Assembly (NCBI RefSeq): GCF_036226525.1 | Contig: NZ_CP108487.1 | Span: 62,001 to 126,000, forward strand | Direction: 5' to 3' | DNA length: 64,000 bases | DNA from: Kribbella sp. NBC_01245 | GTDB taxonomy: Bacteria > Actinomycetota > Actinomycetes > Propionibacteriales > Kribbellaceae | Shown here: positions 1 to 64,000 of the stretch, one piece after another | Position numbering within the stretch: position 1 is the stretch's first letter | How the letters are laid out: each line of letters starts with the position of its first letter | The notes under the pieces: generated by a model | What the model was told of the DNA's origin: nothing | Seen by the model: only the letters and a program-made list of their open reading frames with translations | Databases searched by the model: none | Program-made: the position numbers and the translations under genes

Positions 1-277
1 GCCGTCGCGCGAGGTCATTACGTTCGCCTGGTGGAACCGCCTGCACGTCTGCACCGAACACCTCGGCTTCAAACGGGCGAACGTGGCGGTCCACCTGTTC
101 CTGCGGCATCCCCAGGACGGCGTGAAGTCGGTGGCCGGGCCGCTCGTGCGCTGGCCGTCGGAACCGCATCGCGCGTTGTTGTGGGACGGGCTGCATCCGG
201 AACCGCCGGTCGTCGTACCGTTCGTGCAGTTGCGGCTGGACGAGGTCGACCGGTTCATCGAGCAGGTGGTGGGATGA
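1..277 (+). CDS. Hypothetical protein, C-terminal part only
   Basis: Only the last 91 codons lie in the window, so the start and N-terminus are missing. The reading frame is open from the first bases and ends at TGA 275-277. The visible tail is soluble, rich in Trp, His and Val, and shows no signal peptide or membrane segment; I do not recognise a family. Its stop overlaps the next start (ATGA, 274-277), so it is the upstream member of a translationally coupled cluster with the coiled-coil membrane protein and two further small proteins. The function is unknown; only that the frame is coding is well supported. Confidence 0.6.
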   Translation, partial: PSREVITFAWWNRLHVCTEHLGFKRANVAVHLFLRHPQDGVKSVAGPLVRWPSEPHRALLWDGLHPEPPVVVPFVQLRLDEVDRFIEQVVG

Positions 278-951
278 CCGAGACCTGGGATTCGTACGTC
301 GCGTCCTTGCGGCAGTTGGCCACGGCGCGCGAGGCGGAGCAGCAACGGCAGGCGCGCATCGCGACCAACCGGGCCAACGCGACGTCGTCGGCGAACGCCA
401 ACGTCAAGGCGGCCGCCGACAAACGCCAGCAGCTGGAACGGCAAGTGCGCGAGCTGGAGAAGTACGCCGTACAGACGCTGGCCGAAGCGCAGGTGCCGAA
501 AAGCGGGCCTAAGGCAACGATCAAGATGGCGCCGATCGACACCATCGAGACGGCCCGGCGCGCGATCACGTCGTTGACCCAGCAGCTCGGGCAAACGGCG
601 GAGCAGTTGCTCAAGGCCCGTAACCGTCGTCGGGAGGCTCGTGATCTGCGGCGCAACCAGCTCCTGACCGGGGTGTTGCTGCTGGCGGGGTTGATCTTGC
701 TGAAGGTGGTCGGTGGGTCATGGGTGGACGCGCTGGTTGGTGTGGTCGTCGCGTTGATGGCCCTGCTGGTCGTTCGCGGTCTGACCATGTCGTACTTGCG
801 AGGGCTGGTCGTCGCGGCCGGGCTGCTCGTCGTACTGGTGGTGTTGACCGCGATCGGTGGTGGCTGGTGGCTGTCGTTGATCGTGGCGGTCGTTGTGATC
901 GGAGCAGCCGCGCTCTGGTCGGCCAAGGTTGGAACGAGGAAGGGTAACTAG
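274..951 (+). CDS. Coiled-coil membrane protein, unknown function
   Basis: This 225-residue protein has a long, charged Ala/Gln/Arg-rich N-terminal half (about residues 15-125) with heptad-like spacing typical of a coiled coil. Four hydrophobic stretches follow (about 130-146, 150-171, 177-196 and 198-217) and a short basic tail. The topology suggests a cytoplasmic coiled coil anchored by a four-helix membrane bundle. I chose the ATG at 274 because it overlaps the previous stop (ATGA) and cuts off an Arg/Gly-rich extension that looks like a shadow of the upstream gene. The next gene begins two bases after its stop, so the two should be co-translated. No recognised family. Confidence 0.7.
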   Translation: MTETWDSYVASLRQLATAREAEQQRQARIATNRANATSSANANVKAAADKRQQLERQVRELEKYAVQTLAEAQVPKSGPKATIKMAPIDTIETARRAITSLTQQLGQTAEQLLKARNRRREARDLRRNQLLTGVLLLAGLILLKVVGGSWVDALVGVVVALMALLVVRGLTMSYLRGLVVAAGLLVVLVVLTAIGGGWWLSLIVAVVVIGAAALWSAKVGTRKGN

Positions 952-953
952 GG

Positions 954-1217
954 GTGTCGTCGGACGTCGAGCAGTTGAAGGAGCACCTCTACCAGGTGTC
1001 GTTCGAGGCGAAGCAGGCCGCGGCCGGGATGGGCGGTTTCAAGACCAAATTCGCCCAGCACAGCGCTCAGGTCCAATCGCTCATCCAAGGTACGGCGACC
1101 GGCGCCGACCAGGACATCACCCAGATCCTGGAAGCCGCCGGTAAGGCCGTCGAGTACGCCGCCGAGGCCCTTGAGGTCGCCGCCGCGGGCGCGAAGAACT
1201 ACGCGGACCAGATCTAG
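954..1217 (+). CDS. Small helical protein, possibly ESX/WXG100-like
   Basis: An 87-residue acidic protein starting at GTG 954, two bases after the membrane protein stop. It is predicted almost entirely helical, with a central Gly-Met-Gly-Gly turn near residues 25-28 separating two amphipathic stretches, the second very Ala-rich. Size and helix-turn-helix plan resemble small type VII secretion proteins, but the diagnostic W-x-G turn and a clear C-terminal secretion signal are missing, so this is only an analogy. It may simply be the cytosolic partner of the coiled-coil membrane protein. No ESX ATPase or protease gene is in view. Confidence 0.6.
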   Translation: MSSDVEQLKEHLYQVSFEAKQAAAGMGGFKTKFAQHSAQVQSLIQGTATGADQDITQILEAAGKAVEYAAEALEVAAAGAKNYADQI

Positions 1218-1228
1218 TTAGTTCTTTT

Positions 1229-1600
1229 GTGGCGCAAAGCGGGTATGACGTCGAGGTCGAGTGGTTGAGGAGTAGGCATATCAAGGAGTTGCAAGTGGGG
1301 GACCAATGGCCGCAGGCGCGGGTCGACCTCAGGTTGGCGACCGGCGCAAGCGTGACGGTCGAGGCGCTGGCCTCGTTCGACGCGCCGAACGGCCAGGTCG
1401 GGGTGGCGCTCGCGGGTGAGGGCGCCTTCTCGTTCGATCCGAATGACCCGGTGTCGGTGGGCGAGTTCGCGCTGTGGCTGGTGCGGCAGATTCCCGAGGC
1501 GATCGAGCCGCTGGACCTGGTCATCAGCTCCGCGACCGGTTCCGTCGAGCTGACCATCGAGCTGACCGCCGAGGAAGTCGCCCTGACCCCCGAAGGCTAG
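1229..1600 (+). CDS. Hypothetical protein
   Basis: A 123-residue acidic protein from GTG 1229, eleven bases after the preceding stop. It is rich in beta-prone Val/Thr segments alternating with Gly/Asp turns, and has one amphipathic helix near residues 75-95. No signal, membrane segment or catalytic motif is visible and I do not recognise a family. It is probably the last gene of the four-gene cluster at the window start, because a 0.44 kb gene-free stretch follows. Third-position GC bias supports that it is coding. Confidence 0.6.
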   Translation: MAQSGYDVEVEWLRSRHIKELQVGDQWPQARVDLRLATGASVTVEALASFDAPNGQVGVALAGEGAFSFDPNDPVSVGEFALWLVRQIPEAIEPLDLVISSATGSVELTIELTAEEVALTPEG

Positions 1601-2039
1601 CCCTCCGCCAGCCGACTCCGCGCGGCCCAACCGGCCGGCCGAGGTAGCTTTGCCGCGAGTGGTCACCTCTGAACCTTGCGGCGATCGACGCAGCGGTCGA
1701 CCAAGCCCCGCAACCGTACGGCGCGGCGGTCGACCAAAGTCCCGCAAGGCGTTCGGCGGCAGCCGTGGCGTTGGTTGGCGGTTCGGGTCTGGGTTCGTCC
1801 GGACCGCCACGTCCACGCGGCGACTCCGAACAGGCTCAGCCGAGGCGAGAATCAGCCGCCGTGTGGACCTGGACGTCCGCCCTCGGCCACAGGTCGCTGA
1901 ACCGCCGAGCCCCGCCGGCCGACCCTGCCAAACCTCATCCGACCGTCGCCGGGAGTTGGCACTCGCGGCCCACCACGGAATCACAGCGAGGCCAGAGAAG
2001 TCGGTCCTCGGCGGATCGCGGGCGGGTTAGGCTGCTTGG
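1601..2039. other. Non-coding interval with a fragment of a dispersed repeat
   Basis: About 440 bases without a convincing gene. The open frames on both strands have no ribosome binding site and unnatural Arg/Pro/Ser-rich composition. It contains one degenerate copy of the CCGCGAGTGGTCRC repeat (1653-1666), which recurs at about 19.35 kb and 28.0-28.1 kb, followed by two copies of the decamer GGTCGACCAA. The 3' end holds the putative leaderless promoter of the next gene. Confidence 0.5.
2028..2033 (+). promoter_or_regulatory. Putative -10 element of a leaderless transcript
   Basis: TAGGCT matches the actinobacterial TANNNT -10 consensus and ends exactly six bases before the GTG at 2040. There is no Shine-Dalgarno sequence in front of that start. 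The same hexamer and spacing recur in front of the HipA-like kinase (60515-60520). Confidence 0.45.
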
Positions 2040-2852
2040 GTGTCGTCGTTGTCGCGGGAAGAGTTACGGGCTGATTGTGGCCAGTGCTTCGGGTTGTGTT
2101 GTGTCGCACTGACGTTTTCGGTGTCGGCCGATTTCGCGATCGACAAAGACGCCGGCGAACCGTGCCGCAACCTGACCGACGACTACCGCTGCGGCATCCA
2201 CACGAAGCTCCGGCCGTCGGGATTCCAGGGCTGCACGGTTTACGACTGCTTCGGCGCCGGGCAGAAGATCTCGCAGCAGACGTACGGCGGTCGCAGCTGG
2301 CGGGATGAGCCGGGTACCGCGAAGCAGATGTTCGACCTGCTGCCAGTGATGCGCCAACTGCACGAGCTTCTCTGGTATTTGGCCGAAGCCTTAACCCTGC
2401 CTCCAGCCAAGCCCCTCCAGCAGGACCTCGCCGCCGCGCAATCCTCCATCGAAGCGCTCACCCGGTTGAAGCCGGACGAGGTACTCGATCTGGACGTGGC
2501 CGCCCATCGCCAGCGGGTGAACGAGCTGCTGCTCAAGACGAGCGAGCTGATGCGCGCGGGCGCTCGCGGGAAGAAGAAGGATCGCCGCGGCGCGGACCTC
2601 TTCGGCGCAAAGCTCAAAGGCGCCGACCTCAACAAGGCGAACCTGCGCGGCGCCTACCTCATCGCGGCCGACCTCCGCGACGCCGACCTACGCGGCGCGG
2701 ACCTCATCGGCGCCGACCTCCGCGACGCGGACCTAGGCGGCGCCGACCTCACCGACGCCTTCTTCCTCACCCAATCCCAGCTAAACGCCGCCAAAGGCAA
2801 CCCCACCACCAAAATCCCCGCCCCCCTCACCCGCCCCTCCCACTGGCTCTAG
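2040..2852 (+). CDS. Cys-cluster plus pentapeptide-repeat protein
   Basis: This 270-residue protein has two distinct parts. The N-terminal ~75 residues carry a cysteine cluster (C-x2-C-x3-CC at 13-21, then further Cys in YRCGIH and GCTVYDC contexts) resembling YkgJ-type metal-chelating domains. A helical middle is followed from about residue 184 by roughly a dozen pentapeptide repeats of the A(D/N)LxG type, expected to form a right-handed quadrilateral beta helix. GTG 2040 is preferred because the Cys cluster starts just after it and a -10 element lies six bases upstream. Pentapeptide proteins include gyrase-protecting DNA mimics, but most have unknown roles; the Cys cluster suggests metal binding. 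No operon partner is evident. Confidence 0.8.
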
Positions 2853-3243
2853 CCTCTCCCCGTTCATCGGGCCCTTGTGACCCGGCGTGTCGCCGTTCAT
2901 CGGTCCCTTCTGACCAATGGCCCGGGCCCTCCGTTCTTTGCATTCATTCGTCGGAATCCGCCCTCTCAGCCACCGCGTTCCGGTACAGGCCGGCGGACGG
3001 GCGAGGGCGGATTCCGACGAATGAATGCAAAGGGTCTGGCCGGCGGCCTTGCCAACGCTTCCGTTCGTGGTCAGAAGCGCCCGATGAACGCCGACACGCC
3101 GCGTCAGAAGGGACCGATGAACGCCAACACGCCGGGGCGGGAGGGGGCGATGGACGGGAGGGGACTGGGTGTTGGCTTAGAGCAGAGTTGCTGGGAGCAG
3201 AAAGGGTGGGGTGGTGGGGGAGGGGGCGGGCAGGGTGGAGGGC
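2853..3243. repeat. Nested repeat block between two genes
   Basis: A gene-free stretch of about 390 bases built from repeats. Two ~33-bp units containing TTCATCGG and CCCTTCTGACC lie at about 2862-2915, and two units in the opposite orientation lie at about 3062-3134, flanking the large perfect palindrome at 2936-3032. The last 100 bases before clpP are G-rich and contain the GGAGG ribosome binding site. The open frames here merely read through the repeats. Confidence 0.65.
2936..3032. repeat. Palindromic repeat, family A, copy 1
   Basis: A perfect 30-bp inverted repeat (arms 2936-2965 and 3003-3032) with a 37-base loop. The arms include the core TTCATTCGTCGGAATCCGCC. A homologous element with 35-bp perfect arms lies at 61668-61773; the loops also share GCGGACGG. 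The element sits downstream of the pentapeptide gene and could act as a transcription terminator, but its dispersed nature points to a repetitive palindromic family. Confidence 0.8.
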
Positions 3244-3852
3244 ATGAGTGATGAGAGCAAGGTGCCGGCGTTTGGTGAGCAGGCGCGGCTGCAGTTGTTG
3301 CGGCGGCGGGTTGTGGTGCTGGACGGGCAGTTGACTGATGACAATGGGACGTTGATCGCGACGCAACTACTGACGTTGGCGGCGGAGGATCCGGATACCG
3401 ATGTGGCGTTGTGGATCCACTCGCTGGGTGGGTCGGTGCCGTCGATGTTGGCGATCCGGGACGTGATGCGGCTGCTGCCGTGCGACGTGGCGACGGTGGC
3501 GCTTGGAGTGGCGTGTAGTGCGGGGCAGTTCCTGCTGTCGGCGGGTACAAAGGGCAAGCGGTATGCGCTGCCGCATGCGCGCGTGCTGATGCACCAGGGC
3601 TCGTCGGGGATCGGCGGGTCGGCGGTCGAGATCGAGATCCAGGCCAACGACCTTCGGCACATCCGGGACACCGTGCTCCGGTTGATCTCGGATGACACCG
3701 GGCAGCCGTTGGAGACCGTGTACGAGGACTCGCTGCACGACCACTGGTACACGGCCGAGGAGGCCCGGGAGTTCGGGTTCGTCGACCACATCGTCACGTC
3801 GTTCGACCAGGTCATGCCAACGCACGCGGTAGAAGGAGAGGCAACCCGATGA
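3244..3852 (+). CDS. clpP: ATP-dependent Clp protease proteolytic subunit (active)
   Basis: A 202-residue ClpP. It should assemble into heptameric rings that degrade substrates delivered by ClpX or ClpC in the cytoplasm. The triad aligns well: Ser92 in [12 protein letters not shown], His117 in [10 protein letters not shown] and Asp162 in EDSLHDHW. The substrate-binding Gly-Gly turn (HSLGGSVPS) is present. I start at ATG 3244, with GGAGG seven bases upstream; the longer frame adds only a Gly-rich extension. The next clpP overlaps its stop (ATGA), so the pair is co-translated. It resembles mycobacterial ClpP1 more than ClpP2. Actinobacteria usually hold two clpP operons; this could be the accessory one, given the divergent partner. 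Confidence 0.95.
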
Positions 3853-4478
3853 GCAGCTACACGATCCCGAACGTGATCACCCAGAGCTCGCGCGGTGAGC
3901 GGATCATGGACGTCTACTCCCATCTCCTCTCCGAGCGGATCATCTACCTCGGCACCGGCATCGACGCCGGGGTGGCGAACGCGATGATCGCCCAGTTGCT
4001 GCACCTGGAGGCGGACAAACCGGAGCAGGACATCAACCTGTACATCAACTGCGAGGGTGGTGACATGACCGCGATGCTGGCGATCTACGACACCATGCGG
4101 TTCATCCGGTCCCCGGTGGCGACGGTCTGCGTCGGGCAGGCGATCGCCGCGGGCGCCGTGCTGCTAGCGGGTGGCGCGCCCGGGCGGCGCGCGGTGCTGC
4201 CGCATGCGCGGGTCGTGCTCCACCAGCCGGCCGGTCGCGGGCAGGGCACCATCCCGGACCTGATCCTCCAGGCCGACGAGGTGGTTCGGGTCCGCAGCCA
4301 GGTCGAGTCGATCCTGGCGGAACACACCGGCCAGACGGTCGAACGCCTTCGCCACGACACCGACCGGGACCACGTCCTCACGCCCGACGCGGCACGCGAG
4401 TACGGCATCGTCGACGAGGTCCTCCGGCACCGCGACTTGCACCCCGCCGCCCAATCGTCATACGCCGCCTCCGCCTAA
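3849..4478 (+). CDS. ClpP-like subunit lacking the catalytic serine
   Basis: A 209-residue ClpP paralogue whose ATG overlaps the upstream clpP stop. The fold is well conserved, including the N-terminal SRGER axial-loop region, YDTMRFI helix, [11 protein letters not shown] (His125) and HDTDRD (Asp). However, the motif that is normally GQAAS reads GQAIA: residue 100, codon GCC at 4146-4148, is Ala where the nucleophilic Ser should be. The oxyanion segment is also odd, with CEGGD instead of SPGGS. The frame is otherwise intact, so this is not a decayed gene but a probable non-catalytic partner forming mixed complexes with the active subunit. It is closest in pattern to mycobacterial ClpP2, which retains Ser. 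Confidence 0.93.
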
Positions 4479-4489
4479 CCCACTACCTT

Positions 4490-4571
4490 CGCCCAACCCG
4501 GCGCCTCGCCCAACCCGGCGCCTCGCCCAACCCGGCGCCTCGCCCAACCCGGCGCCTCGCCCAACCCGGCC
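4490..4571. repeat. 17-bp tandem repeat, about 4.8 copies
   Basis: The unit CGCCCAACCCGGCGCCT is repeated head to tail from 4490, four perfect copies and a partial fifth, in the short gap between clpP-like and the convergent marR gene. It is a minisatellite-like tract with no spacer structure, so not CRISPR. Each unit contains the self-complementary GGCGCC, which could form short hairpins at the 3' ends of both genes. Confidence 0.85.
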
Positions 4572-4623
4572 GCCTCGGCCTGGCGGGCCGGCTTGGCGCG
4601 AGCTGTCGGCTGGTCGGGTGGGG

Positions 4624-5061
4624 TTAGGCGGGGGTGGTGAAGGTGTTTGGGGTGGTGGCGGTGAGTTTGGTGAGGGTGCGCGTGAAGGCTTTGCGTTCCG
4701 ATGCCGGCAGGTCGGCCAGGACGGACTGCAGCTGAACCGTCAGCTCGTCGTGGAAGCGGGCGACGGCTTTCACGCCCTCCGGGGTCAACGCGACGCGGAC
4801 GGCACGGCGGTCGGACGGGTCGGAGCGTCGTACGACGTAGGTCCGTTGCTCGGCGCGGTCGACCAGTCCGGTGAGGCTCGAGCGCTCGAGGCCGAGTAGG
4901 CGGGAGAGGTCGGCCATGCCCTTCGGCTCGTCGGCCAGCGTGCAGAGGAGTTGCGCCTGCGCGGCAGTGAGGTCGCACGCGCGCCCGACATCGGCGTACA
5001 CGGTTTGGATCAGGAAGGTCAGCCGCACCAGACCAGCGACCGGACCAAGGTCGTGCGGCAT
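4624..5061 (-). CDS. MarR-family transcriptional regulator
   Basis: A 145-residue winged-helix repressor of the MarR family. The recognition region reads GMADLSRLLGLERSSLTGLV and the wing SDPSDRRAVRVALTPEG, with the conserved D-x-R-D/S-x-R segment. I start at the internal ATG (5061) because GGAGG lies seven bases upstream; the longer frame would run through the operator region. Two Cys residues (about 29 and 40) near the dimer/effector region could make it redox sensitive, which is inference. It is divergent from the flavin oxidoreductase-hemerythrin gene, and two identical palindromes lie between them, so it most likely represses that gene and itself. Confidence 0.93.
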   Translation of the reverse strand: MPHDLGPVAGLVRLTFLIQTVYADVGRACDLTAAQAQLLCTLADEPKGMADLSRLLGLERSSLTGLVDRAEQRTYVVRRSDPSDRRAVRVALTPEGVKAVARFHDELTVQLQSVLADLPASERKAFTRTLTKLTATTPNTFTTPA

Positions 5062-5084
5062 TGGGAACCTCCGGCTTGTGATTG

Positions 5085-5097
5085 TTCGTGCCACGAA
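5085..5097. promoter_or_regulatory. MarR operator half-site pair 1
   Basis: TTCGTGCCACGAA is a 5-3-5 perfect inverted repeat in the marR/oxidoreductase intergenic region. It shares both arms with the second site at 5106-5118, and the two centres (5091 and 5112) are 21 bp apart, two helical turns, so two dimers would bind the same DNA face. Confidence 0.7.
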
Positions 5098-5105
5098 GTA
5101 CTTTG

Positions 5106-5118
5106 TTCGTCATACGAA
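5106..5118. promoter_or_regulatory. MarR operator half-site pair 2
   Basis: TTCGTCATACGAA is the second copy of the TTCGTnnnACGAA palindrome. A possible promoter for the oxidoreductase, TTGTGA (5076-5081), 17-bp spacer, TACTTT (5099-5104), would be overlapped by both sites, as expected for repression. Confidence 0.7.
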
Positions 5119-5145
5119 TATTACGTGATGCGAACGAGGTGGGCA

Positions 5146-6651
5146 ATGAGCGCGGGCACTGGATACGGACATGACCTGGTCTTCGGCACGTTCCTGACGC
5201 CGACGGCGGCGCAACCCGATCGCGTGGTCGGGCTGGCGCAGCTGACCGAACAGGTCGGTCTGGACCTCGTCACAGTGCAGGACCACCCGTACCAGTCGGC
5301 GTTTCTCGACACCTGGACGTTGCTGTCGGTCATCGCGGCCAAGACCGAGCACGTGCGCGTCTCGCCCAACGTCGCCAACCTGCCGTTGCGCCCACCCGTC
5401 GTACTCGCCAGGAGCGTGGCAAGTCTGGACCTCCTGACCGGTGGACGGGTTGACCTCGGCCTAGGCGCGGGCGGATTCCGGGATGCGATCGCCGCCGTCG
5501 GTGGGCCGAGGCTGACGCCGGGCGAGAGTATCGAAGCGCTCGAGGAGGCCATCACCCTGATGCGCGCGGTCTGGTCGAACGAGCGTGGCGGCATCAAGCT
5601 GGACGGCAAGCACTACCAGGTCGCGGGCGCGAAGCGTGGGCCCGTGCCGGCGCACAACGTCGAGATCTGGCTTGGTGCGGCCAAGCCCCGGATGCTCCGG
5701 TTGACCGGCCGCCTCGCCGACGGGTGGTTGCCGTCGAGCGGCTGGGCCGGGCCGGACGAGTTGACCGCGATGAACGCGATCATCGACGACGCCGCGCTCA
5801 AGGCCGGGCGCAAGCCGTCGGATATTCGCCGGCTCTACAACCTGATGGGCCAGTTCGATGCCATGGGCAACGGGTTCCTGCAGGGGCCGGAGGAGTTGTG
5901 GATCGAGCAGCTGACCGACCTGAATCGCCATCAGGGCATCAGCACGTTCATCCTGGCCACGGACTCGCCCGAAGACATCCGCCGCTTCGCCGAGGTCGCG
6001 GCCGCGGTCAGGGAAGGCCGCCCGCAAAGCCCGCCAGCACAGCCAACCCCCGACGCGCTGGGAGTCATCCCGACCCCCGACGACGGCGTACGGCGGAGCT
6101 CGGTCGCGCCTTGGGATGAAAGCGAGCGCCCGACCGGCCCAGCGCCCGATCCCCAGCGGACCTACACCCCGCGCGAGCGCGCGAACGGCCAGCACCTCAT
6201 CGACGTACACGATCATCTGCGCGCCGAGCTCGACCAGGTTCGCGATCTCGTCGAGCAGGTCGCCGCCGGCACGATCGATATCGGCCGGGCCCGTTCCGAG
6301 ATCAACACGATGACCATGCGGCAGAACAACTGGACGCTGGGCGTCTATTGCGAGTCATACTGCCGCCTGGTCACGACGCATCACTCGCTCGAGGACGCGG
6401 CGATGTTCCCGCGCCTAAAGCAAGCGGATCCACGCCTCGCTCCCGTGGTCGATCGGCTCGAGCTGGAGCACCGCACGATCCACGACGTACTGGAAGGGGT
6501 CGACCAGGCCCTGGTGGCGCTCGTCGACGGCTCGGGCGATCTGGACGGTCTGCGCGCGGCGGTCGATCTGCTGTCCGACACGCTGCTCTCGCACCTGTCC
6601 TACGAGGAACGCGAGCTGGTCGAACCACTGGCACGCCTTAACGTCATGTGA
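5146..6651 (+). CDS. Luciferase-like flavin oxidoreductase fused to hemerythrin domain
   Basis: A 501-residue fusion. Residues ~5-290 form a TIM-barrel LLM-class (F420/FMN) oxidoreductase: GTFLTPTA start, LDLVTVQDHPYQ, and the LLTGGRVDLGLGAGG segment of this superfamily. A Pro-rich linker (about 295-340) joins it to a C-terminal hemerythrin HHE domain (345-501), with iron-ligand candidates in VHDHL, THHSLED, LELEHRTIHD and LSHLSYEERE. I start at ATG 5146 (GAGG six bases upstream); ATG 5128 is possible. The diiron domain suggests O2, NO or peroxide sensing or scavenging linked to hydride transfer. The neighbouring MarR and its twin operators imply inducible expression. The substrate cannot be told. 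Confidence 0.92.
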   Translation: MSAGTGYGHDLVFGTFLTPTAAQPDRVVGLAQLTEQVGLDLVTVQDHPYQSAFLDTWTLLSVIAAKTEHVRVSPNVANLPLRPPVVLARSVASLDLLTGGRVDLGLGAGGFRDAIAAVGGPRLTPGESIEALEEAITLMRAVWSNERGGIKLDGKHYQVAGAKRGPVPAHNVEIWLGAAKPRMLRLTGRLADGWLPSSGWAGPDELTAMNAIIDDAALKAGRKPSDIRRLYNLMGQFDAMGNGFLQGPEELWIEQLTDLNRHQGISTFILATDSPEDIRRFAEVAAAVREGRPQSPPAQPTPDALGVIPTPDDGVRRSSVAPWDESERPTGPAPDPQRTYTPRERANGQHLIDVHDHLRAELDQVRDLVEQVAAGTIDIGRARSEINTMTMRQNNWTLGVYCESYCRLVTTHHSLEDAAMFPRLKQADPRLAPVVDRLELEHRTIHDVLEGVDQALVALVDGSGDLDGLRAAVDLLSDTLLSHLSYEERELVEPLARLNVM

Positions 6652-6661
6652 GCGTAAACCA

Positions 6662-6673
6662 AATGAATTCATT
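6662..6673. promoter_or_regulatory. Perfect 12-bp palindrome, possible operator
   Basis: AATGAATTCATT lies eleven bases after the oxidoreductase stop and about 90 bases before the regulator start. It is one of the few AT-rich palindromes in the window and could be an autoregulatory site for the GntR/LacI regulator, though the distance is large. No second copy was found nearby. Confidence 0.35.
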
Positions 6674-6727
6674 CCCTAAGTGCGAGAAAAATGGACGGAT
6701 TTAGCCCGGTCATTCCTAATACATGCC

Positions 6728-6756
6728 TTGACGGGCCTATGAATGGGCCGCAGGAT
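6728..6756 (+). promoter_or_regulatory. Candidate promoter of the sugar operon regulator
   Basis: TTGACG (6728-6733), a 17-bp spacer and CAGGAT (6751-6756) form a reasonable sigma-70-type promoter. The -10 ends seven bases before ATG 6764, so the message would be leaderless or nearly so. Confidence 0.45.
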
Positions 6757-6763
6757 CCCTTTC

Positions 6764-7927
6764 ATGACGGCCACGAATCCGATGGAATCGGTCCCGCGGG
6801 GAATGAAGTTCCGCGTCCTGGCGGCAGACCTGCGCGGGCAGATCATCGAGGGCACCCTCCCGATCGGCGGGCGCCTGCCCACCGAGCAGGAGCTGGCCCA
6901 GTTCCACGGCGTGGGCATCAATACCGTTCGCCGGGCCATCGACCTGCTGGTCGAGGAAGGCCTGGTACGGCGGCGGCAGGGTTCGGGCACCTTCGTGACG
7001 GCGATCCCGTCGGAGGCCACCCTGCCGCGCAGGTTCGTCGGTGTGCTCGTGCCGTCGACCTCATACTTCTACCCGCGGGTGATCGAGGGCATCGAGCGGG
7101 TGCTCACCACCGCCGGTGTCCGGGTCGTCCTGTCCAGTTCGGAGTACGACCCCGAGCTGGAGGCCGAACAACTCCGGCACCTCGTCGACGACGGCGTCGA
7201 CGGGCTGCTGCTGGTGCCGAACCTTCACCTGGTCGACGACCCGGCGAAGCACCTCGACCACCTGCAGAACCTCCCGGTGCCGTACATCCTGATCGAACGG
7301 CAATACCCGAATCCCGCGCCGGACGACACCACGCCGTACGTCTGCACCGACCACCTCGGCGGTAGCTACGCGGCCGTGCGGCATTTCGTCAATCTCGGCC
7401 ATCAACGGACCGGGCATCTCGGCCGCATCCGCACCGGTACGGCCGACCTGGTGGCGGAGGGTTTCGCCCGCGCGATCCAGGACTTCGGCCTGCCGACCAT
7501 CGCAGGGGCGGTCGAACGCCTCGAAGAGTGGTCGGGCGACGAGCTCGCGGCGTACGCACGGACCTGCAAGGACAACGGCATCACCGCGGTCTTCTGCCTC
7601 GGTGATCGGGACGCCTCCACCTTGATCGTGCACGCACGCCGCCTCGGGCTGAACGTGCCCGGAGATCTCGCGGTGATCGCGTACGACGACGAGGTCGCCG
7701 ATCTCGGTGAGGTTCCGCTGACGGCCGTCTCGCCACCGAAGAGCGAGGTCGGTGCGCTCGCGGCCGAACTACTGCTGCGCCGGCTCGAGCAAGGGCCGGC
7801 CACACCCATTCATCAAGTCAAGCTTCAACCCCGCTTGGTGATCCGGGCTTCCTGCGGCGCGACAAGCGCGACCAGCGCGACAAGCGCGACCAGCGCGACG
7901 CATGGCCCGGCTCCCAGCGTCCCCTGA
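6764..7927 (+). CDS. GntR-DNA-binding / LacI-sensor transcriptional regulator
   Basis: A 387-residue regulator with an N-terminal GntR winged helix (about residues 15-75; LPTEQELAQFHGVGINTVRR and the GSGTF wing) and a C-terminal LacI-type periplasmic-binding fold (about 85-360, including VIAYDDEVADLGEVPLT). This AraR/GalR-like architecture senses sugars. It starts the carbohydrate operon and is followed by the binding-protein gene after 13 bases, so it probably controls that operon in response to the imported sugar. The extreme C-terminus is a low-complexity Thr-Ser-Ala run, encoded by a 9-bp DNA repeat (about 7857-7899). Start at ATG 6764 is favoured over 6743 and 6782. Confidence 0.93.
   Translation: MTATNPMESVPRGMKFRVLAADLRGQIIEGTLPIGGRLPTEQELAQFHGVGINTVRRAIDLLVEEGLVRRRQGSGTFVTAIPSEATLPRRFVGVLVPSTSYFYPRVIEGIERVLTTAGVRVVLSSSEYDPELEAEQLRHLVDDGVDGLLLVPNLHLVDDPAKHLDHLQNLPVPYILIERQYPNPAPDDTTPYVCTDHLGGSYAAVRHFVNLGHQRTGHLGRIRTGTADLVAEGFARAIQDFGLPTIAGAVERLEEWSGDELAAYARTCKDNGITAVFCLGDRDASTLIVHARRLGLNVPGDLAVIAYDDEVADLGEVPLTAVSPPKSEVGALAAELLLRRLEQGPATPIHQVKLQPRLVIRASCGATSATSATSATSATHGPAPSVP
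7857..7899. repeat. 9/18-bp tandem repeat in the regulator 3' end
   Basis: Alternating units GCGCGACAA and GCGCGACCA repeat about five times and encode the (Thr-Ser-Ala)n tail of the regulator. Such a tract can vary in copy number without changing frame, because the unit is a multiple of three. Confidence 0.8.
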
Positions 7928-7940
7928 ACGGAGAAAACTT

Positions 7941-9239
7941 GTGAGGAAGCTACTAACCCCGTTGCTTTTGGCGGCGGGGCTGACAGCCCTGGCCGGATGC
8001 GGCGGCTCAGCCGAAACGAGCAACGGCCCGGTCACCCTGAAGCTCGGCTATTACGCCGAAGCAGGCGGCCCGGCGGACAAGACGATGAAGGAACTCGCGG
8101 CCGAATTCGGCAAGCAGAACCCGGACATCAAGGTCGAGCTGAGCTCAGCCCCGTACGACGACTTCTTCACCCGGCTGCGGACGCAGTTGGCCGGAGGTCA
8201 GGCCCCGGATGTCTGGTTGTCGGACGGCGTGATGGTCCAGGAGTACGCCGGGCGCAAGAGCCTGCGCGATCTCAGCGACTTCGCCAAGGAGATCAAGGCG
8301 GACGACTACTACGGCATCGAGCTCAACCGTGATGCCGAGGGCAAGCTTTACGGCTTCCCGCAGGGCGCGCAGACGCCGGTGCTCTTCTACAACAGGAAGT
8401 TGTTCGCCGAAGCGAAGGTCGCCGCGCCGACCGCGGACTGGACGTACGACGACCTGGCCGCCGCCGCGAAGAAGCTGACCCGCGATACCAATGGCGACGG
8501 CAAGCCCGACGTGTACGGGATGCGCCTTTATGCCAAGAGCTTCACCGAGACCTGGTGGCCGGCCATGTTGGCCTTCGACGGTAAGGTCCTTGCTGACGGC
8601 AACAAGAAGGCCGCGATCGACAACCCGGGCAGCAAGGCCGCGTTGAACTGGGTGCTGAAGCAGATGTACGACGAGAAGATCGGGCCGGACGTCGTCACCA
8701 CGGAGGCCCTCGGCGGTGCGCCGAACCTCTTCCCGAGTGGTCAGGTGGCGATGCAGTTCGGGATCTACGCGCGCATCCTTTCGGCCCAGCAGGCCAAGCT
8801 CGACTTCGAAGTGGCGCCGTTGCCCAAGGGCCCGGGCGGCGCTCGCGGCAATGTGGCGATCGTCAACTCGTGGGTGGTGAACAAGGCCGCCTCGGACGCG
8901 AAGGCCCGGGCCGCGTGGAAGTGGATGACGTACTTCGCCTCCGAAGGCCCGCAGACCAAGTGGACCCAGATCGGCGAGGCCATCCCGATCAACAAGAAGG
9001 TTGCCGCCTCCCCGGTATTCCTCAAGCCCGCTTCGGGTCCGGTCAATCGCCAGGTCTTCGTCGACTCGCTCGCGGAAGCGCAGGACCTGGGCGTGAGCCC
9101 GGTGTGGACCGAGTACACCAAGGCCGTGTCGAACCAGGTCAACAAGGCGCTCATCCGGGACAAGAGTGTCGATGACGCGCTGCGCGACGCACAGCAGGAG
9201 GCGCAGAAGATCATCGACCGATTCCAAGCCGGACAGTGA
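7941..9239 (+). CDS. ABC transporter sugar-binding lipoprotein
   Basis: A 432-residue extracellular solute-binding protein of the maltose/multiple-sugar type. The GTG start gives a short signal peptide with lipobox LAGC, lipidated at Cys20. Typical features are the QAPDVWLSD and GKLYGFPQG segments and a Ca-binding-like loop DTNGDGKPDVYG, common in this family. It should capture an oligosaccharide, probably acidic given the lyase in the operon, and deliver it to the two permeases downstream, whose first gene overlaps its stop (GTGA). No ATPase gene is in the operon, as is usual when a shared MsiK-type ATPase serves several importers. Confidence 0.95.
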   Translation: MRKLLTPLLLAAGLTALAGCGGSAETSNGPVTLKLGYYAEAGGPADKTMKELAAEFGKQNPDIKVELSSAPYDDFFTRLRTQLAGGQAPDVWLSDGVMVQEYAGRKSLRDLSDFAKEIKADDYYGIELNRDAEGKLYGFPQGAQTPVLFYNRKLFAEAKVAAPTADWTYDDLAAAAKKLTRDTNGDGKPDVYGMRLYAKSFTETWWPAMLAFDGKVLADGNKKAAIDNPGSKAALNWVLKQMYDEKIGPDVVTTEALGGAPNLFPSGQVAMQFGIYARILSAQQAKLDFEVAPLPKGPGGARGNVAIVNSWVVNKAASDAKARAAWKWMTYFASEGPQTKWTQIGEAIPINKKVAASPVFLKPASGPVNRQVFVDSLAEAQDLGVSPVWTEYTKAVSNQVNKALIRDKSVDDALRDAQQEAQKIIDRFQAGQ

Positions 9240-10150
9240 CGACGCTCGCGGCCATCCGGCCGACCGTTGCTCCCCGCAACAAGAAACTCGGCGCGAAGGC
9301 GTGGGCCACCTTGTTCGCCTCGCCGTACCTGCTGCATCTGGTGGTGCTGACGGCCTGGCCGGTGCTCGCGCTGGCCTACCTCAGCTTCACCGACTACGAC
9401 ACGATGTCGGCGCCATCCTGGATCGGCTTGGAGAACTTCCGCCGGCTACTCGGGGATGAGGTCTTCCTCAAGTCGTTGCTCAACACCTTCTACTTCGCAG
9501 TGCTGTTCGTGCCGGCCCAGACGTTCCTGGCGCTTGGTCTCGCCGTCGCGTTGAACAGGAAGATCCGGTTCATCGCGTTCTTCCGAGGTGCGTACTTCGT
9601 GCCGGTGATCTCGTCGTGGGTGGTCATCGCCTACGTCGCGGATGCAGTCTTCAACCCGAAGTTCGGGATGGCGAACACGCTGCTCGGGTGGTTCGGGGTC
9701 GAGGGCGAGGTGTGGCTGCAGAGTCCGGTGCTGGTCATCCCGACGCTCGCCGCGGTGGCCGTGTGGAAGGGCGTCGGTTCGATGATGGTGCTCTTCCTGG
9801 CCGGCCTGCAGAGCATTCCGAAGGAGTTGTACGAGGCGGCCGAGACCGATGGCGGCAACATCTGGCAGCGATTCCGGCACGTCACCCTGCCAGGTGTTTC
9901 CGGTACGACGTTCCTGGTGCTGATCTTGTCGACCATCACCACGTTGCAGGCGTTCGAGCAGGTCTTCGTGATGACGAACGGCGGCCCGAGCGAGGCGAGC
10001 GAATTGACCGTGCTCTACATGTACCGGCAGGGCTTCGAGTACTTCCACATGGGCTACGCGGCCGCGATCGCGTGGGTGCTGTTCGCGCTGACGATGGTGC
10101 TCACGTTGTTCCAGCTGCGCATGCAGAAGAAGTGGGTGCACTATGCGTGA
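9236..10150 (+). CDS. Sugar ABC transporter permease (MalF/UgpA type)
   Basis: A 304-residue inner-membrane permease with six hydrophobic segments. The cytoplasmic EAA loop (YEAAETDGG, with the RFRHVTLPG follow-on) is the ATPase contact site. GTG 9236 overlaps the binding-protein stop by four bases, and its own end overlaps the next permease by eight, so all three are translationally coupled. It forms a heterodimer with the following permease for uptake of the sugar bound by the upstream lipoprotein. Confidence 0.95.
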   Translation: MTTLAAIRPTVAPRNKKLGAKAWATLFASPYLLHLVVLTAWPVLALAYLSFTDYDTMSAPSWIGLENFRRLLGDEVFLKSLLNTFYFAVLFVPAQTFLALGLAVALNRKIRFIAFFRGAYFVPVISSWVVIAYVADAVFNPKFGMANTLLGWFGVEGEVWLQSPVLVIPTLAAVAVWKGVGSMMVLFLAGLQSIPKELYEAAETDGGNIWQRFRHVTLPGVSGTTFLVLILSTITTLQAFEQVFVMTNGGPSEASELTVLYMYRQGFEYFHMGYAAAIAWVLFALTMVLTLFQLRMQKKWVHYA

Positions 10151-10958
10151 AAAGGTCTTGTCGTACGGATTGCTGGGCCTCGGTGCCGCGGTCATGCTGG
10201 TCCCGTTCCTGGCCTCGCTGGGCAACTCCCTGAAGAGCTTCGCGCAGTACATCGCGGTGCCGCCCTCGTGGATCCCCGATCCGATCCGCTGGGACAACTA
10301 CTCCCAGGTCTGGGAGCGGGCGCCTTTCGGGATGTACGCCTGGAACAGCCTGCTGATCGCCGTACTCGCGGTGATCGGCAACCTCGTCACCAGCTCGATG
10401 GTCGGGCACGCGCTCGCCCGGATGAAGTTGCCCGGGCGCGAGGCGCTGCTCGCGGCAGCGCTGGCGACGTTGATGCTGCCAACGGTGGTGACGATCATCC
10501 CGAGCTTCATCCTCTACAAGGAACTCGGGTGGCTCGACACGGTTTTACCGCTGGTCGTGCCGTACTGGCTGGCGACGCCGTTCGGGATCTTCCTGATGCG
10601 GCAGACCTTCCTCGCGATTCCGAAGGACTTCGGGGAGGCGGCGATGATCGACGGCGCGAATCCGTGGCAGGTGTTCTGGCGGGTCCACATGCCGCTGGCC
10701 AAACCCGCGCTCGCGACCCTCGGCGTCTTCACCTTCATGGGGTCGTGGGGCGCCGTGCTGGAGCCGAAGATCTACCTCACCTCGCCGGAGAACTACACGC
10801 TGCCGATCGGCGTGATGAGCCTGCGCGGCCAGTTCGTCGGCAACGACCAACTGGTTACAGCGGCCGCGTTGATGTCGCTCGTGCCGATGCTCGTGCTCTT
10901 CGTGTTCGCCCAGCGCTACTTCGTCAGCGGCGCGATGGCAGGCGGGGTCAAAGGTTGA
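10143..10958 (+). CDS. Sugar ABC transporter permease (MalG/UgpE type)
   Basis: A 271-residue MalG-like permease with six predicted membrane helices and the EAA motif GEAAMIDGANPWQ followed by VFWRVHMPLAKP. It overlaps the upstream permease gene. Together with it and the binding lipoprotein it makes a CUT1-type importer lacking its own ATP-binding subunit. The next gene starts 17 bases downstream after an AAGGGG ribosome binding site, so transcription probably continues into the catabolic genes. Confidence 0.95.
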   Translation: MREKVLSYGLLGLGAAVMLVPFLASLGNSLKSFAQYIAVPPSWIPDPIRWDNYSQVWERAPFGMYAWNSLLIAVLAVIGNLVTSSMVGHALARMKLPGREALLAAALATLMLPTVVTIIPSFILYKELGWLDTVLPLVVPYWLATPFGIFLMRQTFLAIPKDFGEAAMIDGANPWQVFWRVHMPLAKPALATLGVFTFMGSWGAVLEPKIYLTSPENYTLPIGVMSLRGQFVGNDQLVTAAALMSLVPMLVLFVFAQRYFVSGAMAGGVKG

Positions 10959-10975
10959 CTACTAAGGGGTCTTAC

Positions 10976-11992
10976 GTGATTGACAGTAGTTTCCGGCTGG
11001 GCATCGTGGGTGCGGGCGGCGTCGCCGAACTGCACGCCGAGGCCGCGGCCGGTCTGCCCGGCGTCGAGGTGGCCGCGGCGTGCGATGTGCGTACGGCGGC
11101 CGCGGAGAGTCTCGGGCAGCGGTTCGGCGCCCGGGCCTTCGCTGATCACCTCGCGATGTTCGCCGCGGGTGGGCTCGACGGGGTGATCGTGACCGCGCCG
11201 CATTCGCTGCATGCGCCGATCACCGTGGACGCCGCGGCGCATGGGTTGCACGTCCTGGTCGAGAAGCCGATGGCGACGACCGTGGCGGACTGCCGGTTGA
11301 TGATCGACGCGTGTGCCCAGGCCGGCGTACGGCTTGGGGTGGGACATGTCGTGCACTTCCTGCCCTCGGTGCGGGAGGCGCGGGACGTGCTGGCCTCGGG
11401 TCGGCTCGGGCGGACGCTCATGATCACCGAGCGGCGTACGGCGCATTACGCGCCCGGTTCGCGGCCCGACTGGTTCTTCGACCCGGTCCTGGCCGGTGGC
11501 GGCATCGTGATGAACGTCGGCATCCACTCGATCGACAAGGCCCACTGGCTCGGCGCGGCTCCCGCCACCCGGGTGCTCGCGCATACCTGGCAGAAGCCCG
11601 GCCTGAACGTGGAGACCGAGGCGTCCGGGCTGTTGCAACTCGGTAACGACGTACGGGTGGCGCTCTCGTTGGTCGGGACGGGATTGCCGTTCCAGGACGA
11701 GACCGAGGTGGTTTGCGAGAGCGGCGCGTTGCGGTTGTCCCGTCGCGACGGTCTGCGGATCTACCAGGCGGCGGGGGAGAACCAGGTCCCGCCGGATGAG
11801 GGCGATCTCGACGGTGCCTTTCGCAACCAACTCGCGGACTTCGTCGAGGCGTGCTCGCAGGATCGGGAGCCGGCGGTGTCCGGCGACTACGGGCAGGCGG
11901 TGGTCGCGACCGCGCTCGCCATTTACGAATCGGCGGCGCTCGGCGAGTTGGTCGCCGTACCGCAAGTTTTGGCTCCAGTAGGGAGGGACTGA
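10976..11992 (+). CDS. Gfo/Idh/MocA-family oxidoreductase
   Basis: A 338-residue NAD(P)-dependent sugar dehydrogenase. The Rossmann motif GIVGAGGVAELHAE is near the N-terminus, the family E-K-P motif appears in VLVEKPMATTVAD, and the catalytic-region motif is MNVGIHSIDKAHWL, with the conserved His/Asp. I start at GTG 10976 (AAGGGG upstream). Enzymes of this family oxidise or epimerise hexoses, inositols and uronates at a ring carbon. Position between the permeases and the epimerase/aldolase-like genes indicates a step in breakdown of the imported sugar; the exact substrate is unknown. Confidence 0.93.
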   Translation: MIDSSFRLGIVGAGGVAELHAEAAAGLPGVEVAAACDVRTAAAESLGQRFGARAFADHLAMFAAGGLDGVIVTAPHSLHAPITVDAAAHGLHVLVEKPMATTVADCRLMIDACAQAGVRLGVGHVVHFLPSVREARDVLASGRLGRTLMITERRTAHYAPGSRPDWFFDPVLAGGGIVMNVGIHSIDKAHWLGAAPATRVLAHTWQKPGLNVETEASGLLQLGNDVRVALSLVGTGLPFQDETEVVCESGALRLSRRDGLRIYQAAGENQVPPDEGDLDGAFRNQLADFVEACSQDREPAVSGDYGQAVVATALAIYESAALGELVAVPQVLAPVGRD

Positions 11993-11995
11993 CCT

Positions 11996-13012
11996 ATGCA
12001 GGATTTGGCAGAGTTGTACGACGCGTTGTCGGCGCCGACGCCCGAGGTGATCGAAAGCCTGTCCTGGTTGGACGGCGACCTGATGCTGCTCGGCGTTGGC
12101 GGCAAGCTCGGGCCGGAGCTCGCGTTGATGGCGCGACGGGCCCTCGACAAGGCGGGCAAGAACTCGCGCGTTGTCGGCGTGGCGCGAAACCTGGACCCGG
12201 CCACGGCGTCTCGTTTGGCCGAGGGTGGGGTCGACCTGGCGAAAGCCGACTTGATGGACGACGCTGCGTTGCGAGCGCTGCCGGACGCTGGGAACGTGGT
12301 CTACCTGGCTGGGCGCAAGTTCGGCACGGGCGGCAGCGAGCATCAGACCTGGGCGTTGAACGCGCACTTGCCGGGCCGCGTGGCCGAGCGCTTCCGCGAC
12401 TCGAAGATCGTTGCCTTCAGCACCGGGAACGTCTACCCGCTGGTGCCCGTGACCTCGGGTGGTGCCGACGAGACAACTCCTGCGGGGCCGGTCGGGGAGT
12501 ACGCGCAGTCGTGTCTCGGCCGCGAGCGGGTATTCGAGCACTTCTCGCACGTGAATGGCACGCCGATGGCGATCGTGCGGCTGAACTACGCGGTCGAGCT
12601 GCGGTACGGCGTACTGCTGGAGCTGGCGCGAACCGTCTCCCGGCGCGAGCCGGTCGACCTGCGGATGGGCAACGTCAACGTGATCTGGCAGGGCGACGTG
12701 AACGCGTCCACCCTGCGACTGCTCGAGCTCTGCGCGACGCCGCCGCTCGTGGTGAACCTGGCCGGACCGGAGACGGCCTCGGTGCAGTGGCTGAGCGAGC
12801 GCCTCGGCGAGCTGCTCGACGTACCGGTGAGCTTTACCGGCGAACCGGCCGATACCGCGTTGTTGTCGAACGCATCGCTGTCGCACCAGCTCTTCGGCTA
12901 TCCCAGTGTGCCCTTGCGGCGGCTGCTCGAGTGGACCGCGGACTGGGTGCGGGCCGGCGGCGATACCCATGGCAAGGACACCAACTTCCAAGAACGTGAA
13001 GGGAGGTTCTGA
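11996..13012 (+). CDS. NAD-dependent epimerase/dehydratase-like protein, atypical active site
   Basis: A 338-residue extended SDR protein. The nucleotide-binding turn is LLGVGGKLGPELA and the substrate-side features VYLAGRKFG, FSTGNVYPL and VRLNYAVE are as in sugar epimerases. The Tyr-x3-Lys dyad is altered: the motif reads EYAQSCLGRE, so the Lys position is Cys. The Tyr and the upstream Ser/Thr region remain. It may be a subfamily with different chemistry or a reductase needing another base. It starts three bases after the previous stop and ends two bases before the next ATG. Role in uronate or amino-sugar catabolism is inferred from context. Confidence 0.88.
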   Translation: MQDLAELYDALSAPTPEVIESLSWLDGDLMLLGVGGKLGPELALMARRALDKAGKNSRVVGVARNLDPATASRLAEGGVDLAKADLMDDAALRALPDAGNVVYLAGRKFGTGGSEHQTWALNAHLPGRVAERFRDSKIVAFSTGNVYPLVPVTSGGADETTPAGPVGEYAQSCLGRERVFEHFSHVNGTPMAIVRLNYAVELRYGVLLELARTVSRREPVDLRMGNVNVIWQGDVNASTLRLLELCATPPLVVNLAGPETASVQWLSERLGELLDVPVSFTGEPADTALLSNASLSHQLFGYPSVPLRRLLEWTADWVRAGGDTHGKDTNFQEREGRF

Positions 13013-13013
13013 C

Positions 13014-14063
13014 ATGTTGCCTGAAGCAACTGCCAGGGCGCTGCGCAAAGGTGTGCTGATACCGGCACATCCGCTCGCGTTGGATGCCGAGGGCAACCTC
13101 GACGTACGGCGCCAGCGCGCGTTGAGCCGGTACTACCTGGACGCCGGCGCGGGCGGTCTGGCCGTCGGCGTACACACGACCCAATTCGGGATCCGCGACG
13201 CGGGCCTGCTCGAACCGGTCCTGCGGCTGGCGATCGAGACGGCCCGCGAGTATGAGCGCCCGATGGTGATGGTGGCAGGGGTTGCGGGGACCACCGCGGA
13301 CGCCGTTGCCGAGGCGCGGCAGGCGTCGGAGCTTGGGTACGACCTGGCGATGGTGATCCTGCGTGGACTCGACGAGCTGACCGATGACCAGGTGGTCGAG
13401 CACATCGCGGCGATCGGCGAGGTGATGCCGGTGTTCGGGTTCTACCTGCAGCCGGCTGTCGGCGGGCGAGTGCTGGGGTTCGACTTCTGGGCGCGGTTGG
13501 CCGAGTTGCCGAGCCTCGCGGCGATCAAGATCGCGCCGTTCGACCGGTATCGCACGCTCGACGTCGTTCGCGCGGTGTGCGAGTCGAGCCGCGCCGACGA
13601 GATCGCTTTGTACACGGGGAACGACGACAACATCCTGGTCGATCTGGCGACCACCTACCGCTTCCGGGTAGGTGGCCGCGAGGTCCGCAAGCACATCGTG
13701 GGCGGGTTGCTCGGGCAGAACGCCGTCTGGACGCACCGGGCGGTGGAGATGTTCGAGCGCGCCCGGTCGGGGGAGGTGTCGGCCGAGTTGCTCACGCTTG
13801 CGGCTCAGCTGACTGATGCGAACGCCGCCGTCTTCGATGTGGCCGGCGACTTCGCCGGTTGCGTGGCCGGGATCCATGAGGTGCTCCGGCGCCAAGGCTT
13901 GTTGGAGAACCTGCGCTTGCTGGACCCGGACGAGAAGCTCTCGCCCGGACAGTCGGAAGAGCTCGACCGGGTCATCGCGGCCTATCCGCAGTTGATCGAT
14001 GACGCCTTCGTGGCGAAGAACCTCGACCGCTGGCTCACCCTGGAGGAATCATGCGTCGGCTGA
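13014..14063 (+). CDS. Dihydrodipicolinate synthase-family aldolase/dehydratase
   Basis: A 349-residue member of the DapA/N-acetylneuraminate lyase superfamily (TIM barrel). The Schiff-base lysine is Lys172 in AIKIAPFDRY, and the usual YLQPAVGG segment lies before it. It is longer than DapA (about 290) with an extra helical C-terminus (about 275-349). ATG 13014 has GGGAGG eight bases upstream. In a sugar operon such proteins cleave or dehydrate 2-keto-3-deoxy acids, fitting breakdown of the unsaturated uronate that a lyase would release. Its last codons overlap the start of the giant lyase gene by 13 bases. Lysine synthesis is unlikely here. Confidence 0.9.
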   Translation: MLPEATARALRKGVLIPAHPLALDAEGNLDVRRQRALSRYYLDAGAGGLAVGVHTTQFGIRDAGLLEPVLRLAIETAREYERPMVMVAGVAGTTADAVAEARQASELGYDLAMVILRGLDELTDDQVVEHIAAIGEVMPVFGFYLQPAVGGRVLGFDFWARLAELPSLAAIKIAPFDRYRTLDVVRAVCESSRADEIALYTGNDDNILVDLATTYRFRVGGREVRKHIVGGLLGQNAVWTHRAVEMFERARSGEVSAELLTLAAQLTDANAAVFDVAGDFAGCVAGIHEVLRRQGLLENLRLLDPDEKLSPGQSEELDRVIAAYPQLIDDAFVAKNLDRWLTLEESCVG

Positions 14064-17000
14064 CCTCGATCACGCTCGCCTTCGGGCTGCTGGTCGCTTC
14101 ACTATCTGATGTCTCGTTCCCGTCCGAAGCGTCCGCTGTGAGTACCCCGGCTACGCGGAACCTGGTGACCAATCCCGAGCTGACCACCGACGCCACGTCG
14201 TGGACGCTATCTCGCCGGGCTACGTACGACGCGGGCTCGCTGCGCATCGCCGCCACGGACACGACCGCGTGGGAAGGCGCCACCTCGGCGCCGTTCGGCC
14301 TCGACGGTCGACGTACCGCCAAGGTGACGGTGTCGGCGCTTGCCAAGCTCGACGGCGTGACGCAAGGCGCCTCGATCGACAACCAGGCCAAGGTCTACAT
14401 CGCCTTCGTCAACGCGACCGGCGCCCGCACCTGGCAGGGGATCCGCCTGCAGGGGACGCAGGACTGGCGCACGGAGAGCGCGACGTACGACGTACCGCCC
14501 GGCACGGTCTCGGCGTACCTGAGTCTGGCGCTGGATCGCGCCGTCGGCACGGTCTGGTTCGACGACCTCAGTGTGACCGCGGCCGCGCCCGTGAACGTCG
14601 CGCCGAACCCGGGCTTCGAGACGGTCTCGACCGATCCGAACTGCCCTGCGACCTACTGGTGTACGCCGTACCTGAGTCAGACGTACAAGGTCGACACCGA
14701 GGTCTTCAAGTCCGGCGCCCGGTCGATGCGGATCGACGCCGTGCCTGGCAAGAAGGTCGGCGGCTTCATCACGTCACTCGTCGATCAGTCGACTTGGCCG
14801 CTGGTGACGATCGGCGCGGACGTGAAACTCGGTGATCTGAAGGCGGCCGACTACACCGATACTCCGGGTGGTCTGCGGCTGTCGTTGAACTTCACGTACG
14901 TCAATGAGGCGGGCACGGTCGTCTACACCGGCTCGTCGGTGATGGGCGGCATCATGGTGGGCACGCGTGATTGGTCGCGCGTGAGTGCGACGTTCAGGTT
15001 GCCGCCGAAGACCAAGCGCGTGCAGGTTATTCCGGAGGTGCGGAACGCGACGGGCAAGGTCTGGGTCGACAACGTCAGCATCACGCCGGAATCGTCCTGG
15101 CTGGTGCCGGACAACCTGACCAAGGGCGCGGCCGCCGGCTCTGAGGTGGTCTACCACACGACGGTCACGAACCGCCGTTCGATTGCCGACAGCATCGATC
15201 TCACGTTGGACGAATCGTCGTTGCTCCCGGCAACTGCCAAGGTCGAGCCCGCCGTCACGGGTGTGCTCGAGCCCGGTCAATCGGCGCGGGTCAAGGTCAC
15301 GGTGGCGCTGCCTGCCGGAATGGCCGTCGGTTCGCTAAGGCAAGTTCGGCTGATCGCGACGCCTTCGGGCGCGCCGGATCTTCGGCAGGTCGCGTGGTTC
15401 GATACGACGGTGGCGGTGCCGGGGGAGAGGGCCGCGGAGCCGCAGGTCTACAACACGCCCGCCGAGCTCGACGCACTGCGGAAGCGGGTTGCGGAGCAGG
15501 GTTGGGCCAGTGATGCCTTCGCGAAGGTGGTGAAGACCGAGGCTGACGGTTGGCTCGCGCGGCCGCTCGACCAGACCATGTCGCACGGCGCATGGAGTGG
15601 CGACTACAAGTGTCCGGGCACCAACACCGCGCTGCAGTTCGACTTCGCGAAGCCGACGGAACACCGTTGCCCGATCGACGGCAAGGTCTACACCGGCGAG
15701 CCGTACAACAGCGCCTGGGTGGAGATCTGGCACAACAACGCGGCCTCTGGTGCGTCTGACCTCGCGCTGACTTACCAGTTGCTACCGGATCCCGCCCGCC
15801 TGAAGTATGCCGAGAAGGCGCGGGATGTGCTGCTGTATTACGCGGACCAGTTCCTGTCGGTGCCGCGCAACGGTCTCTACGGGCGAGTGCACTACCAGTC
15901 GCTGGACGAGGCGGTGTCCGCGATCGGCCTGATCGACGCGTACGACCTGATCCGGGCGACGCTTTCGCCCGCGGAACAGGTCGCCATCGAGCAGAACCTG
16001 CTGCGCCCGCTGGCCGAACTGCTGATGGAAATCCCGACCTCGACGTCGAACTTCCAGGCCTGGCATGACGCGGCCGTCTACGGCATCGGTTCGGTACTGA
16101 ACGAGCCGGCCTATCGGGAGTATGCGTTGAACAATGTGAGCGATGGCGTCGAGTTCCTGCTGGACAACGCCGCGATGAAGGACGGCTGGTGGTGGGAGGG
16201 GTCTGCCAGCTATCACGTTTATGCCCTGCAGGCGTTGACGAATCTCGTCATGGCGGCACGCAATCACCCGGACGGGCACGACTACACGCAGGATCCGCGG
16301 TTCAAGAAGATGTACACGTCGATGCTGCCGTACATGTACCCGGATCTGACCGTGCCGGCGGCCGGCGATGGTGGCAACTGGGGTCGCCGCTTCGGGCCGA
16401 ACTTCACGATGTTCGCGGAATGGGCCTACGGCAACTATCACGATCCCGACTACGCGGCGTCGCTCGACTATGCGTACACCAATCTCAAGCAACCGCGAAC
16501 GGACCGATGGGCTCTGCGGTACGGCGCGGAGCGCATCCCGCCGGGCGCCGGTCTCCGGGTGGCGAGCCGGAACCACGCCTCGCTCGGCGAAGCGACGATG
16601 TTCTCGGGTCAACCGGTCAATCTCGCGCCTAACCCGGGCTTCGAGGACGCGTCGTACTGGAACCTGGCGGGCGCAACGTGGGATTCGGCGCGCGTGTTCG
16701 AGGGCGAGCGCGCGGCGAAGGTCGTCGGCGACACGTCGCGCTGGCGCGGGTTGCACCAGGACCTCCCACTCGACGGCTCGCGGATCTCGGCCGTAAGGCT
16801 GTCCGCGATGGCCGCTGGGTCTCCCGGCCGTCTGTCGCTGACCTTCCTGGATGGCGACGGCAGGTTGGTTGGGACTACCGGTAAGGCCTCGGCCGGCGGC
16901 GACTGGGCGTCGTACGACCTGACGGCGGCGGTGCCGGTCCGGGCGCGTTCCGTCCGGATCAGCCTCGGGCTCGATCGTGCGGCTGGAACCGCCTGGTTCG

Positions 17001-18577
17001 ACGACGTCGATCTGTGGGTCAACGATCTCGTGGTCGACGGTGGGTTCGAGGATGGCGGTGAGGGGTGGACGAAGTCCGGTGCCGCGAGGATCGACCCGCT
17101 CGGCTATCGCGGTAAGTCGGCCGCTCGGCTGACCACGAGCTCGACTTGGACGAAGGACGTGCCGCTCGATGGTGCCGATGTCTCGAAGCTCGAGTTGAGC
17201 GCGAAAGTACGCGCCGTGGCCCTCGGTGGTGCGCGGATGGAGTTGGAATTCGTCAACAAGGATGGCGTTGAGACGGCTGTGGGCAAGCCGTTGAGCGGCA
17301 GCTTTGACTGGACCGGGAAGTCGCTCGCGGCCGACGTACCGCGTGACACTGTGAAAGTCCGCGTTGGTTTGGTGGCCGATCGTGCTGCCGGGGTGGCGTG
17401 GTTCGACGATGTGGCGCTGAGCTTCAGCCAGGGGGTCGACGCTTTCCAGGCCGATTACCTGCGGCTGGACTACGGGGTCCCCGGCGGTACGCACGGGCAT
17501 GCGGACAAGCTGCACCTCGACGTCATCGGCGCCGGCGGTCTGCAGTCGACGGACCTCGGTCAGGTGTACGGCGCGAGCAACTCGGACCTGACGAACAACT
17601 GGTACCGCGAGACCGTCTCGCACAACACGGTGGTTGTCGACGGCATCAGTCAGGACCGGAGCGCCCGCGGCGAGCTGACGTACTTCGGGACGACGCCCCG
17701 GCTGCAGGTCACGGACGCCTCGGCCAAGAGCGCGTACGCCAGCCTGCCCTCGGCCGCGGACGTCTCCCTGCGCCGCGCGCTGCTCATGACCGACTCGTAC
17801 GCGCTGGACGTCTTCGACGCCACGGGCTCGAAGCCGCACACGTACGACCAGTCGTGGCACGCGGGTGGATCGCTTGCCATCGGCAACGTCTTGATGAAGC
17901 CGGCCGAATGCCCGGCGCCGCCGTGCGTACTCAACCCGAACGACAAGGACAACGGCTACCACCGGCTCACCAACGTTGCCCAAGGCACCTCCGCCGACGG
18001 CCAATGGACGGCGGCCTGGACCGACGGCCCGTCCGTCCTCCGCCTCACCGGCCTCGAACCGCGCGCCACGGACCTCCTGCACGAGACGGGCCCCGGCACG
18101 GCGTCGACCGGTACGGCGATCCCGTTCGTCCTGGCCCGTCGCTCGAACACCGAGTCCACCCGGTACACGACCCTGCTCGAGACGTACCGAACCAGCCACG
18201 GCTCGCCGGTGTCGTCCGTACGCCGGTTGAGCGACGGCCACACCCAGGTGGACCTGACCAACGGCACCCGCGACAACCTGCTGTACGACGCGACCGGCTA
18301 CGCGCTGGTCCGTTCCAAGGGCGGCCTACGTTCGATCGACCTCTTGGCCCGCTCGTCGATCGCCCTGGACGGCAAGACGCTCGTCACTGGTCCGACCGAC
18401 CTGGAGAAGGCGTCGATCGTCTACAACGGCCCGACCATTCACGTCGACGTACGCCGCTCAACCACCACCCCCGCCCACCTAACCCTGCACGCGCCGGACG
18501 CCACCAGGGTCTACCTCAACAACAAGCAGATCCCCTTCACCACCGTCGGCAACGGCAACATCCGGCTCACCGTCTGA
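14051..18577 (+). CDS. Secreted heparinase II/III-like lyase with four carbohydrate-binding modules
   Basis: A 1508-residue exported enzyme. A signal peptide ends near residue 30. Two jelly-roll CBM4/9-like modules (about 35-175 and 180-345, ending VWFDDLSV and VWVDNVSI) and a beta domain (about 350-455) precede the alpha/alpha-toroid (about 460-850). Two more binding-like modules (about 855-990 and 990-1125, ending AWFDDVDL and AWFDDVAL) are inserted before the lyase C-terminal beta sandwich, recognised by GTHGHADKLHLD (about 1147) and SHNTVVVDG (about 1190). It should cleave an acidic polysaccharide by beta-elimination outside the cell, feeding the importer. It overlaps the aldolase gene, so it is the operon's last gene; a hairpin terminator follows. 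Confidence 0.92.
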   Translation: MRRLTSITLAFGLLVASLSDVSFPSEASAVSTPATRNLVTNPELTTDATSWTLSRRATYDAGSLRIAATDTTAWEGATSAPFGLDGRRTAKVTVSALAKLDGVTQGASIDNQAKVYIAFVNATGARTWQGIRLQGTQDWRTESATYDVPPGTVSAYLSLALDRAVGTVWFDDLSVTAAAPVNVAPNPGFETVSTDPNCPATYWCTPYLSQTYKVDTEVFKSGARSMRIDAVPGKKVGGFITSLVDQSTWPLVTIGADVKLGDLKAADYTDTPGGLRLSLNFTYVNEAGTVVYTGSSVMGGIMVGTRDWSRVSATFRLPPKTKRVQVIPEVRNATGKVWVDNVSITPESSWLVPDNLTKGAAAGSEVVYHTTVTNRRSIADSIDLTLDESSLLPATAKVEPAVTGVLEPGQSARVKVTVALPAGMAVGSLRQVRLIATPSGAPDLRQVAWFDTTVAVPGERAAEPQVYNTPAELDALRKRVAEQGWASDAFAKVVKTEADGWLARPLDQTMSHGAWSGDYKCPGTNTALQFDFAKPTEHRCPIDGKVYTGEPYNSAWVEIWHNNAASGASDLALTYQLLPDPARLKYAEKARDVLLYYADQFLSVPRNGLYGRVHYQSLDEAVSAIGLIDAYDLIRATLSPAEQVAIEQNLLRPLAELLMEIPTSTSNFQAWHDAAVYGIGSVLNEPAYREYALNNVSDGVEFLLDNAAMKDGWWWEGSASYHVYALQALTNLVMAARNHPDGHDYTQDPRFKKMYTSMLPYMYPDLTVPAAGDGGNWGRRFGPNFTMFAEWAYGNYHDPDYAASLDYAYTNLKQPRTDRWALRYGAERIPPGAGLRVASRNHASLGEATMFSGQPVNLAPNPGFEDASYWNLAGATWDSARVFEGERAAKVVGDTSRWRGLHQDLPLDGSRISAVRLSAMAAGSPGRLSLTFLDGDGRLVGTTGKASAGGDWASYDLTAAVPVRARSVRISLGLDRAAGTAWFDDVDLWVNDLVVDGGFEDGGEGWTKSGAARIDPLGYRGKSAARLTTSSTWTKDVPLDGADVSKLELSAKVRAVALGGARMELEFVNKDGVETAVGKPLSGSFDWTGKSLAADVPRDTVKVRVGLVADRAAGVAWFDDVALSFSQGVDAFQADYLRLDYGVPGGTHGHADKLHLDVIGAGGLQSTDLGQVYGASNSDLTNNWYRETVSHNTVVVDGISQDRSARGELTYFGTTPRLQVTDASAKSAYASLPSAADVSLRRALLMTDSYALDVFDATGSKPHTYDQSWHAGGSLAIGNVLMKPAECPAPPCVLNPNDKDNGYHRLTNVAQGTSADGQWTAAWTDGPSVLRLTGLEPRATDLLHETGPGTASTGTAIPFVLARRSNTESTRYTTLLETYRTSHGSPVSSVRRLSDGHTQVDLTNGTRDNLLYDATGYALVRSKGGLRSIDLLARSSIALDGKTLVTGPTDLEKASIVYNGPTIHVDVRRSTTTPAHLTLHAPDATRVYLNNKQIPFTTVGNGNIRLTV

Positions 18578-18587
18578 GCGCTACACC

Positions 18588-18622
18588 CGCCGGGCGGATG
18601 TGCGGGTCACGTCCGCCCGGCG
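18588..18622. terminator. Bidirectional hairpin terminator
   Basis: CGCCGGGCGGA (18588-18598) pairs perfectly with TCCGCCCGGCG (18612-18622) around a 13-base loop. It lies between convergent genes, at the end of the lyase gene and overlapping the 3' end of the opposite gene. There is no U-tract, as is common for actinobacterial hairpins. Confidence 0.6.
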
Positions 18623-19197
18623 TCGGGGGTTGGGAGGAAGCCGCGGAGTTGGGGCATGCCTGCCATTTGGGTGATCACCGCGATGTGTTCGTACAGGCCG
18701 ACTAGCTGGAGGTTCTCGGGGCCAGGCCGGCCGCCCAGGGCCAGAATCGGCACGAAGCCGTAGCACTGCTCGAAGCCGGGCACGCCCTCCTGACGGTTCG
18801 CGACCGCCGCGGGATAGGGGTCCCATTCGAAGGCGGAACCACGGAGCTCAGGCTGCTCGATCATGGCGGCGAGATCGACGAACGACCTGTCCGTGGGCAC
18901 CAGGTCGATCACCCCGTAGCGGAACTTGATGACCATGAACGTGCCGTTCACGTGGAAGACCACGTCACCGAGCGCGGTGGTGAACAGCACGGTCGACTTC
19001 TCGGGGAACCCGACCACGCCGTCGAGCATCTGCGCGGCTCGCGCCGGGTCGACGAGGCGGAAGTACCCGTCGCCGACAAAGCCGGCGCCGTGCGTACGCC
19101 ATAGGTCGACGACCTCGGCGGGCACCTGACCGGCGTACTGCTCGATCGTCGACGGCTCGATCGGCGCGACGGGAAAGAACTGGCGGAACGTCGTCAA
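18607..19197 (-). CDS. GAD/DUF1851 (Tdi1-like) domain protein
   Basis: A 196-residue soluble protein starting at TTG 19197, with GAGGAGA six bases upstream. The order IEQYAGQVPAEVVDLW, GDGYFRLVDPARAAQMLDG and LALGGRPGPENLQL matches the GAD-like/DUF1851 family, whose known members include type VI secretion immunity proteins (Tdi1) and many standalone proteins in actinobacteria. No cognate toxin is next to it, so an immunity role is not supported here. It is convergent with the sugar operon and has no operon partner. Family assignment is from motif memory and moderately sure. Confidence 0.75.
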   Translation of the reverse strand: MTTFRQFFPVAPIEPSTIEQYAGQVPAEVVDLWRTHGAGFVGDGYFRLVDPARAAQMLDGVVGFPEKSTVLFTTALGDVVFHVNGTFMVIKFRYGVIDLVPTDRSFVDLAAMIEQPELRGSAFEWDPYPAAVANRQEGVPGFEQCYGFVPILALGGRPGPENLQLVGLYEHIAVITQMAGMPQLRGFLPTPDAGRT

Positions 19198-19352
19198 CGG
19201 TTCTCCTCAAAACCTTGCGGCCTCCGGGCCGATGGCGACGATTCTGGCAGGTGAACGGCCGACGCCGGCCGGGCGGCAGCAGGTGGGAGGCAGGAGGCGG
19301 AAGGCGGCGTCGACGTACGGCTGGATCTTCCGCGACCACTTCGCGAACGTTC

Positions 19353-19366
19353 GCGACCACTCGCGG
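19353..19366. repeat. Dispersed repeat GCGACCACTCGCGG, family B
   Basis: One copy of the 14-mer found also at 1653-1666 (degenerate), 28039-28052, 28065-28078 and 28087-28100. Immediately before it a perfect 16-bp palindrome TCGCGAACGTTCGCGA overlaps a second, imperfect half-copy (CGCGACCACT at 19331-19340). It is intergenic, between two genes on the minus strand. Confidence 0.65.
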
Positions 19367-19391
19367 ACAAGAAGTTCTCAGGGTGCGCGAT

Positions 19392-21527
19392 TTAGGGGCA
19401 GGGTTCGGGGGAGCGGCCGCTGGAGGTCAAGGCGGTCACGTCGGTCAGCGTCGGGATGTCGGTACGAGGACTCAGGGTGCCATCCGCGTGCCGGCGGCGG
19501 ACGAAGGCCTTACCGCCGGAGGTCGCCGTGATCTGCAGCTCGCCGCCGACCGAGGAGGCGGCGACCTGGTCGGCCTGATCGCCGGTCAGGGTCGGCCATT
19601 GCCAACTGCCATCAGTGTGCTGAATCGCGTAATACAACTGACCGCCCGCGGCGATCACCACCATCATCTCCTCGCCGACCACGGTCACAGCCACCGACGT
19701 AATGCCATGCATCGTGACGAACAGATTCCGCGAGCTCCAGGTGCCGTTGGGGAACCGCACGCGGTGATAGATCTGCGAGCCCGCGACCTGGATCATGTGG
19801 AAGGAGGCGTGATGCTCGGTAGCGGCTACCAGATTCGAGGCATCACCGAGCCGGTTCGGTCCGTCCCAACCGCCGTCCGGGAACTGCATGGCGTGATAGA
19901 CGACTCCACCCGCCGCGAAAGCCACCTGCAGGCACCCGACCACCACAGCGGTCGTGACCGACGAGACGCCCGCGAGATGGCTGAACACATTCCGGCTTCC
20001 CCAGCTGCCGTCCACCGACCGCACCCGGTGATAGATCACGTCACCGGCCATCTCCACTACGTGCAGCATGCCGCTGTACTCGGACGCCGCCACCAGTCGG
20101 CTCGGACCGCCGAGCTCGTTCGGGCCGTCCCAGCTGTCGCCGACCTGCTGGATCGCGTGGTGAGCCGAGCCGCCCGCTACCGCGACGAGTTGCAGCTGCG
20201 GATCGAGTGAGACGCCCGGCGCGTCCAGCCGGTAGAGCGCGGCCGCACCCGGGGCGAGCTCGACCGAGATCGTCGCCGGACTCGACTGGGTCTCGTACGT
20301 CCTGGTCGCCGGATCGAACCGCGAGACGGCGGTGACCGTTGCCGTGTTCACGTGCACGGTGGCCTGCGTGGTCGCGGAGTGCTTGGGGTTCGCCAGCAGC
20401 AGCCAGCGGGTGCGTGGCTTTCGATCCTTGCTGCGAAAACGGCTGACAACGATCGGGCTGCCCGACGTCCCCGTCAGGTATACGTCCGGGGTGAACGGGA
20501 TCGTGCCGGGCGGGCGCGAGCCGTTCGCGTGCGTCACCCAGTCGGACACCAGCGGCTTGAGCTCCGCACCGACGGGAGCAAGCCAGGTGGTGTTCAGTGT
20601 CTTGGCGGCTTCGTACAGCGGCGACCGATTGCCCTCGTAGTCGATCAGCGCCGGGCCGTAGCTTGGCGGCGGCTCCGGCGACCAGTAGCAGAAGTACTGG
20701 ATGCCCTTGCAGCCGTACGCCAGGCTGATGTTGACCTGCCACGCGAGCTCCGCGGCCGTCGGCATCCGATAGTGCCAGTGGATGACCGACAGAATGTAGA
20801 TCCAGGTCGGAAGTCCAGTACCGAGGCCGGCCGCCCGAAACTCCTGCCACTCGGCGAAGTAGGCGCTGTGGTCGGAGCCGTCGGCATACAACGGATAGCG
20901 GTCGTACGACAGCACCTGCGGACGGACGACGCTGATGAACTCTTGGATATAGCCTCGCCAACCCTGCCCGACATCGGGGAGGAGGTTGATGTTCTGCAGC
21001 AAGCCCGGCGCCGCCGCACGCAGTGCCGCCGAACCGGTGCCGAGGCGTGGGAAAGCCGGTGCGCTCGGCTCGTCGTCCAGCCGGAAACCAACGAACGACG
21101 GGTGCCGGACATATTCCTCGCGTAACTGCAGAGCCCGCTCGGGCCAGTTGACGACCAGCGCCTTCAGCCCGGTCTGATCGGTGTACGACAGCGTGGTGTG
21201 GACGTACCCCACGTCGTCCGCGTCACTGGCACCGACGAAGGAAACGGTGAATCCGGCGTCCTTCATCTCCTGGAACCGCGCCAGTGTGTTGAACCTCTGC
21301 TGCATCGACGGCGGCCAGAACGCCACGATCGGGAACTCCGGTCCGGAGAGCAGCGGCAAAGGCATGCAGCCAGCCGATGCCGTCCCGAGTGTCTGTGCCG
21401 TGTTCGCGGCCTGGGCGGTCGCGGTGGTTCCCGGCAGGAACGGCAGTACGCCGGCCGCGGCGGCTAGTTTTAGCAGTCTGCGGCGGTCGATCGTTGGTCG
21501 GCCTGTCGCGATGGAATCGTCGTTCAT
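19392..21527 (-). CDS. Tat-exported glycosidase-like protein with C-terminal lectin-type propeller
   Basis: A 711-residue secreted protein. The N-terminus has a twin-arginine signal (DRRRLLKLAAAAG at about 14-26) and an Ala-rich h-region. Residues ~65-335 look like a TIM-barrel glycoside hydrolase of the GH42/GH2-catalytic kind: FVGFRLDDEP, WIYILSVIHWHY and CKGIQYFCYWSPEP. A beta domain (about 340-440) follows. From about 445 the sequence repeats every ~50-60 residues with WDGPNELGG/YHRVRSVDGSWGSRN-type blocks, like PLL/tectonin propellers that bind sugars. ATG 21527 has GAGGAG six bases upstream. Function is likely binding and hydrolysis of a polysaccharide; catalytic residues not assigned. 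Confidence 0.82.
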   Translation of the reverse strand: MNDDSIATGRPTIDRRRLLKLAAAAGVLPFLPGTTATAQAANTAQTLGTASAGCMPLPLLSGPEFPIVAFWPPSMQQRFNTLARFQEMKDAGFTVSFVGASDADDVGYVHTTLSYTDQTGLKALVVNWPERALQLREEYVRHPSFVGFRLDDEPSAPAFPRLGTGSAALRAAAPGLLQNINLLPDVGQGWRGYIQEFISVVRPQVLSYDRYPLYADGSDHSAYFAEWQEFRAAGLGTGLPTWIYILSVIHWHYRMPTAAELAWQVNISLAYGCKGIQYFCYWSPEPPPSYGPALIDYEGNRSPLYEAAKTLNTTWLAPVGAELKPLVSDWVTHANGSRPPGTIPFTPDVYLTGTSGSPIVVSRFRSKDRKPRTRWLLLANPKHSATTQATVHVNTATVTAVSRFDPATRTYETQSSPATISVELAPGAAALYRLDAPGVSLDPQLQLVAVAGGSAHHAIQQVGDSWDGPNELGGPSRLVAASEYSGMLHVVEMAGDVIYHRVRSVDGSWGSRNVFSHLAGVSSVTTAVVVGCLQVAFAAGGVVYHAMQFPDGGWDGPNRLGDASNLVAATEHHASFHMIQVAGSQIYHRVRFPNGTWSSRNLFVTMHGITSVAVTVVGEEMMVVIAAGGQLYYAIQHTDGSWQWPTLTGDQADQVAASSVGGELQITATSGGKAFVRRRHADGTLSPRTDIPTLTDVTALTSSGRSPEPCP

Positions 21528-21682
21528 AGCAACTCCTCATCCGGTGTGACCGCCAGGAGGACCCGGTCTCCTGGCCGCCGAAAGTCCAGCATCACCGCTG
21601 CTTCGAAGCCACCAATGCGACTGCGCTCGAACAGTTGACGTATCCAGCTGGGATCAGGCGCTAGAGATTCAATGGTGATCAA
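21524..21682 (-). CDS. Possible short ORF coupled to the Tat protein gene
   Basis: A 52-codon frame from TTG 21682 (longer with upstream GTG codons) whose TGA overlaps the ATG of the glycosidase-like gene (ATGA). The product is balanced in composition (IRQLFERSRIGGFEAAVMLD in the middle) rather than Arg/Pro-rich like most shadow frames here, and the overlap would give translational coupling. There is no clear ribosome binding site at the start, and no family is recognised. It may be a real small protein or a chance frame in the promoter region. Confidence 0.3.
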   Translation of the reverse strand: MITIESLAPDPSWIRQLFERSRIGGFEAAVMLDFRRPGDRVLLAVTPDEELL

Positions 21683-21688
21683 ATCGGT

Positions 21689-21767
21689 AGATCTGCACAG
21701 AACCTTCACGAGTTGTCCGCCAATTCTGCCCAGGCGGATTCCTACGCTCACCCCATGCCAGTCAGTG
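21689..21767 (+). promoter_or_regulatory. Duplicated promoter segment, copy 1 (ABC transporter)
   Basis: A 79-bp segment that aligns without gaps to 23509-23587, with 13 mismatches by eye. Conserved blocks are ATCTGCACAGAACCTTCACG, a TACGCT -10 (21743-21748) and ATGCCAGTCAGTG. The -10 ends six bases before ATG 21755, so the transcript should begin at that codon. No good -35 is visible; the conserved upstream block is a likely activator site, probably for the response regulator encoded downstream. Confidence 0.75.
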
Positions 21768-21796
21768 AAGCCGGGCGTGGGGGAGGACCGCGATGA
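21755..21796 (+). CDS. 13-codon leader ORF ahead of the ABC ATPase
   Basis: ATG 21755 is the leaderless start equivalent to that of the response regulator, and its first four codons (MPVS) are identical. Here the frame runs only 13 codons (ending GRGGGPR) and its TGA 21794-21796 overlaps the ATPase start (ATGA at 21793). The mini-ORF probably arose when the promoter and start of the regulator gene were copied in front of the transporter; it may now serve translational coupling rather than make a functional peptide. Its in-frame GGGGGAGGA also supplies the ATPase ribosome binding site. Confidence 0.5.
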   Translation: MPVSEAGRGGGPR

Positions 21797-22722
21797 TCGA
21801 GGTACGTGGGCTGACGAAGAGGTACGGCGAGGTGCTGGCCGTCGACGATCTGAGTTTCGACGTCGAGCAGGGCCTGGTGACGGGGTTCCTCGGCCCGAAC
21901 GGCGCCGGGAAGTCGACCACGATGCGGATGATGCTCGGCCTCGACCGGCCCACGTCCGGGACGGCGCTCGTGAACGGACGGGCGTTCGCGACGTACGCCG
22001 AACCGCTGCGCGAGGTTGGCGCGCTGCTGGACGCCGGTTCCGTGCATCCCGGTCGGACCGGACGCAATCACCTTCGCGTCGCCGCGCGGTCGAACGGCAT
22101 CCCGCTGCGCAGGGTCGAGGAGGTGATTGACCAGGTCGGCCTCGGTGCCGCGGCCCGCCGCCGGATCAAGGGCTACTCGCTGGGAATGCGCCAGCGCCTC
22201 GGGATCGCGGCCGCGCTGCTCGCCGATCCGCGCGTGCTGCTGTTCGACGAGCCGATCAACGGGCTGGACCTCGACGGCGTCCGGTGGATTCGCGACCTGC
22301 TGCGCCAACTCGCCGACGAGGGGCGCACCGTGCTGGTTTCGAGCCACCTGATGAGCGAGATGCAGCAGACCGCCGACCGGCTGATCGTCATTGGTCGCGG
22401 CAGGCTGATCGCCGACGCGACGACGGCGGACATCCTGCGTGGATTGGGCCGCCGCCAAGTGCGAGTCCGTAGCTCGCAGCCGGACTTGCTGTTCAGCCGA
22501 CTGAAAAAGCACGGACTCGCGGTCGAACGAGTCGAACCGAACGAGCTGGAGGTCGAGGGCAGTACGGCCGAGGACGTGGGCAATCTCGCCCACGCGCTAG
22601 GCGTTCCGCTGCACCACCTCTCGGATGTCGAGCAATCCCTCGAGCAGGCGTTCATCGAACTGACCAGCGACAGCGTGGAGTTCCACGGCCACCCTGATGG
22701 AGAGGCTGAGGTGGCACAGTGA
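21793..22722 (+). CDS. ABC transporter ATP-binding protein
   Basis: A 309-residue ATPase of the DrrA/CcmA-like exporter class. Walker A is GPNGAGKST, the signature is YSLGMRQR (Met-Arg variant of LSGGQ), Walker B is RVLLFDEP and the switch His is in VSSHLMSE. A C-terminal ~80-residue domain follows, typical of drug and peptide exporters. It starts within the leader ORF stop and its end overlaps the permease gene (GTGA). Paired with the membrane protein downstream and with a promoter matching the adjacent two-component system, it probably exports a toxic compound or acts in envelope stress. Confidence 0.95.
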   Translation: MIEVRGLTKRYGEVLAVDDLSFDVEQGLVTGFLGPNGAGKSTTMRMMLGLDRPTSGTALVNGRAFATYAEPLREVGALLDAGSVHPGRTGRNHLRVAARSNGIPLRRVEEVIDQVGLGAAARRRIKGYSLGMRQRLGIAAALLADPRVLLFDEPINGLDLDGVRWIRDLLRQLADEGRTVLVSSHLMSEMQQTADRLIVIGRGRLIADATTADILRGLGRRQVRVRSSQPDLLFSRLKKHGLAVERVEPNELEVEGSTAEDVGNLAHALGVPLHHLSDVEQSLEQAFIELTSDSVEFHGHPDGEAEVAQ

Positions 22723-23477
22723 CTGCACGCCTATTCGCACGTACTTGCGCTGCCGAGTGGACCCGGTTGTGGACGGTCAAGGCGACTTGGTGGTTCCTGG
22801 CGGCTGCGGCTGTGACGATGGTCGGCCTCGGGACCGTGGCGGGCTTTGAGGCAGGCGGTCAACCTTCGGCGCAAGGCGACTCGGCCTGGGTGGCGTCGCA
22901 CTTCACCGCCGTACCGGCGCAGTTCGCCTTGCTCGCGCTCGTGCTCACCGCGGTGACGTCCGACTACGCCACCGGTGGGATCGTCCCGGCCTTGCAGTGG
23001 ACGCCGCGTCGTACTGTCCTCTTCCTCGCCCGAACTGTCGTGGCAGTAGGGGCCGCGACGGGCGCGGGCGTGCTGCTGGCGTTTGCCTCGGCGCTGGCCG
23101 GCTATACGGCGGCCCGACCGGTTCTGACGCTGCCCTGGAACGAGGTCGACGTGCTCGCCACTGTCGCGTTCGTCTTCGCGGCCGGCACGCTGCTGGCCGC
23201 CGGGTTGGGGTTCGTACTGCGCAACACCGCCGGCTCCCTGGTCGTGGTTTTCCTGCTGATCCTCGTACTTCCGCTGATGCTGCCGCAGTTCGGCTATCGG
23301 TGGATGACCGATCTCGCCGACCTGATGCCCGGGACGAACGCGCTGTTCCTGCTGCTCGGCGAGCCGGCCGGGCGGGGGCTGACGAACACGTTCGCGGTGC
23401 TCACCATGCTCGGCTGGGCCGGCGGCGCGCTGCTGCTCGGCTGGCTCCGGCTGCTGCGCGACGACGCGAACCGATGA
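22719..23477 (+). CDS. ABC transporter permease (ABC-2 like)
   Basis: A 252-residue membrane protein with six hydrophobic segments and the overall plan of ABC-2 permeases: an N-terminal cytoplasmic RTCAAEWTRLWTVKATWW segment, a long first extracellular loop (AGGQPSAQGDSAW region) and the ALVLTAVTSDYATGGI helix. GTG 22719 overlaps the ATPase stop. The gene ends about 100 bases before the response regulator, and the second copy of the duplicated promoter lies in that gap. It forms the channel of the exporter with the upstream ATPase. Confidence 0.92.
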   Translation: MTARLFARTCAAEWTRLWTVKATWWFLAAAAVTMVGLGTVAGFEAGGQPSAQGDSAWVASHFTAVPAQFALLALVLTAVTSDYATGGIVPALQWTPRRTVLFLARTVVAVGAATGAGVLLAFASALAGYTAARPVLTLPWNEVDVLATVAFVFAAGTLLAAGLGFVLRNTAGSLVVVFLLILVLPLMLPQFGYRWMTDLADLMPGTNALFLLLGEPAGRGLTNTFAVLTMLGWAGGALLLGWLRLLRDDANR

Positions 23478-23508
23478 CGCCGCCAGGGCCCAGAGCGTGC
23501 AGTCGGGG

Positions 23509-23587
23509 AGATCTGCACAGAACCTTCACGAGTCGTCCCCCAAATCTGGGCGGACCGGCTCCTACGCTCAGATCATGCCAGTCAGTG
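23509..23587 (+). promoter_or_regulatory. Duplicated promoter segment, copy 2 (two-component system)
   Basis: The partner of 21689-21767. TACGCT (23563-23568) lies six bases before ATG 23575 and no Shine-Dalgarno is present, so the response regulator mRNA should be leaderless. The conserved block ATCTGCACAGAACCTTCACG lies about 35-55 bases upstream of the -10 and is a candidate binding site for the regulator itself, giving coordinated autoregulation of TCS and transporter. Confidence 0.75.
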
Positions 23588-24273
23588 GAACGGCCCACAG
23601 GATCCTCGTCGTCGAGGACGAGCCGGTGATCAACCAGGCGGTCACCGACCGGTTGCGCGGTTCGGGGTACGACGTGGTGCAGGCGTGGGACGGACCGGGC
23701 GCGGTCGCGCAGTTCGCCGAGACGGCGCCGGATCTCGTCGTACTGGACGTGATGCTGCCCGGGTTCGACGGCCACGAGGTGTGCCGGCGGATCCAGGCCG
23801 AACGGCCGGTGCCGGTGCTGATGTTGACCGCGCGCGACGACGAGGCGGACATCCTGGTCGGGCTCGGCGTCGGCGCGGACGACTACCTCACCAAGCCCTT
23901 CCGGATGCGGGAGTTGGTCGCTCGGGTTGGCGCTTTGCTGCGACGCGTCGACCGTGCGGCGGAGCTGGCTGCCCGTGCTCCCGCCGATCTGGGGGATCTG
24001 CGCGTCGATGCGGCCTCTCGCCGGGTCTGGGTTGACCACACGGAGGTGCATCTCACGCCGACCGAGTTCGATCTCTTGGTCTGCTTGGCGGGTGAACCTG
24101 GCGTCGTCCTGACCCGGGAGCACTTGTACGCCGAGGTTTGGGGCTGGCCTGGCGCGTCTGGGACTCGGACGGTCGACAGCCACGTGAAGGCGCTGCGAGC
24201 CAAGATCGGCGCGGACCGGGTGCGCACGGTGCATGGCGTCGGCTACGCGCTCGAACCGGGAGCTGAAGCGTGA
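23575..24273 (+). CDS. OmpR-family response regulator
   Basis: A 232-residue regulator. The receiver domain (about 10-125) has the acidic pocket VVEDEP, phospho-acceptor Asp58 in LVVLDVMLPG, Thr in MLTARDDEAD and Lys in YLTKPF. The C-terminal winged helix (about 140-227) carries HLTPTEFDLL and GTRTVDSHVKALRAKIG. ATG 23575 is a leaderless start: it follows a -10 by six bases. It overlaps the kinase gene by four bases (GTGA). It likely activates both its own operon and the ABC exporter operon, because both have the same 79-bp upstream segment. Confidence 0.96.
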   Translation: MPVSGTAHRILVVEDEPVINQAVTDRLRGSGYDVVQAWDGPGAVAQFAETAPDLVVLDVMLPGFDGHEVCRRIQAERPVPVLMLTARDDEADILVGLGVGADDYLTKPFRMRELVARVGALLRRVDRAAELAARAPADLGDLRVDAASRRVWVDHTEVHLTPTEFDLLVCLAGEPGVVLTREHLYAEVWGWPGASGTRTVDSHVKALRAKIGADRVRTVHGVGYALEPGAEA

Positions 24274-26831
24274 GTAGCCCGTTGCTGGACCAGGTGACGT
24301 CGGTCAAGGTGAAGCTTGGCCTGCTGGTCGCGATCAGTGTCACCGTGGCCTCGATCGTCGCGGCGGTCGGCGCCGTTGGCGGTGTGCCGTTCTGGCTCAG
24401 CGTCCCGGTCACGGTGGCGCTGGCCCTCGCGGTGACCCAACTGCTGGCCGTGGGCATGACCTCACCACTGCGTGAGATGACGGTTGCCGCGCGGCGGATG
24501 GCCCGCGGCGACTACTCGGGCCGCGTTACCGCGACTTCGGTCGACGAGGTGGGCGAACTGGCCCGGGCGTTCAACCGGATGGCCGAGGACCTGGCCGCCG
24601 TCGATCGCCAGCGCCGCGAGCTCGTCGCCAACGTGAGCCATGAACTGCGCACCCCGCTCACCGCGTTGTGCGCCGTACTCGAGAATCTCGTGGATGGCGT
24701 GGCCGAGCCGGATCCCGTCGCGCTGCGAACCGCGCTCGACCAGGCCGAACGGCTTGCCACGCTGGCGTCCGACCTGCTCGACCTTGCTCGGGTGGACGCG
24801 GGCGAGGCGCAACTCTCGACCGAGCAGGTACCGGTAGGCGAGTTGCTGGAGCGCGCTGTCGCCGAGGCGCGAGTGACCGGTCGTGAGGTTCGGTACGACG
24901 TACGCGTGACGCCGTCGGAATTGACGGTCCCGGCCGATCCGGCCCGGCTGCACCAGTTGGTCGGCAACCTGCTCGACAACGCGTCGCGGCACAGCCCGGC
25001 CGGCGGCGTGGTGCGAATCATCGCGCAGGCCACGGCGACCGGTTGGCGGCTCGAGGTTGCCGACGAGGGGCCGGGTATTCCCGCCGCCGATCGGGATCGC
25101 GTGTTCGAGCGGTTCGGGACGTTGGCGGACTCCGAAGGCGGCGGCGGTACCGGGCTCGGCCTGGCCATCGCCCGCTGGGTGACCGACCTCCACGGCGGAA
25201 CGATCCACTTCGTCGAGCCGGAGCAGGGGACCACGGGCGCGCTCGTCCGCGTCGACCTGCCGCGGGAACCACGGCAACCCATTACGCCCATTCAGGAAGC
25301 CAGAAAGGCCCAGGAGATAGTCATGACGACGAACCCCGTCGAAAGCCCCAAACCCCCAGCACCTGCTGCGGCCGGGGTGCCCGAGTCGGGCATGGACACG
25401 CTGTTCGGCAAGTTCTGGCCCGAAGCCGGCGTGCCTGGCAACGTACGCGCCGTTCTCGGCAGTGTCGCGGTCGGCCTGCTGGCGGCGATCGTGCTGCCGT
25501 TCCGGGATGGCGGAGTCGGCACGTTCGCGGTGATCCTCGCGGCCGGAGGCGTGATCCTCGGGTTCAGTGCCAACCGGCGCTCGCGTTTCACCCTGGCCTG
25601 CGCCGCGTTGTGCGTGCTGCTTGCCGCGACCGTTCTCTTCCGGGACGCGGATTGGATCGTCGTCCTCTGCGTCCTGGCCGCTGGTGTGGTTTGCGTGGCG
25701 GGTCTGGTGAACGGGCGCAGCATGCCCGCGTTCGTGCTGGCCGGTTTCGCCTTGCCGCTCGCCGGGTTGCGCGGTCTTCCGTGGCTTGGTCGCTCCCTCC
25801 GTGCCGTCAGGGGTCTCGGGAAGAGTGCGGCGGCGATTCGTACGGTCATCTGGTCGTTGTTGGCGGTGCTCGTCTTCGGATTGCTGTTCGCCTCGGCCGA
25901 CGCGCTGTTCGCGAAGTGGGCGGACGCGATCGTGCCCGACCTGGACCTCGACACGTTCGTACTCCGCTCGTTCATCACCGTGGCGGTCGGCGGCGTGGTG
26001 CTCGCGGCGACGTACCTCGCGCTGAACCCGCCGCGCGTCGAGCCGGGCGGCGGTCCCGTGCGACCGGTCGCGCACCGCTACGAGTGGCTGGCGCCGGTGC
26101 TGCTGGTGGACCTGGTCTTCCTGGTTTTCCTTGCGGCGCAGGCAACGGCCAGCTTCGGTGGGCACGACTACCTCGAACGCATCACGGGTCTCACCTATGC
26201 GGAGTACGTCCACCAGGGCTTCGGTCAGCTCACTGTCGCCACTGCGCTCACGCTGCTCGTGGTGTGGGCGGCTGCTCGCAAGGCACCCCGTACGACGGCG
26301 GCGGACCGGCTCTGGCTACGCGGATCCCTTGGCCTGCTTTGCGTGCTGACATTGGTAGTGGTCGCCTCTGCGCTCTACCGGATGCATGTCTACCAGGAGG
26401 CGTACGGCTTCACCCAGCTCCGCTTGCTGGTCGACGTCTTCGAGGGTTGGCTGGGGCTGCTGGTGCTCGGCGTGATGGCGGCGGGCCTGACGCTTCGGGC
26501 GTCCTGGCTGCCGCGCGCCGCCTTGCTCAGCGGGACCGTCCTCCTGCTCGGCGTGGCCGCGATCAACCCGGACGCGTGGATCGCCCAGCGCAACATCGAC
26601 CGGTACGCCGAAACGGGTAAGGTCGATTGGTCTTACCTGCAAAGCCTTTCTGCCGACGCCGTGCCAGTACTCGCGACGCTTCCGCCCGACGTGGCCGCGT
26701 GCGCGCTGGACGGACAGAAGCCGAGCGACGACGACTGGCTCGAGTGGAACCTCGGCCGCCACCGCGCCGAATCCCGCCTACTCATCGCCCGCCCCTACAA
26801 CAGCGCCCTCTGCACCCAATCCACCCGCTAG
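24270..26831 (+). CDS. Sensor histidine kinase fused to DUF4173-type membrane protein
   Basis: An 853-residue fusion. The first half is a complete kinase: two membrane helices (about 12-70), HAMP (about 70-112), phospho-acceptor His124 in NVSHELRTP, N-box GNLLDNASRHS, G1 VADEGPGI and G2 GGGTGLGLAI, ending near residue 340. From residue 352 a second protein begins: a Pro-rich segment, then about ten membrane helices (390-745) and a soluble tail, in the style of DUF4173/DUF4153 proteins. Met352 (25323-25325) is preceded by AGGAGA at 25312-25317, a good ribosome binding site, so the second half may also be made separately. The kinase should phosphorylate the preceding regulator. Confidence 0.92.
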   Translation: MSSPLLDQVTSVKVKLGLLVAISVTVASIVAAVGAVGGVPFWLSVPVTVALALAVTQLLAVGMTSPLREMTVAARRMARGDYSGRVTATSVDEVGELARAFNRMAEDLAAVDRQRRELVANVSHELRTPLTALCAVLENLVDGVAEPDPVALRTALDQAERLATLASDLLDLARVDAGEAQLSTEQVPVGELLERAVAEARVTGREVRYDVRVTPSELTVPADPARLHQLVGNLLDNASRHSPAGGVVRIIAQATATGWRLEVADEGPGIPAADRDRVFERFGTLADSEGGGGTGLGLAIARWVTDLHGGTIHFVEPEQGTTGALVRVDLPREPRQPITPIQEARKAQEIVMTTNPVESPKPPAPAAAGVPESGMDTLFGKFWPEAGVPGNVRAVLGSVAVGLLAAIVLPFRDGGVGTFAVILAAGGVILGFSANRRSRFTLACAALCVLLAATVLFRDADWIVVLCVLAAGVVCVAGLVNGRSMPAFVLAGFALPLAGLRGLPWLGRSLRAVRGLGKSAAAIRTVIWSLLAVLVFGLLFASADALFAKWADAIVPDLDLDTFVLRSFITVAVGGVVLAATYLALNPPRVEPGGGPVRPVAHRYEWLAPVLLVDLVFLVFLAAQATASFGGHDYLERITGLTYAEYVHQGFGQLTVATALTLLVVWAAARKAPRTTAADRLWLRGSLGLLCVLTLVVVASALYRMHVYQEAYGFTQLRLLVDVFEGWLGLLVLGVMAAGLTLRASWLPRAALLSGTVLLLGVAAINPDAWIAQRNIDRYAETGKVDWSYLQSLSADAVPVLATLPPDVAACALDGQKPSDDDWLEWNLGRHRAESRLLIARPYNSALCTQSTR
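25312..25325 (+). promoter_or_regulatory. Internal ribosome binding site and in-frame ATG
   Basis: AGGAGA (25312-25317) lies five bases before ATG 25323, inside and in frame with the kinase fusion gene. It looks like the retained start of a once separate DUF4173-type gene. There is no stop codon between the kinase part and this ATG. Confidence 0.6.
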
Positions 26832-27823
26832 CACCCCGTACTGCGAGTCCAGCGATCGAAATCCGTCGGCGTGACGTTGCTGCCGCAGAGGATCGTCGCG
26901 ACGGTCTTGCCGTCGAACCGGCCTCCGCCCTCGAGGATCGACGCGACTCCCAGGGCTGCGGCTGGTTCGACCACCAGGCCGGCGTGCACGTAGAGAAGGC
27001 GCATTGCTTCGACGATGCCGCCTTCGGTGACCAGTAGTGCGTCATCCACGACCGCCAGGAGATCGTCGAGCACCTCCGGGATGACATAGCGGCCCGCGAC
27101 GCCGTCGGCGATGGTATTCGGGCGCCCAACCTCGATCGGCCGGCCCGCTCGCCATGCCAGCGTCATCGCCGGCGCGTTCTCGGGTTGGACACAGATGACC
27201 TCGGTGTGGGTTTTGCGCAGACTCTTCAGCGCAAAACCGACCCCGGACGCCATCGCGCCGGCGCCTAACGAGATCAGCACCGCGTCGAGGTCGCCGGGTA
27301 GTTCCGAGAGCTCAACGCCGATCGTCGCTGCTCCCTCACAGGTGCCGAGGTCTTTGCTGTCCTCGACCAGAAACGCGCCGGTCTCGCTGGCATAGCGTTT
27401 GGCGGTTTCGAGGGCCTGCTCGATTTCCCCGTCGACCAGCACCACGTTGGCGCCGAGTGCCTTCATTCGCTCGGCCTTCAGTGCGTTGGCGGCCGACGAT
27501 GCGATCACCGTGACCCCGATGCCACGCAGCCGGCCGCTGAAGGCGAGCGCCTGACCAAGGTTCCCCGCGCTCGCGCAAACGACCTCCATCGTCCCTTCGC
27601 CGAGACGAGTGAGAACGGTCTCCGTACCCCGGCCTTTGAACGAGCGCGTCGGGTTAAGCGTCTCCACCTTCAGCACAAGCCGGCACCCCAGCACCTCGCT
27701 CAACGGCTCACACTCGTACTGCGGCGTGTCGACGAACAACGGATTGATCTGGCCACGGGCGAGCAAAATCCTCGCAAGGTCCAACCGCACACAAACCTCC
27801 GGCGTCATCTCGATCAACGTCAC
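26828..27823 (-). CDS. PLP-dependent threonine/serine ammonia-lyase-like enzyme
   Basis: A 331-residue fold-type II PLP enzyme. The Schiff-base lysine is Lys63 in NPTRSFKGRG, the substrate loop is SAGNLGQALA, and the phosphate-binding Gly loop is SLGAGAMASG. Size fits catabolic threonine or serine dehydratase (no C-terminal ACT domain), which would form 2-oxobutyrate or pyruvate. The gene is convergent with the kinase fusion and overlaps its last four bases. The start may be GTG 27823 or ATG 27808; neither has a good ribosome binding site. It has no operon partner, so catabolism versus detoxification cannot be decided. Confidence 0.9.
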   Translation of the reverse strand: MTLIEMTPEVCVRLDLARILLARGQINPLFVDTPQYECEPLSEVLGCRLVLKVETLNPTRSFKGRGTETVLTRLGEGTMEVVCASAGNLGQALAFSGRLRGIGVTVIASSAANALKAERMKALGANVVLVDGEIEQALETAKRYASETGAFLVEDSKDLGTCEGAATIGVELSELPGDLDAVLISLGAGAMASGVGFALKSLRKTHTEVICVQPENAPAMTLAWRAGRPIEVGRPNTIADGVAGRYVIPEVLDDLLAVVDDALLVTEGGIVEAMRLLYVHAGLVVEPAAALGVASILEGGGRFDGKTVATILCGSNVTPTDFDRWTRSTGC

Positions 27824-27892
27824 CCGCTTCGTCGGCTCGGGGCGCCCTGGACAAGCATCACCAGCCTACAAACCGTCTCAGGCCGCGGACGT

Positions 27893-27954
27893 GCCGTACG
27901 CGCTGCACTTCCTGCGCGGGCGCGCCGTACGCGCTGCACTTCCTGCGCGGGCGC
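27893..27954. repeat. 31-bp perfect tandem duplication
   Basis: Two adjacent identical 31-bp units beginning GCCGTACGCGCTGCACTTCC; a truncated third start (GCCGT) follows. They lie just upstream of the ammonia-lyase gene, on its promoter side, so they could influence its expression. Confidence 0.85.
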
Positions 27955-28060
27955 GCCGTTTCGAGGCGGTCGAGGCGGCGTGTTTGCGCTGGTAGAGGGT
28001 GTTTCCCGGGTGGGTTTGCGCGGTATGTCGGGTGTCTGCCGCGAGTGGTCGCCTTGAACC

Positions 28061-28104
28061 CTTTCCGCGAGTGGTCGCGTCGTGACGCGACCACTCGCGG
28101 AAAG
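28061..28104. repeat. Perfect 21-bp inverted repeat with 2-base loop, family B
   Basis: Arms 28061-28081 and 28084-28104 are perfectly complementary around GT and could extrude a cruciform or act as a strong hairpin. Each arm contains the 14-mer CCGCGAGTGGTCGC, and a third copy in direct orientation lies at 28039-28052. Single copies elsewhere in the window show that the half-arm is a dispersed element and the palindrome an inverted doublet of it. Confidence 0.9.
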
Positions 28105-28388
28105 AGAGGGGGGACGTGGGGGACGGTCGTTCGACCTGTACGAGTGCGGTAGGCGTCCGGTCGAGGCCAGGGTTGGGGCACGGCAATCCACGGAAACGAC
28201 AGGAGAGCCGGATTTCAGTTCCGTTGTTACGGCTGGGGTCTTGTGGTCCGAGGGTTTCGGGGTTGGCCGAATGCGGTGGACCGGTTTGATCTGCGCATGC
28301 CAGCGTGACGATTCACGCCGAGCCGAGTCTGAGTGGCGCTTTGTCTCACCGGCCAGGCGACCAAACTCGCGATCAGACGGAGGAAAGA

Positions 28389-28850
28389 ATGATCAAGGAA
28401 AGGCTCGGCAAGTGGGGCGCGCGTTCCGTGGCGCTCGCCATCGCGGTACTCCTCATGAGCATCGGCCTGAGCGCCCCCGCATCTGCAGGCACCTGCACGA
28501 CGCAGGGCTGCGGCGGTGAGGTCAGTAACAACACGGGCCTGTCGATCCGCATCGCCAACTGCTGGTCCGGGAGCTCCTCCTACTACTATGGGGACACGCT
28601 TCCCTGCGTGCAGCACCCGAACACCTGGGTTGAGTACAACGCAGATGTGGAGCTCCCAGCAGGCGACGAGTCGAAGTACCACTACTGGTACTACGACACC
28701 GATGCCGTCCGGTTCTTCAGGAACTGTGTCACCAAGTGGCACTACTGGGGCGGCTGGACCAACACAGTGGACCGGCGCGGTAAGAGCAGTCAGTGGATGA
28801 AATTCAGTAGCTTGGACCACATCTACATCGACAGCCAGGTCTGCTACTAG
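28389..28850 (+). CDS. Small secreted Cys/aromatic-rich protein
   Basis: A 153-residue exported protein. ATG 28389 has GAGGAAAG just upstream; the signal peptide ends at an Ala-x-Ala site (SAPASA) near residue 33. The mature ~120 residues contain six Cys, which could form three disulfides, and are unusually rich in Tyr and Trp (for example KYHYWYYDTDAV and TKWHYWGGW). No enzyme motif is seen. Such small, disulfide-rich extracellular proteins in actinobacteria include antimicrobial, lectin-like and wall-associated types, but I cannot assign this one. It stands alone between repeat-rich intergenic regions and has a slightly lower GC than its neighbours. Confidence 0.82.
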   Translation: MIKERLGKWGARSVALAIAVLLMSIGLSAPASAGTCTTQGCGGEVSNNTGLSIRIANCWSGSSSYYYGDTLPCVQHPNTWVEYNADVELPAGDESKYHYWYYDTDAVRFFRNCVTKWHYWGGWTNTVDRRGKSSQWMKFSSLDHIYIDSQVCY

Positions 28851-28896
28851 CAGTGCTTGGTCAGGTGGGTGATCTTCCCGTTGTACGCGCGTGAAG

Positions 28897-28955
28897 ACAG
28901 GGCCTCCCGGTAGCTCGGGAATGCGAATCTGACCGAGCGGACCTAGAGGCCCTGT
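28897..28955. terminator. Inverted repeat between convergent genes
   Basis: ACAGGGCCTC (28897-28906) pairs with GAGGCCCTGT (28946-28955); the 39-base loop has a smaller CCCG/CGGG hairpin. It lies between the secreted-protein gene and the convergent helicase gene, so a bidirectional terminator is the simplest reading. A remnant of a mobile element end is possible. Confidence 0.4.
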
Positions 28956-28989
28956 TGTCGTTGTTGTATGCGTCCGAGCCCATTCGGGG

Positions 28990-31900
28990 CTAGAGGGGGC
29001 GGGGGATGGCGGTGGTGGGGGTGAGGAAGAGGAGGAGTTGGGTGGCGGTGGGGTCGATGATGGCGGCGTAGGTGTTGAGTTGGGGGGCGTAGTAGGCGAC
29101 GCGTTCGTCGAGGGCGGCGGTGGGGATGGCGTCGGTTTTGTAGTCGATGATGACGAGGGTGCCGTCGTCTTCGCGGTAGATGAGGTCGACGAAACCTTCG
29201 AGGATCGTGCCGTCTGGTTGGACTGCTCCTACGTACGACTCGCGCCAGTGTTCGCGAACGGCGGCTCGGCGTACGGGCTCGGAGGTGAGGGCCGAGCGGA
29301 CCAGGGCTTCGACGATTTCGTCGTGGTCGGGGACGGCTTCGGCGATGCATTGGGAGGCGACGGCTTCGGGCAGGCCCGCGCCGGTGGCCAGGTCGATGAC
29401 TTGGAGGACGCCGTGCACGGCCCGGCCGATCGCCGTACCGTAGCGGCCCTTTGACCATGGCGGCAGCTCGAGATCCCTTGCACCCTTGGCCGTCGCGGGA
29501 TCCGAAGCAGCCGACTCGGCGGCGATGGGTGTGACGGCGGGCGCGGTGCCTTCGAGGCCGGAGGCGCTTTGGGCGGATTTGCGGCGGCTGGCGGCGCGGG
29601 CGGCGGTGATGCGGGTGGTCCACGTGTCGTGCGGCATGGGCGGGATGACCACGGGCTCGGGTGTTGGCACCGCCTCGGCCAAAGGCTCGGCGGTGAAGGA
29701 GACGGCGTTGGCCGAGGTCGCGCCGTCTGCACCGGCAAAGAGCTCGGCGTTGCTGGAGTGGGTGCGGTTGCCGGACCGGTGCAGGGAGACGACCAGGTGG
29801 TCGCGGGCCCGGGTGGCGGCGACGTAAAGCAGGCGGCGTCGTTCGTACGCGTCCATCTGTTCGTCGACGGGTTGGACCAGGTCGAAGTCCTCCGTTTGGA
29901 CCGACGCCTTGAGCTTCACCGCGTAACCGCCGTCGGCAGGCCAGAGCACCTGTACGCCGCGTTGGCGGTTCGGGGCGGCGGTCATACCCGACAGGACGAC
30001 GATCGGGAACTCGAGGCCTTTCGCGGCGTGAATCGTCATCACCCGTACGGCGTCCGCGTCCGTCTCGGGCAGGACGGCCTCGGCGACTCGCGAGGTCTCT
30101 TCGCCCTGGTGTGCGGCCCAGGCGAGGTACGACCGGAGGCCGCCGTGCTCGACCTCGGACCACGCGCGGGCCTGATCGATGACGAAGCGCAGGCGGCGCC
30201 AGGCATCGCGCGAACGCGGACCGGTAGTCGCGACCTCGAGCATTCGCCGATCGGCCACGATCTTGCCGAGGACCTCGCTCGGCGTCTGCCAGCGCGCGGC
30301 GTAATGCGCACCGCGAAGCCAGTCGATCGCCTCGCCGACCGGATGCGAGACCAGCTCCGGACGAATCGGCGCGGTCAGGGTGAACGAGCCGCCATCGCGT
30401 TTCCAGGTGAACAGGTCGTCATCGCCACAGCCGAACAACGGCGAGCGCAGTGCCGTCACGAGCGAGAGCTGGTCACTCGGATCGGCGAGGGCGCGGGCGC
30501 ACGCGAGCAGGTCGCGCACCTCGGCGGTCTGGTAGACCAGCGAGCTCGCCTCGGCGCGATACGCGATGCCGGCCGAGTCGAGCGCCTCTTCGAGATAGGG
30601 GAGTGAAGTCCGAGCGGGCACCAGCACGGCGATGTCGCCAAGCCCGGCCGGACGCCAAGCCTGCGTCTGCTCGTCGTACACCTGCCACTCGTCGCGCAAC
30701 GCCTGCCCCACCACGCCGGCGACATCGGCGGCCTCGCGCTCGCGCAACACCGAAGCCTGCGCCCGCGGCAAATCCTGATGCGGCTCAGCCCCAAGCACGA
30801 CGACGGCCGGCCCACCCTGATCCGAAAAAGCCGAGGGATCCGCAACCGGCTCCTGTTGGGCAAGCGGCGACGGGAACTGGATCACCTTGGCCAGCGGCGC
30901 GGGCTCCGGATTCCCGAAGTCCCAATCGAGCTCGAGCTGATCCCCCTCAACCGACGTCCCCGGATCCGGCTCAGGTGGCGAGGCGAAGGGTGACCGATGC
31001 GGATCGAGCGGCTGGTACGACGGCTGCGCGCCGTCCGCCGGCTCGATCAGGCGCGCGAAGACGGCGTTCAGCCAGTCCAGGATCGGCGGCACAGTCCGGA
31101 AATTGGTGGTCAGGGCAACGGTCTCGCCGAGGTTGTCCTGCGCCGCCAGGTACGTCGCTATGTTGGCGCGGCGGAATCGGTAGATCGACTGCTTCGGGTC
31201 GCCGACCACGAACAACCGCCCGGGCGGCACCTCGACCTCACGCCAATCCGCGGCCGTCGCAGCGGCACCACCCGCGATCCGCACGGCCAGTTCGATCTGA
31301 ATCGGGTCCGTGTCCTGGAACTCGTCCAGCAGCAACCGCTGATACCGCTCCTGCAACGCATCCCGCACGGCTGGATCGCGTCGCAGCAGGTCCCGCGCGA
31401 GCACCAGCAGATCGTGGAACTCCAACCGCCCCTCGGCCCGCCGTAGCTCGGCCGATTCCAGCACGCGCACCGCGACCCAATGGGACAGATGCCGCAGACA
31501 CGCATCGAGCAGCAGGTCCACCAACGAGATGGCCAGATCCACCACCGTCGCGCAGTCGTCACGGAGTTTGGCGATATCGGGCCAGTTCTCCTTCCGCCCG
31601 AGCCGGCCGAACTTGAGCCCCCGGAACGACTGCAACAACGCGAGCTGCGACTCCTGGTCCGAAGCCGTCGAAAGCCACAACCCGGTCTCCTGCACCGCGA
31701 GCACTTTCGCCAGCAGCCGGTCATCGGCGTCACGGCACTCCGCCGCCTGGGCGCCGATCGCCGCGCACGCCGCGACCAGGCCGGACAGGTCGGGCATCGC
31801 GACCAGCTCGGGCGGTTCGACCAGCACACGATCGCCGATCAGGTCCCAGTCCTTGCCGAAGAGTTTCGCCAACGAACGCACGTGTTTGAGCTCGACACCA

Positions 31901-32433
31901 ACCGCCATCGCGAGTAGCAGCGGCTCGGCGATCGACTCGTCGTCGAGCAGTTGCCGTTGCAGCTCGGCCCAGCGCTCCTCGAAGGCGACCGACGAACCGA
32001 CCTCGTCGAGCACGTCGATCAACGGCGGCAACCCGGCCTCGATCGGATGGGCCATCAGCAGCTGTTGCGCGAACGAGTGCAATGTCCCGATCGAGGCGGA
32101 GTCCAGATCGTCCAACGCCTCAGCCGCCGCCTCCGCCAAAGCATCAGCCTCAACCGACAAAGCATCAGCCGAGCCTGCCGCCTGCAAAGCGCCATACCAA
32201 GCGTGCTCGAACTCCACCCGAAGCCGGTCCCGCAGCTCCGCGCCGGCCTTCTCGGTGAACGTCACGGCCGCGATCGAGCGCAACGGCACGCCATCTCGCA
32301 ACACCAACGTGGTGACGCGATCCACCAAGGCATGGGTCTTCCCCGAACCAGCACCGGCCTCGACGAACAAGGTCGTCGCGGTGTCGGTCTCGATCCGCGA
32401 GCGGGAAGCGGCGTCCGCGAACTCAGTCATCAA
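28990..32433 (-). CDS. UvrD/AddA-like helicase-nuclease
   Basis: An 1147-residue superfamily 1 helicase with a C-terminal RecB-type nuclease. Walker A is AGAGSGKT near residue 30, motif Ia VTFTEKAGAELRDRL, Walker B LLLDEFQDTD, motif IV LTTNFRT, and motif V VMTIHAAKGLEFPIVVLSG. The PD-(D/E)XK nuclease active site is GFVDLIYREDDG...IIDYKTD near residue 1080. With the nuclease encoded just upstream, overlapping by 11 bases, it forms an AddAB-type heterodimer for processing double-strand DNA ends before RecA loading. Actinobacteria usually rely on AdnAB or RecBCD; this pair may be an additional system. It is much longer than UvrD (about 720). Confidence 0.92.
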   Translation of the reverse strand: MMTEFADAASRSRIETDTATTLFVEAGAGSGKTHALVDRVTTLVLRDGVPLRSIAAVTFTEKAGAELRDRLRVEFEHAWYGALQAAGSADALSVEADALAEAAAEALDDLDSASIGTLHSFAQQLLMAHPIEAGLPPLIDVLDEVGSSVAFEERWAELQRQLLDDESIAEPLLLAMAVGVELKHVRSLAKLFGKDWDLIGDRVLVEPPELVAMPDLSGLVAACAAIGAQAAECRDADDRLLAKVLAVQETGLWLSTASDQESQLALLQSFRGLKFGRLGRKENWPDIAKLRDDCATVVDLAISLVDLLLDACLRHLSHWVAVRVLESAELRRAEGRLEFHDLLVLARDLLRRDPAVRDALQERYQRLLLDEFQDTDPIQIELAVRIAGGAAATAADWREVEVPPGRLFVVGDPKQSIYRFRRANIATYLAAQDNLGETVALTTNFRTVPPILDWLNAVFARLIEPADGAQPSYQPLDPHRSPFASPPEPDPGTSVEGDQLELDWDFGNPEPAPLAKVIQFPSPLAQQEPVADPSAFSDQGGPAVVVLGAEPHQDLPRAQASVLREREAADVAGVVGQALRDEWQVYDEQTQAWRPAGLGDIAVLVPARTSLPYLEEALDSAGIAYRAEASSLVYQTAEVRDLLACARALADPSDQLSLVTALRSPLFGCGDDDLFTWKRDGGSFTLTAPIRPELVSHPVGEAIDWLRGAHYAARWQTPSEVLGKIVADRRMLEVATTGPRSRDAWRRLRFVIDQARAWSEVEHGGLRSYLAWAAHQGEETSRVAEAVLPETDADAVRVMTIHAAKGLEFPIVVLSGMTAAPNRQRGVQVLWPADGGYAVKLKASVQTEDFDLVQPVDEQMDAYERRRLLYVAATRARDHLVVSLHRSGNRTHSSNAELFAGADGATSANAVSFTAEPLAEAVPTPEPVVIPPMPHDTWTTRITAARAASRRKSAQSASGLEGTAPAVTPIAAESAASDPATAKGARDLELPPWSKGRYGTAIGRAVHGVLQVIDLATGAGLPEAVASQCIAEAVPDHDEIVEALVRSALTSEPVRRAAVREHWRESYVGAVQPDGTILEGFVDLIYREDDGTLVIIDYKTDAIPTAALDERVAYYAPQLNTYAAIIDPTATQLLLFLTPTTAIPRPL

Positions 32434-35400
32434 GCACTCCCGGATCGATCAGTCGAACCAACCGCTGCAACGCCGGATCGAACCGCTTTCGCTCCCAGCG
32501 GCCCCGGACCTCGGCATGGCCGATGCTGTCCGGGTTGCAGTACGGGCATTGCACCCACAGGAAGTCCGGCACCTCGGGCGCCTTCGCCGGGAACCAGCCG
32601 GCCGCGATCGACGAAACGATGGTGTCGAGCGTGTCCACATATCGCGCCTCGACCTCGGGCGTGAGCGGCACCGGGATGCGCACGCCGCCGCGCCGGACGA
32701 ACCAGTACGCCGATTCGACCGGCGTGTGCTCGTCGCCGAGTCGCGCGCGGGCCGCATACGCATACACCGGGAGCTGGAGTTTGGTCCCGGCGGCGACCGG
32801 GTCTGTCGCTATCGCCTCGAACCGTGAGGGCCCACCGGTCTTCACATCGGTGACGTAGATCGTGCCGTCGGCGCCGAGGTCGACCTTGTCGGCGCTGCCG
32901 CGGAAACGCACGCGGCCGGACGGTACGACGATCTCGACCGGCGGCTCGCCGTCGAACCCGAAGCGCAGCTCACTCGCCACCACGGAAGCACGCCGTACGG
33001 CACGCCAGCGATCGTCGTCGGCCAACAGGAAGAGCAGATCCGCGAAGATGCGCAACTTCTCCCGCTGCCACAGTCGGGGATGACCGGTCAGACCCTCGGC
33101 CTCGAACCGGTCGGCCAACTGTGAGCCGATGGACAGCAACAGCGCGCGCTGCTCGTGCGTCCACGGCTCGCCGTCACGCGGCAGCGCCGGCCCGACCGTC
33201 GTCACGAACGCGTCAATGCTGTCGTGGATCAGATTCCCTATTTGCATGGGGGAGATGACGAGCAGATCCTCGGGTTGCTCGATCGGCTCCACCTGCAGCA
33301 GGCGCTCGACGAAATAAGCGTGCGGGCAGCTCGCATACGACTCGAGGGAGGTCGGCGACGCGACCCGGTCCTCGGTCGCGAACGACGGCAGGCCCGCCAC
33401 CCCGGCCAGGTTGCCGTCGTACCGGGTGAAGTGCTCGCTATTCCTTGCCTTGAGCAACGACCGGGCCCGGTCCACCACCTGATCCGGCAGGTCGAACCCG
33501 GCGCCGATCCCGCGGATCCGCCACTCCTGCTCGGTCGACGGCAGCGCGGCCGAGACCAGCGAACCGGCGAACGAGGCCGAGGTGATCAGCTTCCCGCCGT
33601 ACGACGGTTGGTCCCAGGCGGTCGCGGCCAGCCGTCGATCGCCGCTGAGCTCTCGCAGGGTGCCGAGCAGCCACCGGGTCGGCAGGCGCCGACTCGACCG
33701 CCGCAGATCACCGCGCGGGAATGACGCGACGACTCGGGATGAGCCCGACGCGAAGGCGGCGAGCAGCTGCCGGTGCTTCTCGTCGAGGCGGTCCCGGGCG
33801 GAGGCCAGCTCGGGCGCGGCGGCATCGCGCACGCGTTGAGGCAAGAGCGCGTCCTCGTGGATCCGGCCGGGATAGAGGTCCTCCGCGAGGCCGAGCACAT
33901 AAACCGTATCGACGGCCAGACCGATACTCGCGGAGATCGGCGCGACCAGGACACCTGTGCCGAACGTGCCGACGCGTGGCAGGGACTGCTGCAGCTCGAG
34001 ATCGAGCACGTCGCGGAGCACGGACAGACTCGCCGGGGTGCCGAGCTCGTCCAGCGTGGACAGCCCGCGCAGCGAAGCCTCGACGGCGATCGCGGCGTAC
34101 TGCTCCTCGACTGGCAACGAGGTCAGATCCAGCAACGCGTGGAACAGGTCGAGCACGCCGTTCGCGAGCTCGGACCAGCTCGTCAACCCAGCGGTCTCGA
34201 GCAGTCGTCGGCGTAACTCGACTGCGAAGACGTGCAGCCGGCGGGCCGTTTCGGCGTTGCGCGAGGCCATCTCCACGGCGGCCGGACGCGGATCCTCGGC
34301 CTCAAGCTCCTGCGTGGCGACGCGTCTCTCCGCCTCGGCGAACCGGCCCAGGCGCTCGGCCCAGTCCTCGCCGCGGATCACGCCGGCCGCGCGCGACAGC
34401 CGCTCCCATTGCGGCACGGGGATGCGGTTGCCCTCGAAGTCGCGGCTCGGCGCATTCGCCAAAGCGCGGAAGACCTCCGCGCGTGGGAGATCGTGGTCGA
34501 CGAGCGCGAGCACCTCCAGCAACGTGCGGGCGACGGCTCGCTCGTGCACCGGTCGCGTACCCGGACCGTTCACCTCGATCCGGGCGGCCGCGAGTTGCTC
34601 GTGCAGCAATCGCGCATACGGCGCGGGAGCGGAATAGAGCACGGCGATGCGATGCGCCGGGGTATCGGCCAGCGTGGCGACGACATCCCGGACGACACAA
34701 CGCACCTCGTCGTCGGCGTCGGACGCGTTCAGCACCTCGGTCGCGACCGGCCGGTTCCGGGTGGCGGACTCGGGAGGCGCCAGGCCGATGCGCTCCAGCG
34801 AACGGCGAACCGTCCGGTCTGCGCGACGAACATCGGTCAGCCCCACGATCACCGTCAGGTCGGCCGAACCGGTGAGCGCCTCGACGAAACCGGCCTCGGC
34901 CTGCGTCAACTCCTGCGGTAGATACAGCACGAGCGCGCCGAGCTCGGCCACCACCGCGGGCTCTCGCCGGGCGCGATCGGCGGCCGCCCGGAGCAAGGCG
35001 GTCACGTCGTACCACTCCGTATGCAAAGTGCTGGTGACCTGACGGTGCAGCCGAACCAGGTCGGGCCCGAGGCCGGACGCCTGACCGACCGCGGTCAACG
35101 CATCATCGCTGAGGTCGCGCAACTCTTGGTGGGCGGAGGCGAGGGCCTGGATGGTGGCCGGGTGGTCGGCGACGGCTGCGAAGACGCCGGGGTCCTTCGA
35201 CAAGATGGCGCGCCAGGTTGCGGCGACGATCGGGCGGGTGGCCGGACGACGCGGCGCGAGCCCGGCGGCCGCGAGTTGCTCGGCGAGCCGGGGCAGGGTG
35301 GCGAGATAGAGGCCGGCCACGCTGCCGAGGTCGGCGGCGAGCTGGCGGCGGGCGATCAGACCGGCTGTATTACTGGGCAGCAGCAAGGTCACGGGTGTCA

Positions 35401-35491
35401 TCGGGTCGTCGCGTTTGACGCCTGCGACGACGTCGCGCAGACGGCTGAGCGCGGCCGCGCCGTACGGCGTGGTCTCGACCTGGATCCCCAT
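32423..35491 (-). CDS. AddB-like PD-(D/E)XK nuclease family protein
   Basis: A 1022-residue AddB-type subunit. The N-terminal region is helicase-like but has no intact Walker A (PVTLLLPSNTAGLIARRQLA instead). The C-terminal nuclease motif is GSADKVDLGADG...VTDVKTG. Fe-S-type cysteines: one in SYASCPHAYF and two in VQCPYCNPDS; where AddB usually has a fourth Cys after the C-x2-C pair, I see Asp, Ser and then His. I start at ATG 35491 (GAGCGGGG upstream) rather than 35572. It overlaps the AddA-like gene by 11 bases and is the first gene of the pair. It should lock onto duplex DNA and nick the 5' strand. Confidence 0.88.
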   Translation of the reverse strand: MGIQVETTPYGAAALSRLRDVVAGVKRDDPMTPVTLLLPSNTAGLIARRQLAADLGSVAGLYLATLPRLAEQLAAAGLAPRRPATRPIVAATWRAILSKDPGVFAAVADHPATIQALASAHQELRDLSDDALTAVGQASGLGPDLVRLHRQVTSTLHTEWYDVTALLRAAADRARREPAVVAELGALVLYLPQELTQAEAGFVEALTGSADLTVIVGLTDVRRADRTVRRSLERIGLAPPESATRNRPVATEVLNASDADDEVRCVVRDVVATLADTPAHRIAVLYSAPAPYARLLHEQLAAARIEVNGPGTRPVHERAVARTLLEVLALVDHDLPRAEVFRALANAPSRDFEGNRIPVPQWERLSRAAGVIRGEDWAERLGRFAEAERRVATQELEAEDPRPAAVEMASRNAETARRLHVFAVELRRRLLETAGLTSWSELANGVLDLFHALLDLTSLPVEEQYAAIAVEASLRGLSTLDELGTPASLSVLRDVLDLELQQSLPRVGTFGTGVLVAPISASIGLAVDTVYVLGLAEDLYPGRIHEDALLPQRVRDAAAPELASARDRLDEKHRQLLAAFASGSSRVVASFPRGDLRRSSRRLPTRWLLGTLRELSGDRRLAATAWDQPSYGGKLITSASFAGSLVSAALPSTEQEWRIRGIGAGFDLPDQVVDRARSLLKARNSEHFTRYDGNLAGVAGLPSFATEDRVASPTSLESYASCPHAYFVERLLQVEPIEQPEDLLVISPMQIGNLIHDSIDAFVTTVGPALPRDGEPWTHEQRALLLSIGSQLADRFEAEGLTGHPRLWQREKLRIFADLLFLLADDDRWRAVRRASVVASELRFGFDGEPPVEIVVPSGRVRFRGSADKVDLGADGTIYVTDVKTGGPSRFEAIATDPVAAGTKLQLPVYAYAARARLGDEHTPVESAYWFVRRGGVRIPVPLTPEVEARYVDTLDTIVSSIAAGWFPAKAPEVPDFLWVQCPYCNPDSIGHAEVRGRWERKRFDPALQRLVRLIDPGVLDD

Positions 35492-35652
35492 CACGATCCC
35501 CGCTCTCGTAGTGAACAGAGCCGAGGCTACTGGGGCCTTCCGACATTTTTTTCGCCGACACCTGGCGTCCACTTCGGTGAGTGCGAGGCTTCGTCTTACT
35601 TAGGACATATAGGGTCAGTGAAATATCAAAAGAAAAGGTTCGTTTTCGCGTC

Positions 35653-35958
35653 ATGATCTCGCTGGACCCCCGTCACTTCTCTGAGACCATCGCCTCCAGG
35701 CGCTCACCTGGACAGATCATTGGGGAAGTGATCGGAATGGAGCCGCTACCGCAACGCCGCCGCGTACGAGTGTGGTTCGGGGACCACGTCGTCGCGGACT
35801 ACCGGGCGGAGGCCGACCTGGCCTGCCGCTATGCCGAGGCCATGTCGCGCCGGTTCGCCGGCCTACGTGTCACCAGCGACCCGATCCCCGAAACCTCTTC
35901 GGAAGAGGCTTCCGCTCGTCCGTTACCGGGTGAGCGTCTGTGGGAGGTGGCCCCCTGA
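35653..35958 (+). CDS. Hypothetical protein
   Basis: A 101-residue soluble protein. The N-terminal 75 residues mix beta strands and a helix (GQIIGEVIGMEPL, RRRVRVWFGDHVVADY) and are followed by an Asp/Glu/Ser-rich tail. ATG 35653 is chosen; an AAAAGG lies about 15 bases upstream in a locally AT-rich promoter region, where the coding frame starts. It shares a TGATG junction with the next gene. Pairs like this are common in actinobacteria, often of unknown function; I do not recognise a domain. The low-GC upstream region (35580-35640) contrasts with the rest. Confidence 0.6.
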   Translation: MISLDPRHFSETIASRRSPGQIIGEVIGMEPLPQRRRVRVWFGDHVVADYRAEADLACRYAEAMSRRFAGLRVTSDPIPETSSEEASARPLPGERLWEVAP

Positions 35959-36284
35959 TGACAGCCCGCAGGTTCCGGCTGTTACGGCACAAGGACATCT
36001 CCGGAGTGAGCGGTACCGGCCCGGTGGCCGAAGGCGTCGAGTTCACCGACGGGGCGGTGGCCCTGCGCTGGTACGGCGACTACCCGACCACGACCGTCTG
36101 GGACGGCATCGACTCCGTGATCGCGATTCACGGTCACTCAGGCGCCACCGACGTCCAATGGCTCGACCCTGACGACGGCACCGGGCGTGGCGATCTGCCC
36201 CGGCCCCGGCCCGATCTGCCGCCCCGGCCCTGGCCGAAACTGGGCGGCATGCCTGAACCACGACCAGGTCCCGACCTGATCTGA
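35958..36284 (+). CDS. Hypothetical protein, Pro/Arg-rich C-terminus
   Basis: A 108-residue protein whose ATG overlaps the previous stop (TGATG), so the two are co-translated. The first ~75 residues form a beta-rich domain (SGVSGTGPVAEGVEFTDGAV, LRWYGDYPTTTVWDGI) reminiscent of small SH3-like folds. The tail is Pro/Arg-rich (about 80-108) and probably disordered. No catalytic motif is visible. The hairpin at 36288-36316 closes the transcription unit. Function unknown. Confidence 0.65.
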   Translation: MTARRFRLLRHKDISGVSGTGPVAEGVEFTDGAVALRWYGDYPTTTVWDGIDSVIAIHGHSGATDVQWLDPDDGTGRGDLPRPRPDLPPRPWPKLGGMPEPRPGPDLI

Positions 36285-36287
36285 CTC

Positions 36288-36316
36288 GCGGGCCGGCGCC
36301 CTCGGCGTCGGCCCGC
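36288..36316. terminator. Bidirectional hairpin terminator
   Basis: GCGGGCCG (36288-36295) pairs with CGGCCCGC (36309-36316) across a 13-base loop, between two convergent genes. The stem is all G/C and lacks a U-tract. Confidence 0.55.
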
Positions 36317-36330
36317 ACCTCCTTGTTAAC

Positions 36331-36642
36331 TCAGCTCATGTCCATGCGCTGGGTGACGTCGAGGTTGTAGTACTTCGGCGGCCCGTCGCAGAGCTCCATC
36401 ATCTTCGCGGCGTAGTCCGAGGTGTCCGGCCGGTTCGAGTTCTCCATCGCCGCTTCGTACGACTCGAACTCGACGATGCTCAGGTAGTACCCCGGCCGGT
36501 CCCGGTCCTCGGTCACCGTGACCCGGGCAGGCGCGGTGCCGCCGCCTTCCTTCTCCCGCGTGGCGCGGAACTCCTCGCTCAAGTCGGCGACTTCGTCGGC
36601 ACGCGAGGTTTGGTACTCGATGATCTGCACGAACGCTGGCAT
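36331..36642 (-). CDS. Antibiotic-biosynthesis-monooxygenase-like (dimeric alpha/beta barrel) protein
   Basis: A 103-residue protein starting at ATG 36642, with AGGGGGG six bases upstream; the earlier in-frame ATG at 36648 is too close to that site. The pattern FVQIIEYQTSRADEVADL, ...GYYLSIVEFESYEAAMENS, PKYYNLDV fits the ferredoxin-like ABM/DUF fold: one hydrophobic strand, a helix, a Tyr-rich strand and a C-terminal strand. Such proteins are small oxygenases, heme-binding enzymes or sensors; the substrate is unknown. It is convergent with the preceding pair and divergent from the epimerase gene. Confidence 0.72.
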   Translation of the reverse strand: MPAFVQIIEYQTSRADEVADLSEEFRATREKEGGGTAPARVTVTEDRDRPGYYLSIVEFESYEAAMENSNRPDTSDYAAKMMELCDGPPKYYNLDVTQRMDMS

Positions 36643-36807
36643 GTCCATCCCCCCTGTATTGCTGGTATTTGCTTCCGACTGTGCGCCTCCGGCCGGATGG
36701 CGGCAAGACCCTGCTATCCGTGGTGACTGAGCGGATCCGAGGCGGTGCTTTCTGCCGATCGCAGACGGTCTTCGTTTTTGGGGGTGGCGCCTGCTTGGCT
36801 GGTGCGC

Positions 36808-37794
36808 ATGGACATCCTGATTCTCGGCGGCACCGCCTGGCTCGGTCGTGAGCTCGCCACCCAGGCCCTCGGCCGCGGTCATTCCGTCACCTGTCTTGCC
36901 CGTGGCACCAGCGGCGCCGTGGCCGACGGCGCCACGCTCGTCACGGCCGATCGCACCCAGCCGGAGGCGTACGACGCTGTCCGGGATCGCGACTGGGATG
37001 CCGTTTTCGAGGTCTCGCGCCAGCCGGGCCAGGTGCGGGGTGCGCTCGACGCTTTGGCGGCTCGGGCCCGGCACTGGACGTACCTGTCGTCGATCAATGC
37101 GTATGCCGCGTTCGATACGCCGTACGCCGATGAGTCTTCCCCGACCCGCGAGCCTGCCACGGCGGACGAGGTCGACGGCACGTTGTACGGCGAGGGCAAG
37201 GTGGCGAGCGAGCAGGCGTCGACGGCCGCCGTCGGGGATCGCCTGGTGATCGCGCGAGCCGGTTTGATCGGCGGCCCTGGCGACCACAGCTGCCGCTCGG
37301 GCGCATGGGTGGCCCGTGCCGCGCGTGCGCCGGAGGAGCCGATGCTCGTGCCGGATACGCCGGATAACGCGACCCAGGTGCTCGACGTCCGGGATCTGGC
37401 GAGCTGGCTGCTCGACTGTGCCGAGAGCGGTACGACGGGGGTGTTCGACGCCGTCGGGCCTACCGTGCCGTTCGGCGAGTGGATCGCGTTGTGCCGGGCG
37501 GCAGGCGGTCACACCGCGCCGGTGCGGCTGGTGCCGGCGGAGTGGCTGGTGGAGCGCAAGGTCGAGCAGTACATGGGGGTGGACTCGCTGGCGATGTGGC
37601 TGGTCGAGCCGGGATACGAGGGCTGGTCAACCCGGACCGGCGCAGCCGCGCTGGCCGCCGGGCTGAAACATCGCGCGCGGGAGGAGTTGGTCGCCGATCT
37701 ACTGGTGTGGGAGAAGGAGCAAGGGCTCGATCGGGCGCGCAAGGCCGGCCTCAGTCCCGACCGCGAGCGTGAATTGCTGGCCGAGCTGGGCTGA
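36808..37794 (+). CDS. NAD-dependent epimerase/reductase family protein
   Basis: A 328-residue atypical SDR. The nucleotide motif [14 protein letters not shown] is at the N-terminus, and [11 protein letters not shown] and [14 protein letters not shown] follow. The Tyr-x3-Lys position reads LYGEGKV, with Tyr and Lys correctly spaced. It resembles reductases and isomerases of unknown substrate common in actinobacteria. ATG 36808 is chosen because the Rossmann fold starts immediately; there is no clear ribosome binding site, so the message may be leaderless. It ends three bases before the convergent gene. No operon context clarifies its role. Confidence 0.85.
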
Positions 37795-37797
37795 CTT

Positions 37798-38463
37798 CTA
37801 TCGAGTGGCGGTCACTTCCGGCTGGGCGGCGTACTGAGAGTCGCCGCCCAGGGTCCAGGCGAGGATGTCGAGCCAGCGCAGTCGTCCCAGCGCCAGCAGA
37901 TGACGGCTCGGCGGCTCCTGCAGCGGCTTGCGCAGCTCGGCTTCCAGCTCGTCGAACGCCTGCAGGTTCTCCTCGGCGAGCAGGTCCTGCCGGATCGCCT
38001 CCCAGAAGGTTTTCAGGTCTCCGGCCGCGGCACCGTAAACCACGCTCAGCTGCCTGTCGCCGATCGGGATCAGCAGCGGGCGCTTGAGGTGCAGCAGTTT
38101 GGATCGTTTCGCCGGCCCGATGCCTGCGCCGATCCGGAATCGGTCGTACAGTCGCTCGGCCGCCGCGAGCAGGGGCGATCCGGGCGCGGCATCCTCGAGC
38201 CGGGCATCCACCGGTACGGCGGAGAACTCGGTGCGGGCGTCGACCGCGAGCAGCCGCGGCACGTCCGTGGCGCTCAGGTTCGTGTTCATCAAAACCAGCC
38301 GGCCCATATCGGCCATCGTCACGTGGTGCGGAGCCTGCACCGGCTGCCGCCCGCAGGCGACCACGCCGTCGAAGTACCTGACGGTGTCGGGGAAGTGGCC
38401 CGAGTACCACTGGAGGATCTCCAGGGCACGTCCGGTCGAGATGACCTGATCGCCGATCCGCAT
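37798..38463 (-). CDS. DUF6308-like protein
   Basis: A 221-residue soluble protein starting at ATG 38463 (GGAGAG nearby upstream). Segments YSGHFPDTVRYFDGVV, MADMGRLVLMNTNLSATDV and LKRPLLIPIGDRQLSVVYG match what I recall of the DUF6308 family of actinobacteria, which has no known function. The family often holds a Lys-rich strand and a C-terminal helical pair, as here. No membrane segment or catalytic motif is seen. It is convergent with the epimerase and divergent from the phosphoesterase gene. Confidence 0.6.
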   Translation of the reverse strand: MRIGDQVISTGRALEILQWYSGHFPDTVRYFDGVVACGRQPVQAPHHVTMADMGRLVLMNTNLSATDVPRLLAVDARTEFSAVPVDARLEDAAPGSPLLAAAERLYDRFRIGAGIGPAKRSKLLHLKRPLLIPIGDRQLSVVYGAAAGDLKTFWEAIRQDLLAEENLQAFDELEAELRKPLQEPPSRHLLALGRLRWLDILAWTLGGDSQYAAQPEVTATR

Positions 38464-38566
38464 TACTCTCTCCACCTCTCCTCGCCACCCGTACTGTCTT
38501 CCTATCGGCACGGCGGCCGAGGTGTTACAAACAGTTGCTTGAGGCAACGATAGAGGAGGAGCCGGG

Positions 38567-39058
38567 ATGCGTCTGGTACTGGTCTCGGACACGCACCTGC
38601 CCAAGCGCGCGAAGGACCTGCCGCCCGCGCTCTGGCACGCCATCGAGGCGGCCGACGTCGTCATCCACGCGGGCGACTGGGTCAGCCTCGACCACCTCGA
38701 CGAGCTCGAGGCCCGGGCCAAGCGCGTAATTGGCTGCTACGGCAACAACGACGGGCCGGACCTCCGCGCGCGCCTGCCCGAGGTCAACCGCGTGGAGCTG
38801 GAGGGGGTGCGGTTCGGCGTCGTCCACGAGACGGGTTCGGCGGCGGGTCGCGAACTACGCTGCGAGCGGGCCTATCCCGATCTCGACGTGCTGGTTTTCG
38901 GGCACAGCCACATCCCGTGGGACACGAAGACGCCTCGCGGTCTCCGCCTGCTCAACCCGGGGTCGCCGACCGACCGCCGTCGCCAGCCCCACCACACCTA
39001 CATGACCGCCGAACTGGCCCCGGGGCAACTGGTCTCGGTGACCCTGCACCGCCTTTGA
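38567..39058 (+). CDS. YfcE-type metallophosphoesterase
   Basis: A 163-residue phosphodiesterase of the MJ0936/YfcE class. The metal-binding motifs are in order: SDTHLP (Asp8, His10), HAGDW, GNNDG, GVVHE and GHSHIPW. Two divalent metals hydrolyse phosphodiesters in vitro; physiological substrates are usually unknown. ATG 38567 has GAGGAGGAGC just upstream. It ends three bases before the opposite gene. It stands alone. Confidence 0.93.
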   Translation: MRLVLVSDTHLPKRAKDLPPALWHAIEAADVVIHAGDWVSLDHLDELEARAKRVIGCYGNNDGPDLRARLPEVNRVELEGVRFGVVHETGSAAGRELRCERAYPDLDVLVFGHSHIPWDTKTPRGLRLLNPGSPTDRRRQPHHTYMTAELAPGQLVSVTLHRL

Positions 39059-39061
39059 CCT

Positions 39062-39697
39062 TCACGCTGGGGGAATGGTGATCGCTATCTCGTCGCCGAG
39101 GCTGGCGCCTTTGGCGAGGGGGAGGTCGTCGCCGCTCCAGAAGCTGCCGGGGTCGTAATGGCTGGGGCGATGCTTGGATGAGAGGAGTCCCATTTCCTCG
39201 TAGGTGATGGCGACAACCTCGGCGCAGTAGGCGGTTTCGAGTTCCAGGTCGCGGTTGCCTCGGCGTAGCTGGGGAACGCGGCCGCGGAGCCAGCGCCCGG
39301 CCAGCCGCGCGGTGGAGGGAAAGGGTGTTCCGTCGAGGCGTGCGATGGTCTTGAGGACCGCGTCCTCCATCTCGCGATCGACCTCGTGGTCGAGTTGGCG
39401 AAGCCAGGCACGTTGGCCGTATCGGTTCGACCAGGTGAGTACGGCGTCGCGCAGGTCGTGCAGTTGTACGCCGCGCTGGTGCTGGCCGGTCCACATGTCC
39501 GGCAGGCTGCGACCGAGCTCCGCGTGCCACATCAGCGGTGGCAGGTCTTCGATGACCACGGCCATGCCGACATGGTTGACCGGGCTGTTCGTGGTCAGCC
39601 GAATGGCCCGGTCGCCGGGACTGTCACCACGGAACACCCAGACGTCCCCAGTCCGGGTCAGGTCCACCGCTGTGTCGAGGTCGATCCGCGTCTCCAT
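39062..39697 (-). CDS. YiiX-like permuted NlpC/P60 papain-fold protein
   Basis: A 211-residue protein without a signal peptide. The order GDVWVFRGD, NHVGMAVVI (His) and ETAYCAEVVAITYEEMG (Cys) is the permuted YiiX/LRAT-like NlpC/P60 arrangement, in which a His precedes the catalytic Cys. Members are thiol peptidases, amidases or acyltransferases acting on peptidoglycan or lipids. GTG/ATG use: ATG 39697 lies six bases after TAAGTT read on the minus strand, so the transcript is probably leaderless and shares its -10 with the divergent small gene. It is convergent with the phosphoesterase. Confidence 0.8.
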   Translation of the reverse strand: METRIDLDTAVDLTRTGDVWVFRGDSPGDRAIRLTTNSPVNHVGMAVVIEDLPPLMWHAELGRSLPDMWTGQHQRGVQLHDLRDAVLTWSNRYGQRAWLRQLDHEVDREMEDAVLKTIARLDGTPFPSTARLAGRWLRGRVPQLRRGNRDLELETAYCAEVVAITYEEMGLLSSKHRPSHYDPGSFWSGDDLPLAKGASLGDEIAITIPPA

Positions 39698-39702
39698 ACC
39701 GA

Positions 39703-39709
39703 TAACTTA
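39703..39709. promoter_or_regulatory. Shared bidirectional -10 element (TAACTTA)
   Basis: Read on the plus strand, TAACTT (39703-39708) lies six bases before ATG 39715; read on the minus strand, TAAGTT (39709-39704) lies six bases before ATG 39697. The two divergent starts are only 17 bp apart, so one seven-base element can serve as -10 in both directions, giving two leaderless messages. Symmetric -10 elements driving bidirectional promoters are known in bacteria. Confidence 0.55.
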
Positions 39710-39714
39710 GGTGG

Positions 39715-39864
39715 ATGCGATGGTGGAAAGTGGTAGGCCTGGCCGGGCTAGTCGGAGTCGCCGCGACCGGAGTCGTAGTCGCCCGCGGGGAACGCCGACG
39801 CCGCGCCTACACCCCCGAAGAAATCCGCACCCGCCTCCGCACCCGCGCCGCCGAAGCCCCCTAG
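39715..39864 (+). CDS. Small single-pass membrane protein (49 residues)
   Basis: A short gene missed by length filters. The product has a hydrophobic stretch near residues 6-23 (VVGLAGLVGVAATGVVVA), a basic stop-transfer cluster (RGERRRRA) and a charged helical tail with YTPEEIRTRLRTR. This N-out/C-in plan is typical of small conserved actinobacterial membrane proteins. The ATG follows a -10 element by six bases and overlaps no other gene. It is divergent from the NlpC/P60-like gene and may be functionally linked with it through the shared promoter. Function unknown. Confidence 0.7.
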   Translation: MRWWKVVGLAGLVGVAATGVVVARGERRRRAYTPEEIRTRLRTRAAEAP

Positions 39865-40067
39865 CCCTTGCGGTTCCCTGGCTGTTCCCTGGTCCCTCGT
39901 GACCGCGCGACACATTGCGATCAAGGGAAATGCGATCATCGGGCCCTTGTGACCCGGCGTGTTGTGGTTCATCGGTCCCTTCTGACCGGATTCGGATGGG
40001 CTGCGTACGCCGAGGAGGGCATTCCGGTCTGGGCTTGACGTCATGCCTGGGCAGGTGGTGTTGGTTG

Positions 40068-40206
40068 CACCCGGCCCCCTGAGTTCTTGCGAATTGTCAG
40101 GCCGGTCCGGGCCGCGTCAAGGGTTTCATCGCCTAGCGGCGACGCTGACGCGCCCTTGACACGGCCCGAACCGGCCAAGTGCGGCTGGCTATCAGGGGGC
40201 CGGGTG
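40068..40206. repeat. Four-arm palindromic element
   Basis: Outer arms CACCCGGCCCCCTGA (40068-40082) and TCAGGGGGCCGGGTG (40192-40206) are perfectly complementary. Inner arms 40100-40123 and 40153-40176 (24 bases each) pair with two mismatches and contain GTCAAGGG/CCCTTGAC. The whole forms a large nested hairpin of 139 bases. It looks like a palindromic repeat; no second copy is in this window. Confidence 0.8.
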
Positions 40207-40652
40207 AGGTCTGACCGTGTGTGGGGTCGCGCGGCGCTGCCGCGTCGCCTGGTGCCGCGCTCGCCCGGCGGGCCGGTTGCCCGGGGACCGGCGGGCCGCT
40301 GGCCGGCGCGCGGGACCGGCGGGGCCGGCGGGGCCGGGGAGGCGCCGACGGGCCAGCGGGCCGGGAGAGGCCGGCGGGACAGCGACCGGACGGGGCGGCG
40401 GGGCCAGCGGGCCCGGCCGGGCAGCGTTGGGCTGGCGGGCTGGGGGCGGCGGACCGGTTGGCCGGCGCCGAGCTGGCGTTGGGCTGGCTGGCCCGGGCCG
40501 GCACTGGGCTGGTCTGGCGGGTGGGGACGGCGGATCGGCGCTGGGCTGGGGGACGGCGGGCCGGTTGGCGGGCGCTGAGCTGACGGTCGGCTGGGCTGGC
40601 GGGTTGGCGGCGGGCCTGGGCTCACTGGTGCAGTCGAGACTTTGACGGGCAG

Positions 40653-41241
40653 TTTCCGGCGTGCGGGCGAAATTGTGGATATCCCTCCCGCGAGGTGCCT
40701 CGTCGTGCGCGCCACATACCGCTCCGTCGTACCGCTGCTGCGTGACCCCGCGCGTTCCCGGGTACCCGGCCGCTGGCGGTGATGGGCAGCTCCCTATTCC
40801 GAGGGTCGACTCTCGGAATGGGGGGTGGACTCGCCAAACTTGGCGGGTCGACGCCCGAATTCGGAGGTCGACCCGCGAAATCCTGAGGCGCGCGCCATCG
40901 ATCGGCACGATTGGCGAATCGGCGGGAGGGTTGACCACCAAGGTGGCGGGTTCACCGCCGAGATCGGAGGGGTTAACCCGGCATCTCGGGGTTATCGCCT
41001 GGAATCCTGGGTTCCGGGCCGGATATATGGCACGCGAACCCAGGATTTCGTGCGTGAACCCCTTTAAAACAAGGCGAACGTGCATCGGGAGGGGCTGGCT
41101 GCGGTCGAGGTGGGTTACCACCTTGGAATCTGGGGTGGTAACCCACTCCCTCGATGGCTAGCACCGTCCGGGGCGTTGGTGGCGCGCATAACGAGGCACT
41201 TCGCGGGAGGGGTGTCCACAAGTTGCGCGACGGGCCGGAAA
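40653..41241. repeat. Inverted-repeat-bounded cluster of palindromes
   Basis: Terminal arms 40653-40716 and 41179-41241 are inverted copies, about 63 bases long and roughly 79% identical by eye, containing GAGGCAC and TCGCGGGAGGG. Between them lie at least four separate palindromes: 40796-40819, 40832-40845 (CGCCAAACTTGGCG), 41003-41014 with 41036-41047 (12-bp perfect stem), and 41110-41122 with 41134-41146 (13-bp perfect stem). Related half-sites such as GGGTCGAC and GGGTTAACC recur. There is no transposase gene. Confidence 0.7.
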
Positions 41242-41297
41242 TCGGGGCGGGACGGGTGCAAACCAACACAACGCGGGCCAGTGATGGGAGGGCGGGG

Positions 41298-43760
41298 CTA
41301 GGCCGGGATTTCGATGTAGCCGGAGGTGGGGACGGGGTGGCGGGTGTTGTTGATGGTTAGCGTGGTGGTGCCGGGTGGGGCGTGGACCAGGAGTTTGGTT
41401 GGGGGTTGGCGCCAGGTGGCGGACCACGTGAGGGCGACTTCGGTTGGGCTGGTGGCGCGGAGGCGAAGGGTGATTGGGCCGTAGATGGTCGGCATTTGGG
41501 TGAAGACGGTGTCGGTGTCGGCGGAGAGCCAGGCCTGAGGGCAGAGGCGCAGCAGGTGTAGTTCGTCGTCGACGAGGCTGTCGTCGATCACTGCGTGCCG
41601 GAGGAGCCAGGTCGCCGTCGCCTGGGCGCCGAGGGAGGCGGACATGCCGTGGCGATGTTCGAGCGGGATGTACGTCTGCGGCGACATACCGCCGGCCATC
41701 AACGAATAGAGGCCCTCCAAGAACCGACCACGGTCGCCGGAATGCCAAGAGTGGAAGACATTCCAGCTGTAAAGCGGCTCACAACTAGACATCTCGTGGA
41801 TAAGAACAGGCCGATCGAGCGCGTTCTTGCGATTGCCGTCGCCATATAAAGCAACATTCGGCCCGTGCCGGAAGTAGTCGGCGAACTTCACCATCCGCGG
41901 ATCCGCCCCGTCCATCAACCCGGCCCAGACCAGCACCATCGGACCGACGTCCAGCCGCATCGCCTCACCAAAGTTGCCGGCCGGGAAGTCCGCCAGATTG
42001 ACCGAATAGACCGGATACGAGTTGCCGTCCGGATGCTTCCACTTCGGCTGGCGCGCGCCGTACGCGTCGAAGGCCTGGTCGAACGTCGTACGCATGGCAG
42101 AAGCAACGCCGGCGAATTCGGCAGCACGCGCGTGACCGACTCGTTTGAGCAGACGGACCGTGGTGATCAGACCTTTGTAGAGCCAGGCGATATTCCAAAC
42201 CGACTGGACCTGGATCTCCTCGTCGGTCGAGACGGCCTTAGGCGGCAGCCCAGGCACACTGCTCGGGTCGGACAGCGCGCACGCCGCCTTGACGAATTCG
42301 CATGCTTTCACCAAGGCGGGCAGCCATTCGGCGATGAACGCCTGGTCGCCGGACATCAGCGCGTGCGTTGAAACGGCGGTCATGATCGCGCCGTGATCGG
42401 TGATCCAGTCGACCGATCGCAGGTTGGCCGGAGTGCTGAAGTAGCCGGGATGTTGGGCATAAGCGTCACCCGGCGGTTTCACCGTGCCCTGCCGGTCCTT
42501 GTAAAGCCGGAGGTGTTTCGCCACCACGTCGTGATACCCGAGCAGCGAGAGGAACATGTGGCTGGTCATCGATGTCGGCGTCGACCACAGTACGTCGTAC
42601 CCGTAGGAGCCGGTGAGGAACGTGACCTGGTCCGCGCCGGACGGGTCTTTCGCCTTCTGCGCAACGATTTCCGAGAACTGGATGTTGCGTTTGACGAGTT
42701 CGTTGACGTGCCGTTCGGGTGTGCTGATGGTCGCGGCCGTGCTTGGCCGGGCAGACCAGTAGCGGTTGGCGTCGTACCCGAGGGCTAGTTCGCGGTCGAA
42801 GTTCGGCTCGTACTGCGGCAACATCGCGACCATGAGGTCGGTGTACGCGCCTTGGACCGGCGGGAGCGTGACCTCGAGGTTGTAGATGTACTTGCTGCTA
42901 TTCGGCTGGCTGAACACGGGCACGGCGTTGCTGGTGAGTACGCCGATACGCGGGCCTTCGTGTTGCCAGATCTTGAGGCCGCGCCGGGTCCCGACAGCGA
43001 GCGGATCAGCCCGGCGCCACGAGGGGAACGGCGCCATCGCCGGATGGCCGGTCAGCGTCACGCCATCCTGGAAGGTGTACGGATATTCCTGCGTGTAGTA
43101 CGCACTCGCGACCCGGATCGCGAAACCGATGGGACCTGTCGTGCCGAGCGGGTTGACCGACTCCACCGACAACCGGATCCAAGCGAACAGGGGCTCCTTG
43201 CCGGTCTCCACGTCCACCCCGCCGAGCGTGTGCGCGAACACCGATTGGCGCAGCACCACGCCGTTGCTCTGCGCCCAGTCCGTCTGCAACACGGGCGTCG
43301 GGTGGTCCGCCCAGCTCTGCGTGCCGTGGCCGTACAGCCCGTAGTCCTCGCGATAGACGTAGAAGTTGCCGGGATAGAGGTCGCGCATCGGGCCACTGGT
43401 GAACCAGCCACCCCACGGCACCATGTCGAGTTGGAGCCGGTCCCGGACGTACGTCGGATCGCTCACGGCGGACGTCGTTCGACCGAGCGGCCGGGGTGCC
43501 GCGATCACGCTGCCGTTGTACGTCACGTTGTACCGGAACAGGTGGTCCTTCCACCCGATCGGCGTCCACACGTTGCGCGGATTCGGCCACCACCCGAGCG
43601 CCTGCTCGATATCCGCCTCTGCACCACCGGCGTACGACGCGACCTCAGCCAAGCCGCCCGAGCTAGCGGCGGAGGCGGGCGTGGTCCCACCCAAGGCAGC
43701 ACCGGCGACGGCACCACCTCCGGCGGCGAGGAAGTTCCGGCGGGACAACGGGGTCGGCAT
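41298..43760 (-). CDS. Tat-exported six-hairpin-glycosidase-like protein
   Basis: An 820-residue secreted protein. A twin-arginine signal (SRRNFLAAGGG, residues 6-16) precedes an Ala-rich region. The rest is a beta-sandwich domain (about 45-330) then an alpha/alpha-barrel (about 340-740) with YGYDVLWSTPTSMTSHMF, ITDHGAIMTAVSTHALMSGD and EPLYSWNVFHSWHSGDRGRFL segments, ending in a small beta domain. The plan resembles GH families with (alpha/alpha)6 barrels, such as GH15/GH65/GH127-type enzymes, but I cannot name the family or the catalytic acids. ATG 43760 has GGAGGT seven bases upstream. Likely acts on an extracellular polysaccharide. Confidence 0.82.
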   Translation of the reverse strand: MPTPLSRRNFLAAGGGAVAGAALGGTTPASAASSGGLAEVASYAGGAEADIEQALGWWPNPRNVWTPIGWKDHLFRYNVTYNGSVIAAPRPLGRTTSAVSDPTYVRDRLQLDMVPWGGWFTSGPMRDLYPGNFYVYREDYGLYGHGTQSWADHPTPVLQTDWAQSNGVVLRQSVFAHTLGGVDVETGKEPLFAWIRLSVESVNPLGTTGPIGFAIRVASAYYTQEYPYTFQDGVTLTGHPAMAPFPSWRRADPLAVGTRRGLKIWQHEGPRIGVLTSNAVPVFSQPNSSKYIYNLEVTLPPVQGAYTDLMVAMLPQYEPNFDRELALGYDANRYWSARPSTAATISTPERHVNELVKRNIQFSEIVAQKAKDPSGADQVTFLTGSYGYDVLWSTPTSMTSHMFLSLLGYHDVVAKHLRLYKDRQGTVKPPGDAYAQHPGYFSTPANLRSVDWITDHGAIMTAVSTHALMSGDQAFIAEWLPALVKACEFVKAACALSDPSSVPGLPPKAVSTDEEIQVQSVWNIAWLYKGLITTVRLLKRVGHARAAEFAGVASAMRTTFDQAFDAYGARQPKWKHPDGNSYPVYSVNLADFPAGNFGEAMRLDVGPMVLVWAGLMDGADPRMVKFADYFRHGPNVALYGDGNRKNALDRPVLIHEMSSCEPLYSWNVFHSWHSGDRGRFLEGLYSLMAGGMSPQTYIPLEHRHGMSASLGAQATATWLLRHAVIDDSLVDDELHLLRLCPQAWLSADTDTVFTQMPTIYGPITLRLRATSPTEVALTWSATWRQPPTKLLVHAPPGTTTLTINNTRHPVPTSGYIEIPA

Positions 43761-43844
43761 GGTGTTACCTCCAGGGCACTCCGGCGAAACGCTTGCCTGG
43801 AGGCTAGGACCGCCGCGACCTCCCCGCGACGCCTTCGACCTGGA

Positions 43845-44408
43845 TCAAATGGGCAACCCGCGACCAGCCTTCCAATCGGCAGCCGTGATCGAATAGATGA
43901 CCGCGCGGAACGTCTCGCCGTCCTCCTCCAGGTCGGCCTCGTGATCGAGCGTCATACCGATCCGGCGCATCACCGCGATACTGCGCAGATTCGGCACGTC
44001 CGTGACCGAGATGACCCGCGGAAACCCGTGCACCTCAAACCCGTGCGCAAGCCAGGCTCCCGCCGCCTCAGACGCATACCCATGCCCCCAGTGCTCGTGG
44101 GCAAGACGCCAGGCGATCTCGATGTCGTCCGGGTACCACCCGAGATGGTGCAGCCCGCACATCCCGAGAAACGCTCCGTCGGTACGACGCTCGATCGCGA
44201 GTAGCCCGAGGCCCTCCCGCGCATAAAGGTTCTGCGCGTACGCCGCGATCGACTCGGTCTCGGCAGGCGGCAACGCCGTACCACCGAGGTAGCGCATCAC
44301 CTCGGGATCGGCGTTCAGAGCGGCGTACGGCGCGAGGTCGTCGCGGCGGAACGTGCGCAGGATCAGCCGGTCGGTGGTGAGTACGGGCGTGCCGTTCCAG
44401 TCGGTCAT
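43845..44408 (-). CDS. GNAT family N-acetyltransferase (RimJ/RimL type)
   Basis: A 187-residue acetyltransferase. TDRLILRTFRRDDLAPY opens the fold, GMCGLHHLGWYPDDIEIAWRL is the central strand region and HWGHGYASEAAGAWL is the acetyl-CoA pyrophosphate-binding motif. It should acetylate an amino group of a protein N-terminus or small molecule. ATG 44408 is chosen; the longer upstream frame is an antisense shadow of the divergent exonuclease gene. It has no operon partner. Confidence 0.92.
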   Translation of the reverse strand: MTDWNGTPVLTTDRLILRTFRRDDLAPYAALNADPEVMRYLGGTALPPAETESIAAYAQNLYAREGLGLLAIERRTDGAFLGMCGLHHLGWYPDDIEIAWRLAHEHWGHGYASEAAGAWLAHGFEVHGFPRVISVTDVPNLRSIAVMRRIGMTLDHEADLEEDGETFRAVIYSITAADWKAGRGLPI

Positions 44409-44478
44409 TACCGTGGCATTCCTCTCAGTCCGGCGCGGTGTTCCAAAAAGTGTCGGTGGCGGGTCCGATGATGTTTTT

Positions 44479-45702
44479 GTGTACGCGGTCATCGATACCG
44501 AGACCACCGGTCTCTCACCCGAGCAGCGGCACCGCGTGATCGAGGTCGCGGTGGTGCTGCTGGACGAGCATGGCCGGTTCGAGCGCGAGTGGGTCACGCT
44601 GCTGAATCCGCAGCGCGATCTCGGCCCGCAGCACATCCACGGTATCCGTGCGGCCGACATTCTGGCCGCGCCTGACTTCGCCGAGGTCGCGCCCACGCTG
44701 GCCGGGCTGCTCGCGGGGCGGATGGTGGTCGGGCACAACGTCGAGTTCGACCTGGATTTCCTGCGGGCGGAGTTCGCGCGCGCAGGCGTCGACGCGCCGC
44801 TGGTGACCGAGCGCTCGATGTGCACGATGGCCCTCGCGGCGTACTTGCATCCCGGCGCCAAACGCACGCTCGGGGCCTGCTGCGCGGCGGCCGGGATCCC
44901 GCTCGACGGCTGGCATTCGGCGCTCGCGGATACCCGCGCGACGGCGCGGTTGTTCGTCCACTACCTGAGCAGTTTCAGCCAGCCACCGCCGTGGCAGTGG
45001 GCTTATGAGGAGGTACGGCGGTACGCCTGGCCCGAGTTGCCGCCTAGCGATGCCGCGCCAGTGGTTCGCCCGGTCCAGGCGGGTGGTCGCCATGGCTGGA
45101 TGAGCCGGCTGGTGGACCAATTGCCGCGCGCCTCCGAGCCGCCCCAAGCCGATTCGTATCTGGCCCTGCTGGACCGGGTGCTGTCCGAGCGGGAGGTGAC
45201 CGAGGATGGCGCCGAGCAGTTGGTTCAAGTGGCGACGCGGCTCGGGCTGACCCGTGGCCAGGTCGCCGACCTGCACCGGTTCTACGTGACCGGCCTCGCG
45301 GACGCTTTCTGGAACGATCGCGACGCCGGCCCGGTCGAGCGGCGTGACCTGGACCGGGTGGCGATCATGCTCGGTCATACCGTCACCGAGGTGGATGAGG
45401 CGCTCGCCCAGGTCAGCGCCGGGCGGTATGTGCCACCCGCACGGCCGGGATCGAACGGATTCCCGGTCGGCAGCCGCGTGGTGTTCACCGGCGACATGAT
45501 CGACTCGCGGGAGGAGTGGCACCAGCGCGCGACCGCCGCCGGTTTCCACCCCGATGACGTCGTCACCCCGGAGACCACCTTCGTGGTGGCGGCCGACGTG
45601 GACAGCCTGTCCCTGAAGGCGAAAGAGGCCCGCCGCCTCGGCGTACCGATCATCGGCGTGGAGGATTTCCGCCGCCTCAGCTCGGCGTCGCACCCGCGCT
45701 GA
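44479..45702 (+). CDS. DnaQ-type 3'-5' exonuclease with C-terminal BRCT domain
   Basis: A 407-residue protein. ExoI is VIDTETTG near residue 4-11, ExoII VVGHNVEFDLDFLRAEF and ExoIII WHSALADTRATARL, so all DEDDh motifs are present. A middle helical region (about 180-320) leads to a C-terminal BRCT-like domain (GSRVVFTGDM...VVAADVDSLSLKAKEARRLGVPIIGVEDF). The GTG at 44479 puts ExoI at the N-terminus; no ribosome binding site is visible and GATGAT lies six bases upstream, so it may be leaderless. Such proteins are accessory exonucleases in DNA repair. An upstream ATG (44353) only adds a low-quality extension. Confidence 0.9.
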   Translation: MYAVIDTETTGLSPEQRHRVIEVAVVLLDEHGRFEREWVTLLNPQRDLGPQHIHGIRAADILAAPDFAEVAPTLAGLLAGRMVVGHNVEFDLDFLRAEFARAGVDAPLVTERSMCTMALAAYLHPGAKRTLGACCAAAGIPLDGWHSALADTRATARLFVHYLSSFSQPPPWQWAYEEVRRYAWPELPPSDAAPVVRPVQAGGRHGWMSRLVDQLPRASEPPQADSYLALLDRVLSEREVTEDGAEQLVQVATRLGLTRGQVADLHRFYVTGLADAFWNDRDAGPVERRDLDRVAIMLGHTVTEVDEALAQVSAGRYVPPARPGSNGFPVGSRVVFTGDMIDSREEWHQRATAAGFHPDDVVTPETTFVVAADVDSLSLKAKEARRLGVPIIGVEDFRRLSSASHPR

Positions 45703-45728
45703 CGTGACATCCTCGACTGCGTGGCGCC

Positions 45729-46268
45729 ATGCGAGACTGGGGCCTCGTGACCAATGACCTCGCACATCGCATCCAGGCCGTTTCCCACCTGACCGGACGG
45801 TTCACGCTTCGCTCCGGCATCGAGACCACCGAGTACTTCGACAAGTACCGGTTCGAGGCCGATCCCGTTCTGCTCGAAGCCATCGCCGAGGCCATGGTGC
45901 CGCTGGTACCGGCCGGGACGGAGGTGCTGGCCGGACTCGAGATGGGCGGCATCCCGGTGGTGACGGCCTTGAGCCGGGCGACCGGATTGCCGGCCGCGTT
46001 CGTGCGGAAGGCCGCCAAGCCGTACGGCACCTGCCGGCTGGCCGAAGGCGCCGACATCACCGGTCGCCGCGTCACCGTGGTCGAGGACGTCGTCACCAGC
46101 GGCGGGCAGATCGTGCTCTCGGTCAACGAACTCCGCCAACTCGGCGCCACCATCGACACCGCGCTGTGCGCGATCGACCGCGACCAAGGCGGTCCTCAGG
46201 CCCTCGCCGCCATCGGCCTGGACCTTGTCGCCCTTCTCCGCGCGGACGAACTCCGCAACGCCTTGTAG
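45729..46268 (+). CDS. Orotate phosphoribosyltransferase-like protein
   Basis: A 179-residue type I phosphoribosyltransferase. LTGRFTLRSGIETTEYFDKY matches the OPRT N-terminal hood, and VTVVEDVVTSGGQ is the PRPP-binding loop with the acidic pair. The catalytic Lys loop appears as VRKAAKPYGTCR. It should convert orotate and PRPP to OMP, or serve a related base. The start may be ATG 45729 or GTG 45747. It is an orphan, not in a pyr operon, as is common for pyrE in actinobacteria. Confidence 0.88.
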   Translation: MRDWGLVTNDLAHRIQAVSHLTGRFTLRSGIETTEYFDKYRFEADPVLLEAIAEAMVPLVPAGTEVLAGLEMGGIPVVTALSRATGLPAAFVRKAAKPYGTCRLAEGADITGRRVTVVEDVVTSGGQIVLSVNELRQLGATIDTALCAIDRDQGGPQALAAIGLDLVALLRADELRNAL

Positions 46269-46277
46269 ATAAGGCGT

Positions 46278-46544
46278 TCAGTCTTCGTTTTCGTCCTCGT
46301 CGTCGGCACTCTCGACCTCGAACGTGAGCGTGCGGCCGGAGCGGATGCGCTCGACGGCGGAGAGGCAGGCGGCCTCGCTCATGTCGACGCCGATATCGGC
46401 GAGGCGCTTCTTCAGCACCAGGGCCGCGTCCTTGGCCGAGCGGGCGCTGGACTCGTTGATCGCGGCGATCGTGGTCGCCTTCAGCTTCTCTCCGAGGTCG
46501 GCGTTCACGTGGTGGATCTCATGGGTGATCTTGTACTCGGCCAT
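46278..46544 (-). CDS. Hypothetical acidic small protein
   Basis: An 88-residue protein from ATG 46544 (GAGGA five bases upstream; a 12-residue longer form is possible). MAEYKITHEIHHVNADLGEK is followed by helices with LVLKKRLADIGVDMSEAAC and an Asp/Glu-rich C-terminus. It has no signal or membrane segment and I do not recognise a family. It is convergent with the phosphoribosyltransferase. Conserved coding bias supports it. Confidence 0.6.
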   Translation of the reverse strand: MAEYKITHEIHHVNADLGEKLKATTIAAINESSARSAKDAALVLKKRLADIGVDMSEAACLSAVERIRSGRTLTFEVESADDEDENED

Positions 46545-46621
46545 CGCGTCCTCGGCTCTCGGCTCGTACTCCTGAACCAAGATTAGCCGTCACCACCGAC
46601 ATCCGTCGGCCCAAACGGGGG

Positions 46622-47113
46622 TCAGGTGTTGAGGACGCGGTTGACGAAGGTGGTAAGGCGATAGTTGAGGCGGTTGGCCCGCTCGGCCGGAGGTGCGGTT
46701 TCACCCTGCGGCAGGATGAGCTCGCGCAGCCCGCGCACGTAGAGCGAGCAGGCCAGGTCGGCGCAGATGTAGGTGCCGACGGTGTTGCCGGCTTTCCCCG
46801 CCGCGCCAGGCCGCCGGGCGACGAACAGCGCGATATCGGTCACGGGGTGGGCCGAGAAGCACAGATCGCACAAGCCGGATCCGCGCCGCGGTTTACCCGA
46901 GGCCGCCGTACTGACCGCGATGCCGAGTGGACCGGACTCCCGCGGTACGACGAGATAGCCGCGCGCCGGCGCCTTCGGATCACGCCAGCCGAGGAAGTCG
47001 AGCTCGGGCCACGGGAGTTGGGCCAGCTCGGCCGGCAAGGTCATCGCCTTCACCTGGCTGCGGGACGAGTTGACGAAACTGCGCCGGATCTCGTCGGCGC
47101 TGAGTGACTGCAT
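46622..47113 (-). CDS. FBP-domain (FusB-like zinc-finger) protein
   Basis: A 163-residue protein with a treble-clef zinc finger: C82-x2-C85 (LCDLCFSAH) and C117-x4-C122 (TYICADLACSLY). The N-terminal helical region (SADEIRRSFVNSSRSQVKAM) and the C-terminal RLNYRLTTFVNRVL match the FBP_C family, related to staphylococcal FusB/FusC, which bind EF-G and rescue it from fusidic acid. In actinobacteria most members have no proven role. ATG 47113 has GAGGGA eight bases upstream. It is followed in the same direction by the acidic small gene after 77 bases. Confidence 0.85.
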   Translation of the reverse strand: MQSLSADEIRRSFVNSSRSQVKAMTLPAELAQLPWPELDFLGWRDPKAPARGYLVVPRESGPLGIAVSTAASGKPRRGSGLCDLCFSAHPVTDIALFVARRPGAAGKAGNTVGTYICADLACSLYVRGLRELILPQGETAPPAERANRLNYRLTTFVNRVLNT

Positions 47114-47181
47114 TGGACCATTTCCCTCGGCGATGATTGCGGCTTCATTCCAGCCGCTGCCGAGGTGGTCCGCAACCGAAT

Positions 47182-47646
47182 TCAGCAGCTCTCGACGTAC
47201 CCGTGCGCCCAGGTCAGGTTGGCGTCGAGGTTGCGCAGATCGACGCCGAAGTCGACCGAGGCCTTCATCCGCATCAGGGTGGAGACCCAGCAGGCGGTGG
47301 CCTCCATCCGCTCTTGCTCCTTGATGCCGGTACAGGTCATCGTGAGGATCGTGCCCGGGATCTCGGCGTCGGTATCGAGCTCGAAGCTGACCACCCAGCC
47401 GAAGTACTCGACCGAGTAGAGCTCGTTCTTGACGTCGTCGAGGATCCGGCCGGTGAAGGTGGCATCACCTGGCTGGACGAAGTAGATCTGGCCGTCGGTC
47501 TGCTTGGCCGACAGCGCCCAGAAGCGGGACCGGCCCAGCGGCGTACTCAGGGCGCGGTAGACCTCGCTCGGCGCCGACCGGAAGTGCACCTTCCAGCTGA
47601 CGGTTCCGAGGTCAGGCTGGAACCCAGGGGCGTCTTGCGGTTTCAC
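47182..47646 (-). CDS. SRPBCC/AHSA1-domain protein
   Basis: A 154-residue START-fold protein. VSWKVHFRSAPSEVYRALST and SRFWALSAKQTDGQIYFVQP match the AHSA1-like SRPBCC family, with a C-terminal long helix (TACWVSTLMRMKASVDFGVDL). The family binds hydrophobic ligands; no catalytic residues are implied. GTG 47646 with GGAG nearby is the start. It is probably transcribed alone: the hairpin at 47768-47803 separates it from the upstream lipoprotein gene. Confidence 0.78.
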   Translation of the reverse strand: MKPQDAPGFQPDLGTVSWKVHFRSAPSEVYRALSTPLGRSRFWALSAKQTDGQIYFVQPGDATFTGRILDDVKNELYSVEYFGWVVSFELDTDAEIPGTILTMTCTGIKEQERMEATACWVSTLMRMKASVDFGVDLRNLDANLTWAHGYVESC

Positions 47647-47767
47647 AGGTCCTCCAGCATGCTCACGACGGCTCCGGGCGGGGGAGCCGACCGTAGCGTA
47701 TCTGCAACCAGCCGTCGCCGTCGCGACCCTGCCGTCGCTGTAGTGGCTGTCGCGGCCGGAAACCCAA

Positions 47768-47803
47768 CAGCGCGGAGAACAGAAGATCCTGTTCTCCGCG
47801 CTG
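47768..47803. terminator. Hairpin terminator of the lipoprotein gene
   Basis: CAGCGCGGAGAACAG (47768-47782) and CTGTTCTCCGCGCTG (47789-47803) form a perfect 15-bp stem with a 6-base loop, downstream of the minus-strand lipoprotein gene (ends 47870). No U-tract is present. Confidence 0.65.
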
Positions 47804-47869
47804 CGACGTGGCCCGGTACCGCGAGGTGTGCCCGCTAGGACAGCGGCACCGAGTCGTATTGGGGTGGTT

Positions 47870-48505
47870 TCAGCAGTCCTGCGCCCGGGTGCGGCTGACG
47901 CTGGCGCGCCACCACTTGTTCTTGACCTGACGCATCTGCGCGGTGTCGAGGAAGCGGCTCGGCGCGCCGGGCTTCAGCGCGCTCTTGCCCTTGGCGTCGA
48001 GCGTCTTGACCTTGCTGATGTCGATGCAGGCCTGCAGGGTGAGCGCGGTCTTGCTGATCGACATCTTCTTCACCCAGACGATCCGGGTGCTGCCCTCGGT
48101 GTGCACCTTCTTGGCGCCGTAGAACTTGGCCAGCGCCTGGTTCTCGTTGAGCAGGTCGCCGATCGCGACCGTGGTCAGCTTGCTGGTGTCCTTGCCACCG
48201 GAGGCCGACATCTCGTCGACGACCGTGCGGTACTTGCGATAGGCCACGACCGACGGGTCCAGATCGTCCTCGCCGGTGCCCGTCTGCTCACCGTCGCCCG
48301 AAGTGCGCTGCTCCGAGCCGTTGCGCGAGGTGTCGCCATCGGCCTGCTCGTCGGTCTCACCGGAACCGGTCTGGCCGGACTTGCTGTTGGTGGAGCCCTG
48401 GTCCTTCGCGCCATCGGCTGCCCCATCGTTCGAGGAGCCGCCGCAGCCCGTGAGGGCCAGGACCGAGATCAGCGTGGCGGTGATCGCCAGCTTGCGAATG
48501 CGCAT
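47870..48505 (-). CDS. Putative lipoprotein
   Basis: A 211-residue exported protein starting at ATG 48505; AGGAGG lies about 12 bases upstream. The signal peptide MRIRKLAITATLISVLALTGC carries a lipobox (LTGC, Cys21). The next ~60 residues are Gly/Ser/Asp-rich and low in complexity (a cell-wall-spanning linker), and the rest (about 75-211) is a compact domain with YRKYRTVVDEM, IVWVKKMSI and LTLQACIDISKVK. No family is recognised. It follows the divergent GTG-free region near the alpha/beta hydrolase gene, in the same direction, but a 117-base gap separates them. Confidence 0.78.
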   Translation of the reverse strand: MRIRKLAITATLISVLALTGCGGSSNDGAADGAKDQGSTNSKSGQTGSGETDEQADGDTSRNGSEQRTSGDGEQTGTGEDDLDPSVVAYRKYRTVVDEMSASGGKDTSKLTTVAIGDLLNENQALAKFYGAKKVHTEGSTRIVWVKKMSISKTALTLQACIDISKVKTLDAKGKSALKPGAPSRFLDTAQMRQVKNKWWRASVSRTRAQDC

Positions 48506-48621
48506 GTGGATTTCCGAACCTCCTGTCGGGCGCGTGCCCTGCCGCTCGCGCCACCCGGCACAGACCGTGTAACTGCCCGACACGGACGGTTGTCACTGTG
48601 ACCTGAGTCACAGCCTCGGTC

Positions 48622-49689
48622 TCAGCGAAGGTTCTGCCGGAGAAACGCGACCGTGCGCTGCATCGATAACGGCCACAGCGGGCCGAACGCGTGCTCCTCA
48701 CCCGGATAGACATGCAGGGTCGACCGCTTGCCGGCCCGGGTCAGCGCGGCGTGGGCTGCCCGCGACCACGCGATCGGGCAGGTGCTGTCGGAGGCGCCAT
48801 GGTGGATGAGCAACGGCTCGGTCACCCGGTCGAAGTAGTTCACCGGCGACAGGTCCCGCCAGAATCCGGGCTGCGCCTCGGGCGAACCGTGGGCCTTGAA
48901 GACGGCGTTGACGATCGTCGATCTCCCGGCATCGCGCCGGATGAAGTGGTTGAAGTTCTGCGCGGCGTCCGAGCTGGTCGAGGCGAACACCACGGCCGCG
49001 TCGATCAGACCGGGCTGCGCGGCCAGCACGGAGTACGAGATGCCGCCGCCCATCGACCGGCCGAGCATGCCGATCCGGTTCGGGTCGACCTTCGCGGCCT
49101 TCGGGGCGGCCTTGATCGCGTGTACGGCGTTCACCACGTCCTCGACGTACCCGATGCGCAGGTTGATGTCGGAGCTCGGGTCGTTCGATGAGCCCGCGTG
49201 GTTGCGGTAGTCGGTGTGCAGGACGACAAAGCCGTGTCTGGCCAGGTAGTCCTGCTCACGGGCCAACCCGCGGCCGGTGGTGTAGATGGCCGGGTCGATG
49301 TAGCCGTGGTTCAGTACGACGGCTGGGTACGGGCCTGGACCGTTGGGCACGTTGAGGATGCCGGAGATGGTCAGACGCCCGCTGAGGTACGTGATCGCGT
49401 ATCGCGTGTACGCCGCGTTCCGGTCGAGTACTCGGCCTAGTCGCAGGTCTCGGCCGTTGTAGGTCTTCTGGATCAACGCCTGCATCGACACCGGGTTCAC
49501 CGGCTTACTGGCCGTCGGAGTGGGCGTCGGCGTGCTTGCAGTCTCAGACGGCGTCGGGCCGGCTGAGCTGGTTGACGGGCTAGAGCTGGTCGTAGGCGGC
49601 GCAGGCGTCGTGCCCGGGCTAGAGCAACCAGTGGCCGCACCAAGGCCCACGAAGGCCAGCGTGGAACAGAACCGACGTCGGGTCGTCAT
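48622..49689 (-). CDS. Secreted alpha/beta-hydrolase lipoprotein
   Basis: A 355-residue exported hydrolase. The N-terminus has MTTRRRFCSTLAFVGLGAATGC, with a lipobox and an Arg cluster, then a ~45-residue Pro/Ser/Thr linker. The catalytic domain (about 65-355) has NHGYIDPA, the nucleophile elbow GRSMGG, the acid in HHGASDSTCP and the His in EEHAFGPLW: all of an esterase or prolyl-oligopeptidase-like peptidase. It would act at the cell surface on an ester or peptide. The ATG is chosen because the shadow frame upstream lacks a signal peptide. Confidence 0.9.
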   Translation of the reverse strand: MTTRRRFCSTLAFVGLGAATGCSSPGTTPAPPTTSSSPSTSSAGPTPSETASTPTPTPTASKPVNPVSMQALIQKTYNGRDLRLGRVLDRNAAYTRYAITYLSGRLTISGILNVPNGPGPYPAVVLNHGYIDPAIYTTGRGLAREQDYLARHGFVVLHTDYRNHAGSSNDPSSDINLRIGYVEDVVNAVHAIKAAPKAAKVDPNRIGMLGRSMGGGISYSVLAAQPGLIDAAVVFASTSSDAAQNFNHFIRRDAGRSTIVNAVFKAHGSPEAQPGFWRDLSPVNYFDRVTEPLLIHHGASDSTCPIAWSRAAHAALTRAGKRSTLHVYPGEEHAFGPLWPLSMQRTVAFLRQNLR

Positions 49690-49853
49690 CCATCCATCGT
49701 GCCCGCCGCCTCCGGAAACTGAGCGAAAGCCGATCGTTACCTGGATCGGGCAGATCTGAGCCTTGTGGGCTTGCCGGTTGATCACTCTCGGTGAGAGTCT
49801 CATGACCAGGAATGCGCGGGCAGTGAGGGGCCGGCGCGAGGGGGAGGCCTGTC

Positions 49854-52800
49854 ATGAAGGTCCAATCGATGAACTTCTTCAGCGCGATCGGGTTCGTCGG
49901 CAAGTTCGTCGAACTGGTGCTGGCGATGGCGCTCGAGCCGGTGCGGCGGTTCTTCCGCAAGCTCTGGGACAAGTGGCTGTCGAAGCTGTTCGGCCGGATC
50001 GCCGACCGGATCTCGCCCAAACGCGCACCCGCTCCGGCTGGACCGGAGACACCCCCACCAGCCCCGCCGACCCCGCCGGGCGACGTACCCGCGGCGGAGG
50101 AACTAGAGGAAGCCGAAGCGCAGCGGCGGCCATGGTCCTGGCGGGTCGCGGTCTGCTATCTGGTGATGGTCGCGGGCTGGGCGTTGCTCACCATCATGCG
50201 CCGGGTCGACTCGGCGCTGCAGCAGATGCACTTCGACCAGGGCGTCGGCGGTAGCGCGCTCGGTTTCAAGGTCTCTCTCGGCGATCTGCGCGGCACGTTG
50301 GACGCCGAGACCGTGACCGGGACCGTGACGGCGATCCGGAACAGCTGGGACGAATACGCGCGTAACGTCGCCGACCACACGACGCTGCGCGATCCTAGCG
50401 AGATCGCGGTCACCTTGTTGACGCTCGACTCGGTCTTCATCGTGTTGTACGCGCTCGCGGTCGGTGCGGCTCTGGTCGCGTTGTACCGGACGAACGCGTT
50501 GCCGGACCCGGCCGACTCGCCGTCACCGGACCGCGAAAGTGAACAGCAGAACCGCCGGTCCCGGATGATCGTGTCCGGGGGAGTGGCCCTGCTGCTGCTG
50601 ATCGTCGTGGACGTCATCGAGAACATCGCGCTCTGGCGGGCGTACGCCGACGGCGGTTCGGTGCTGGCCATCGGTGGTCTCGCGATCGGCCCGCTGATGT
50701 CGGTGCTGAAACTGCTGCTGACCGTCGCGATGATCGGTCCGCCGTTGCTGGTCGTCGGCATTCTGTTGCTCAAGGCAACCGCTCTGCGGCGCGCGGTGGC
50801 CTCGGCCCGCGGCGTCCTGATCGTCGTCGCTGCGCTCGTCCTGCTGGTCAGCACCGGTATCGGCGCGGCCCAACTCGACGACGTGGTTCGCTCCTGGGAT
50901 GGGCTGCGCGGTCTCTGGGCCTTCCTCGCCTGCGTAGTGCTGGCGGGCACTGTCACCGGCGCGACCCGACGCTTGACCGCCGATGACGCGCTAGATCGGC
51001 CCGCACCGGACAGTGGTGACTCGGCTCAGCCGTTCGTCCTCGGCCTCGGCCTGATCCTGGTCGCCCTCGGCGCGCTGCTGAGCTGGATCGGCTTCGGCTG
51101 GGGTCTTTGCGTGGCGGGCGGGCTGCTGCTCGCCATCTGGGTGCTCGGTCTGGCCTTCGACGGACTGCCCGAGCCGCCAGGTCCAGGCGCCCGCTTTCTC
51201 ACCCAGATCAAGGTCGGCCGCGTACGCCGTACGCCCGATCCCGGCCCGGCGCCCGCCGTGCACGATCCCGCCATCGCGGCCTGGGGCGACCGGCTCGGCC
51301 GCCTCGCCGGCGCGACGGTGTGCGGCCTGATCGTCGGGTTGATCGCCCGGGCCACGGCGCTGGACTCGTACATCCGGGACGCCCCGGAGTTCTCGTTGCT
51401 GCTGGCCCCTATTTTCTCGGCGGTGGCGATCTGCCTGCTCGGTGCGTTCCTGGCCGTGTACCGGACGAAGCGGGTAAAGCCGAAGGTCTGGTCCAGCCTG
51501 TGGGGTGTCTGCACGTTCGTCGCGTTTGCCGCGGGGTTCTTCCTGCTGAACTCCTACATCGGCATCCACGTGTCGGAGAAGGCCGGCACGGTCGCGATCC
51601 TGCTCGGCGGGTTCAGCCTGATGATCGGGGTCATCGGCTTGCTCGCGACGCAGACCCGCAAGAGCAAGGTCAGCCAATATGCGCTCGCTCCCGCGCTCCG
51701 GGCGGCCCGGTTCAAGCGGTTCCCGGTGCTGGCCTTTTTCGTGGTGTGGATCCTGGTGGTGTCGGCGCTCGACCCGGGTGGGTACCACGACATCCGCCGG
51801 ATGCCGGCTCAGCAGACCATGGCGACGCCTACGTTGTCCGACGCCTGGCAGGGCTTCCTGAACTCGCACAAGTCCACGACGGGTTCGGCCCAGCCGGTCG
51901 TGATGGTCGGCGCGCAAGGCGGCGGCATCCGTGCGGCCGTGTGGACTGCCCTGGTGATGGAGTGCCTCTTCGGGCCCGGGCCGGTATCAGGCGCGAATGG
52001 CGTCTGCGCCCACGAATCGCCATCTGAGAACCGGACGCCCGAAGAACAGAAGGCCGACGACCAGAAGCTGGCGGAGCAGGCGATGGGTTCCGTGCCCGTC
52101 TTCCTGGCCAGTGGCGCTTCTGGTGGCAGCGTCGGGCTGGCCGCGTGGACGGCCCGTCGCGCCGACCTGCTCCAGGACGGCGCCGCCAGCACGGCGCCAC
52201 GCCAGGTGGAGGACGCGCTGCGCAAGGACTTCGTGGCGCCCGACATCGCCCGCATGCTGTCCGCCGACCTCCCGCACGCTCTCCTCGCCTGGGACTGGCC
52301 CGACCGCGCCGAGATGCTCGAGCGGAGCTGGGAGCAGGCTTGGCGCCGCGGCCCGGACGACCCGTCTCCGCCGGCCAATCGCGGTATGGCTCGCGGCTTG
52401 CGCGATCTGTGGAGCACCACCCACGGCAACGGCCTGTGGGCTTCGCCGGTGCTCGCGATGAACGGTATAAGCGTCGAGGACGACTGCCGCTTCGTCGTGA
52501 GCGCGGTGGACTTCGCCCTGCCGGCCGGTGAGGTGGCTCCCTACCAGCCGGCAGACGCGCCGCCGGGATCCAGCCTCGACCAGCCGAACGACGCCGCTTG
52601 CCGAGGTCCGGTACGACGTGAGGTTCTCCAGCAGCCGGGCGGCACGAACCGTGGCGTCAGCCGCGATGAACCCGGCGGCTACCTCGACGTACTGCCGTCC
52701 AGCAACGAACTGGTCGACTACCTCTGCCCGGACGAGGACGTCCCGCTGTCGACTGCCTCGCACCTGTCGGCCCGATTCCCACTGGTTTCGCCGAGCGGCC

Positions 52801-53393
52801 GGATCGACCGGCGCGCGTGTGCCAGCGGAGCCGGGCTGGTCCCCGAGCCTGCGGTGTCGTACGTCGCGGATGGCGGCTTGTTCGACAACTCGGGTGCGGG
52901 CACAGTGACGGACGCATGGCGAGCGCTGCAGCCTCTCGCCGCCGCCTCGGAACTGGGTACTGCATCTGGTTCGGAAGCTGCCGTTGGCTCGTGCCTGGTG
53001 CCGATCTTCGTGCAGATCGACAACTCGCCGCCGGCCGCGACCAGGTCGTCGCAGGCGGATCCCCGGCCGCTCGAACTGACCGCGCCGGTCAAGGCCACGC
53101 TCGGCCAGGTCAACAGCCGCGAAGCCTACGCGCGAGCCAGCGCGGCGGCCGCCTTCACCCGGCCGCTGTCCGCCGGTGGCAAGTCGATCCAGACAGCCGA
53201 TGGCAGTTCCCCGGCGTCCCTGTGGTTCCGCATCACGCTCGCGGGCCAGCCCGGCCCGGAGCCGCCCCTCGGCTGGACCCTCGCCGACGCCACCGTCAAC
53301 GAGATGCGCTCCCAACTCACCTCCGACACCAACCGCCAAGCCATCACCGAACTCCGCAAGCTCCTCGAAGCCGACGCCCTCAAGTGCAAGTAG
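49854..53393 (+). CDS. Polytopic membrane protein with C-terminal patatin-like phospholipase domain
   Basis: A 1179-residue protein. After an N-terminal amphipathic helix and Pro/Glu-rich linker (about 45-85) come roughly a dozen membrane helices (about 98-640). The C-terminal soluble domain is patatin-like: oxyanion loop GAQGGGIRAA (about 684-693), nucleophile Ser756 in SGASGGS and Asp1006 in VADGGLFDN. It would hydrolyse acyl chains of membrane lipids. ATG 49854 has GGGGGAGG six bases upstream. Most bacterial patatins are small or secreted; coupling to a large membrane domain is unusual. It is the first gene of a run in the same direction, but the next gene is 35 bases away with its own ribosome binding site. 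Confidence 0.88.
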   Translation: MKVQSMNFFSAIGFVGKFVELVLAMALEPVRRFFRKLWDKWLSKLFGRIADRISPKRAPAPAGPETPPPAPPTPPGDVPAAEELEEAEAQRRPWSWRVAVCYLVMVAGWALLTIMRRVDSALQQMHFDQGVGGSALGFKVSLGDLRGTLDAETVTGTVTAIRNSWDEYARNVADHTTLRDPSEIAVTLLTLDSVFIVLYALAVGAALVALYRTNALPDPADSPSPDRESEQQNRRSRMIVSGGVALLLLIVVDVIENIALWRAYADGGSVLAIGGLAIGPLMSVLKLLLTVAMIGPPLLVVGILLLKATALRRAVASARGVLIVVAALVLLVSTGIGAAQLDDVVRSWDGLRGLWAFLACVVLAGTVTGATRRLTADDALDRPAPDSGDSAQPFVLGLGLILVALGALLSWIGFGWGLCVAGGLLLAIWVLGLAFDGLPEPPGPGARFLTQIKVGRVRRTPDPGPAPAVHDPAIAAWGDRLGRLAGATVCGLIVGLIARATALDSYIRDAPEFSLLLAPIFSAVAICLLGAFLAVYRTKRVKPKVWSSLWGVCTFVAFAAGFFLLNSYIGIHVSEKAGTVAILLGGFSLMIGVIGLLATQTRKSKVSQYALAPALRAARFKRFPVLAFFVVWILVVSALDPGGYHDIRRMPAQQTMATPTLSDAWQGFLNSHKSTTGSAQPVVMVGAQGGGIRAAVWTALVMECLFGPGPVSGANGVCAHESPSENRTPEEQKADDQKLAEQAMGSVPVFLASGASGGSVGLAAWTARRADLLQDGAASTAPRQVEDALRKDFVAPDIARMLSADLPHALLAWDWPDRAEMLERSWEQAWRRGPDDPSPPANRGMARGLRDLWSTTHGNGLWASPVLAMNGISVEDDCRFVVSAVDFALPAGEVAPYQPADAPPGSSLDQPNDAACRGPVRREVLQQPGGTNRGVSRDEPGGYLDVLPSSNELVDYLCPDEDVPLSTASHLSARFPLVSPSGRIDRRACASGAGLVPEPAVSYVADGGLFDNSGAGTVTDAWRALQPLAAASELGTASGSEAAVGSCLVPIFVQIDNSPPAATRSSQADPRPLELTAPVKATLGQVNSREAYARASAAAAFTRPLSAGGKSIQTADGSSPASLWFRITLAGQPGPEPPLGWTLADATVNEMRSQLTSDTNRQAITELRKLLEADALKCK

Positions 53394-53428
53394 ATTCGTC
53401 GGAAGGATCAAGGCGGTAAGGAGACAAG

Positions 53429-53812
53429 GTGGGTAAAGAGGCGCCGACCGCGCTCGACCAGGTGCGGGCGCTGTGCCTGGCGCTGCCCGAAACGACCGAG
53501 CGCCTGAGCCATGGCGAACCGACCTGGTTCGTCCGGGACAAGAAGACGTTCGTCATGTTCGCCGATCAGCATCACGATGATCGCCAAGCATTCTGGTGCG
53601 CGGCTCCCGAAGGCGCACAGGAGTCACTGGTCGAGGCCGACCCGACCCACTTCTTCCGCCCGCCGTACGTCGGCCACCGCGGCTGGCTAGGCGTCTACCT
53701 CGACACCCCGACCACCGACTGGCCGCTACTGGCCGACCTGATCGAAGACGCCTACCGCCAGATCGCCCCCAAGTCCCTCATCGCCACCCTGGACACACCT
53801 CCAGCTCAGTAA
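53429..53812 (+). CDS. YjbR/MmcQ-family protein
   Basis: A 127-residue protein of the YjbR (CyaY-like) fold. LDQVRALCLALPETTERLSHG opens it, followed by TWFVRDKKTFVMF, RPPYVGHRGWLGVYLD and LADLIEDAYRQIAPKSL. Members bind DNA in some cases, but most have no known function. GTG 53429 has AAGGAGA six bases upstream. It lies between the patatin-like gene and the spermidine-synthase-like gene. Confidence 0.88.
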   Translation: MGKEAPTALDQVRALCLALPETTERLSHGEPTWFVRDKKTFVMFADQHHDDRQAFWCAAPEGAQESLVEADPTHFFRPPYVGHRGWLGVYLDTPTTDWPLLADLIEDAYRQIAPKSLIATLDTPPAQ

Positions 53813-53819
53813 GCGGGAG

Positions 53820-53828
53820 TTATCCACA
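53820..53828. promoter_or_regulatory. Perfect DnaA box (TTATCCACA)
   Basis: A single exact match to the DnaA consensus in the 70-base gap before the next gene. There is no cluster, so it is not an origin; DnaA could titrate or regulate here, or it may be chance. Confidence 0.35.
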
Positions 53829-53881
53829 GGCCGCTGCCCGCGGCATGAGGAATGGGCCGGGGGCTGGATAAGGTGGCGGCC

Positions 53882-55435
53882 GTGAGCGAGCGCGAGATTG
53901 TGGAGCAGGACGACCCGACGGCCGGAACAGGGGCTGATGACGGGCAGCGGGTTGAGAAGGTGCGGGTTGGGCGGCGGACGGCCGTGGGGTTGGCGTTCGG
54001 GTCTTCGGCGGCCGTGTTGGTGCTGGAGCTGATCTCGCTCCGCCTGGTAGCGCCGTACTTGGGGCTGACGCTCGAGACCAATACCGCGATCATCGGGGTC
54101 GCCCTGGCCGCGATCGCGACCGGTGCCGCGATGGGCGGGCGGATGGCTGACGTGGTGTCGCCGACGCGTTCGCTCGGGCCGACGATCCTCGTGTCCGGCG
54201 CGCTCATCATGCTGATCCTGCCCGTGGTTCGCTGGACCGGTGAGGCCGTGCGCGGCGGCTCGAGCAATGCGGTGTTCCTCGCCGTCGCGATAGCCATGTT
54301 CGTCCCGGCGTCGCTCCTGGCCGCGGTCACGCCGATGGTCACCAAACTCCAGCTCGCGACGTTGGCGGAGACCGGCACGGTGGTCGGCCGGTTGTCCGCC
54401 TATGCCACGGTCGGCGCCATCGCCGGCACGATCCTGACCGGTTTCGTTTTCGTCGCGCAGGTCCCGACCAGCACGATCGTCCTCTGGCTCGGCGGCCTAC
54501 TGGTCGTCAGCGGCCTTGTACTGACTCTCGTACTACGTGGCGCCCGTGCCGCCGCAGGCCCGCTAGCGATCGCCATAGTCGGCACCGGTCTGACGGTGAT
54601 CGCCCCGAAGCCCTGTGAGGTCGAGACGGCCTACCACTGCGCACGAGTCGTAGTAGACCCCGCACGTGCCAGTGGCCGCACGCTCTACCTGGACAAACTC
54701 CGCCACTCGTACGTCGACCTGAACGACCCGACGTACTTGGAGTTCGAGTACGCGAAGGACATCGTCGCGGCCGTCGGAGCCCGTTGGCCCGGCACTGAGC
54801 CGCTCAAGGCGCTGCACGTCGGCGGGGGAGGCCTGACGCTCCCCAGGTACTTCCAGGCAACGAGGCTGGGCACGCAGAACAAGGTCTTCGAGATCGACCC
54901 GGGCGTCGTCGAGGTCGACAAGGCCCAGCTCGGTGCGAAGACCGGGCCGGACCTCGACGTCCAGGTCCGGGATGGGCGCCTCGGCGTGCGGGATGAGCCG
55001 GCCGACAGCCGCGACCTGGTCATCGGCGACGCGTTCGGCGGGGTGGCCGTGCCGTGGCACCTGACCACGCGCGAGACCATCGCGGACATTCGCCGCGTGC
55101 TCGACAGCGACGGGCTGTACGCCGTGAACGTGATCGACTTCGGGCCGCTGGCGTTCGCCCGGGCCGAGGTGCGCACGATCGCGGCCGAATTCCCGCACAC
55201 CGCCGTGGTCGCGCGCAAGACGAAGCTCGCGCGTGAGGCCGGCGGCAACCTGGTTGTGCTCGGGTCTGACCAGCCGATCGACGCCGCCGCGATCATGGCC
55301 GGCATCGGCGAACGGGCACCGCTCTACGACGTACTGACCGAGCCGGACGAGCTCAAGGCCTTCATCGGTGACGCCCCCCTGCTGACCGACGACTTCGCGC
55401 CCGTGGACCAACTCCTCACGCCGACCCCGACATAA
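53882..55435 (+). CDS. Membrane protein with spermidine-synthase-like domain
   Basis: A 517-residue fused protein. An acidic N-terminus leads to about seven membrane helices (about 35-245), then a soluble SAM-binding-like domain (about 270-500) with [32 protein letters not shown] and [17 protein letters not shown], as in spermine/spermidine synthases. The aminopropyltransferase fold is present but polyamine activity is not certain, because many fused membrane forms in actinobacteria have unknown roles. GTG 53882 has AGGTGG five bases upstream. It ends 10 bases before phosphoglucomutase. Confidence 0.87.
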
Positions 55436-55445
55436 CATTGGCGCC

Positions 55446-57071
55446 ATGCACCCACGCGCCGGATTGCCCGCCCAGCCGACCGACCTGATCGACGTCGACG
55501 CCCTGCTCACGGCGTACGACGAGATCAGTCCCGATCCGGGCGATCCGGCCCAGCAGGTCGTGTTCGGTACGTCGGGCCATCGCGGCTCGGCGTTCGACGG
55601 CGCGTTCAACGAGACGCACATCCTCGCGATCACGCAGGCCGTCTGCGAGTACCGCAAGGCCCACGGCACGGCCGGCCCGCTGGTGGTCGGCCGGGACAGC
55701 CACGGCCTTTCCGAACCGGCCTGGCGTACGGCGCTCGAGGTGCTCGTCGCGAACGGCGTCGACGTACTCGTGGACAGCGCGGACCGGCTCACCCCGACCC
55801 CGGCCGTCTCGCACGCGATCCTGCGGCTCAACCGGGACAACCCCGGTACGGCGGACGGCATCGTCATCACGCCGTCGCACAACCCACCGCGCGATGGCGG
55901 CATCAAGTACAACCCGCCGCACGGTGGGCCGGCCGGTTCCGAGGCCACCACCTGGATCGCGAACCGGTCGAACGAGCTGATCGCGGCCGGCCTGGACGGC
56001 GTACAACGTGTCCCGTTCGAGCGGGCTCGCGCGGCCGCCGGGGCGTACGACTTCCTCGGGCACTACGTCGACGACCTGCCCTCGGTCCTCAACCTTGACG
56101 CCGTCCGCGAGGCCGGTTTGCGGATCGGCGCGGACCCGCTGGGTGGCGCGAGTGTGGACTACTGGGCGGCCATCGCGGACCGGCATCGGCTCGACCTGAC
56201 CGTGGTCAACCCGCGGATCGACCCGGCGTGGAGCTTCATGACGCTCGACCACGACGGCAAGATCCGGATGGACTGCTCCTCGCCGTATGCGATGGCCTCG
56301 CTGGTCGCGCAGCGTGACGCGTACGACCTGTCCACCGGGAACGACGCGGACGCCGACCGCCACGGCATCGTCACCCCGGACGCGGGCCTGATGAACCCGA
56401 ACCACTATCTGGCCGTCGCGATCTCCTACCTGTTCTCCCACCGCGAATGGGGTGCGGATGTCGCCGTCGGCAAGACCCTGGTCTCGTCCTCGCTGATCGA
56501 CCGGGTGGTCGCGGATCTCGGCAAGCGCCTTTGGGAGGTGCCGGTCGGGTTCAAGTGGTTCGTGCCCGGGCTGCTCGACGGCAGCGTCGGGTTCGGCGGC
56601 GAGGAGTCGGCGGGCGCGAGCTTCCTGCGGTTCGACGGGTCGGTCTGGACGACGGACAAGGACGGAATTCTGCTCGCGCTGCTGGCGAGCGAGATCACCG
56701 CCGTGACCGGCGAAACGCCATCTGTTGCCCACGGCAAGCTTGTGGAGAAGTTCGGCGCCTCGGCGTACTCACGGGTCGACGCGCCCGCCACCCGCGAGCA
56801 GAAGGCCAAGCTCGCAGCGTTGTCAGCGGATGCCGTCACGGCGACCGAATTGGCCGGCGAAACGATCACCGCACGCCTCACCACCGCCCCTGGCAACGAT
56901 GCCAAGATCGGCGGCCTGAAGGTCACCACCGAATCGGCCTGGTTCGCCGCGCGGCCTTCTGGCACAGAGGATCTGTACAAGATCTACGGCGAGTCGTTCC
57001 GGGGCGAAGACCACCTCAAAGAGGTCTTCGCCGAAGCCCGTGAGGTCGTCTCGGCCGCGCTGGAAAGCTGA
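55446..57071 (+). CDS. pgm: Phosphoglucomutase (alpha-D-glucose specific)
   Basis: A 541-residue phosphohexomutase. The phosphoserine loop is ITPSHNPP, the Mg site is [10 protein letters not shown], the sugar-binding motif FGGEESAG and the phosphate-binding [15 protein letters not shown]; the N-terminal [17 protein letters not shown] is diagnostic of the Pgm group. It interconverts glucose 1- and 6-phosphate for glycogen, trehalose and wall-sugar synthesis. ATG 55446 follows the previous stop by ten bases, so the pair is probably co-transcribed. Confidence 0.96.
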
Positions 57072-57090
57072 AAAACCGTCCGTCCCGGCC

Positions 57091-57119
57091 TTGACAGGCG
57101 CCTGCCACAGGCAGAGCTT
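57091..57119 (+). promoter_or_regulatory. Candidate promoter of the subtilase locus
   Basis: TTGACA (57091-57096) is a perfect -35 consensus 54 bases before the first subtilase-locus gene. Seventeen bases later GAGCTT (57114-57119) is only a weak -10, so an activator or alternative spacing may be involved. Confidence 0.35.
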
Positions 57120-57145
57120 GGAAAAGGGTCATTGGGTGGGGCGGT

Positions 57146-57370
57146 ATGGCTGACATCATCATTCGTTTGCACGACGGTGCGCCGAAACCCGAACATTTAC
57201 TGGGTTTCGACGTGCTGCCGTTGTTCCCGGACGCCCGCGAACAGGAACTCGACTCCTGGTTCGCCATTCGCCTGCCCGATGACCAGAACGCCGATGAGGT
57301 CGTTCGCGCGCTGACCCAGACCCCCGAAGTGGCCACCGCGTACGTCAAACCACCCGAATCCGCGCCATGA
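57146..57370 (+). CDS. Standalone prodomain-like small protein
   Basis: A 74-residue protein. It aligns by eye with the N-terminal domain of the subtilase encoded 18 bases downstream: both have a PLF turn, a helix starting after PDD(Q/R) and a shared AYVKP ending (residues 66-70 here; about 130-134 there). The fold is like the I9 subtilase propeptide (small alpha/beta with two helices). It has no signal peptide. The simplest reading is a separate intramolecular-chaperone or inhibitor domain acting in trans on the protease. ATG 57146 has GGTGGGG upstream. Confidence 0.7.
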   Translation: MADIIIRLHDGAPKPEHLLGFDVLPLFPDAREQELDSWFAIRLPDDQNADEVVRALTQTPEVATAYVKPPESAP

Positions 57371-57388
57371 GCCAAGGAGGCGACCAGC

Positions 57389-59191
57389 ATGGCGGCCAGG
57401 GGAGAATCCAGCGATGGTCCGATGATGAGCGAGCTGGGGAAGCGCGAGCTCATCTGCTTCACCGCACCGGACGGCGAGATCGAGTTCGACGCGACCGGTG
57501 CACGTTCAACCAAGTACGACGACCTGGGCGCGCTTGCCGATATCGCGGCGGCGCCTGACATCACCTTCCGGCCGCTGTTCGGGCCACCGGACCGGCTCCG
57601 GATGATGGCGATGGACTCGCCGAGCGGGCCGGGTATCTCGGCGCCGGACGTCGAGTCGCTGGTCGCCGAGATGGCCCGGTGCTATCACGTCGAAGCGCCG
57701 GACGACCGTCTCGACGAGTTGGCCGACGAGCTCAACGGCACGACCGCCATCGAAGCGGCGTACGTGAAGCCCGCACCGGCGCTCGCCACTGTGACGTCGT
57801 CGTCCCGGCGGCCGCGTGCCACGAAGACGGCCCACAAGAACAACCAGCGAGCTCGCGCGGAGAAGACCGAGCAGCTCAACGACATGATGCCGACCGGTTC
57901 CGACGCACCGCCGATCAGCCCCGATTTCGTCAGCCGTCAAGGCTATCTGGACGTAGCTCCCGCGGGGATCGACGCCCGTTACGCCTGGACCCAGCCCGGC
58001 GGCCGCGGTTCCGGCGTCCGCGTGATCGACTGCGAATGGGGCTGGCGCTTCACCCACGAGGACCTCGGCGTCAACCAAGGTGGCGTCGTCGTCGGCACCG
58101 CCTCGGCGGACACCAACCACGGCACCGCCGTACTCGGTGAGATCAGCGGCGACATCAACATGTACGGCGTGACCGGGATCGCGCCCGACACCACCGTGTT
58201 CGGCGCAGCCTTCTCGCTGCCGACCGCTCAGGTCATCCGGCAGGCCGCGGACCGCCTCGGCGCGGGCGACATCATCCTGCTGGAGATCCACCGCCAGGGC
58301 CCGGGTGCGTCAGGCGTCGGCCAGGACGGCTATATCGCGGTCGAGTGGTGGCCGGACGACTATCTGGCCATTCGCTACGCGTCCAACCGCGGCGTGATCG
58401 TCGTCGAGGCCGCGGGCAACGGCGCGCGCAACCTCGACAACGCCATCTACGACACCCGGCCGGCCGGATTCCCGACTTGGTGGACGAACCCGTTCCGCCG
58501 TACGGCGCTGGACTCGGGCGCCGTCATCTGCGGCGCGGGCGCACCGCCACCCGGCACGCATGGGCGCGACCACGGGCCCGACCGTTCACGCCTCGGGTTC
58601 TCCAACCATGGCGCGTGTGTCGACGCGCAGGGCTGGGGCCGCGAGGTGACGTCCACCGGGTACGGCGACCTGCAGGCCGGTCTACCCGACTTCTGGTACA
58701 CCGACCAGTTCAGCGGTACGTCGAGCGCCTCGCCGATCGTGGTCGGCGCGCTTGCCTGCGTCCAAGGGGTGCTGCGCGCGAACGGGCGTATCCCGTTGTC
58801 GCCAGGCCGGGCCCGGCAGATGCTGCGTGCGAGTGGTTCGCCTCAGCAGGACGCACCGGGCCGGCCGCGAACCGAGCGGATCGGCAACCGGCCGAACTTG
58901 CGTCAGTTGATTCCGATGGCGCTGGGGCAGGGCAGCTGGTTCGGCGTGCAGTTCCGGGGTGTGTTGCAGCCGAATCAGACGCAGCGCTGGTTCACCTTCA
59001 ACTGGCCGGCTCACTGGCATGTGACCTGGTCGGTGCTGCCGACGAACCCGGTCGGCGGTGGTCCGCGGGTGGAGTGGACTGTCCGAACGGAAAGGCCGAC
59101 GGATTACTACGTCACCTATTGGATCGACGTGAAGAACCTGACCGCCGAGGAGACCCACTTCGAAGCCCGCTATGCGGTTCAGGGTTGGTAG
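57389..59191 (+). CDS. Subtilisin-like serine protease (S8) with N-terminal prodomain
   Basis: A 600-residue protease. The N-terminal ~135 residues are a prodomain-like domain ending AYVKP, then a basic linker (about 140-165). The catalytic triad is clear: Asp214 in RVIDCEWG, His244 in DTNHGTAVLGE and Ser445 in FSGTSSASPIV, with the oxyanion Asn in EAAGNGA. A ~100-residue beta domain closes the protein (about 500-600). There is no signal peptide or membrane anchor, so it is probably cytoplasmic or exported by an unrecognised route. GGAGG lies seven bases before ATG 57389. It is flanked by the standalone prodomain and by a 63-residue peptide gene, all in one operon. Confidence 0.93.
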   Translation: MAARGESSDGPMMSELGKRELICFTAPDGEIEFDATGARSTKYDDLGALADIAAAPDITFRPLFGPPDRLRMMAMDSPSGPGISAPDVESLVAEMARCYHVEAPDDRLDELADELNGTTAIEAAYVKPAPALATVTSSSRRPRATKTAHKNNQRARAEKTEQLNDMMPTGSDAPPISPDFVSRQGYLDVAPAGIDARYAWTQPGGRGSGVRVIDCEWGWRFTHEDLGVNQGGVVVGTASADTNHGTAVLGEISGDINMYGVTGIAPDTTVFGAAFSLPTAQVIRQAADRLGAGDIILLEIHRQGPGASGVGQDGYIAVEWWPDDYLAIRYASNRGVIVVEAAGNGARNLDNAIYDTRPAGFPTWWTNPFRRTALDSGAVICGAGAPPPGTHGRDHGPDRSRLGFSNHGACVDAQGWGREVTSTGYGDLQAGLPDFWYTDQFSGTSSASPIVVGALACVQGVLRANGRIPLSPGRARQMLRASGSPQQDAPGRPRTERIGNRPNLRQLIPMALGQGSWFGVQFRGVLQPNQTQRWFTFNWPAHWHVTWSVLPTNPVGGGPRVEWTVRTERPTDYYVTYWIDVKNLTAEETHFEARYAVQGW

Positions 59192-59201
59192 GGAGAGCGC
59201 G

Positions 59202-59393
59202 ATGAAACTCACGATCACCATCTCCGGCGACGAGGTTGCGATCTCGTCTGACTCGACTACGGCCACGTCCCAATCTGCGGCGCCCGCCGGCCCGCAGATC
59301 TTCGACGGCGGCCCGGTGCCTGAGGTCCTGCTCAGCATGGAAAGCCAGGTGGCCGCCGGTCACCTCGCGCCACCGAGCGGCTGGGGCCACTAG
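59202..59393 (+). CDS. 63-residue peptide of the subtilase locus
   Basis: A small Ser/Thr/Ala-rich peptide from ATG 59202 (GGGAGAG six bases upstream), 11 bases after the protease stop. It begins with a beta-like MKLTITISGDEVAISSD, is followed by a Thr/Ser/Ala stretch and an acidic FDGGPVPEVLLSMESQ helix, and ends GHLAPPSGWGH. It contains no Cys or Lys after residue 2. It could be a substrate, inhibitor or modified-peptide precursor of the protease, or a structural accessory. The end overlaps the convergent gene by no bases. Role unknown. Confidence 0.6.
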   Translation: MKLTITISGDEVAISSDSTTATSQSAAPAGPQIFDGGPVPEVLLSMESQVAAGHLAPPSGWGH

Positions 59394-59774
59394 CTACCGC
59401 ACGTACGTATTGAGGAGGTGAGCCAGGTCGGCGGCCGGATCGGTGGTCAGGCCGCCATGAATGGGACCCGGGTGGACGACGGTGCTGCGGGGCGCGGCCA
59501 GCCAGCGGAAGCGCTCGCCGATGCTGGTGCTCGCGGCCGGACCGCCGCTTTGATCGCCCGCGCAGATGGCGCGGATGTGCTCGAGCGATGCGCAGACAGC
59601 ACCGACGTCCACCGCCGGGTCGAGGGCCCGGAGCCGATCGGGATCGACGTGCCAGGCTGCGCCGAGATAGTCGCAGTTCCGGCAGTAGAGCAGCACGCCC
59701 ACATTGATGAACTCGCCACGGTGGACGCGCGGAGCGGCCCGCAGGATGACGTAGTCGAACGGCTCGTAGCTCAT
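59394..59774 (-). CDS. DUF3037 protein
   Basis: A 126-residue soluble protein of the DUF3037 family: DYVILRAAPRVHRGEFINVGVLLYCR is the hallmark opening, followed by LGAAWHVDPDRLRALD and a C-terminal TTDPAADLAHLLNTYVR. Its function is unknown, but it is very often next to a HipA-like kinase, as here. Its start overlaps the stop of the kinase gene (ATGA at 59771-59774), so the two are translated together, kinase first. Confidence 0.88.
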   Translation of the reverse strand: MSYEPFDYVILRAAPRVHRGEFINVGVLLYCRNCDYLGAAWHVDPDRLRALDPAVDVGAVCASLEHIRAICAGDQSGGPAASTSIGERFRWLAAPRSTVVHPGPIHGGLTTDPAADLAHLLNTYVR

Positions 59775-60508
59775 CGGGCACCTCCTGGCAGCCAGGCCGA
59801 ACGATCCTGCACACGCGCGAGCAGGTGGCCGATGTACCGCTCGCGATCACCGTCCAGCAGCCACTCGTCCGGCACCAGGCCGACGACTTCGGTCAGGAGC
59901 TCCGGCGTGATGGTGGCGGCCATATTCTTGTCGACGGTCTCGACCGCGGCGGCGGCGTTGCGGAAGACGTGATCGGACGCGTTGTACGGCGTCGCGGTGA
60001 ACTTCTCCGCGGAGGCCCAGGCGTGGTGGAAGTACAGGGCGGCGCCGTGGTCGATCAGCCAGAGGTTCTGGTGCCAGACCAGCAGGTTGGTGTTGCGCCA
60101 GGACCGGTCGACGTTCGCGACGAAGGCGTCGAGCCAGAGGATCCGCGCCTGCTCCTGTTCGGTCGGCGTGCCGCTCGAGCCGTCGTACCCTAGGGAACCG
60201 GGCAGAAAGTCGACGGCCAGGTTGAGGCCGCCGCTGCGCACGAGCAGATCCTGGATCTCGTGGTCGGGCTCGGACCGGCCGATCACCGGGTCGAGCTCCA
60301 TCAGTTTGAGCTCGGGCACCCGCAGGCCGAGCCGGCGGAACAGCTCGCCGACGATGACCTCCGCGACCAGGGCTTTGGGCCCCTGGCCGGCGCCATGGAA
60401 CTTGAGCACATACGTGCCGAGATCGTTGCCCTCGACAACGCCGGGCAACGATCCACCCTCCCGCAGCGGCAGTAGGTAACGCGTCGCGACTACTCTCGGC
60501 AAACTCAC
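59771..60508 (-). CDS. HipA-like kinase family protein
   Basis: A 245-residue member of the HipA-kinase-like family. TYVLKFHG holds the ATP-binding Lys, LDAFVANVDRSWRNTNLL matches the catalytic D-x4-N loop and LWLIDHGAAL the DFG-like metal site. Unlike HipA toxin (440 residues) it is half as long and lacks the N-terminal domain. It is paired with DUF3037, an arrangement seen widely, but no antitoxin (HipB) gene is nearby. GTG 60508 lies six bases after TAGGCT on the minus strand, so the message is probably leaderless. It may phosphorylate a protein or small molecule. Confidence 0.82.
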   Translation of the reverse strand: MSLPRVVATRYLLPLREGGSLPGVVEGNDLGTYVLKFHGAGQGPKALVAEVIVGELFRRLGLRVPELKLMELDPVIGRSEPDHEIQDLLVRSGGLNLAVDFLPGSLGYDGSSGTPTEQEQARILWLDAFVANVDRSWRNTNLLVWHQNLWLIDHGAALYFHHAWASAEKFTATPYNASDHVFRNAAAAVETVDKNMAATITPELLTEVVGLVPDEWLLDGDRERYIGHLLARVQDRSAWLPGGAR

Positions 60509-60514
60509 CCGCCG

Positions 60515-60520
60515 AGCCTA
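60515..60520 (-). promoter_or_regulatory. Putative -10 element of the kinase/DUF3037 operon
   Basis: TAGGCT on the minus strand ends six bases before GTG 60508, the same hexamer and spacing as at 2028-2033. It faces away from the promoter of the YbdK gene. Confidence 0.45.
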
Positions 60521-60558
60521 GTCGAGCCGCTTACCGTTCGGGCGGCGCCTCAGGTGGG

Positions 60559-60564
60559 TACGGT
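60559..60564 (+). promoter_or_regulatory. Putative -10 element of ybdK, leaderless
   Basis: TACGGT fits TANNNT and ends six bases before GTG 60571; no Shine-Dalgarno is present. With the kinase promoter on the other strand it forms a short divergent promoter region of 62 bases. Confidence 0.45.
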
Positions 60565-60570
60565 GCAACA

Positions 60571-61656
60571 GTGAGTGTTCATCCTTCCGTGGGTGTTGAG
60601 GAAGAACTACTGCTGGTCGATCCCGAATCGGGCGAGCCGGTGCCGTCGAGCGCGGCCGTGATCGCCGCCGCCCTGGAGAACCAGGTTGATGCGGCGCTGG
60701 AATTGACCAGGTCGCAGGTCGAGCTCAATACGCCGGTGTGCCACACCAGTGGCGAGTTGAGAGAGCACTTGACCAAAATGAGAGCAGTGCTCTCGCAGGC
60801 CGCTGAGGCGAACGGCGCGCGGTTACTCGCGGTCGCCGCGCCGCCGGCCGGAAGGCCCGAGTTACTCGTCACGGCGAAGACGCGCTATCGCGATATCGCC
60901 GCCAAGTACGGCCAGTTGGCCCGCGAACAAGGCGTTTGCGGTTGTCACGTACACGTCGAGGTGCCGGATCGCGACACGGCCGTCCGGGTCAGCAATCACC
61001 TCCGCCCGTGGCTGCCGACGCTGCTCGCCCTGACCGCGAACTCGGCGATCTATCTCGGGCATGACACCGGATTCGCGAGCTGGCGCTGGATCATGTGGTC
61101 ACGCTGGCCGTGCTCGGGCCTGCCGCCGTACTTCGAGTCGGCCGAACACTACGACGCCCTGGTCGCCACCCTGATCGAGACCGGCGTAATCCTGGACGAA
61201 CGCATGGTCTATTGGGATGTTCGCCCGTCGAGTCATCTGCCGACCATCGAGGTGCGAGTCGCCGATATCCCCGCCACGGTGGAGGAAACGGTCCTCTACG
61301 CAACGATCGTGCGCGCCCTGGTGATGACCGCGATCGAGGCCGGGCCGGAGATCGCCATCGAGCCCGAGGTGCTACGCGCCGCGTACGTCATCGCCGCCCG
61401 CGAAGGCCTCGACGGCCCCGCGCTCGACGTACACCGCGCTCGCCAAATCACCGCCACCCAGGCCATCGACCGCCTGCTCGCCCACATCCGCCCGGCCCTG
61501 GAAGACCTGGGGGAGTGGGAGTACGCCGACGAGAAGGCCCACGCCATCCTCAGAAAAGGCAACGGCGCCGCCCGCCAGCGCATGGTCTTCCACCACCACC
61601 ACAACATCCAAGAAGTCCTAGCCCTAGCCACCCGCGCCACCACCGCCACCTGCTAA
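60571..61656 (+). CDS. YbdK-type carboxylate-amine ligase (GCS2 family)
   Basis: A 361-residue glutamate-cysteine ligase-like enzyme. GVEEELLLVD is the ATP-grasp-like signature at the N-terminus, CGCHVHVEVPDRD and RWIMWSRWP the substrate loops, and HHHHNIQEVLALA the C-terminal region. In actinobacteria this family makes gamma-glutamyl-cysteine-like bonds only weakly and its real substrate is uncertain; mycothiol, not glutathione, is the usual thiol. GTG 60571 is the leaderless start. A strong inverted repeat follows the gene. Confidence 0.88.
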   Translation: MSVHPSVGVEEELLLVDPESGEPVPSSAAVIAAALENQVDAALELTRSQVELNTPVCHTSGELREHLTKMRAVLSQAAEANGARLLAVAAPPAGRPELLVTAKTRYRDIAAKYGQLAREQGVCGCHVHVEVPDRDTAVRVSNHLRPWLPTLLALTANSAIYLGHDTGFASWRWIMWSRWPCSGLPPYFESAEHYDALVATLIETGVILDERMVYWDVRPSSHLPTIEVRVADIPATVEETVLYATIVRALVMTAIEAGPEIAIEPEVLRAAYVIAAREGLDGPALDVHRARQITATQAIDRLLAHIRPALEDLGEWEYADEKAHAILRKGNGAARQRMVFHHHHNIQEVLALATRATTATC

Positions 61657-61667
61657 CCCATCGCGTA

Positions 61668-61773
61668 CTTCTTTTTGCGTTCATTCGTCGCAATCCGCCC
61701 TCTTCCTTCAGCGGACCAGCACAGGTCAGCGGACGGCTGAGGGCGGATTGCGACGAATGAACGCAAAAAGAAG
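61668..61773. repeat. Palindromic repeat, family A, copy 2
   Basis: Arms 61668-61702 and 61739-61773 are perfectly complementary over 35 bases, with a 36-base loop. The arms share the core TTCATTCGTCG and AATCCGCCCTC with copy 1 (2936-3032), and the loop has GCGGACGG in both. Because it lies between convergent genes and its arms include runs of T and A, it can also act as a bidirectional terminator. Confidence 0.85.
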
Positions 61774-61823
61774 GAGGCTCGCCGCCGCCGCCGTGGTGGT
61801 GGGGCGGCGGCGAGTTGCGTTGG

Positions 61824-63602
61824 TTAGGCGCGGAGGAAGAGTTCGAGGCCGTGGAGGTCGTCCGTGTTGACGTGGTCTACGCCGGCGGCGACAAGTTCGC
61901 GCCAAAGGGCAGTACGGGCTGCGCCTGGGACGTCCGGCGTGGCCCAGAAGCGGACGGTGTAGCCCGCGGCGTGAGCCTTTGCCACGATGTCGGCGAGCTT
62001 CGCGCGTTCGGCGGCCGGGAATTCGCCAACGCCCTGCCACGTGAAGTGTTTGGTCCAGTTGTCGCTCACCAGGGGCATCAGTGATGCCGGCATACCCGAG
62101 CCGAGATCCGTCATTCGCCCGTCGTACCCGGCGTACCGGAGCTTCTGCGCCTTGAGTACGTCCAGCGGCCGGTTCCCACTGATCACCGGCGTGACCGCAC
62201 CCTCGAACGTCCGCCCACCCGCGAACACCGTCAGCATGCCGCGGTACTTCCGCAACGCCTGATCGATCGCCGCATACGTAGACGGCCCATCACTCTTGAT
62301 GTCGATCAACAACTGGAAGCCGCCATGCCCACGGGCGTAAACCTTCCCATGGTTAGCCCGCACCCGCTGGGCCAAAGGCGCCAAGTAGAGGCTCTCCAAC
62401 GTCCGCCCAGCGACAGCATCCTCGAGATCATGTGCGACACGAAGCTCACCATCGACCAGCCACACGTCAGCCTCGACACTGCTGAACCCGCGATCCAACG
62501 CGTCCTGCAACGGCCGACGGTGTTCGTAGTCGTTGTGCGCGTGCGCCTGCGCAAGCGGCAGCACCGCAGGAGCCTCGTACGACCGAGGCAGCGCAAACCC
62601 AGCGTCGCGCGCAACCGTCCGCAACCGGTCCGGGTAGTCGCTGATCAGACCGTCGACGCCCTTGTCGATCAGCGAGCGCATCGTCGCCGGGTCGTTGATC
62701 GTCCACGGTACGACCTTCATCCCGGCGCGGTGCGCGTCGTTCACCATCGTCGCGGTGACGTACGGCCGGTAATCCGGGTCGCCGATCTTGCCGCCCTGCG
62801 GGAACCCGTGCACCGGCGAGATCGCGTTCGCACCGAAGGACTTTGTCGCCTTCACCAGGTCGCCGCCGAAGTCGTCGATGTCGATACCACCCAGCCACGG
62901 TGACTTACCGGGCTGACCCGTCTGCAGGAAGTCGTAGTTCGTCAGCGCCACGATCGGCAGCTCCGGCGCGACCTGGCGGATCCGCATCAACGCGCCCCAG
63001 TCGAAGCTCTGGACCGTCACCTGGCGAGCCAGGTGCGCCTTGCGGATCTCGCGAGTCAGCACCTGGACGAACTGCTCGCGCGGTGCCGTCTCGGAGGGCG
63101 CGCCGGCCTCGACCTTGGTCTCGATGTTCAGCTTCACGCCGTACGCGCGGTAGGCCTTGACCAGGTCGAACACCTCGGACAGCAACGGCATCCGCGCACC
63201 CGGATCCGGCGTCTGGCCCGGGTAATTTGCCAGCGGCAACGATCCGCAATCCAGCTGGCGGACCTGGTTCAGCGAGAGCGTGTTGACGTATTTGCCGACG
63301 TACGGAAACTCGGGGTCACCCGGCACGTACGGACCGGTGTCGCGGCACTTGTTCGCGCCGACGCGACGGTCGTGGGTGACCACGGCCTGCCCGTCCTCGG
63401 TGATCTGGATGTCGAGTTCGAGCGTGCTCACGCCGACCTGCAGACCGCGCGAGAACGACGCGATCGTGCTCTCCACGGTCAGCCCGAGGCCGCCGCGATG
63501 GGCCTGCAGATCGAGCTCCCGCGGGCTATCGGCCTGAGCCGGTCCAGCTGGTACGGCGCTGAGCAACGCCGTGACGAGAACGAGTGGGGCGAACACACGC
63601 AT
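61824..63602 (-). CDS. Secreted double glycerophosphodiester phosphodiesterase-like protein
   Basis: A 592-residue exported protein. ATG 63602 has AAGGGA upstream and starts a signal peptide ending near AQA at residue 25. Two GDPD-type barrels follow: the first (about 27-340) is canonical with AHRGGLGLTVEST, LELDIQITEDG and VVTHDRRV; the second (about 355-590) is divergent, with AHAHNDYEHRRPLQDA and SVEADVWLVDGELRVAHD, as in phospholipase-C-like GDPD relatives. The first should hydrolyse glycerophosphodiesters to glycerol-3-phosphate; the second may act on a different head group. Tandem pairs are rarer than single domains. Confidence 0.9.
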   Translation of the reverse strand: MRVFAPLVLVTALLSAVPAGPAQADSPRELDLQAHRGGLGLTVESTIASFSRGLQVGVSTLELDIQITEDGQAVVTHDRRVGANKCRDTGPYVPGDPEFPYVGKYVNTLSLNQVRQLDCGSLPLANYPGQTPDPGARMPLLSEVFDLVKAYRAYGVKLNIETKVEAGAPSETAPREQFVQVLTREIRKAHLARQVTVQSFDWGALMRIRQVAPELPIVALTNYDFLQTGQPGKSPWLGGIDIDDFGGDLVKATKSFGANAISPVHGFPQGGKIGDPDYRPYVTATMVNDAHRAGMKVVPWTINDPATMRSLIDKGVDGLISDYPDRLRTVARDAGFALPRSYEAPAVLPLAQAHAHNDYEHRRPLQDALDRGFSSVEADVWLVDGELRVAHDLEDAVAGRTLESLYLAPLAQRVRANHGKVYARGHGGFQLLIDIKSDGPSTYAAIDQALRKYRGMLTVFAGGRTFEGAVTPVISGNRPLDVLKAQKLRYAGYDGRMTDLGSGMPASLMPLVSDNWTKHFTWQGVGEFPAAERAKLADIVAKAHAAGYTVRFWATPDVPGAARTALWRELVAAGVDHVNTDDLHGLELFLRA

Positions 63603-63671
63603 GTCTTTGAATCCCTTCGGAACGGGTGTCGGCAGACGGTCCCACGGGCAAGTGACCAACTAGGTGACGCG

Positions 63672-64000
63672 TCAGGGAATCGAGGTGAACTCACGGGTGG
63701 CGACCGACTCCGCCCGGATCGTGCCCTTCTTGTACGCCGGATCGAGCTGGCCGTCGACCGATCGCGTCACGGTCAACGTGAGCTTGCAGGACGACGGCAG
63801 GGGTGACGGTGTAGGCGACGTGGTGGCCGGGGGCGGCACTTTGAACGATCCACGCGGAATGGTGACATCGGATTGACCTGGATCCAGCCGAAGACTGCCG
63901 GAGCTCACGCACGGACCCGTCCACTCGATCGAGGTCTGCTGGTCGGACGGCGTTGTGAGTCGTACGGCGAGATCGCGCGCGCGGGAATGCCGGGCACCAG
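63672..64000 (-). CDS. Secreted or surface beta-domain protein, N-terminus outside window
   Basis: The frame runs from the right edge to TGA 63672-63674, so only the last 109 codons are visible. The part seen is beta-rich with DLAVRLTTPSDQQTSIEW, a Pro/Thr linker (PPPATTSPTPSPLPSS) and CKLTLTVTRSVDGQLDPAYK, recalling Fn3 or Calx-beta-type repeats of extracellular proteins. Two Cys are visible. It is transcribed in the same direction as the GDPD gene, which starts 69 bases downstream. Family and function cannot be told from this fragment. Confidence 0.6.
   Translation of the reverse strand, partial: GARHSRARDLAVRLTTPSDQQTSIEWTGPCVSSGSLRLDPGQSDVTIPRGSFKVPPPATTSPTPSPLPSSCKLTLTVTRSVDGQLDPAYKKGTIRAESVATREFTSIP

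Follow-up and report, generated by a model that had tools for sequence, protein, structure and literature searches.

A ClpP4-type subunit without the catalytic serine, encoded beside an intact ClpP3-type subunit in Kribbella, is probably a non-cutting docking ring

Why would a soil bacterium keep an intact gene for a ClpP subunit that lacks the catalytic serine, coupled to a second gene whose product has it? This question is raised by two adjacent clpP genes, here called A and B, in the genome of Kribbella sp. NBC_01245. They lie in the stretch of 64,000 nucleotides that was analysed (the window, to whose first letter positions refer; Table 1). The genome, 8.68 Mb in one contig, has five clpP genes, and B is the only one in which the triad Ser is replaced; the others besides A, a housekeeping pair and a lone third gene, have full triads. 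The reading frames of A and B are both complete and overlap in the sequence ATGA (stop TGA of A at 3850–3852, start ATG of B at 3849). Direct reading of the codons gave Ser92 (AGT, 3517–3519), His117 (CAC, 3592–3594) and Asp166 (GAC, 3739–3741) in A, and Ala100 (GCC), His125 (CAC, 4221–4223) and Asp174 (GAC, 4368–4370) in B. The original prediction had described an intact clpP gene with Ala for the nucleophile and the His and Asp kept, coupled to an active clpP; the codons bear out the first part, and the overlap and the full triad of A the second. Both proteins match the Pfam family PF00574 (CLP_protease; cut-off 20.2 bits), A with 184.2 bits and B with 228.1 bits; their AlphaFold2 models have a mean pLDDT of 88.8 and 88.3, respectively; and the model of B, with Ala at residue 100, matched solved ClpP chains in a fold search, of which the top-ranked one belongs to a ClpP1P2 complex. 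B descends from ClpP but is, judged from its sequence, an incomplete serine peptidase, and A has the full Ser-His-Asp triad. B has Ser at residues 2, 3, 13, 14, 24, 28, 88, 150, 154, 203, 204 and 208, none of them within GQAIAAG. The surroundings of the pair comprise a gene for a pentapeptide-repeat protein upstream (2040–2852, + strand), a tandem repeat of 5.2 copies of a 17-bp unit just past the stop of B (4489–4577), and a convergent gene for a MarR-type regulator downstream (4624–5094, − strand).

Table 1. Positions in the window of the clpP pair and of the elements discussed in the text.
Feature	Position	Strand	Basis or remark
A, ClpP3-type subunit	3244–3852	+	Full triad; has lost the N-loop motif and residues of the docking patch
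B, ClpP4-type subunit	3849–4478	+	Ala100 for the nucleophile; retains the N-loop and the docking Tyr/Phe
GCC codon (Ala100) at the catalytic Ser position of B	4146–4148	+	Codon reading, alignment with relatives
NCEGGD segment of B, replacing NSPGGS	4047–4064	+	Alignment, codon reading
Tandem 15-bp-spaced inverted-repeat boxes (GGCTTAGAGCAGAGTTGCTGGGAGCA), putative PopR-type operator	3174–3199	+	Conserved upstream of Kribbella pairs

An orthologue of B, one per genome and with an E value below 1e-100, was found in 38 of the 38 Kribbella genomes searched, and position 100 was Ser in 19, Ala in 17 and Gly in two of them. The alanine looked for in orthologues is thus present in the genus, and it occurs outside the genus as well: among 169 loci with relatives of B (duplicates between sources included), position 100 was occupied by Ala (104 loci), Ser (50), Gly (8), Trp (4) or Asp (3), and the partner, a relative of A, had Ser in all 169. 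Among the 80 named relatives kept out of 508, the 20 sequences with at least 79% identity to B all came from Kribbella. A residue private to this strain is ruled out by the 17 genomes that share it, and a residue fixed in Kribbella by the presence of Ser, Ala and Gly; a sequencing error or a pseudogene is ruled out by Ala and Gly in independent genomes together with purifying selection. Since all three residues are found within one genus, the catalytic Ser of Kribbella ClpP4 looks optional rather than specifically replaced. On a codon tree of A plus B with eight outgroup loci, the distribution requires at least five changes if Ala is the ancestral residue and Ser may be regained, and 10 if regain is barred.

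For a view of the whole family, 637 ClpP domains were taken from all loci, and the 572 distinct ones were placed on a tree built without the triad columns, in a single FastTree run with a midpoint root and no ClpR sequence among the tips. B fell with Streptomyces fungicidicus ClpP4 in a clade of 245 ClpP4 proteins (support 0.956), separate from the ClpP2 clade (41 proteins); the other groups were the ClpP1/P3/P5 side (285) and the E. coli reference. The ClpP4 set was gathered by similarity to B and with a profile of 12 ClpP4 proteins, with 51 of the matches outside the genus fetched, and with 30 automatic, 80 chosen high-scoring and then 30 more loci from further searches; it leans to B-like sequences. 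At least one triad residue is missing in 174 of the 245 ClpP4 proteins, a fraction that is rough because of this leaning, and in none of 245 ClpP3, 41 ClpP2 and 40 ClpP1/P5 proteins, zero counts that are the firm part of the comparison. The full triad is accordingly present in 71 ClpP4 proteins and in every member of the other groups (245/245, 41/41 and 40/40). The nucleophile position of ClpP4 is Ala in 116 proteins, Ser in 95, Gly in 15, Glu in 11, Trp in 5, Asp in 2 and Phe in 1. Another residue stands in place of the His in 19 proteins and in place of the Asp in 26, where Asn, His and Thr are among the substitutes. In B the Ser alone is missing, and other ClpP4 proteins lack one or two triad residues. 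In counts of related, not independent, sequences, the His is absent in 16/16 members of family f22 (81–91% identical to S. fungicidicus ClpP4), the Ser, the Asp or both are missing in 17/17 members of f23, Gly replaces Ser in 8/8 members of f39, the Ser is absent in 37/38 Nocardia ClpP4 proteins, and the triad is still intact in 24/34 members of f20. Triad status changed at least 12 times on the tree, or 32 times without regain.

The replacements take several forms. Five distinct proteins of family f3 have Trp at the nucleophile position, and eleven proteins, of family f23, have Glu there, combined with a change of the catalytic Asp to Asn or His. Streptomyces-type ClpP4 (f22) keeps the Ser and has Gly for the catalytic His (HARVLLGQPA), as does the ClpP4 encoded on plasmid p1 of S. 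fungicidicus (locus L176, 4001–4603); the ClpP4 of Streptomyces coelicolor presumably lacks this His too. The catalytic Ser codon of ClpP3 is AGY in 242 of 245 genes (in A, for example, at 3517–3519), and it is mostly TCN in ClpP1/P5, in ClpP2 and in Ser-bearing ClpP4; Ala is reached in one step from TCN and not in one step from AGY.

The two kinds of subunit also differ in features outside the triad. The N-terminal loop motif Y..[ILV]P is present in 244/245 ClpP4 and 38/41 ClpP2 proteins and in 0/245 ClpP3 and 0/40 ClpP1/P5 proteins. In E. coli ClpP, docking-patch positions are Tyr74, Tyr76 and Phe96 (PMC4416901; here and below, statements from cited papers refer to the accessible parts of their texts). 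Position 76 is Tyr in 242/245 ClpP4 and Trp in 172/245 ClpP3 proteins, position 96 is Phe or Tyr in 189/245 and His in 49/245 ClpP4 proteins and Leu in 192/245 ClpP3 proteins, and position 74 is altered in both. The residue before the catalytic Asp is Arg in 216/245 ClpP4 and His in 135/245 ClpP3 proteins; two residues past the catalytic His stands Pro in 244/245 ClpP4 and Gly in 204/245 ClpP3 proteins. On the aligned sequences the loss is reciprocal, ClpP3 having lost docking features and ClpP4 cutting features. The absent N-loop of ClpP3 is read as the older state of the ClpP1/P3/P5 side, because ClpP1 is also without it. That residues kept in B-type subunits are lost in A-type subunits supports, indirectly, ATPase docking through the B-type subunits, as do the publications on the housekeeping pair cited below.

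The region upstream of A suggests how the pair may be controlled. The PopR site of Streptomyces lividans consists of two similar boxes in tandem (PMC9775585, a review), and the boxes upstream of A have a similar arrangement. The box consensus, with up to two mismatches, was found upstream of ClpP3 genes in 38/38 Kribbella loci and 139/207 others, of which the Kribbella count is not independent, the pattern having been written after the Kribbella alignment and the published site were seen, and the count elsewhere is independent. Other upstream regions gave 4/39 (ClpP1/P5) and 0/40 (ClpP2), and single-base shuffles of the 245 upstream regions gave 0.8 matches; the four ClpP1/P5 regions with tandem PopR-like boxes are above the shuffle level. 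The Kribbella form of the pattern occurs once in the genome, at the site in Table 1. This conserved form emerged only when the Kribbella upstream regions were aligned; the plain palindrome TCTGCC-N3-GGCAGA, with up to three mismatches, is not in excess in the window (47 occurrences against a shuffle mean of 41.11). Genome-wide, the exact box pattern is no commoner than a reversed control (of 198 genomes, 12 have the pattern and 19 the control), and its enrichment is local to the regions upstream of clpP3. In 186 of the 207 ClpP4 loci from outside Kribbella, a small gene for a PopR-like helix-turn-helix protein, related to the gene beside Streptomyces clpP4, follows in convergent orientation, and its product ends in -AA in 174 of the 186; no such gene was found in the fetched flanks of the 41 ClpP2 loci or of the 38 Kribbella pairs. 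Two PopR/ClgR homologues are encoded elsewhere in the Kribbella genome. The better match, which ends in -YALVA, is divergent to the lone third-type ClpP gene (genome positions 5931532–5932500), and the second-best ends in -SAA. The -YALVA regulator is possibly the displaced PopR of Kribbella, and we infer from the boxes that the A–B pair is under PopR-type control.

By their gene order, the PopR-like gene that flanks the pair in other genera and the tandem operator, A and B match the PopR-controlled ClpP3/ClpP4 pair of Streptomyces and would be its Kribbella version, an identification that the original prediction had lacked; the overlap and the tree clades are likewise common to both. In S. 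lividans, ClpP3 and ClpP4 have a described backup function (PMC9765437, PMC12607617), and Streptomyces ClpP3P4 is insensitive to ADEP (PMC12607617). The pairs differ in that the PopR-like gene stands beside Streptomyces clpP4 but not beside the Kribbella pair, and in the residue lost: S. fungicidicus ClpP4 keeps the Ser and has Gly for the His, whereas Kribbella B keeps the His and has Ala for the Ser.

The reading that we favour, with a probability of roughly three in four, is a backup Clp core of two rings, one of ClpP3, which is catalytic, and one of ClpP4, which serves docking and assembly and need not be catalytic. A and B would be expressed from a single operon that a PopR-type activator controls, and A would provide peptide-bond cleavage. 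B would fold and assemble as a ClpP with the axial N-loop, the Tyr/Phe patch and the Arg that precedes the catalytic Asp kept, and its ring would dock the Clp ATPase and hold A in the active state. The active site of B would be dispensable and would have decayed, in this genome by the Ser-to-Ala change at residue 100. B is thus probably a non-cutting docking ring for A. The data show the sequences, the operon, their conservation and selection, the repeated triad losses, the reciprocal loss of features and the conserved operator; we infer A–B assembly, the composition of the rings, ATPase docking through B, that B by itself is inactive, and that a PopR homologue controls the pair.

The actinobacterial ClpP1P2 proteases of Streptomyces and Mycobacterium are, like A and B, two-subunit cores, in which the ATPases dock on the ClpP2-type subunit, whose Ser can, in Streptomyces, be mutated without loss (PMC9765437, PMC4416901). 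In Streptomyces ClpP1P2, ClpP2-S131A is fully active and ClpP1-S113A abolishes activity, and the ATPases dock on ClpP2 only (PMC9765437). As the partner of ClpP2 type in the backup pair, B has in Ala100 the natural counterpart of ClpP2-S131A. Unlike ClpP4, every one of the ClpP2 proteins sampled has the full triad. For viability, S. lividans requires either clpP1clpP2 or clpP3clpP4, and each pair suffices (PMC9765437); since the bacterium lives with clpP3clpP4 as its sole pair, a ClpP3P4 core works. If S. lividans ClpP4 also lacks the His, this would already be a working core with a dead subunit. Catalysis by ClpP4 may be useful in some bacteria, because the ClpP4 proteins that keep the full triad include half of those from Kribbella. 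A fuller history, in which ClpP4 became a non-catalytic docking ring many times over in Actinomycetota through different substitutions, the nucleophile of the Kribbella group was lost ancestrally and Ser was regained several times within the genus at a dead site that can be re-activated because its remainder is kept, is offered tentatively, with the odds somewhat against it.

Against the NCBIfam model NF009204, which we take to be that of cyanobacterial ClpR-type proteins, B scored 170 bits, below the cut-off of 263. Cyanobacteria and plastids are known to have inactive ClpR subunits, which are, like B, ClpP-like subunits without a full triad beside an active ClpP; in 2015 the ClpP3/R core was called unique to photosynthetic organisms (PMC4673316). 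Unlike those of ClpR, the triad losses of ClpP4 lie outside photosynthetic organisms, and most copies lack only one residue. B might have no ring of its own and sit in mixed rings with A, as ClpR does in the cyanobacterial ring of three ClpP3 and four ClpR, where a restored catalytic site in ClpR gives no faster core (PMC4673316). However, the related ClpP1P2 of Mycobacterium tuberculosis has one homoheptameric ring of each subunit (PMC4673316), and the reciprocal loss of docking and cutting features would fit separate rings. We consider mixed rings unlikely, with about one chance in seven left to them.

B could also act as a dominant inhibitor or decoy that joins rings of ClpP1, ClpP2 or A and lowers or retunes their activity. 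One ClpP does act on another in an ADEP producer, where ClpP_ADEP blocks ClpP1 assembly (PMC12607617). ClpP_ADEP of Streptomyces hawaiiensis is, like B, an accessory ClpP that alters the make-up of the Clp core; unlike B, it resembles ClpP1, and its core with ClpP2 is active (PMC12607617). A decoy would sit poorly with an intact partner that appears to be co-transcribed with nearly every B-type gene (ClpP3 is encoded directly upstream in 244/245 ClpP4 loci, and in 185 of the 244 the two genes overlap by 4 bases), with the retention of docking features in B-type subunits, and with the sufficiency of clpP3clpP4 for S. lividans noted above. This role is improbable.

The docking-ring reading leaves B without catalysis, and the segment around Cys68 bears on whether B could instead cut with another nucleophile. 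The original prediction had also held the oxyanion segment to be altered. The residues do differ, INSPGGS having become INCEGGD in B, but every one of the 245 ClpP4 proteins has Gly in the glycine column tested, and in this respect the segment is unchanged. The form C-x-G-G-D is present in 139/245 ClpP4 proteins, which group weakly on the tree (support 0.429); 22 of them have a full triad and 117 a triad loss, and of the 106 proteins without this form 57 have a triad loss. The INCEGGD change as a cause of inactivity is thus unsupported. Cys68 is the sole residue in B that could be argued to be a substitute nucleophile, in company with the retained His125 and Asp174, and triad losses are indeed numerous among proteins of the Cys form. 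However, 19 of the 38 Kribbella orthologues combine the Cys form with the usual Ser, and Streptomyces-type and other ClpP4 proteins without the Cys have also lost His, Ser or Asp, all of which makes a Cys68 protease very improbable.

Selection on the two genes was compared by pairwise dN/dS among Kribbella sequences with dS of 0.1–0.9 (686 and 702 of 703 possible pairs). The medians were 0.217 for A and 0.215 for B, and purifying selection acts on both genes alike. For B, Ala–Ala and Ser–Ser pairs did not differ (medians of 0.188 and 0.190), and mixed Ala/Ser pairs were slightly higher (0.223 and 0.240). The idea that B is a functionless gene decaying under relaxed selection, to which the Ser/Ala/Gly variation in one genus might point, is hardly tenable against these values and the presence of an orthologue in every Kribbella genome. 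Of the proposal that a pseudo-subunit is maintained beside an active ClpP, the retention stands and has good support from conservation, from purifying selection and from triad losses that recur in ClpP4 only. The roles suggested for it in ring assembly, adaptor choice or acyldepsipeptide sensitivity are mostly hypothetical.

The accessible parts of the literature searched contain no report of ClpP4 without triad residues that we could find, and such a report may stand in the original clpP3clpP4 papers. If the reading of B as a non-cutting docking ring is correct, subunits with a broken active site would be common in Actinomycetota, including Streptomyces, and would have arisen repeatedly, as natural versions of the engineered Ser-to-Ala experiment on ClpP2. 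The ClpP3/ClpP4 pair would then represent division of labour at its extreme, one subunit cutting and the other docking, and a single genus would offer matched orthologues with Ser, Ala or Gly for probing the use of a second set of active sites. It would also bear on which subunits active-site inhibitors of ClpP could hit in Actinomycetota.
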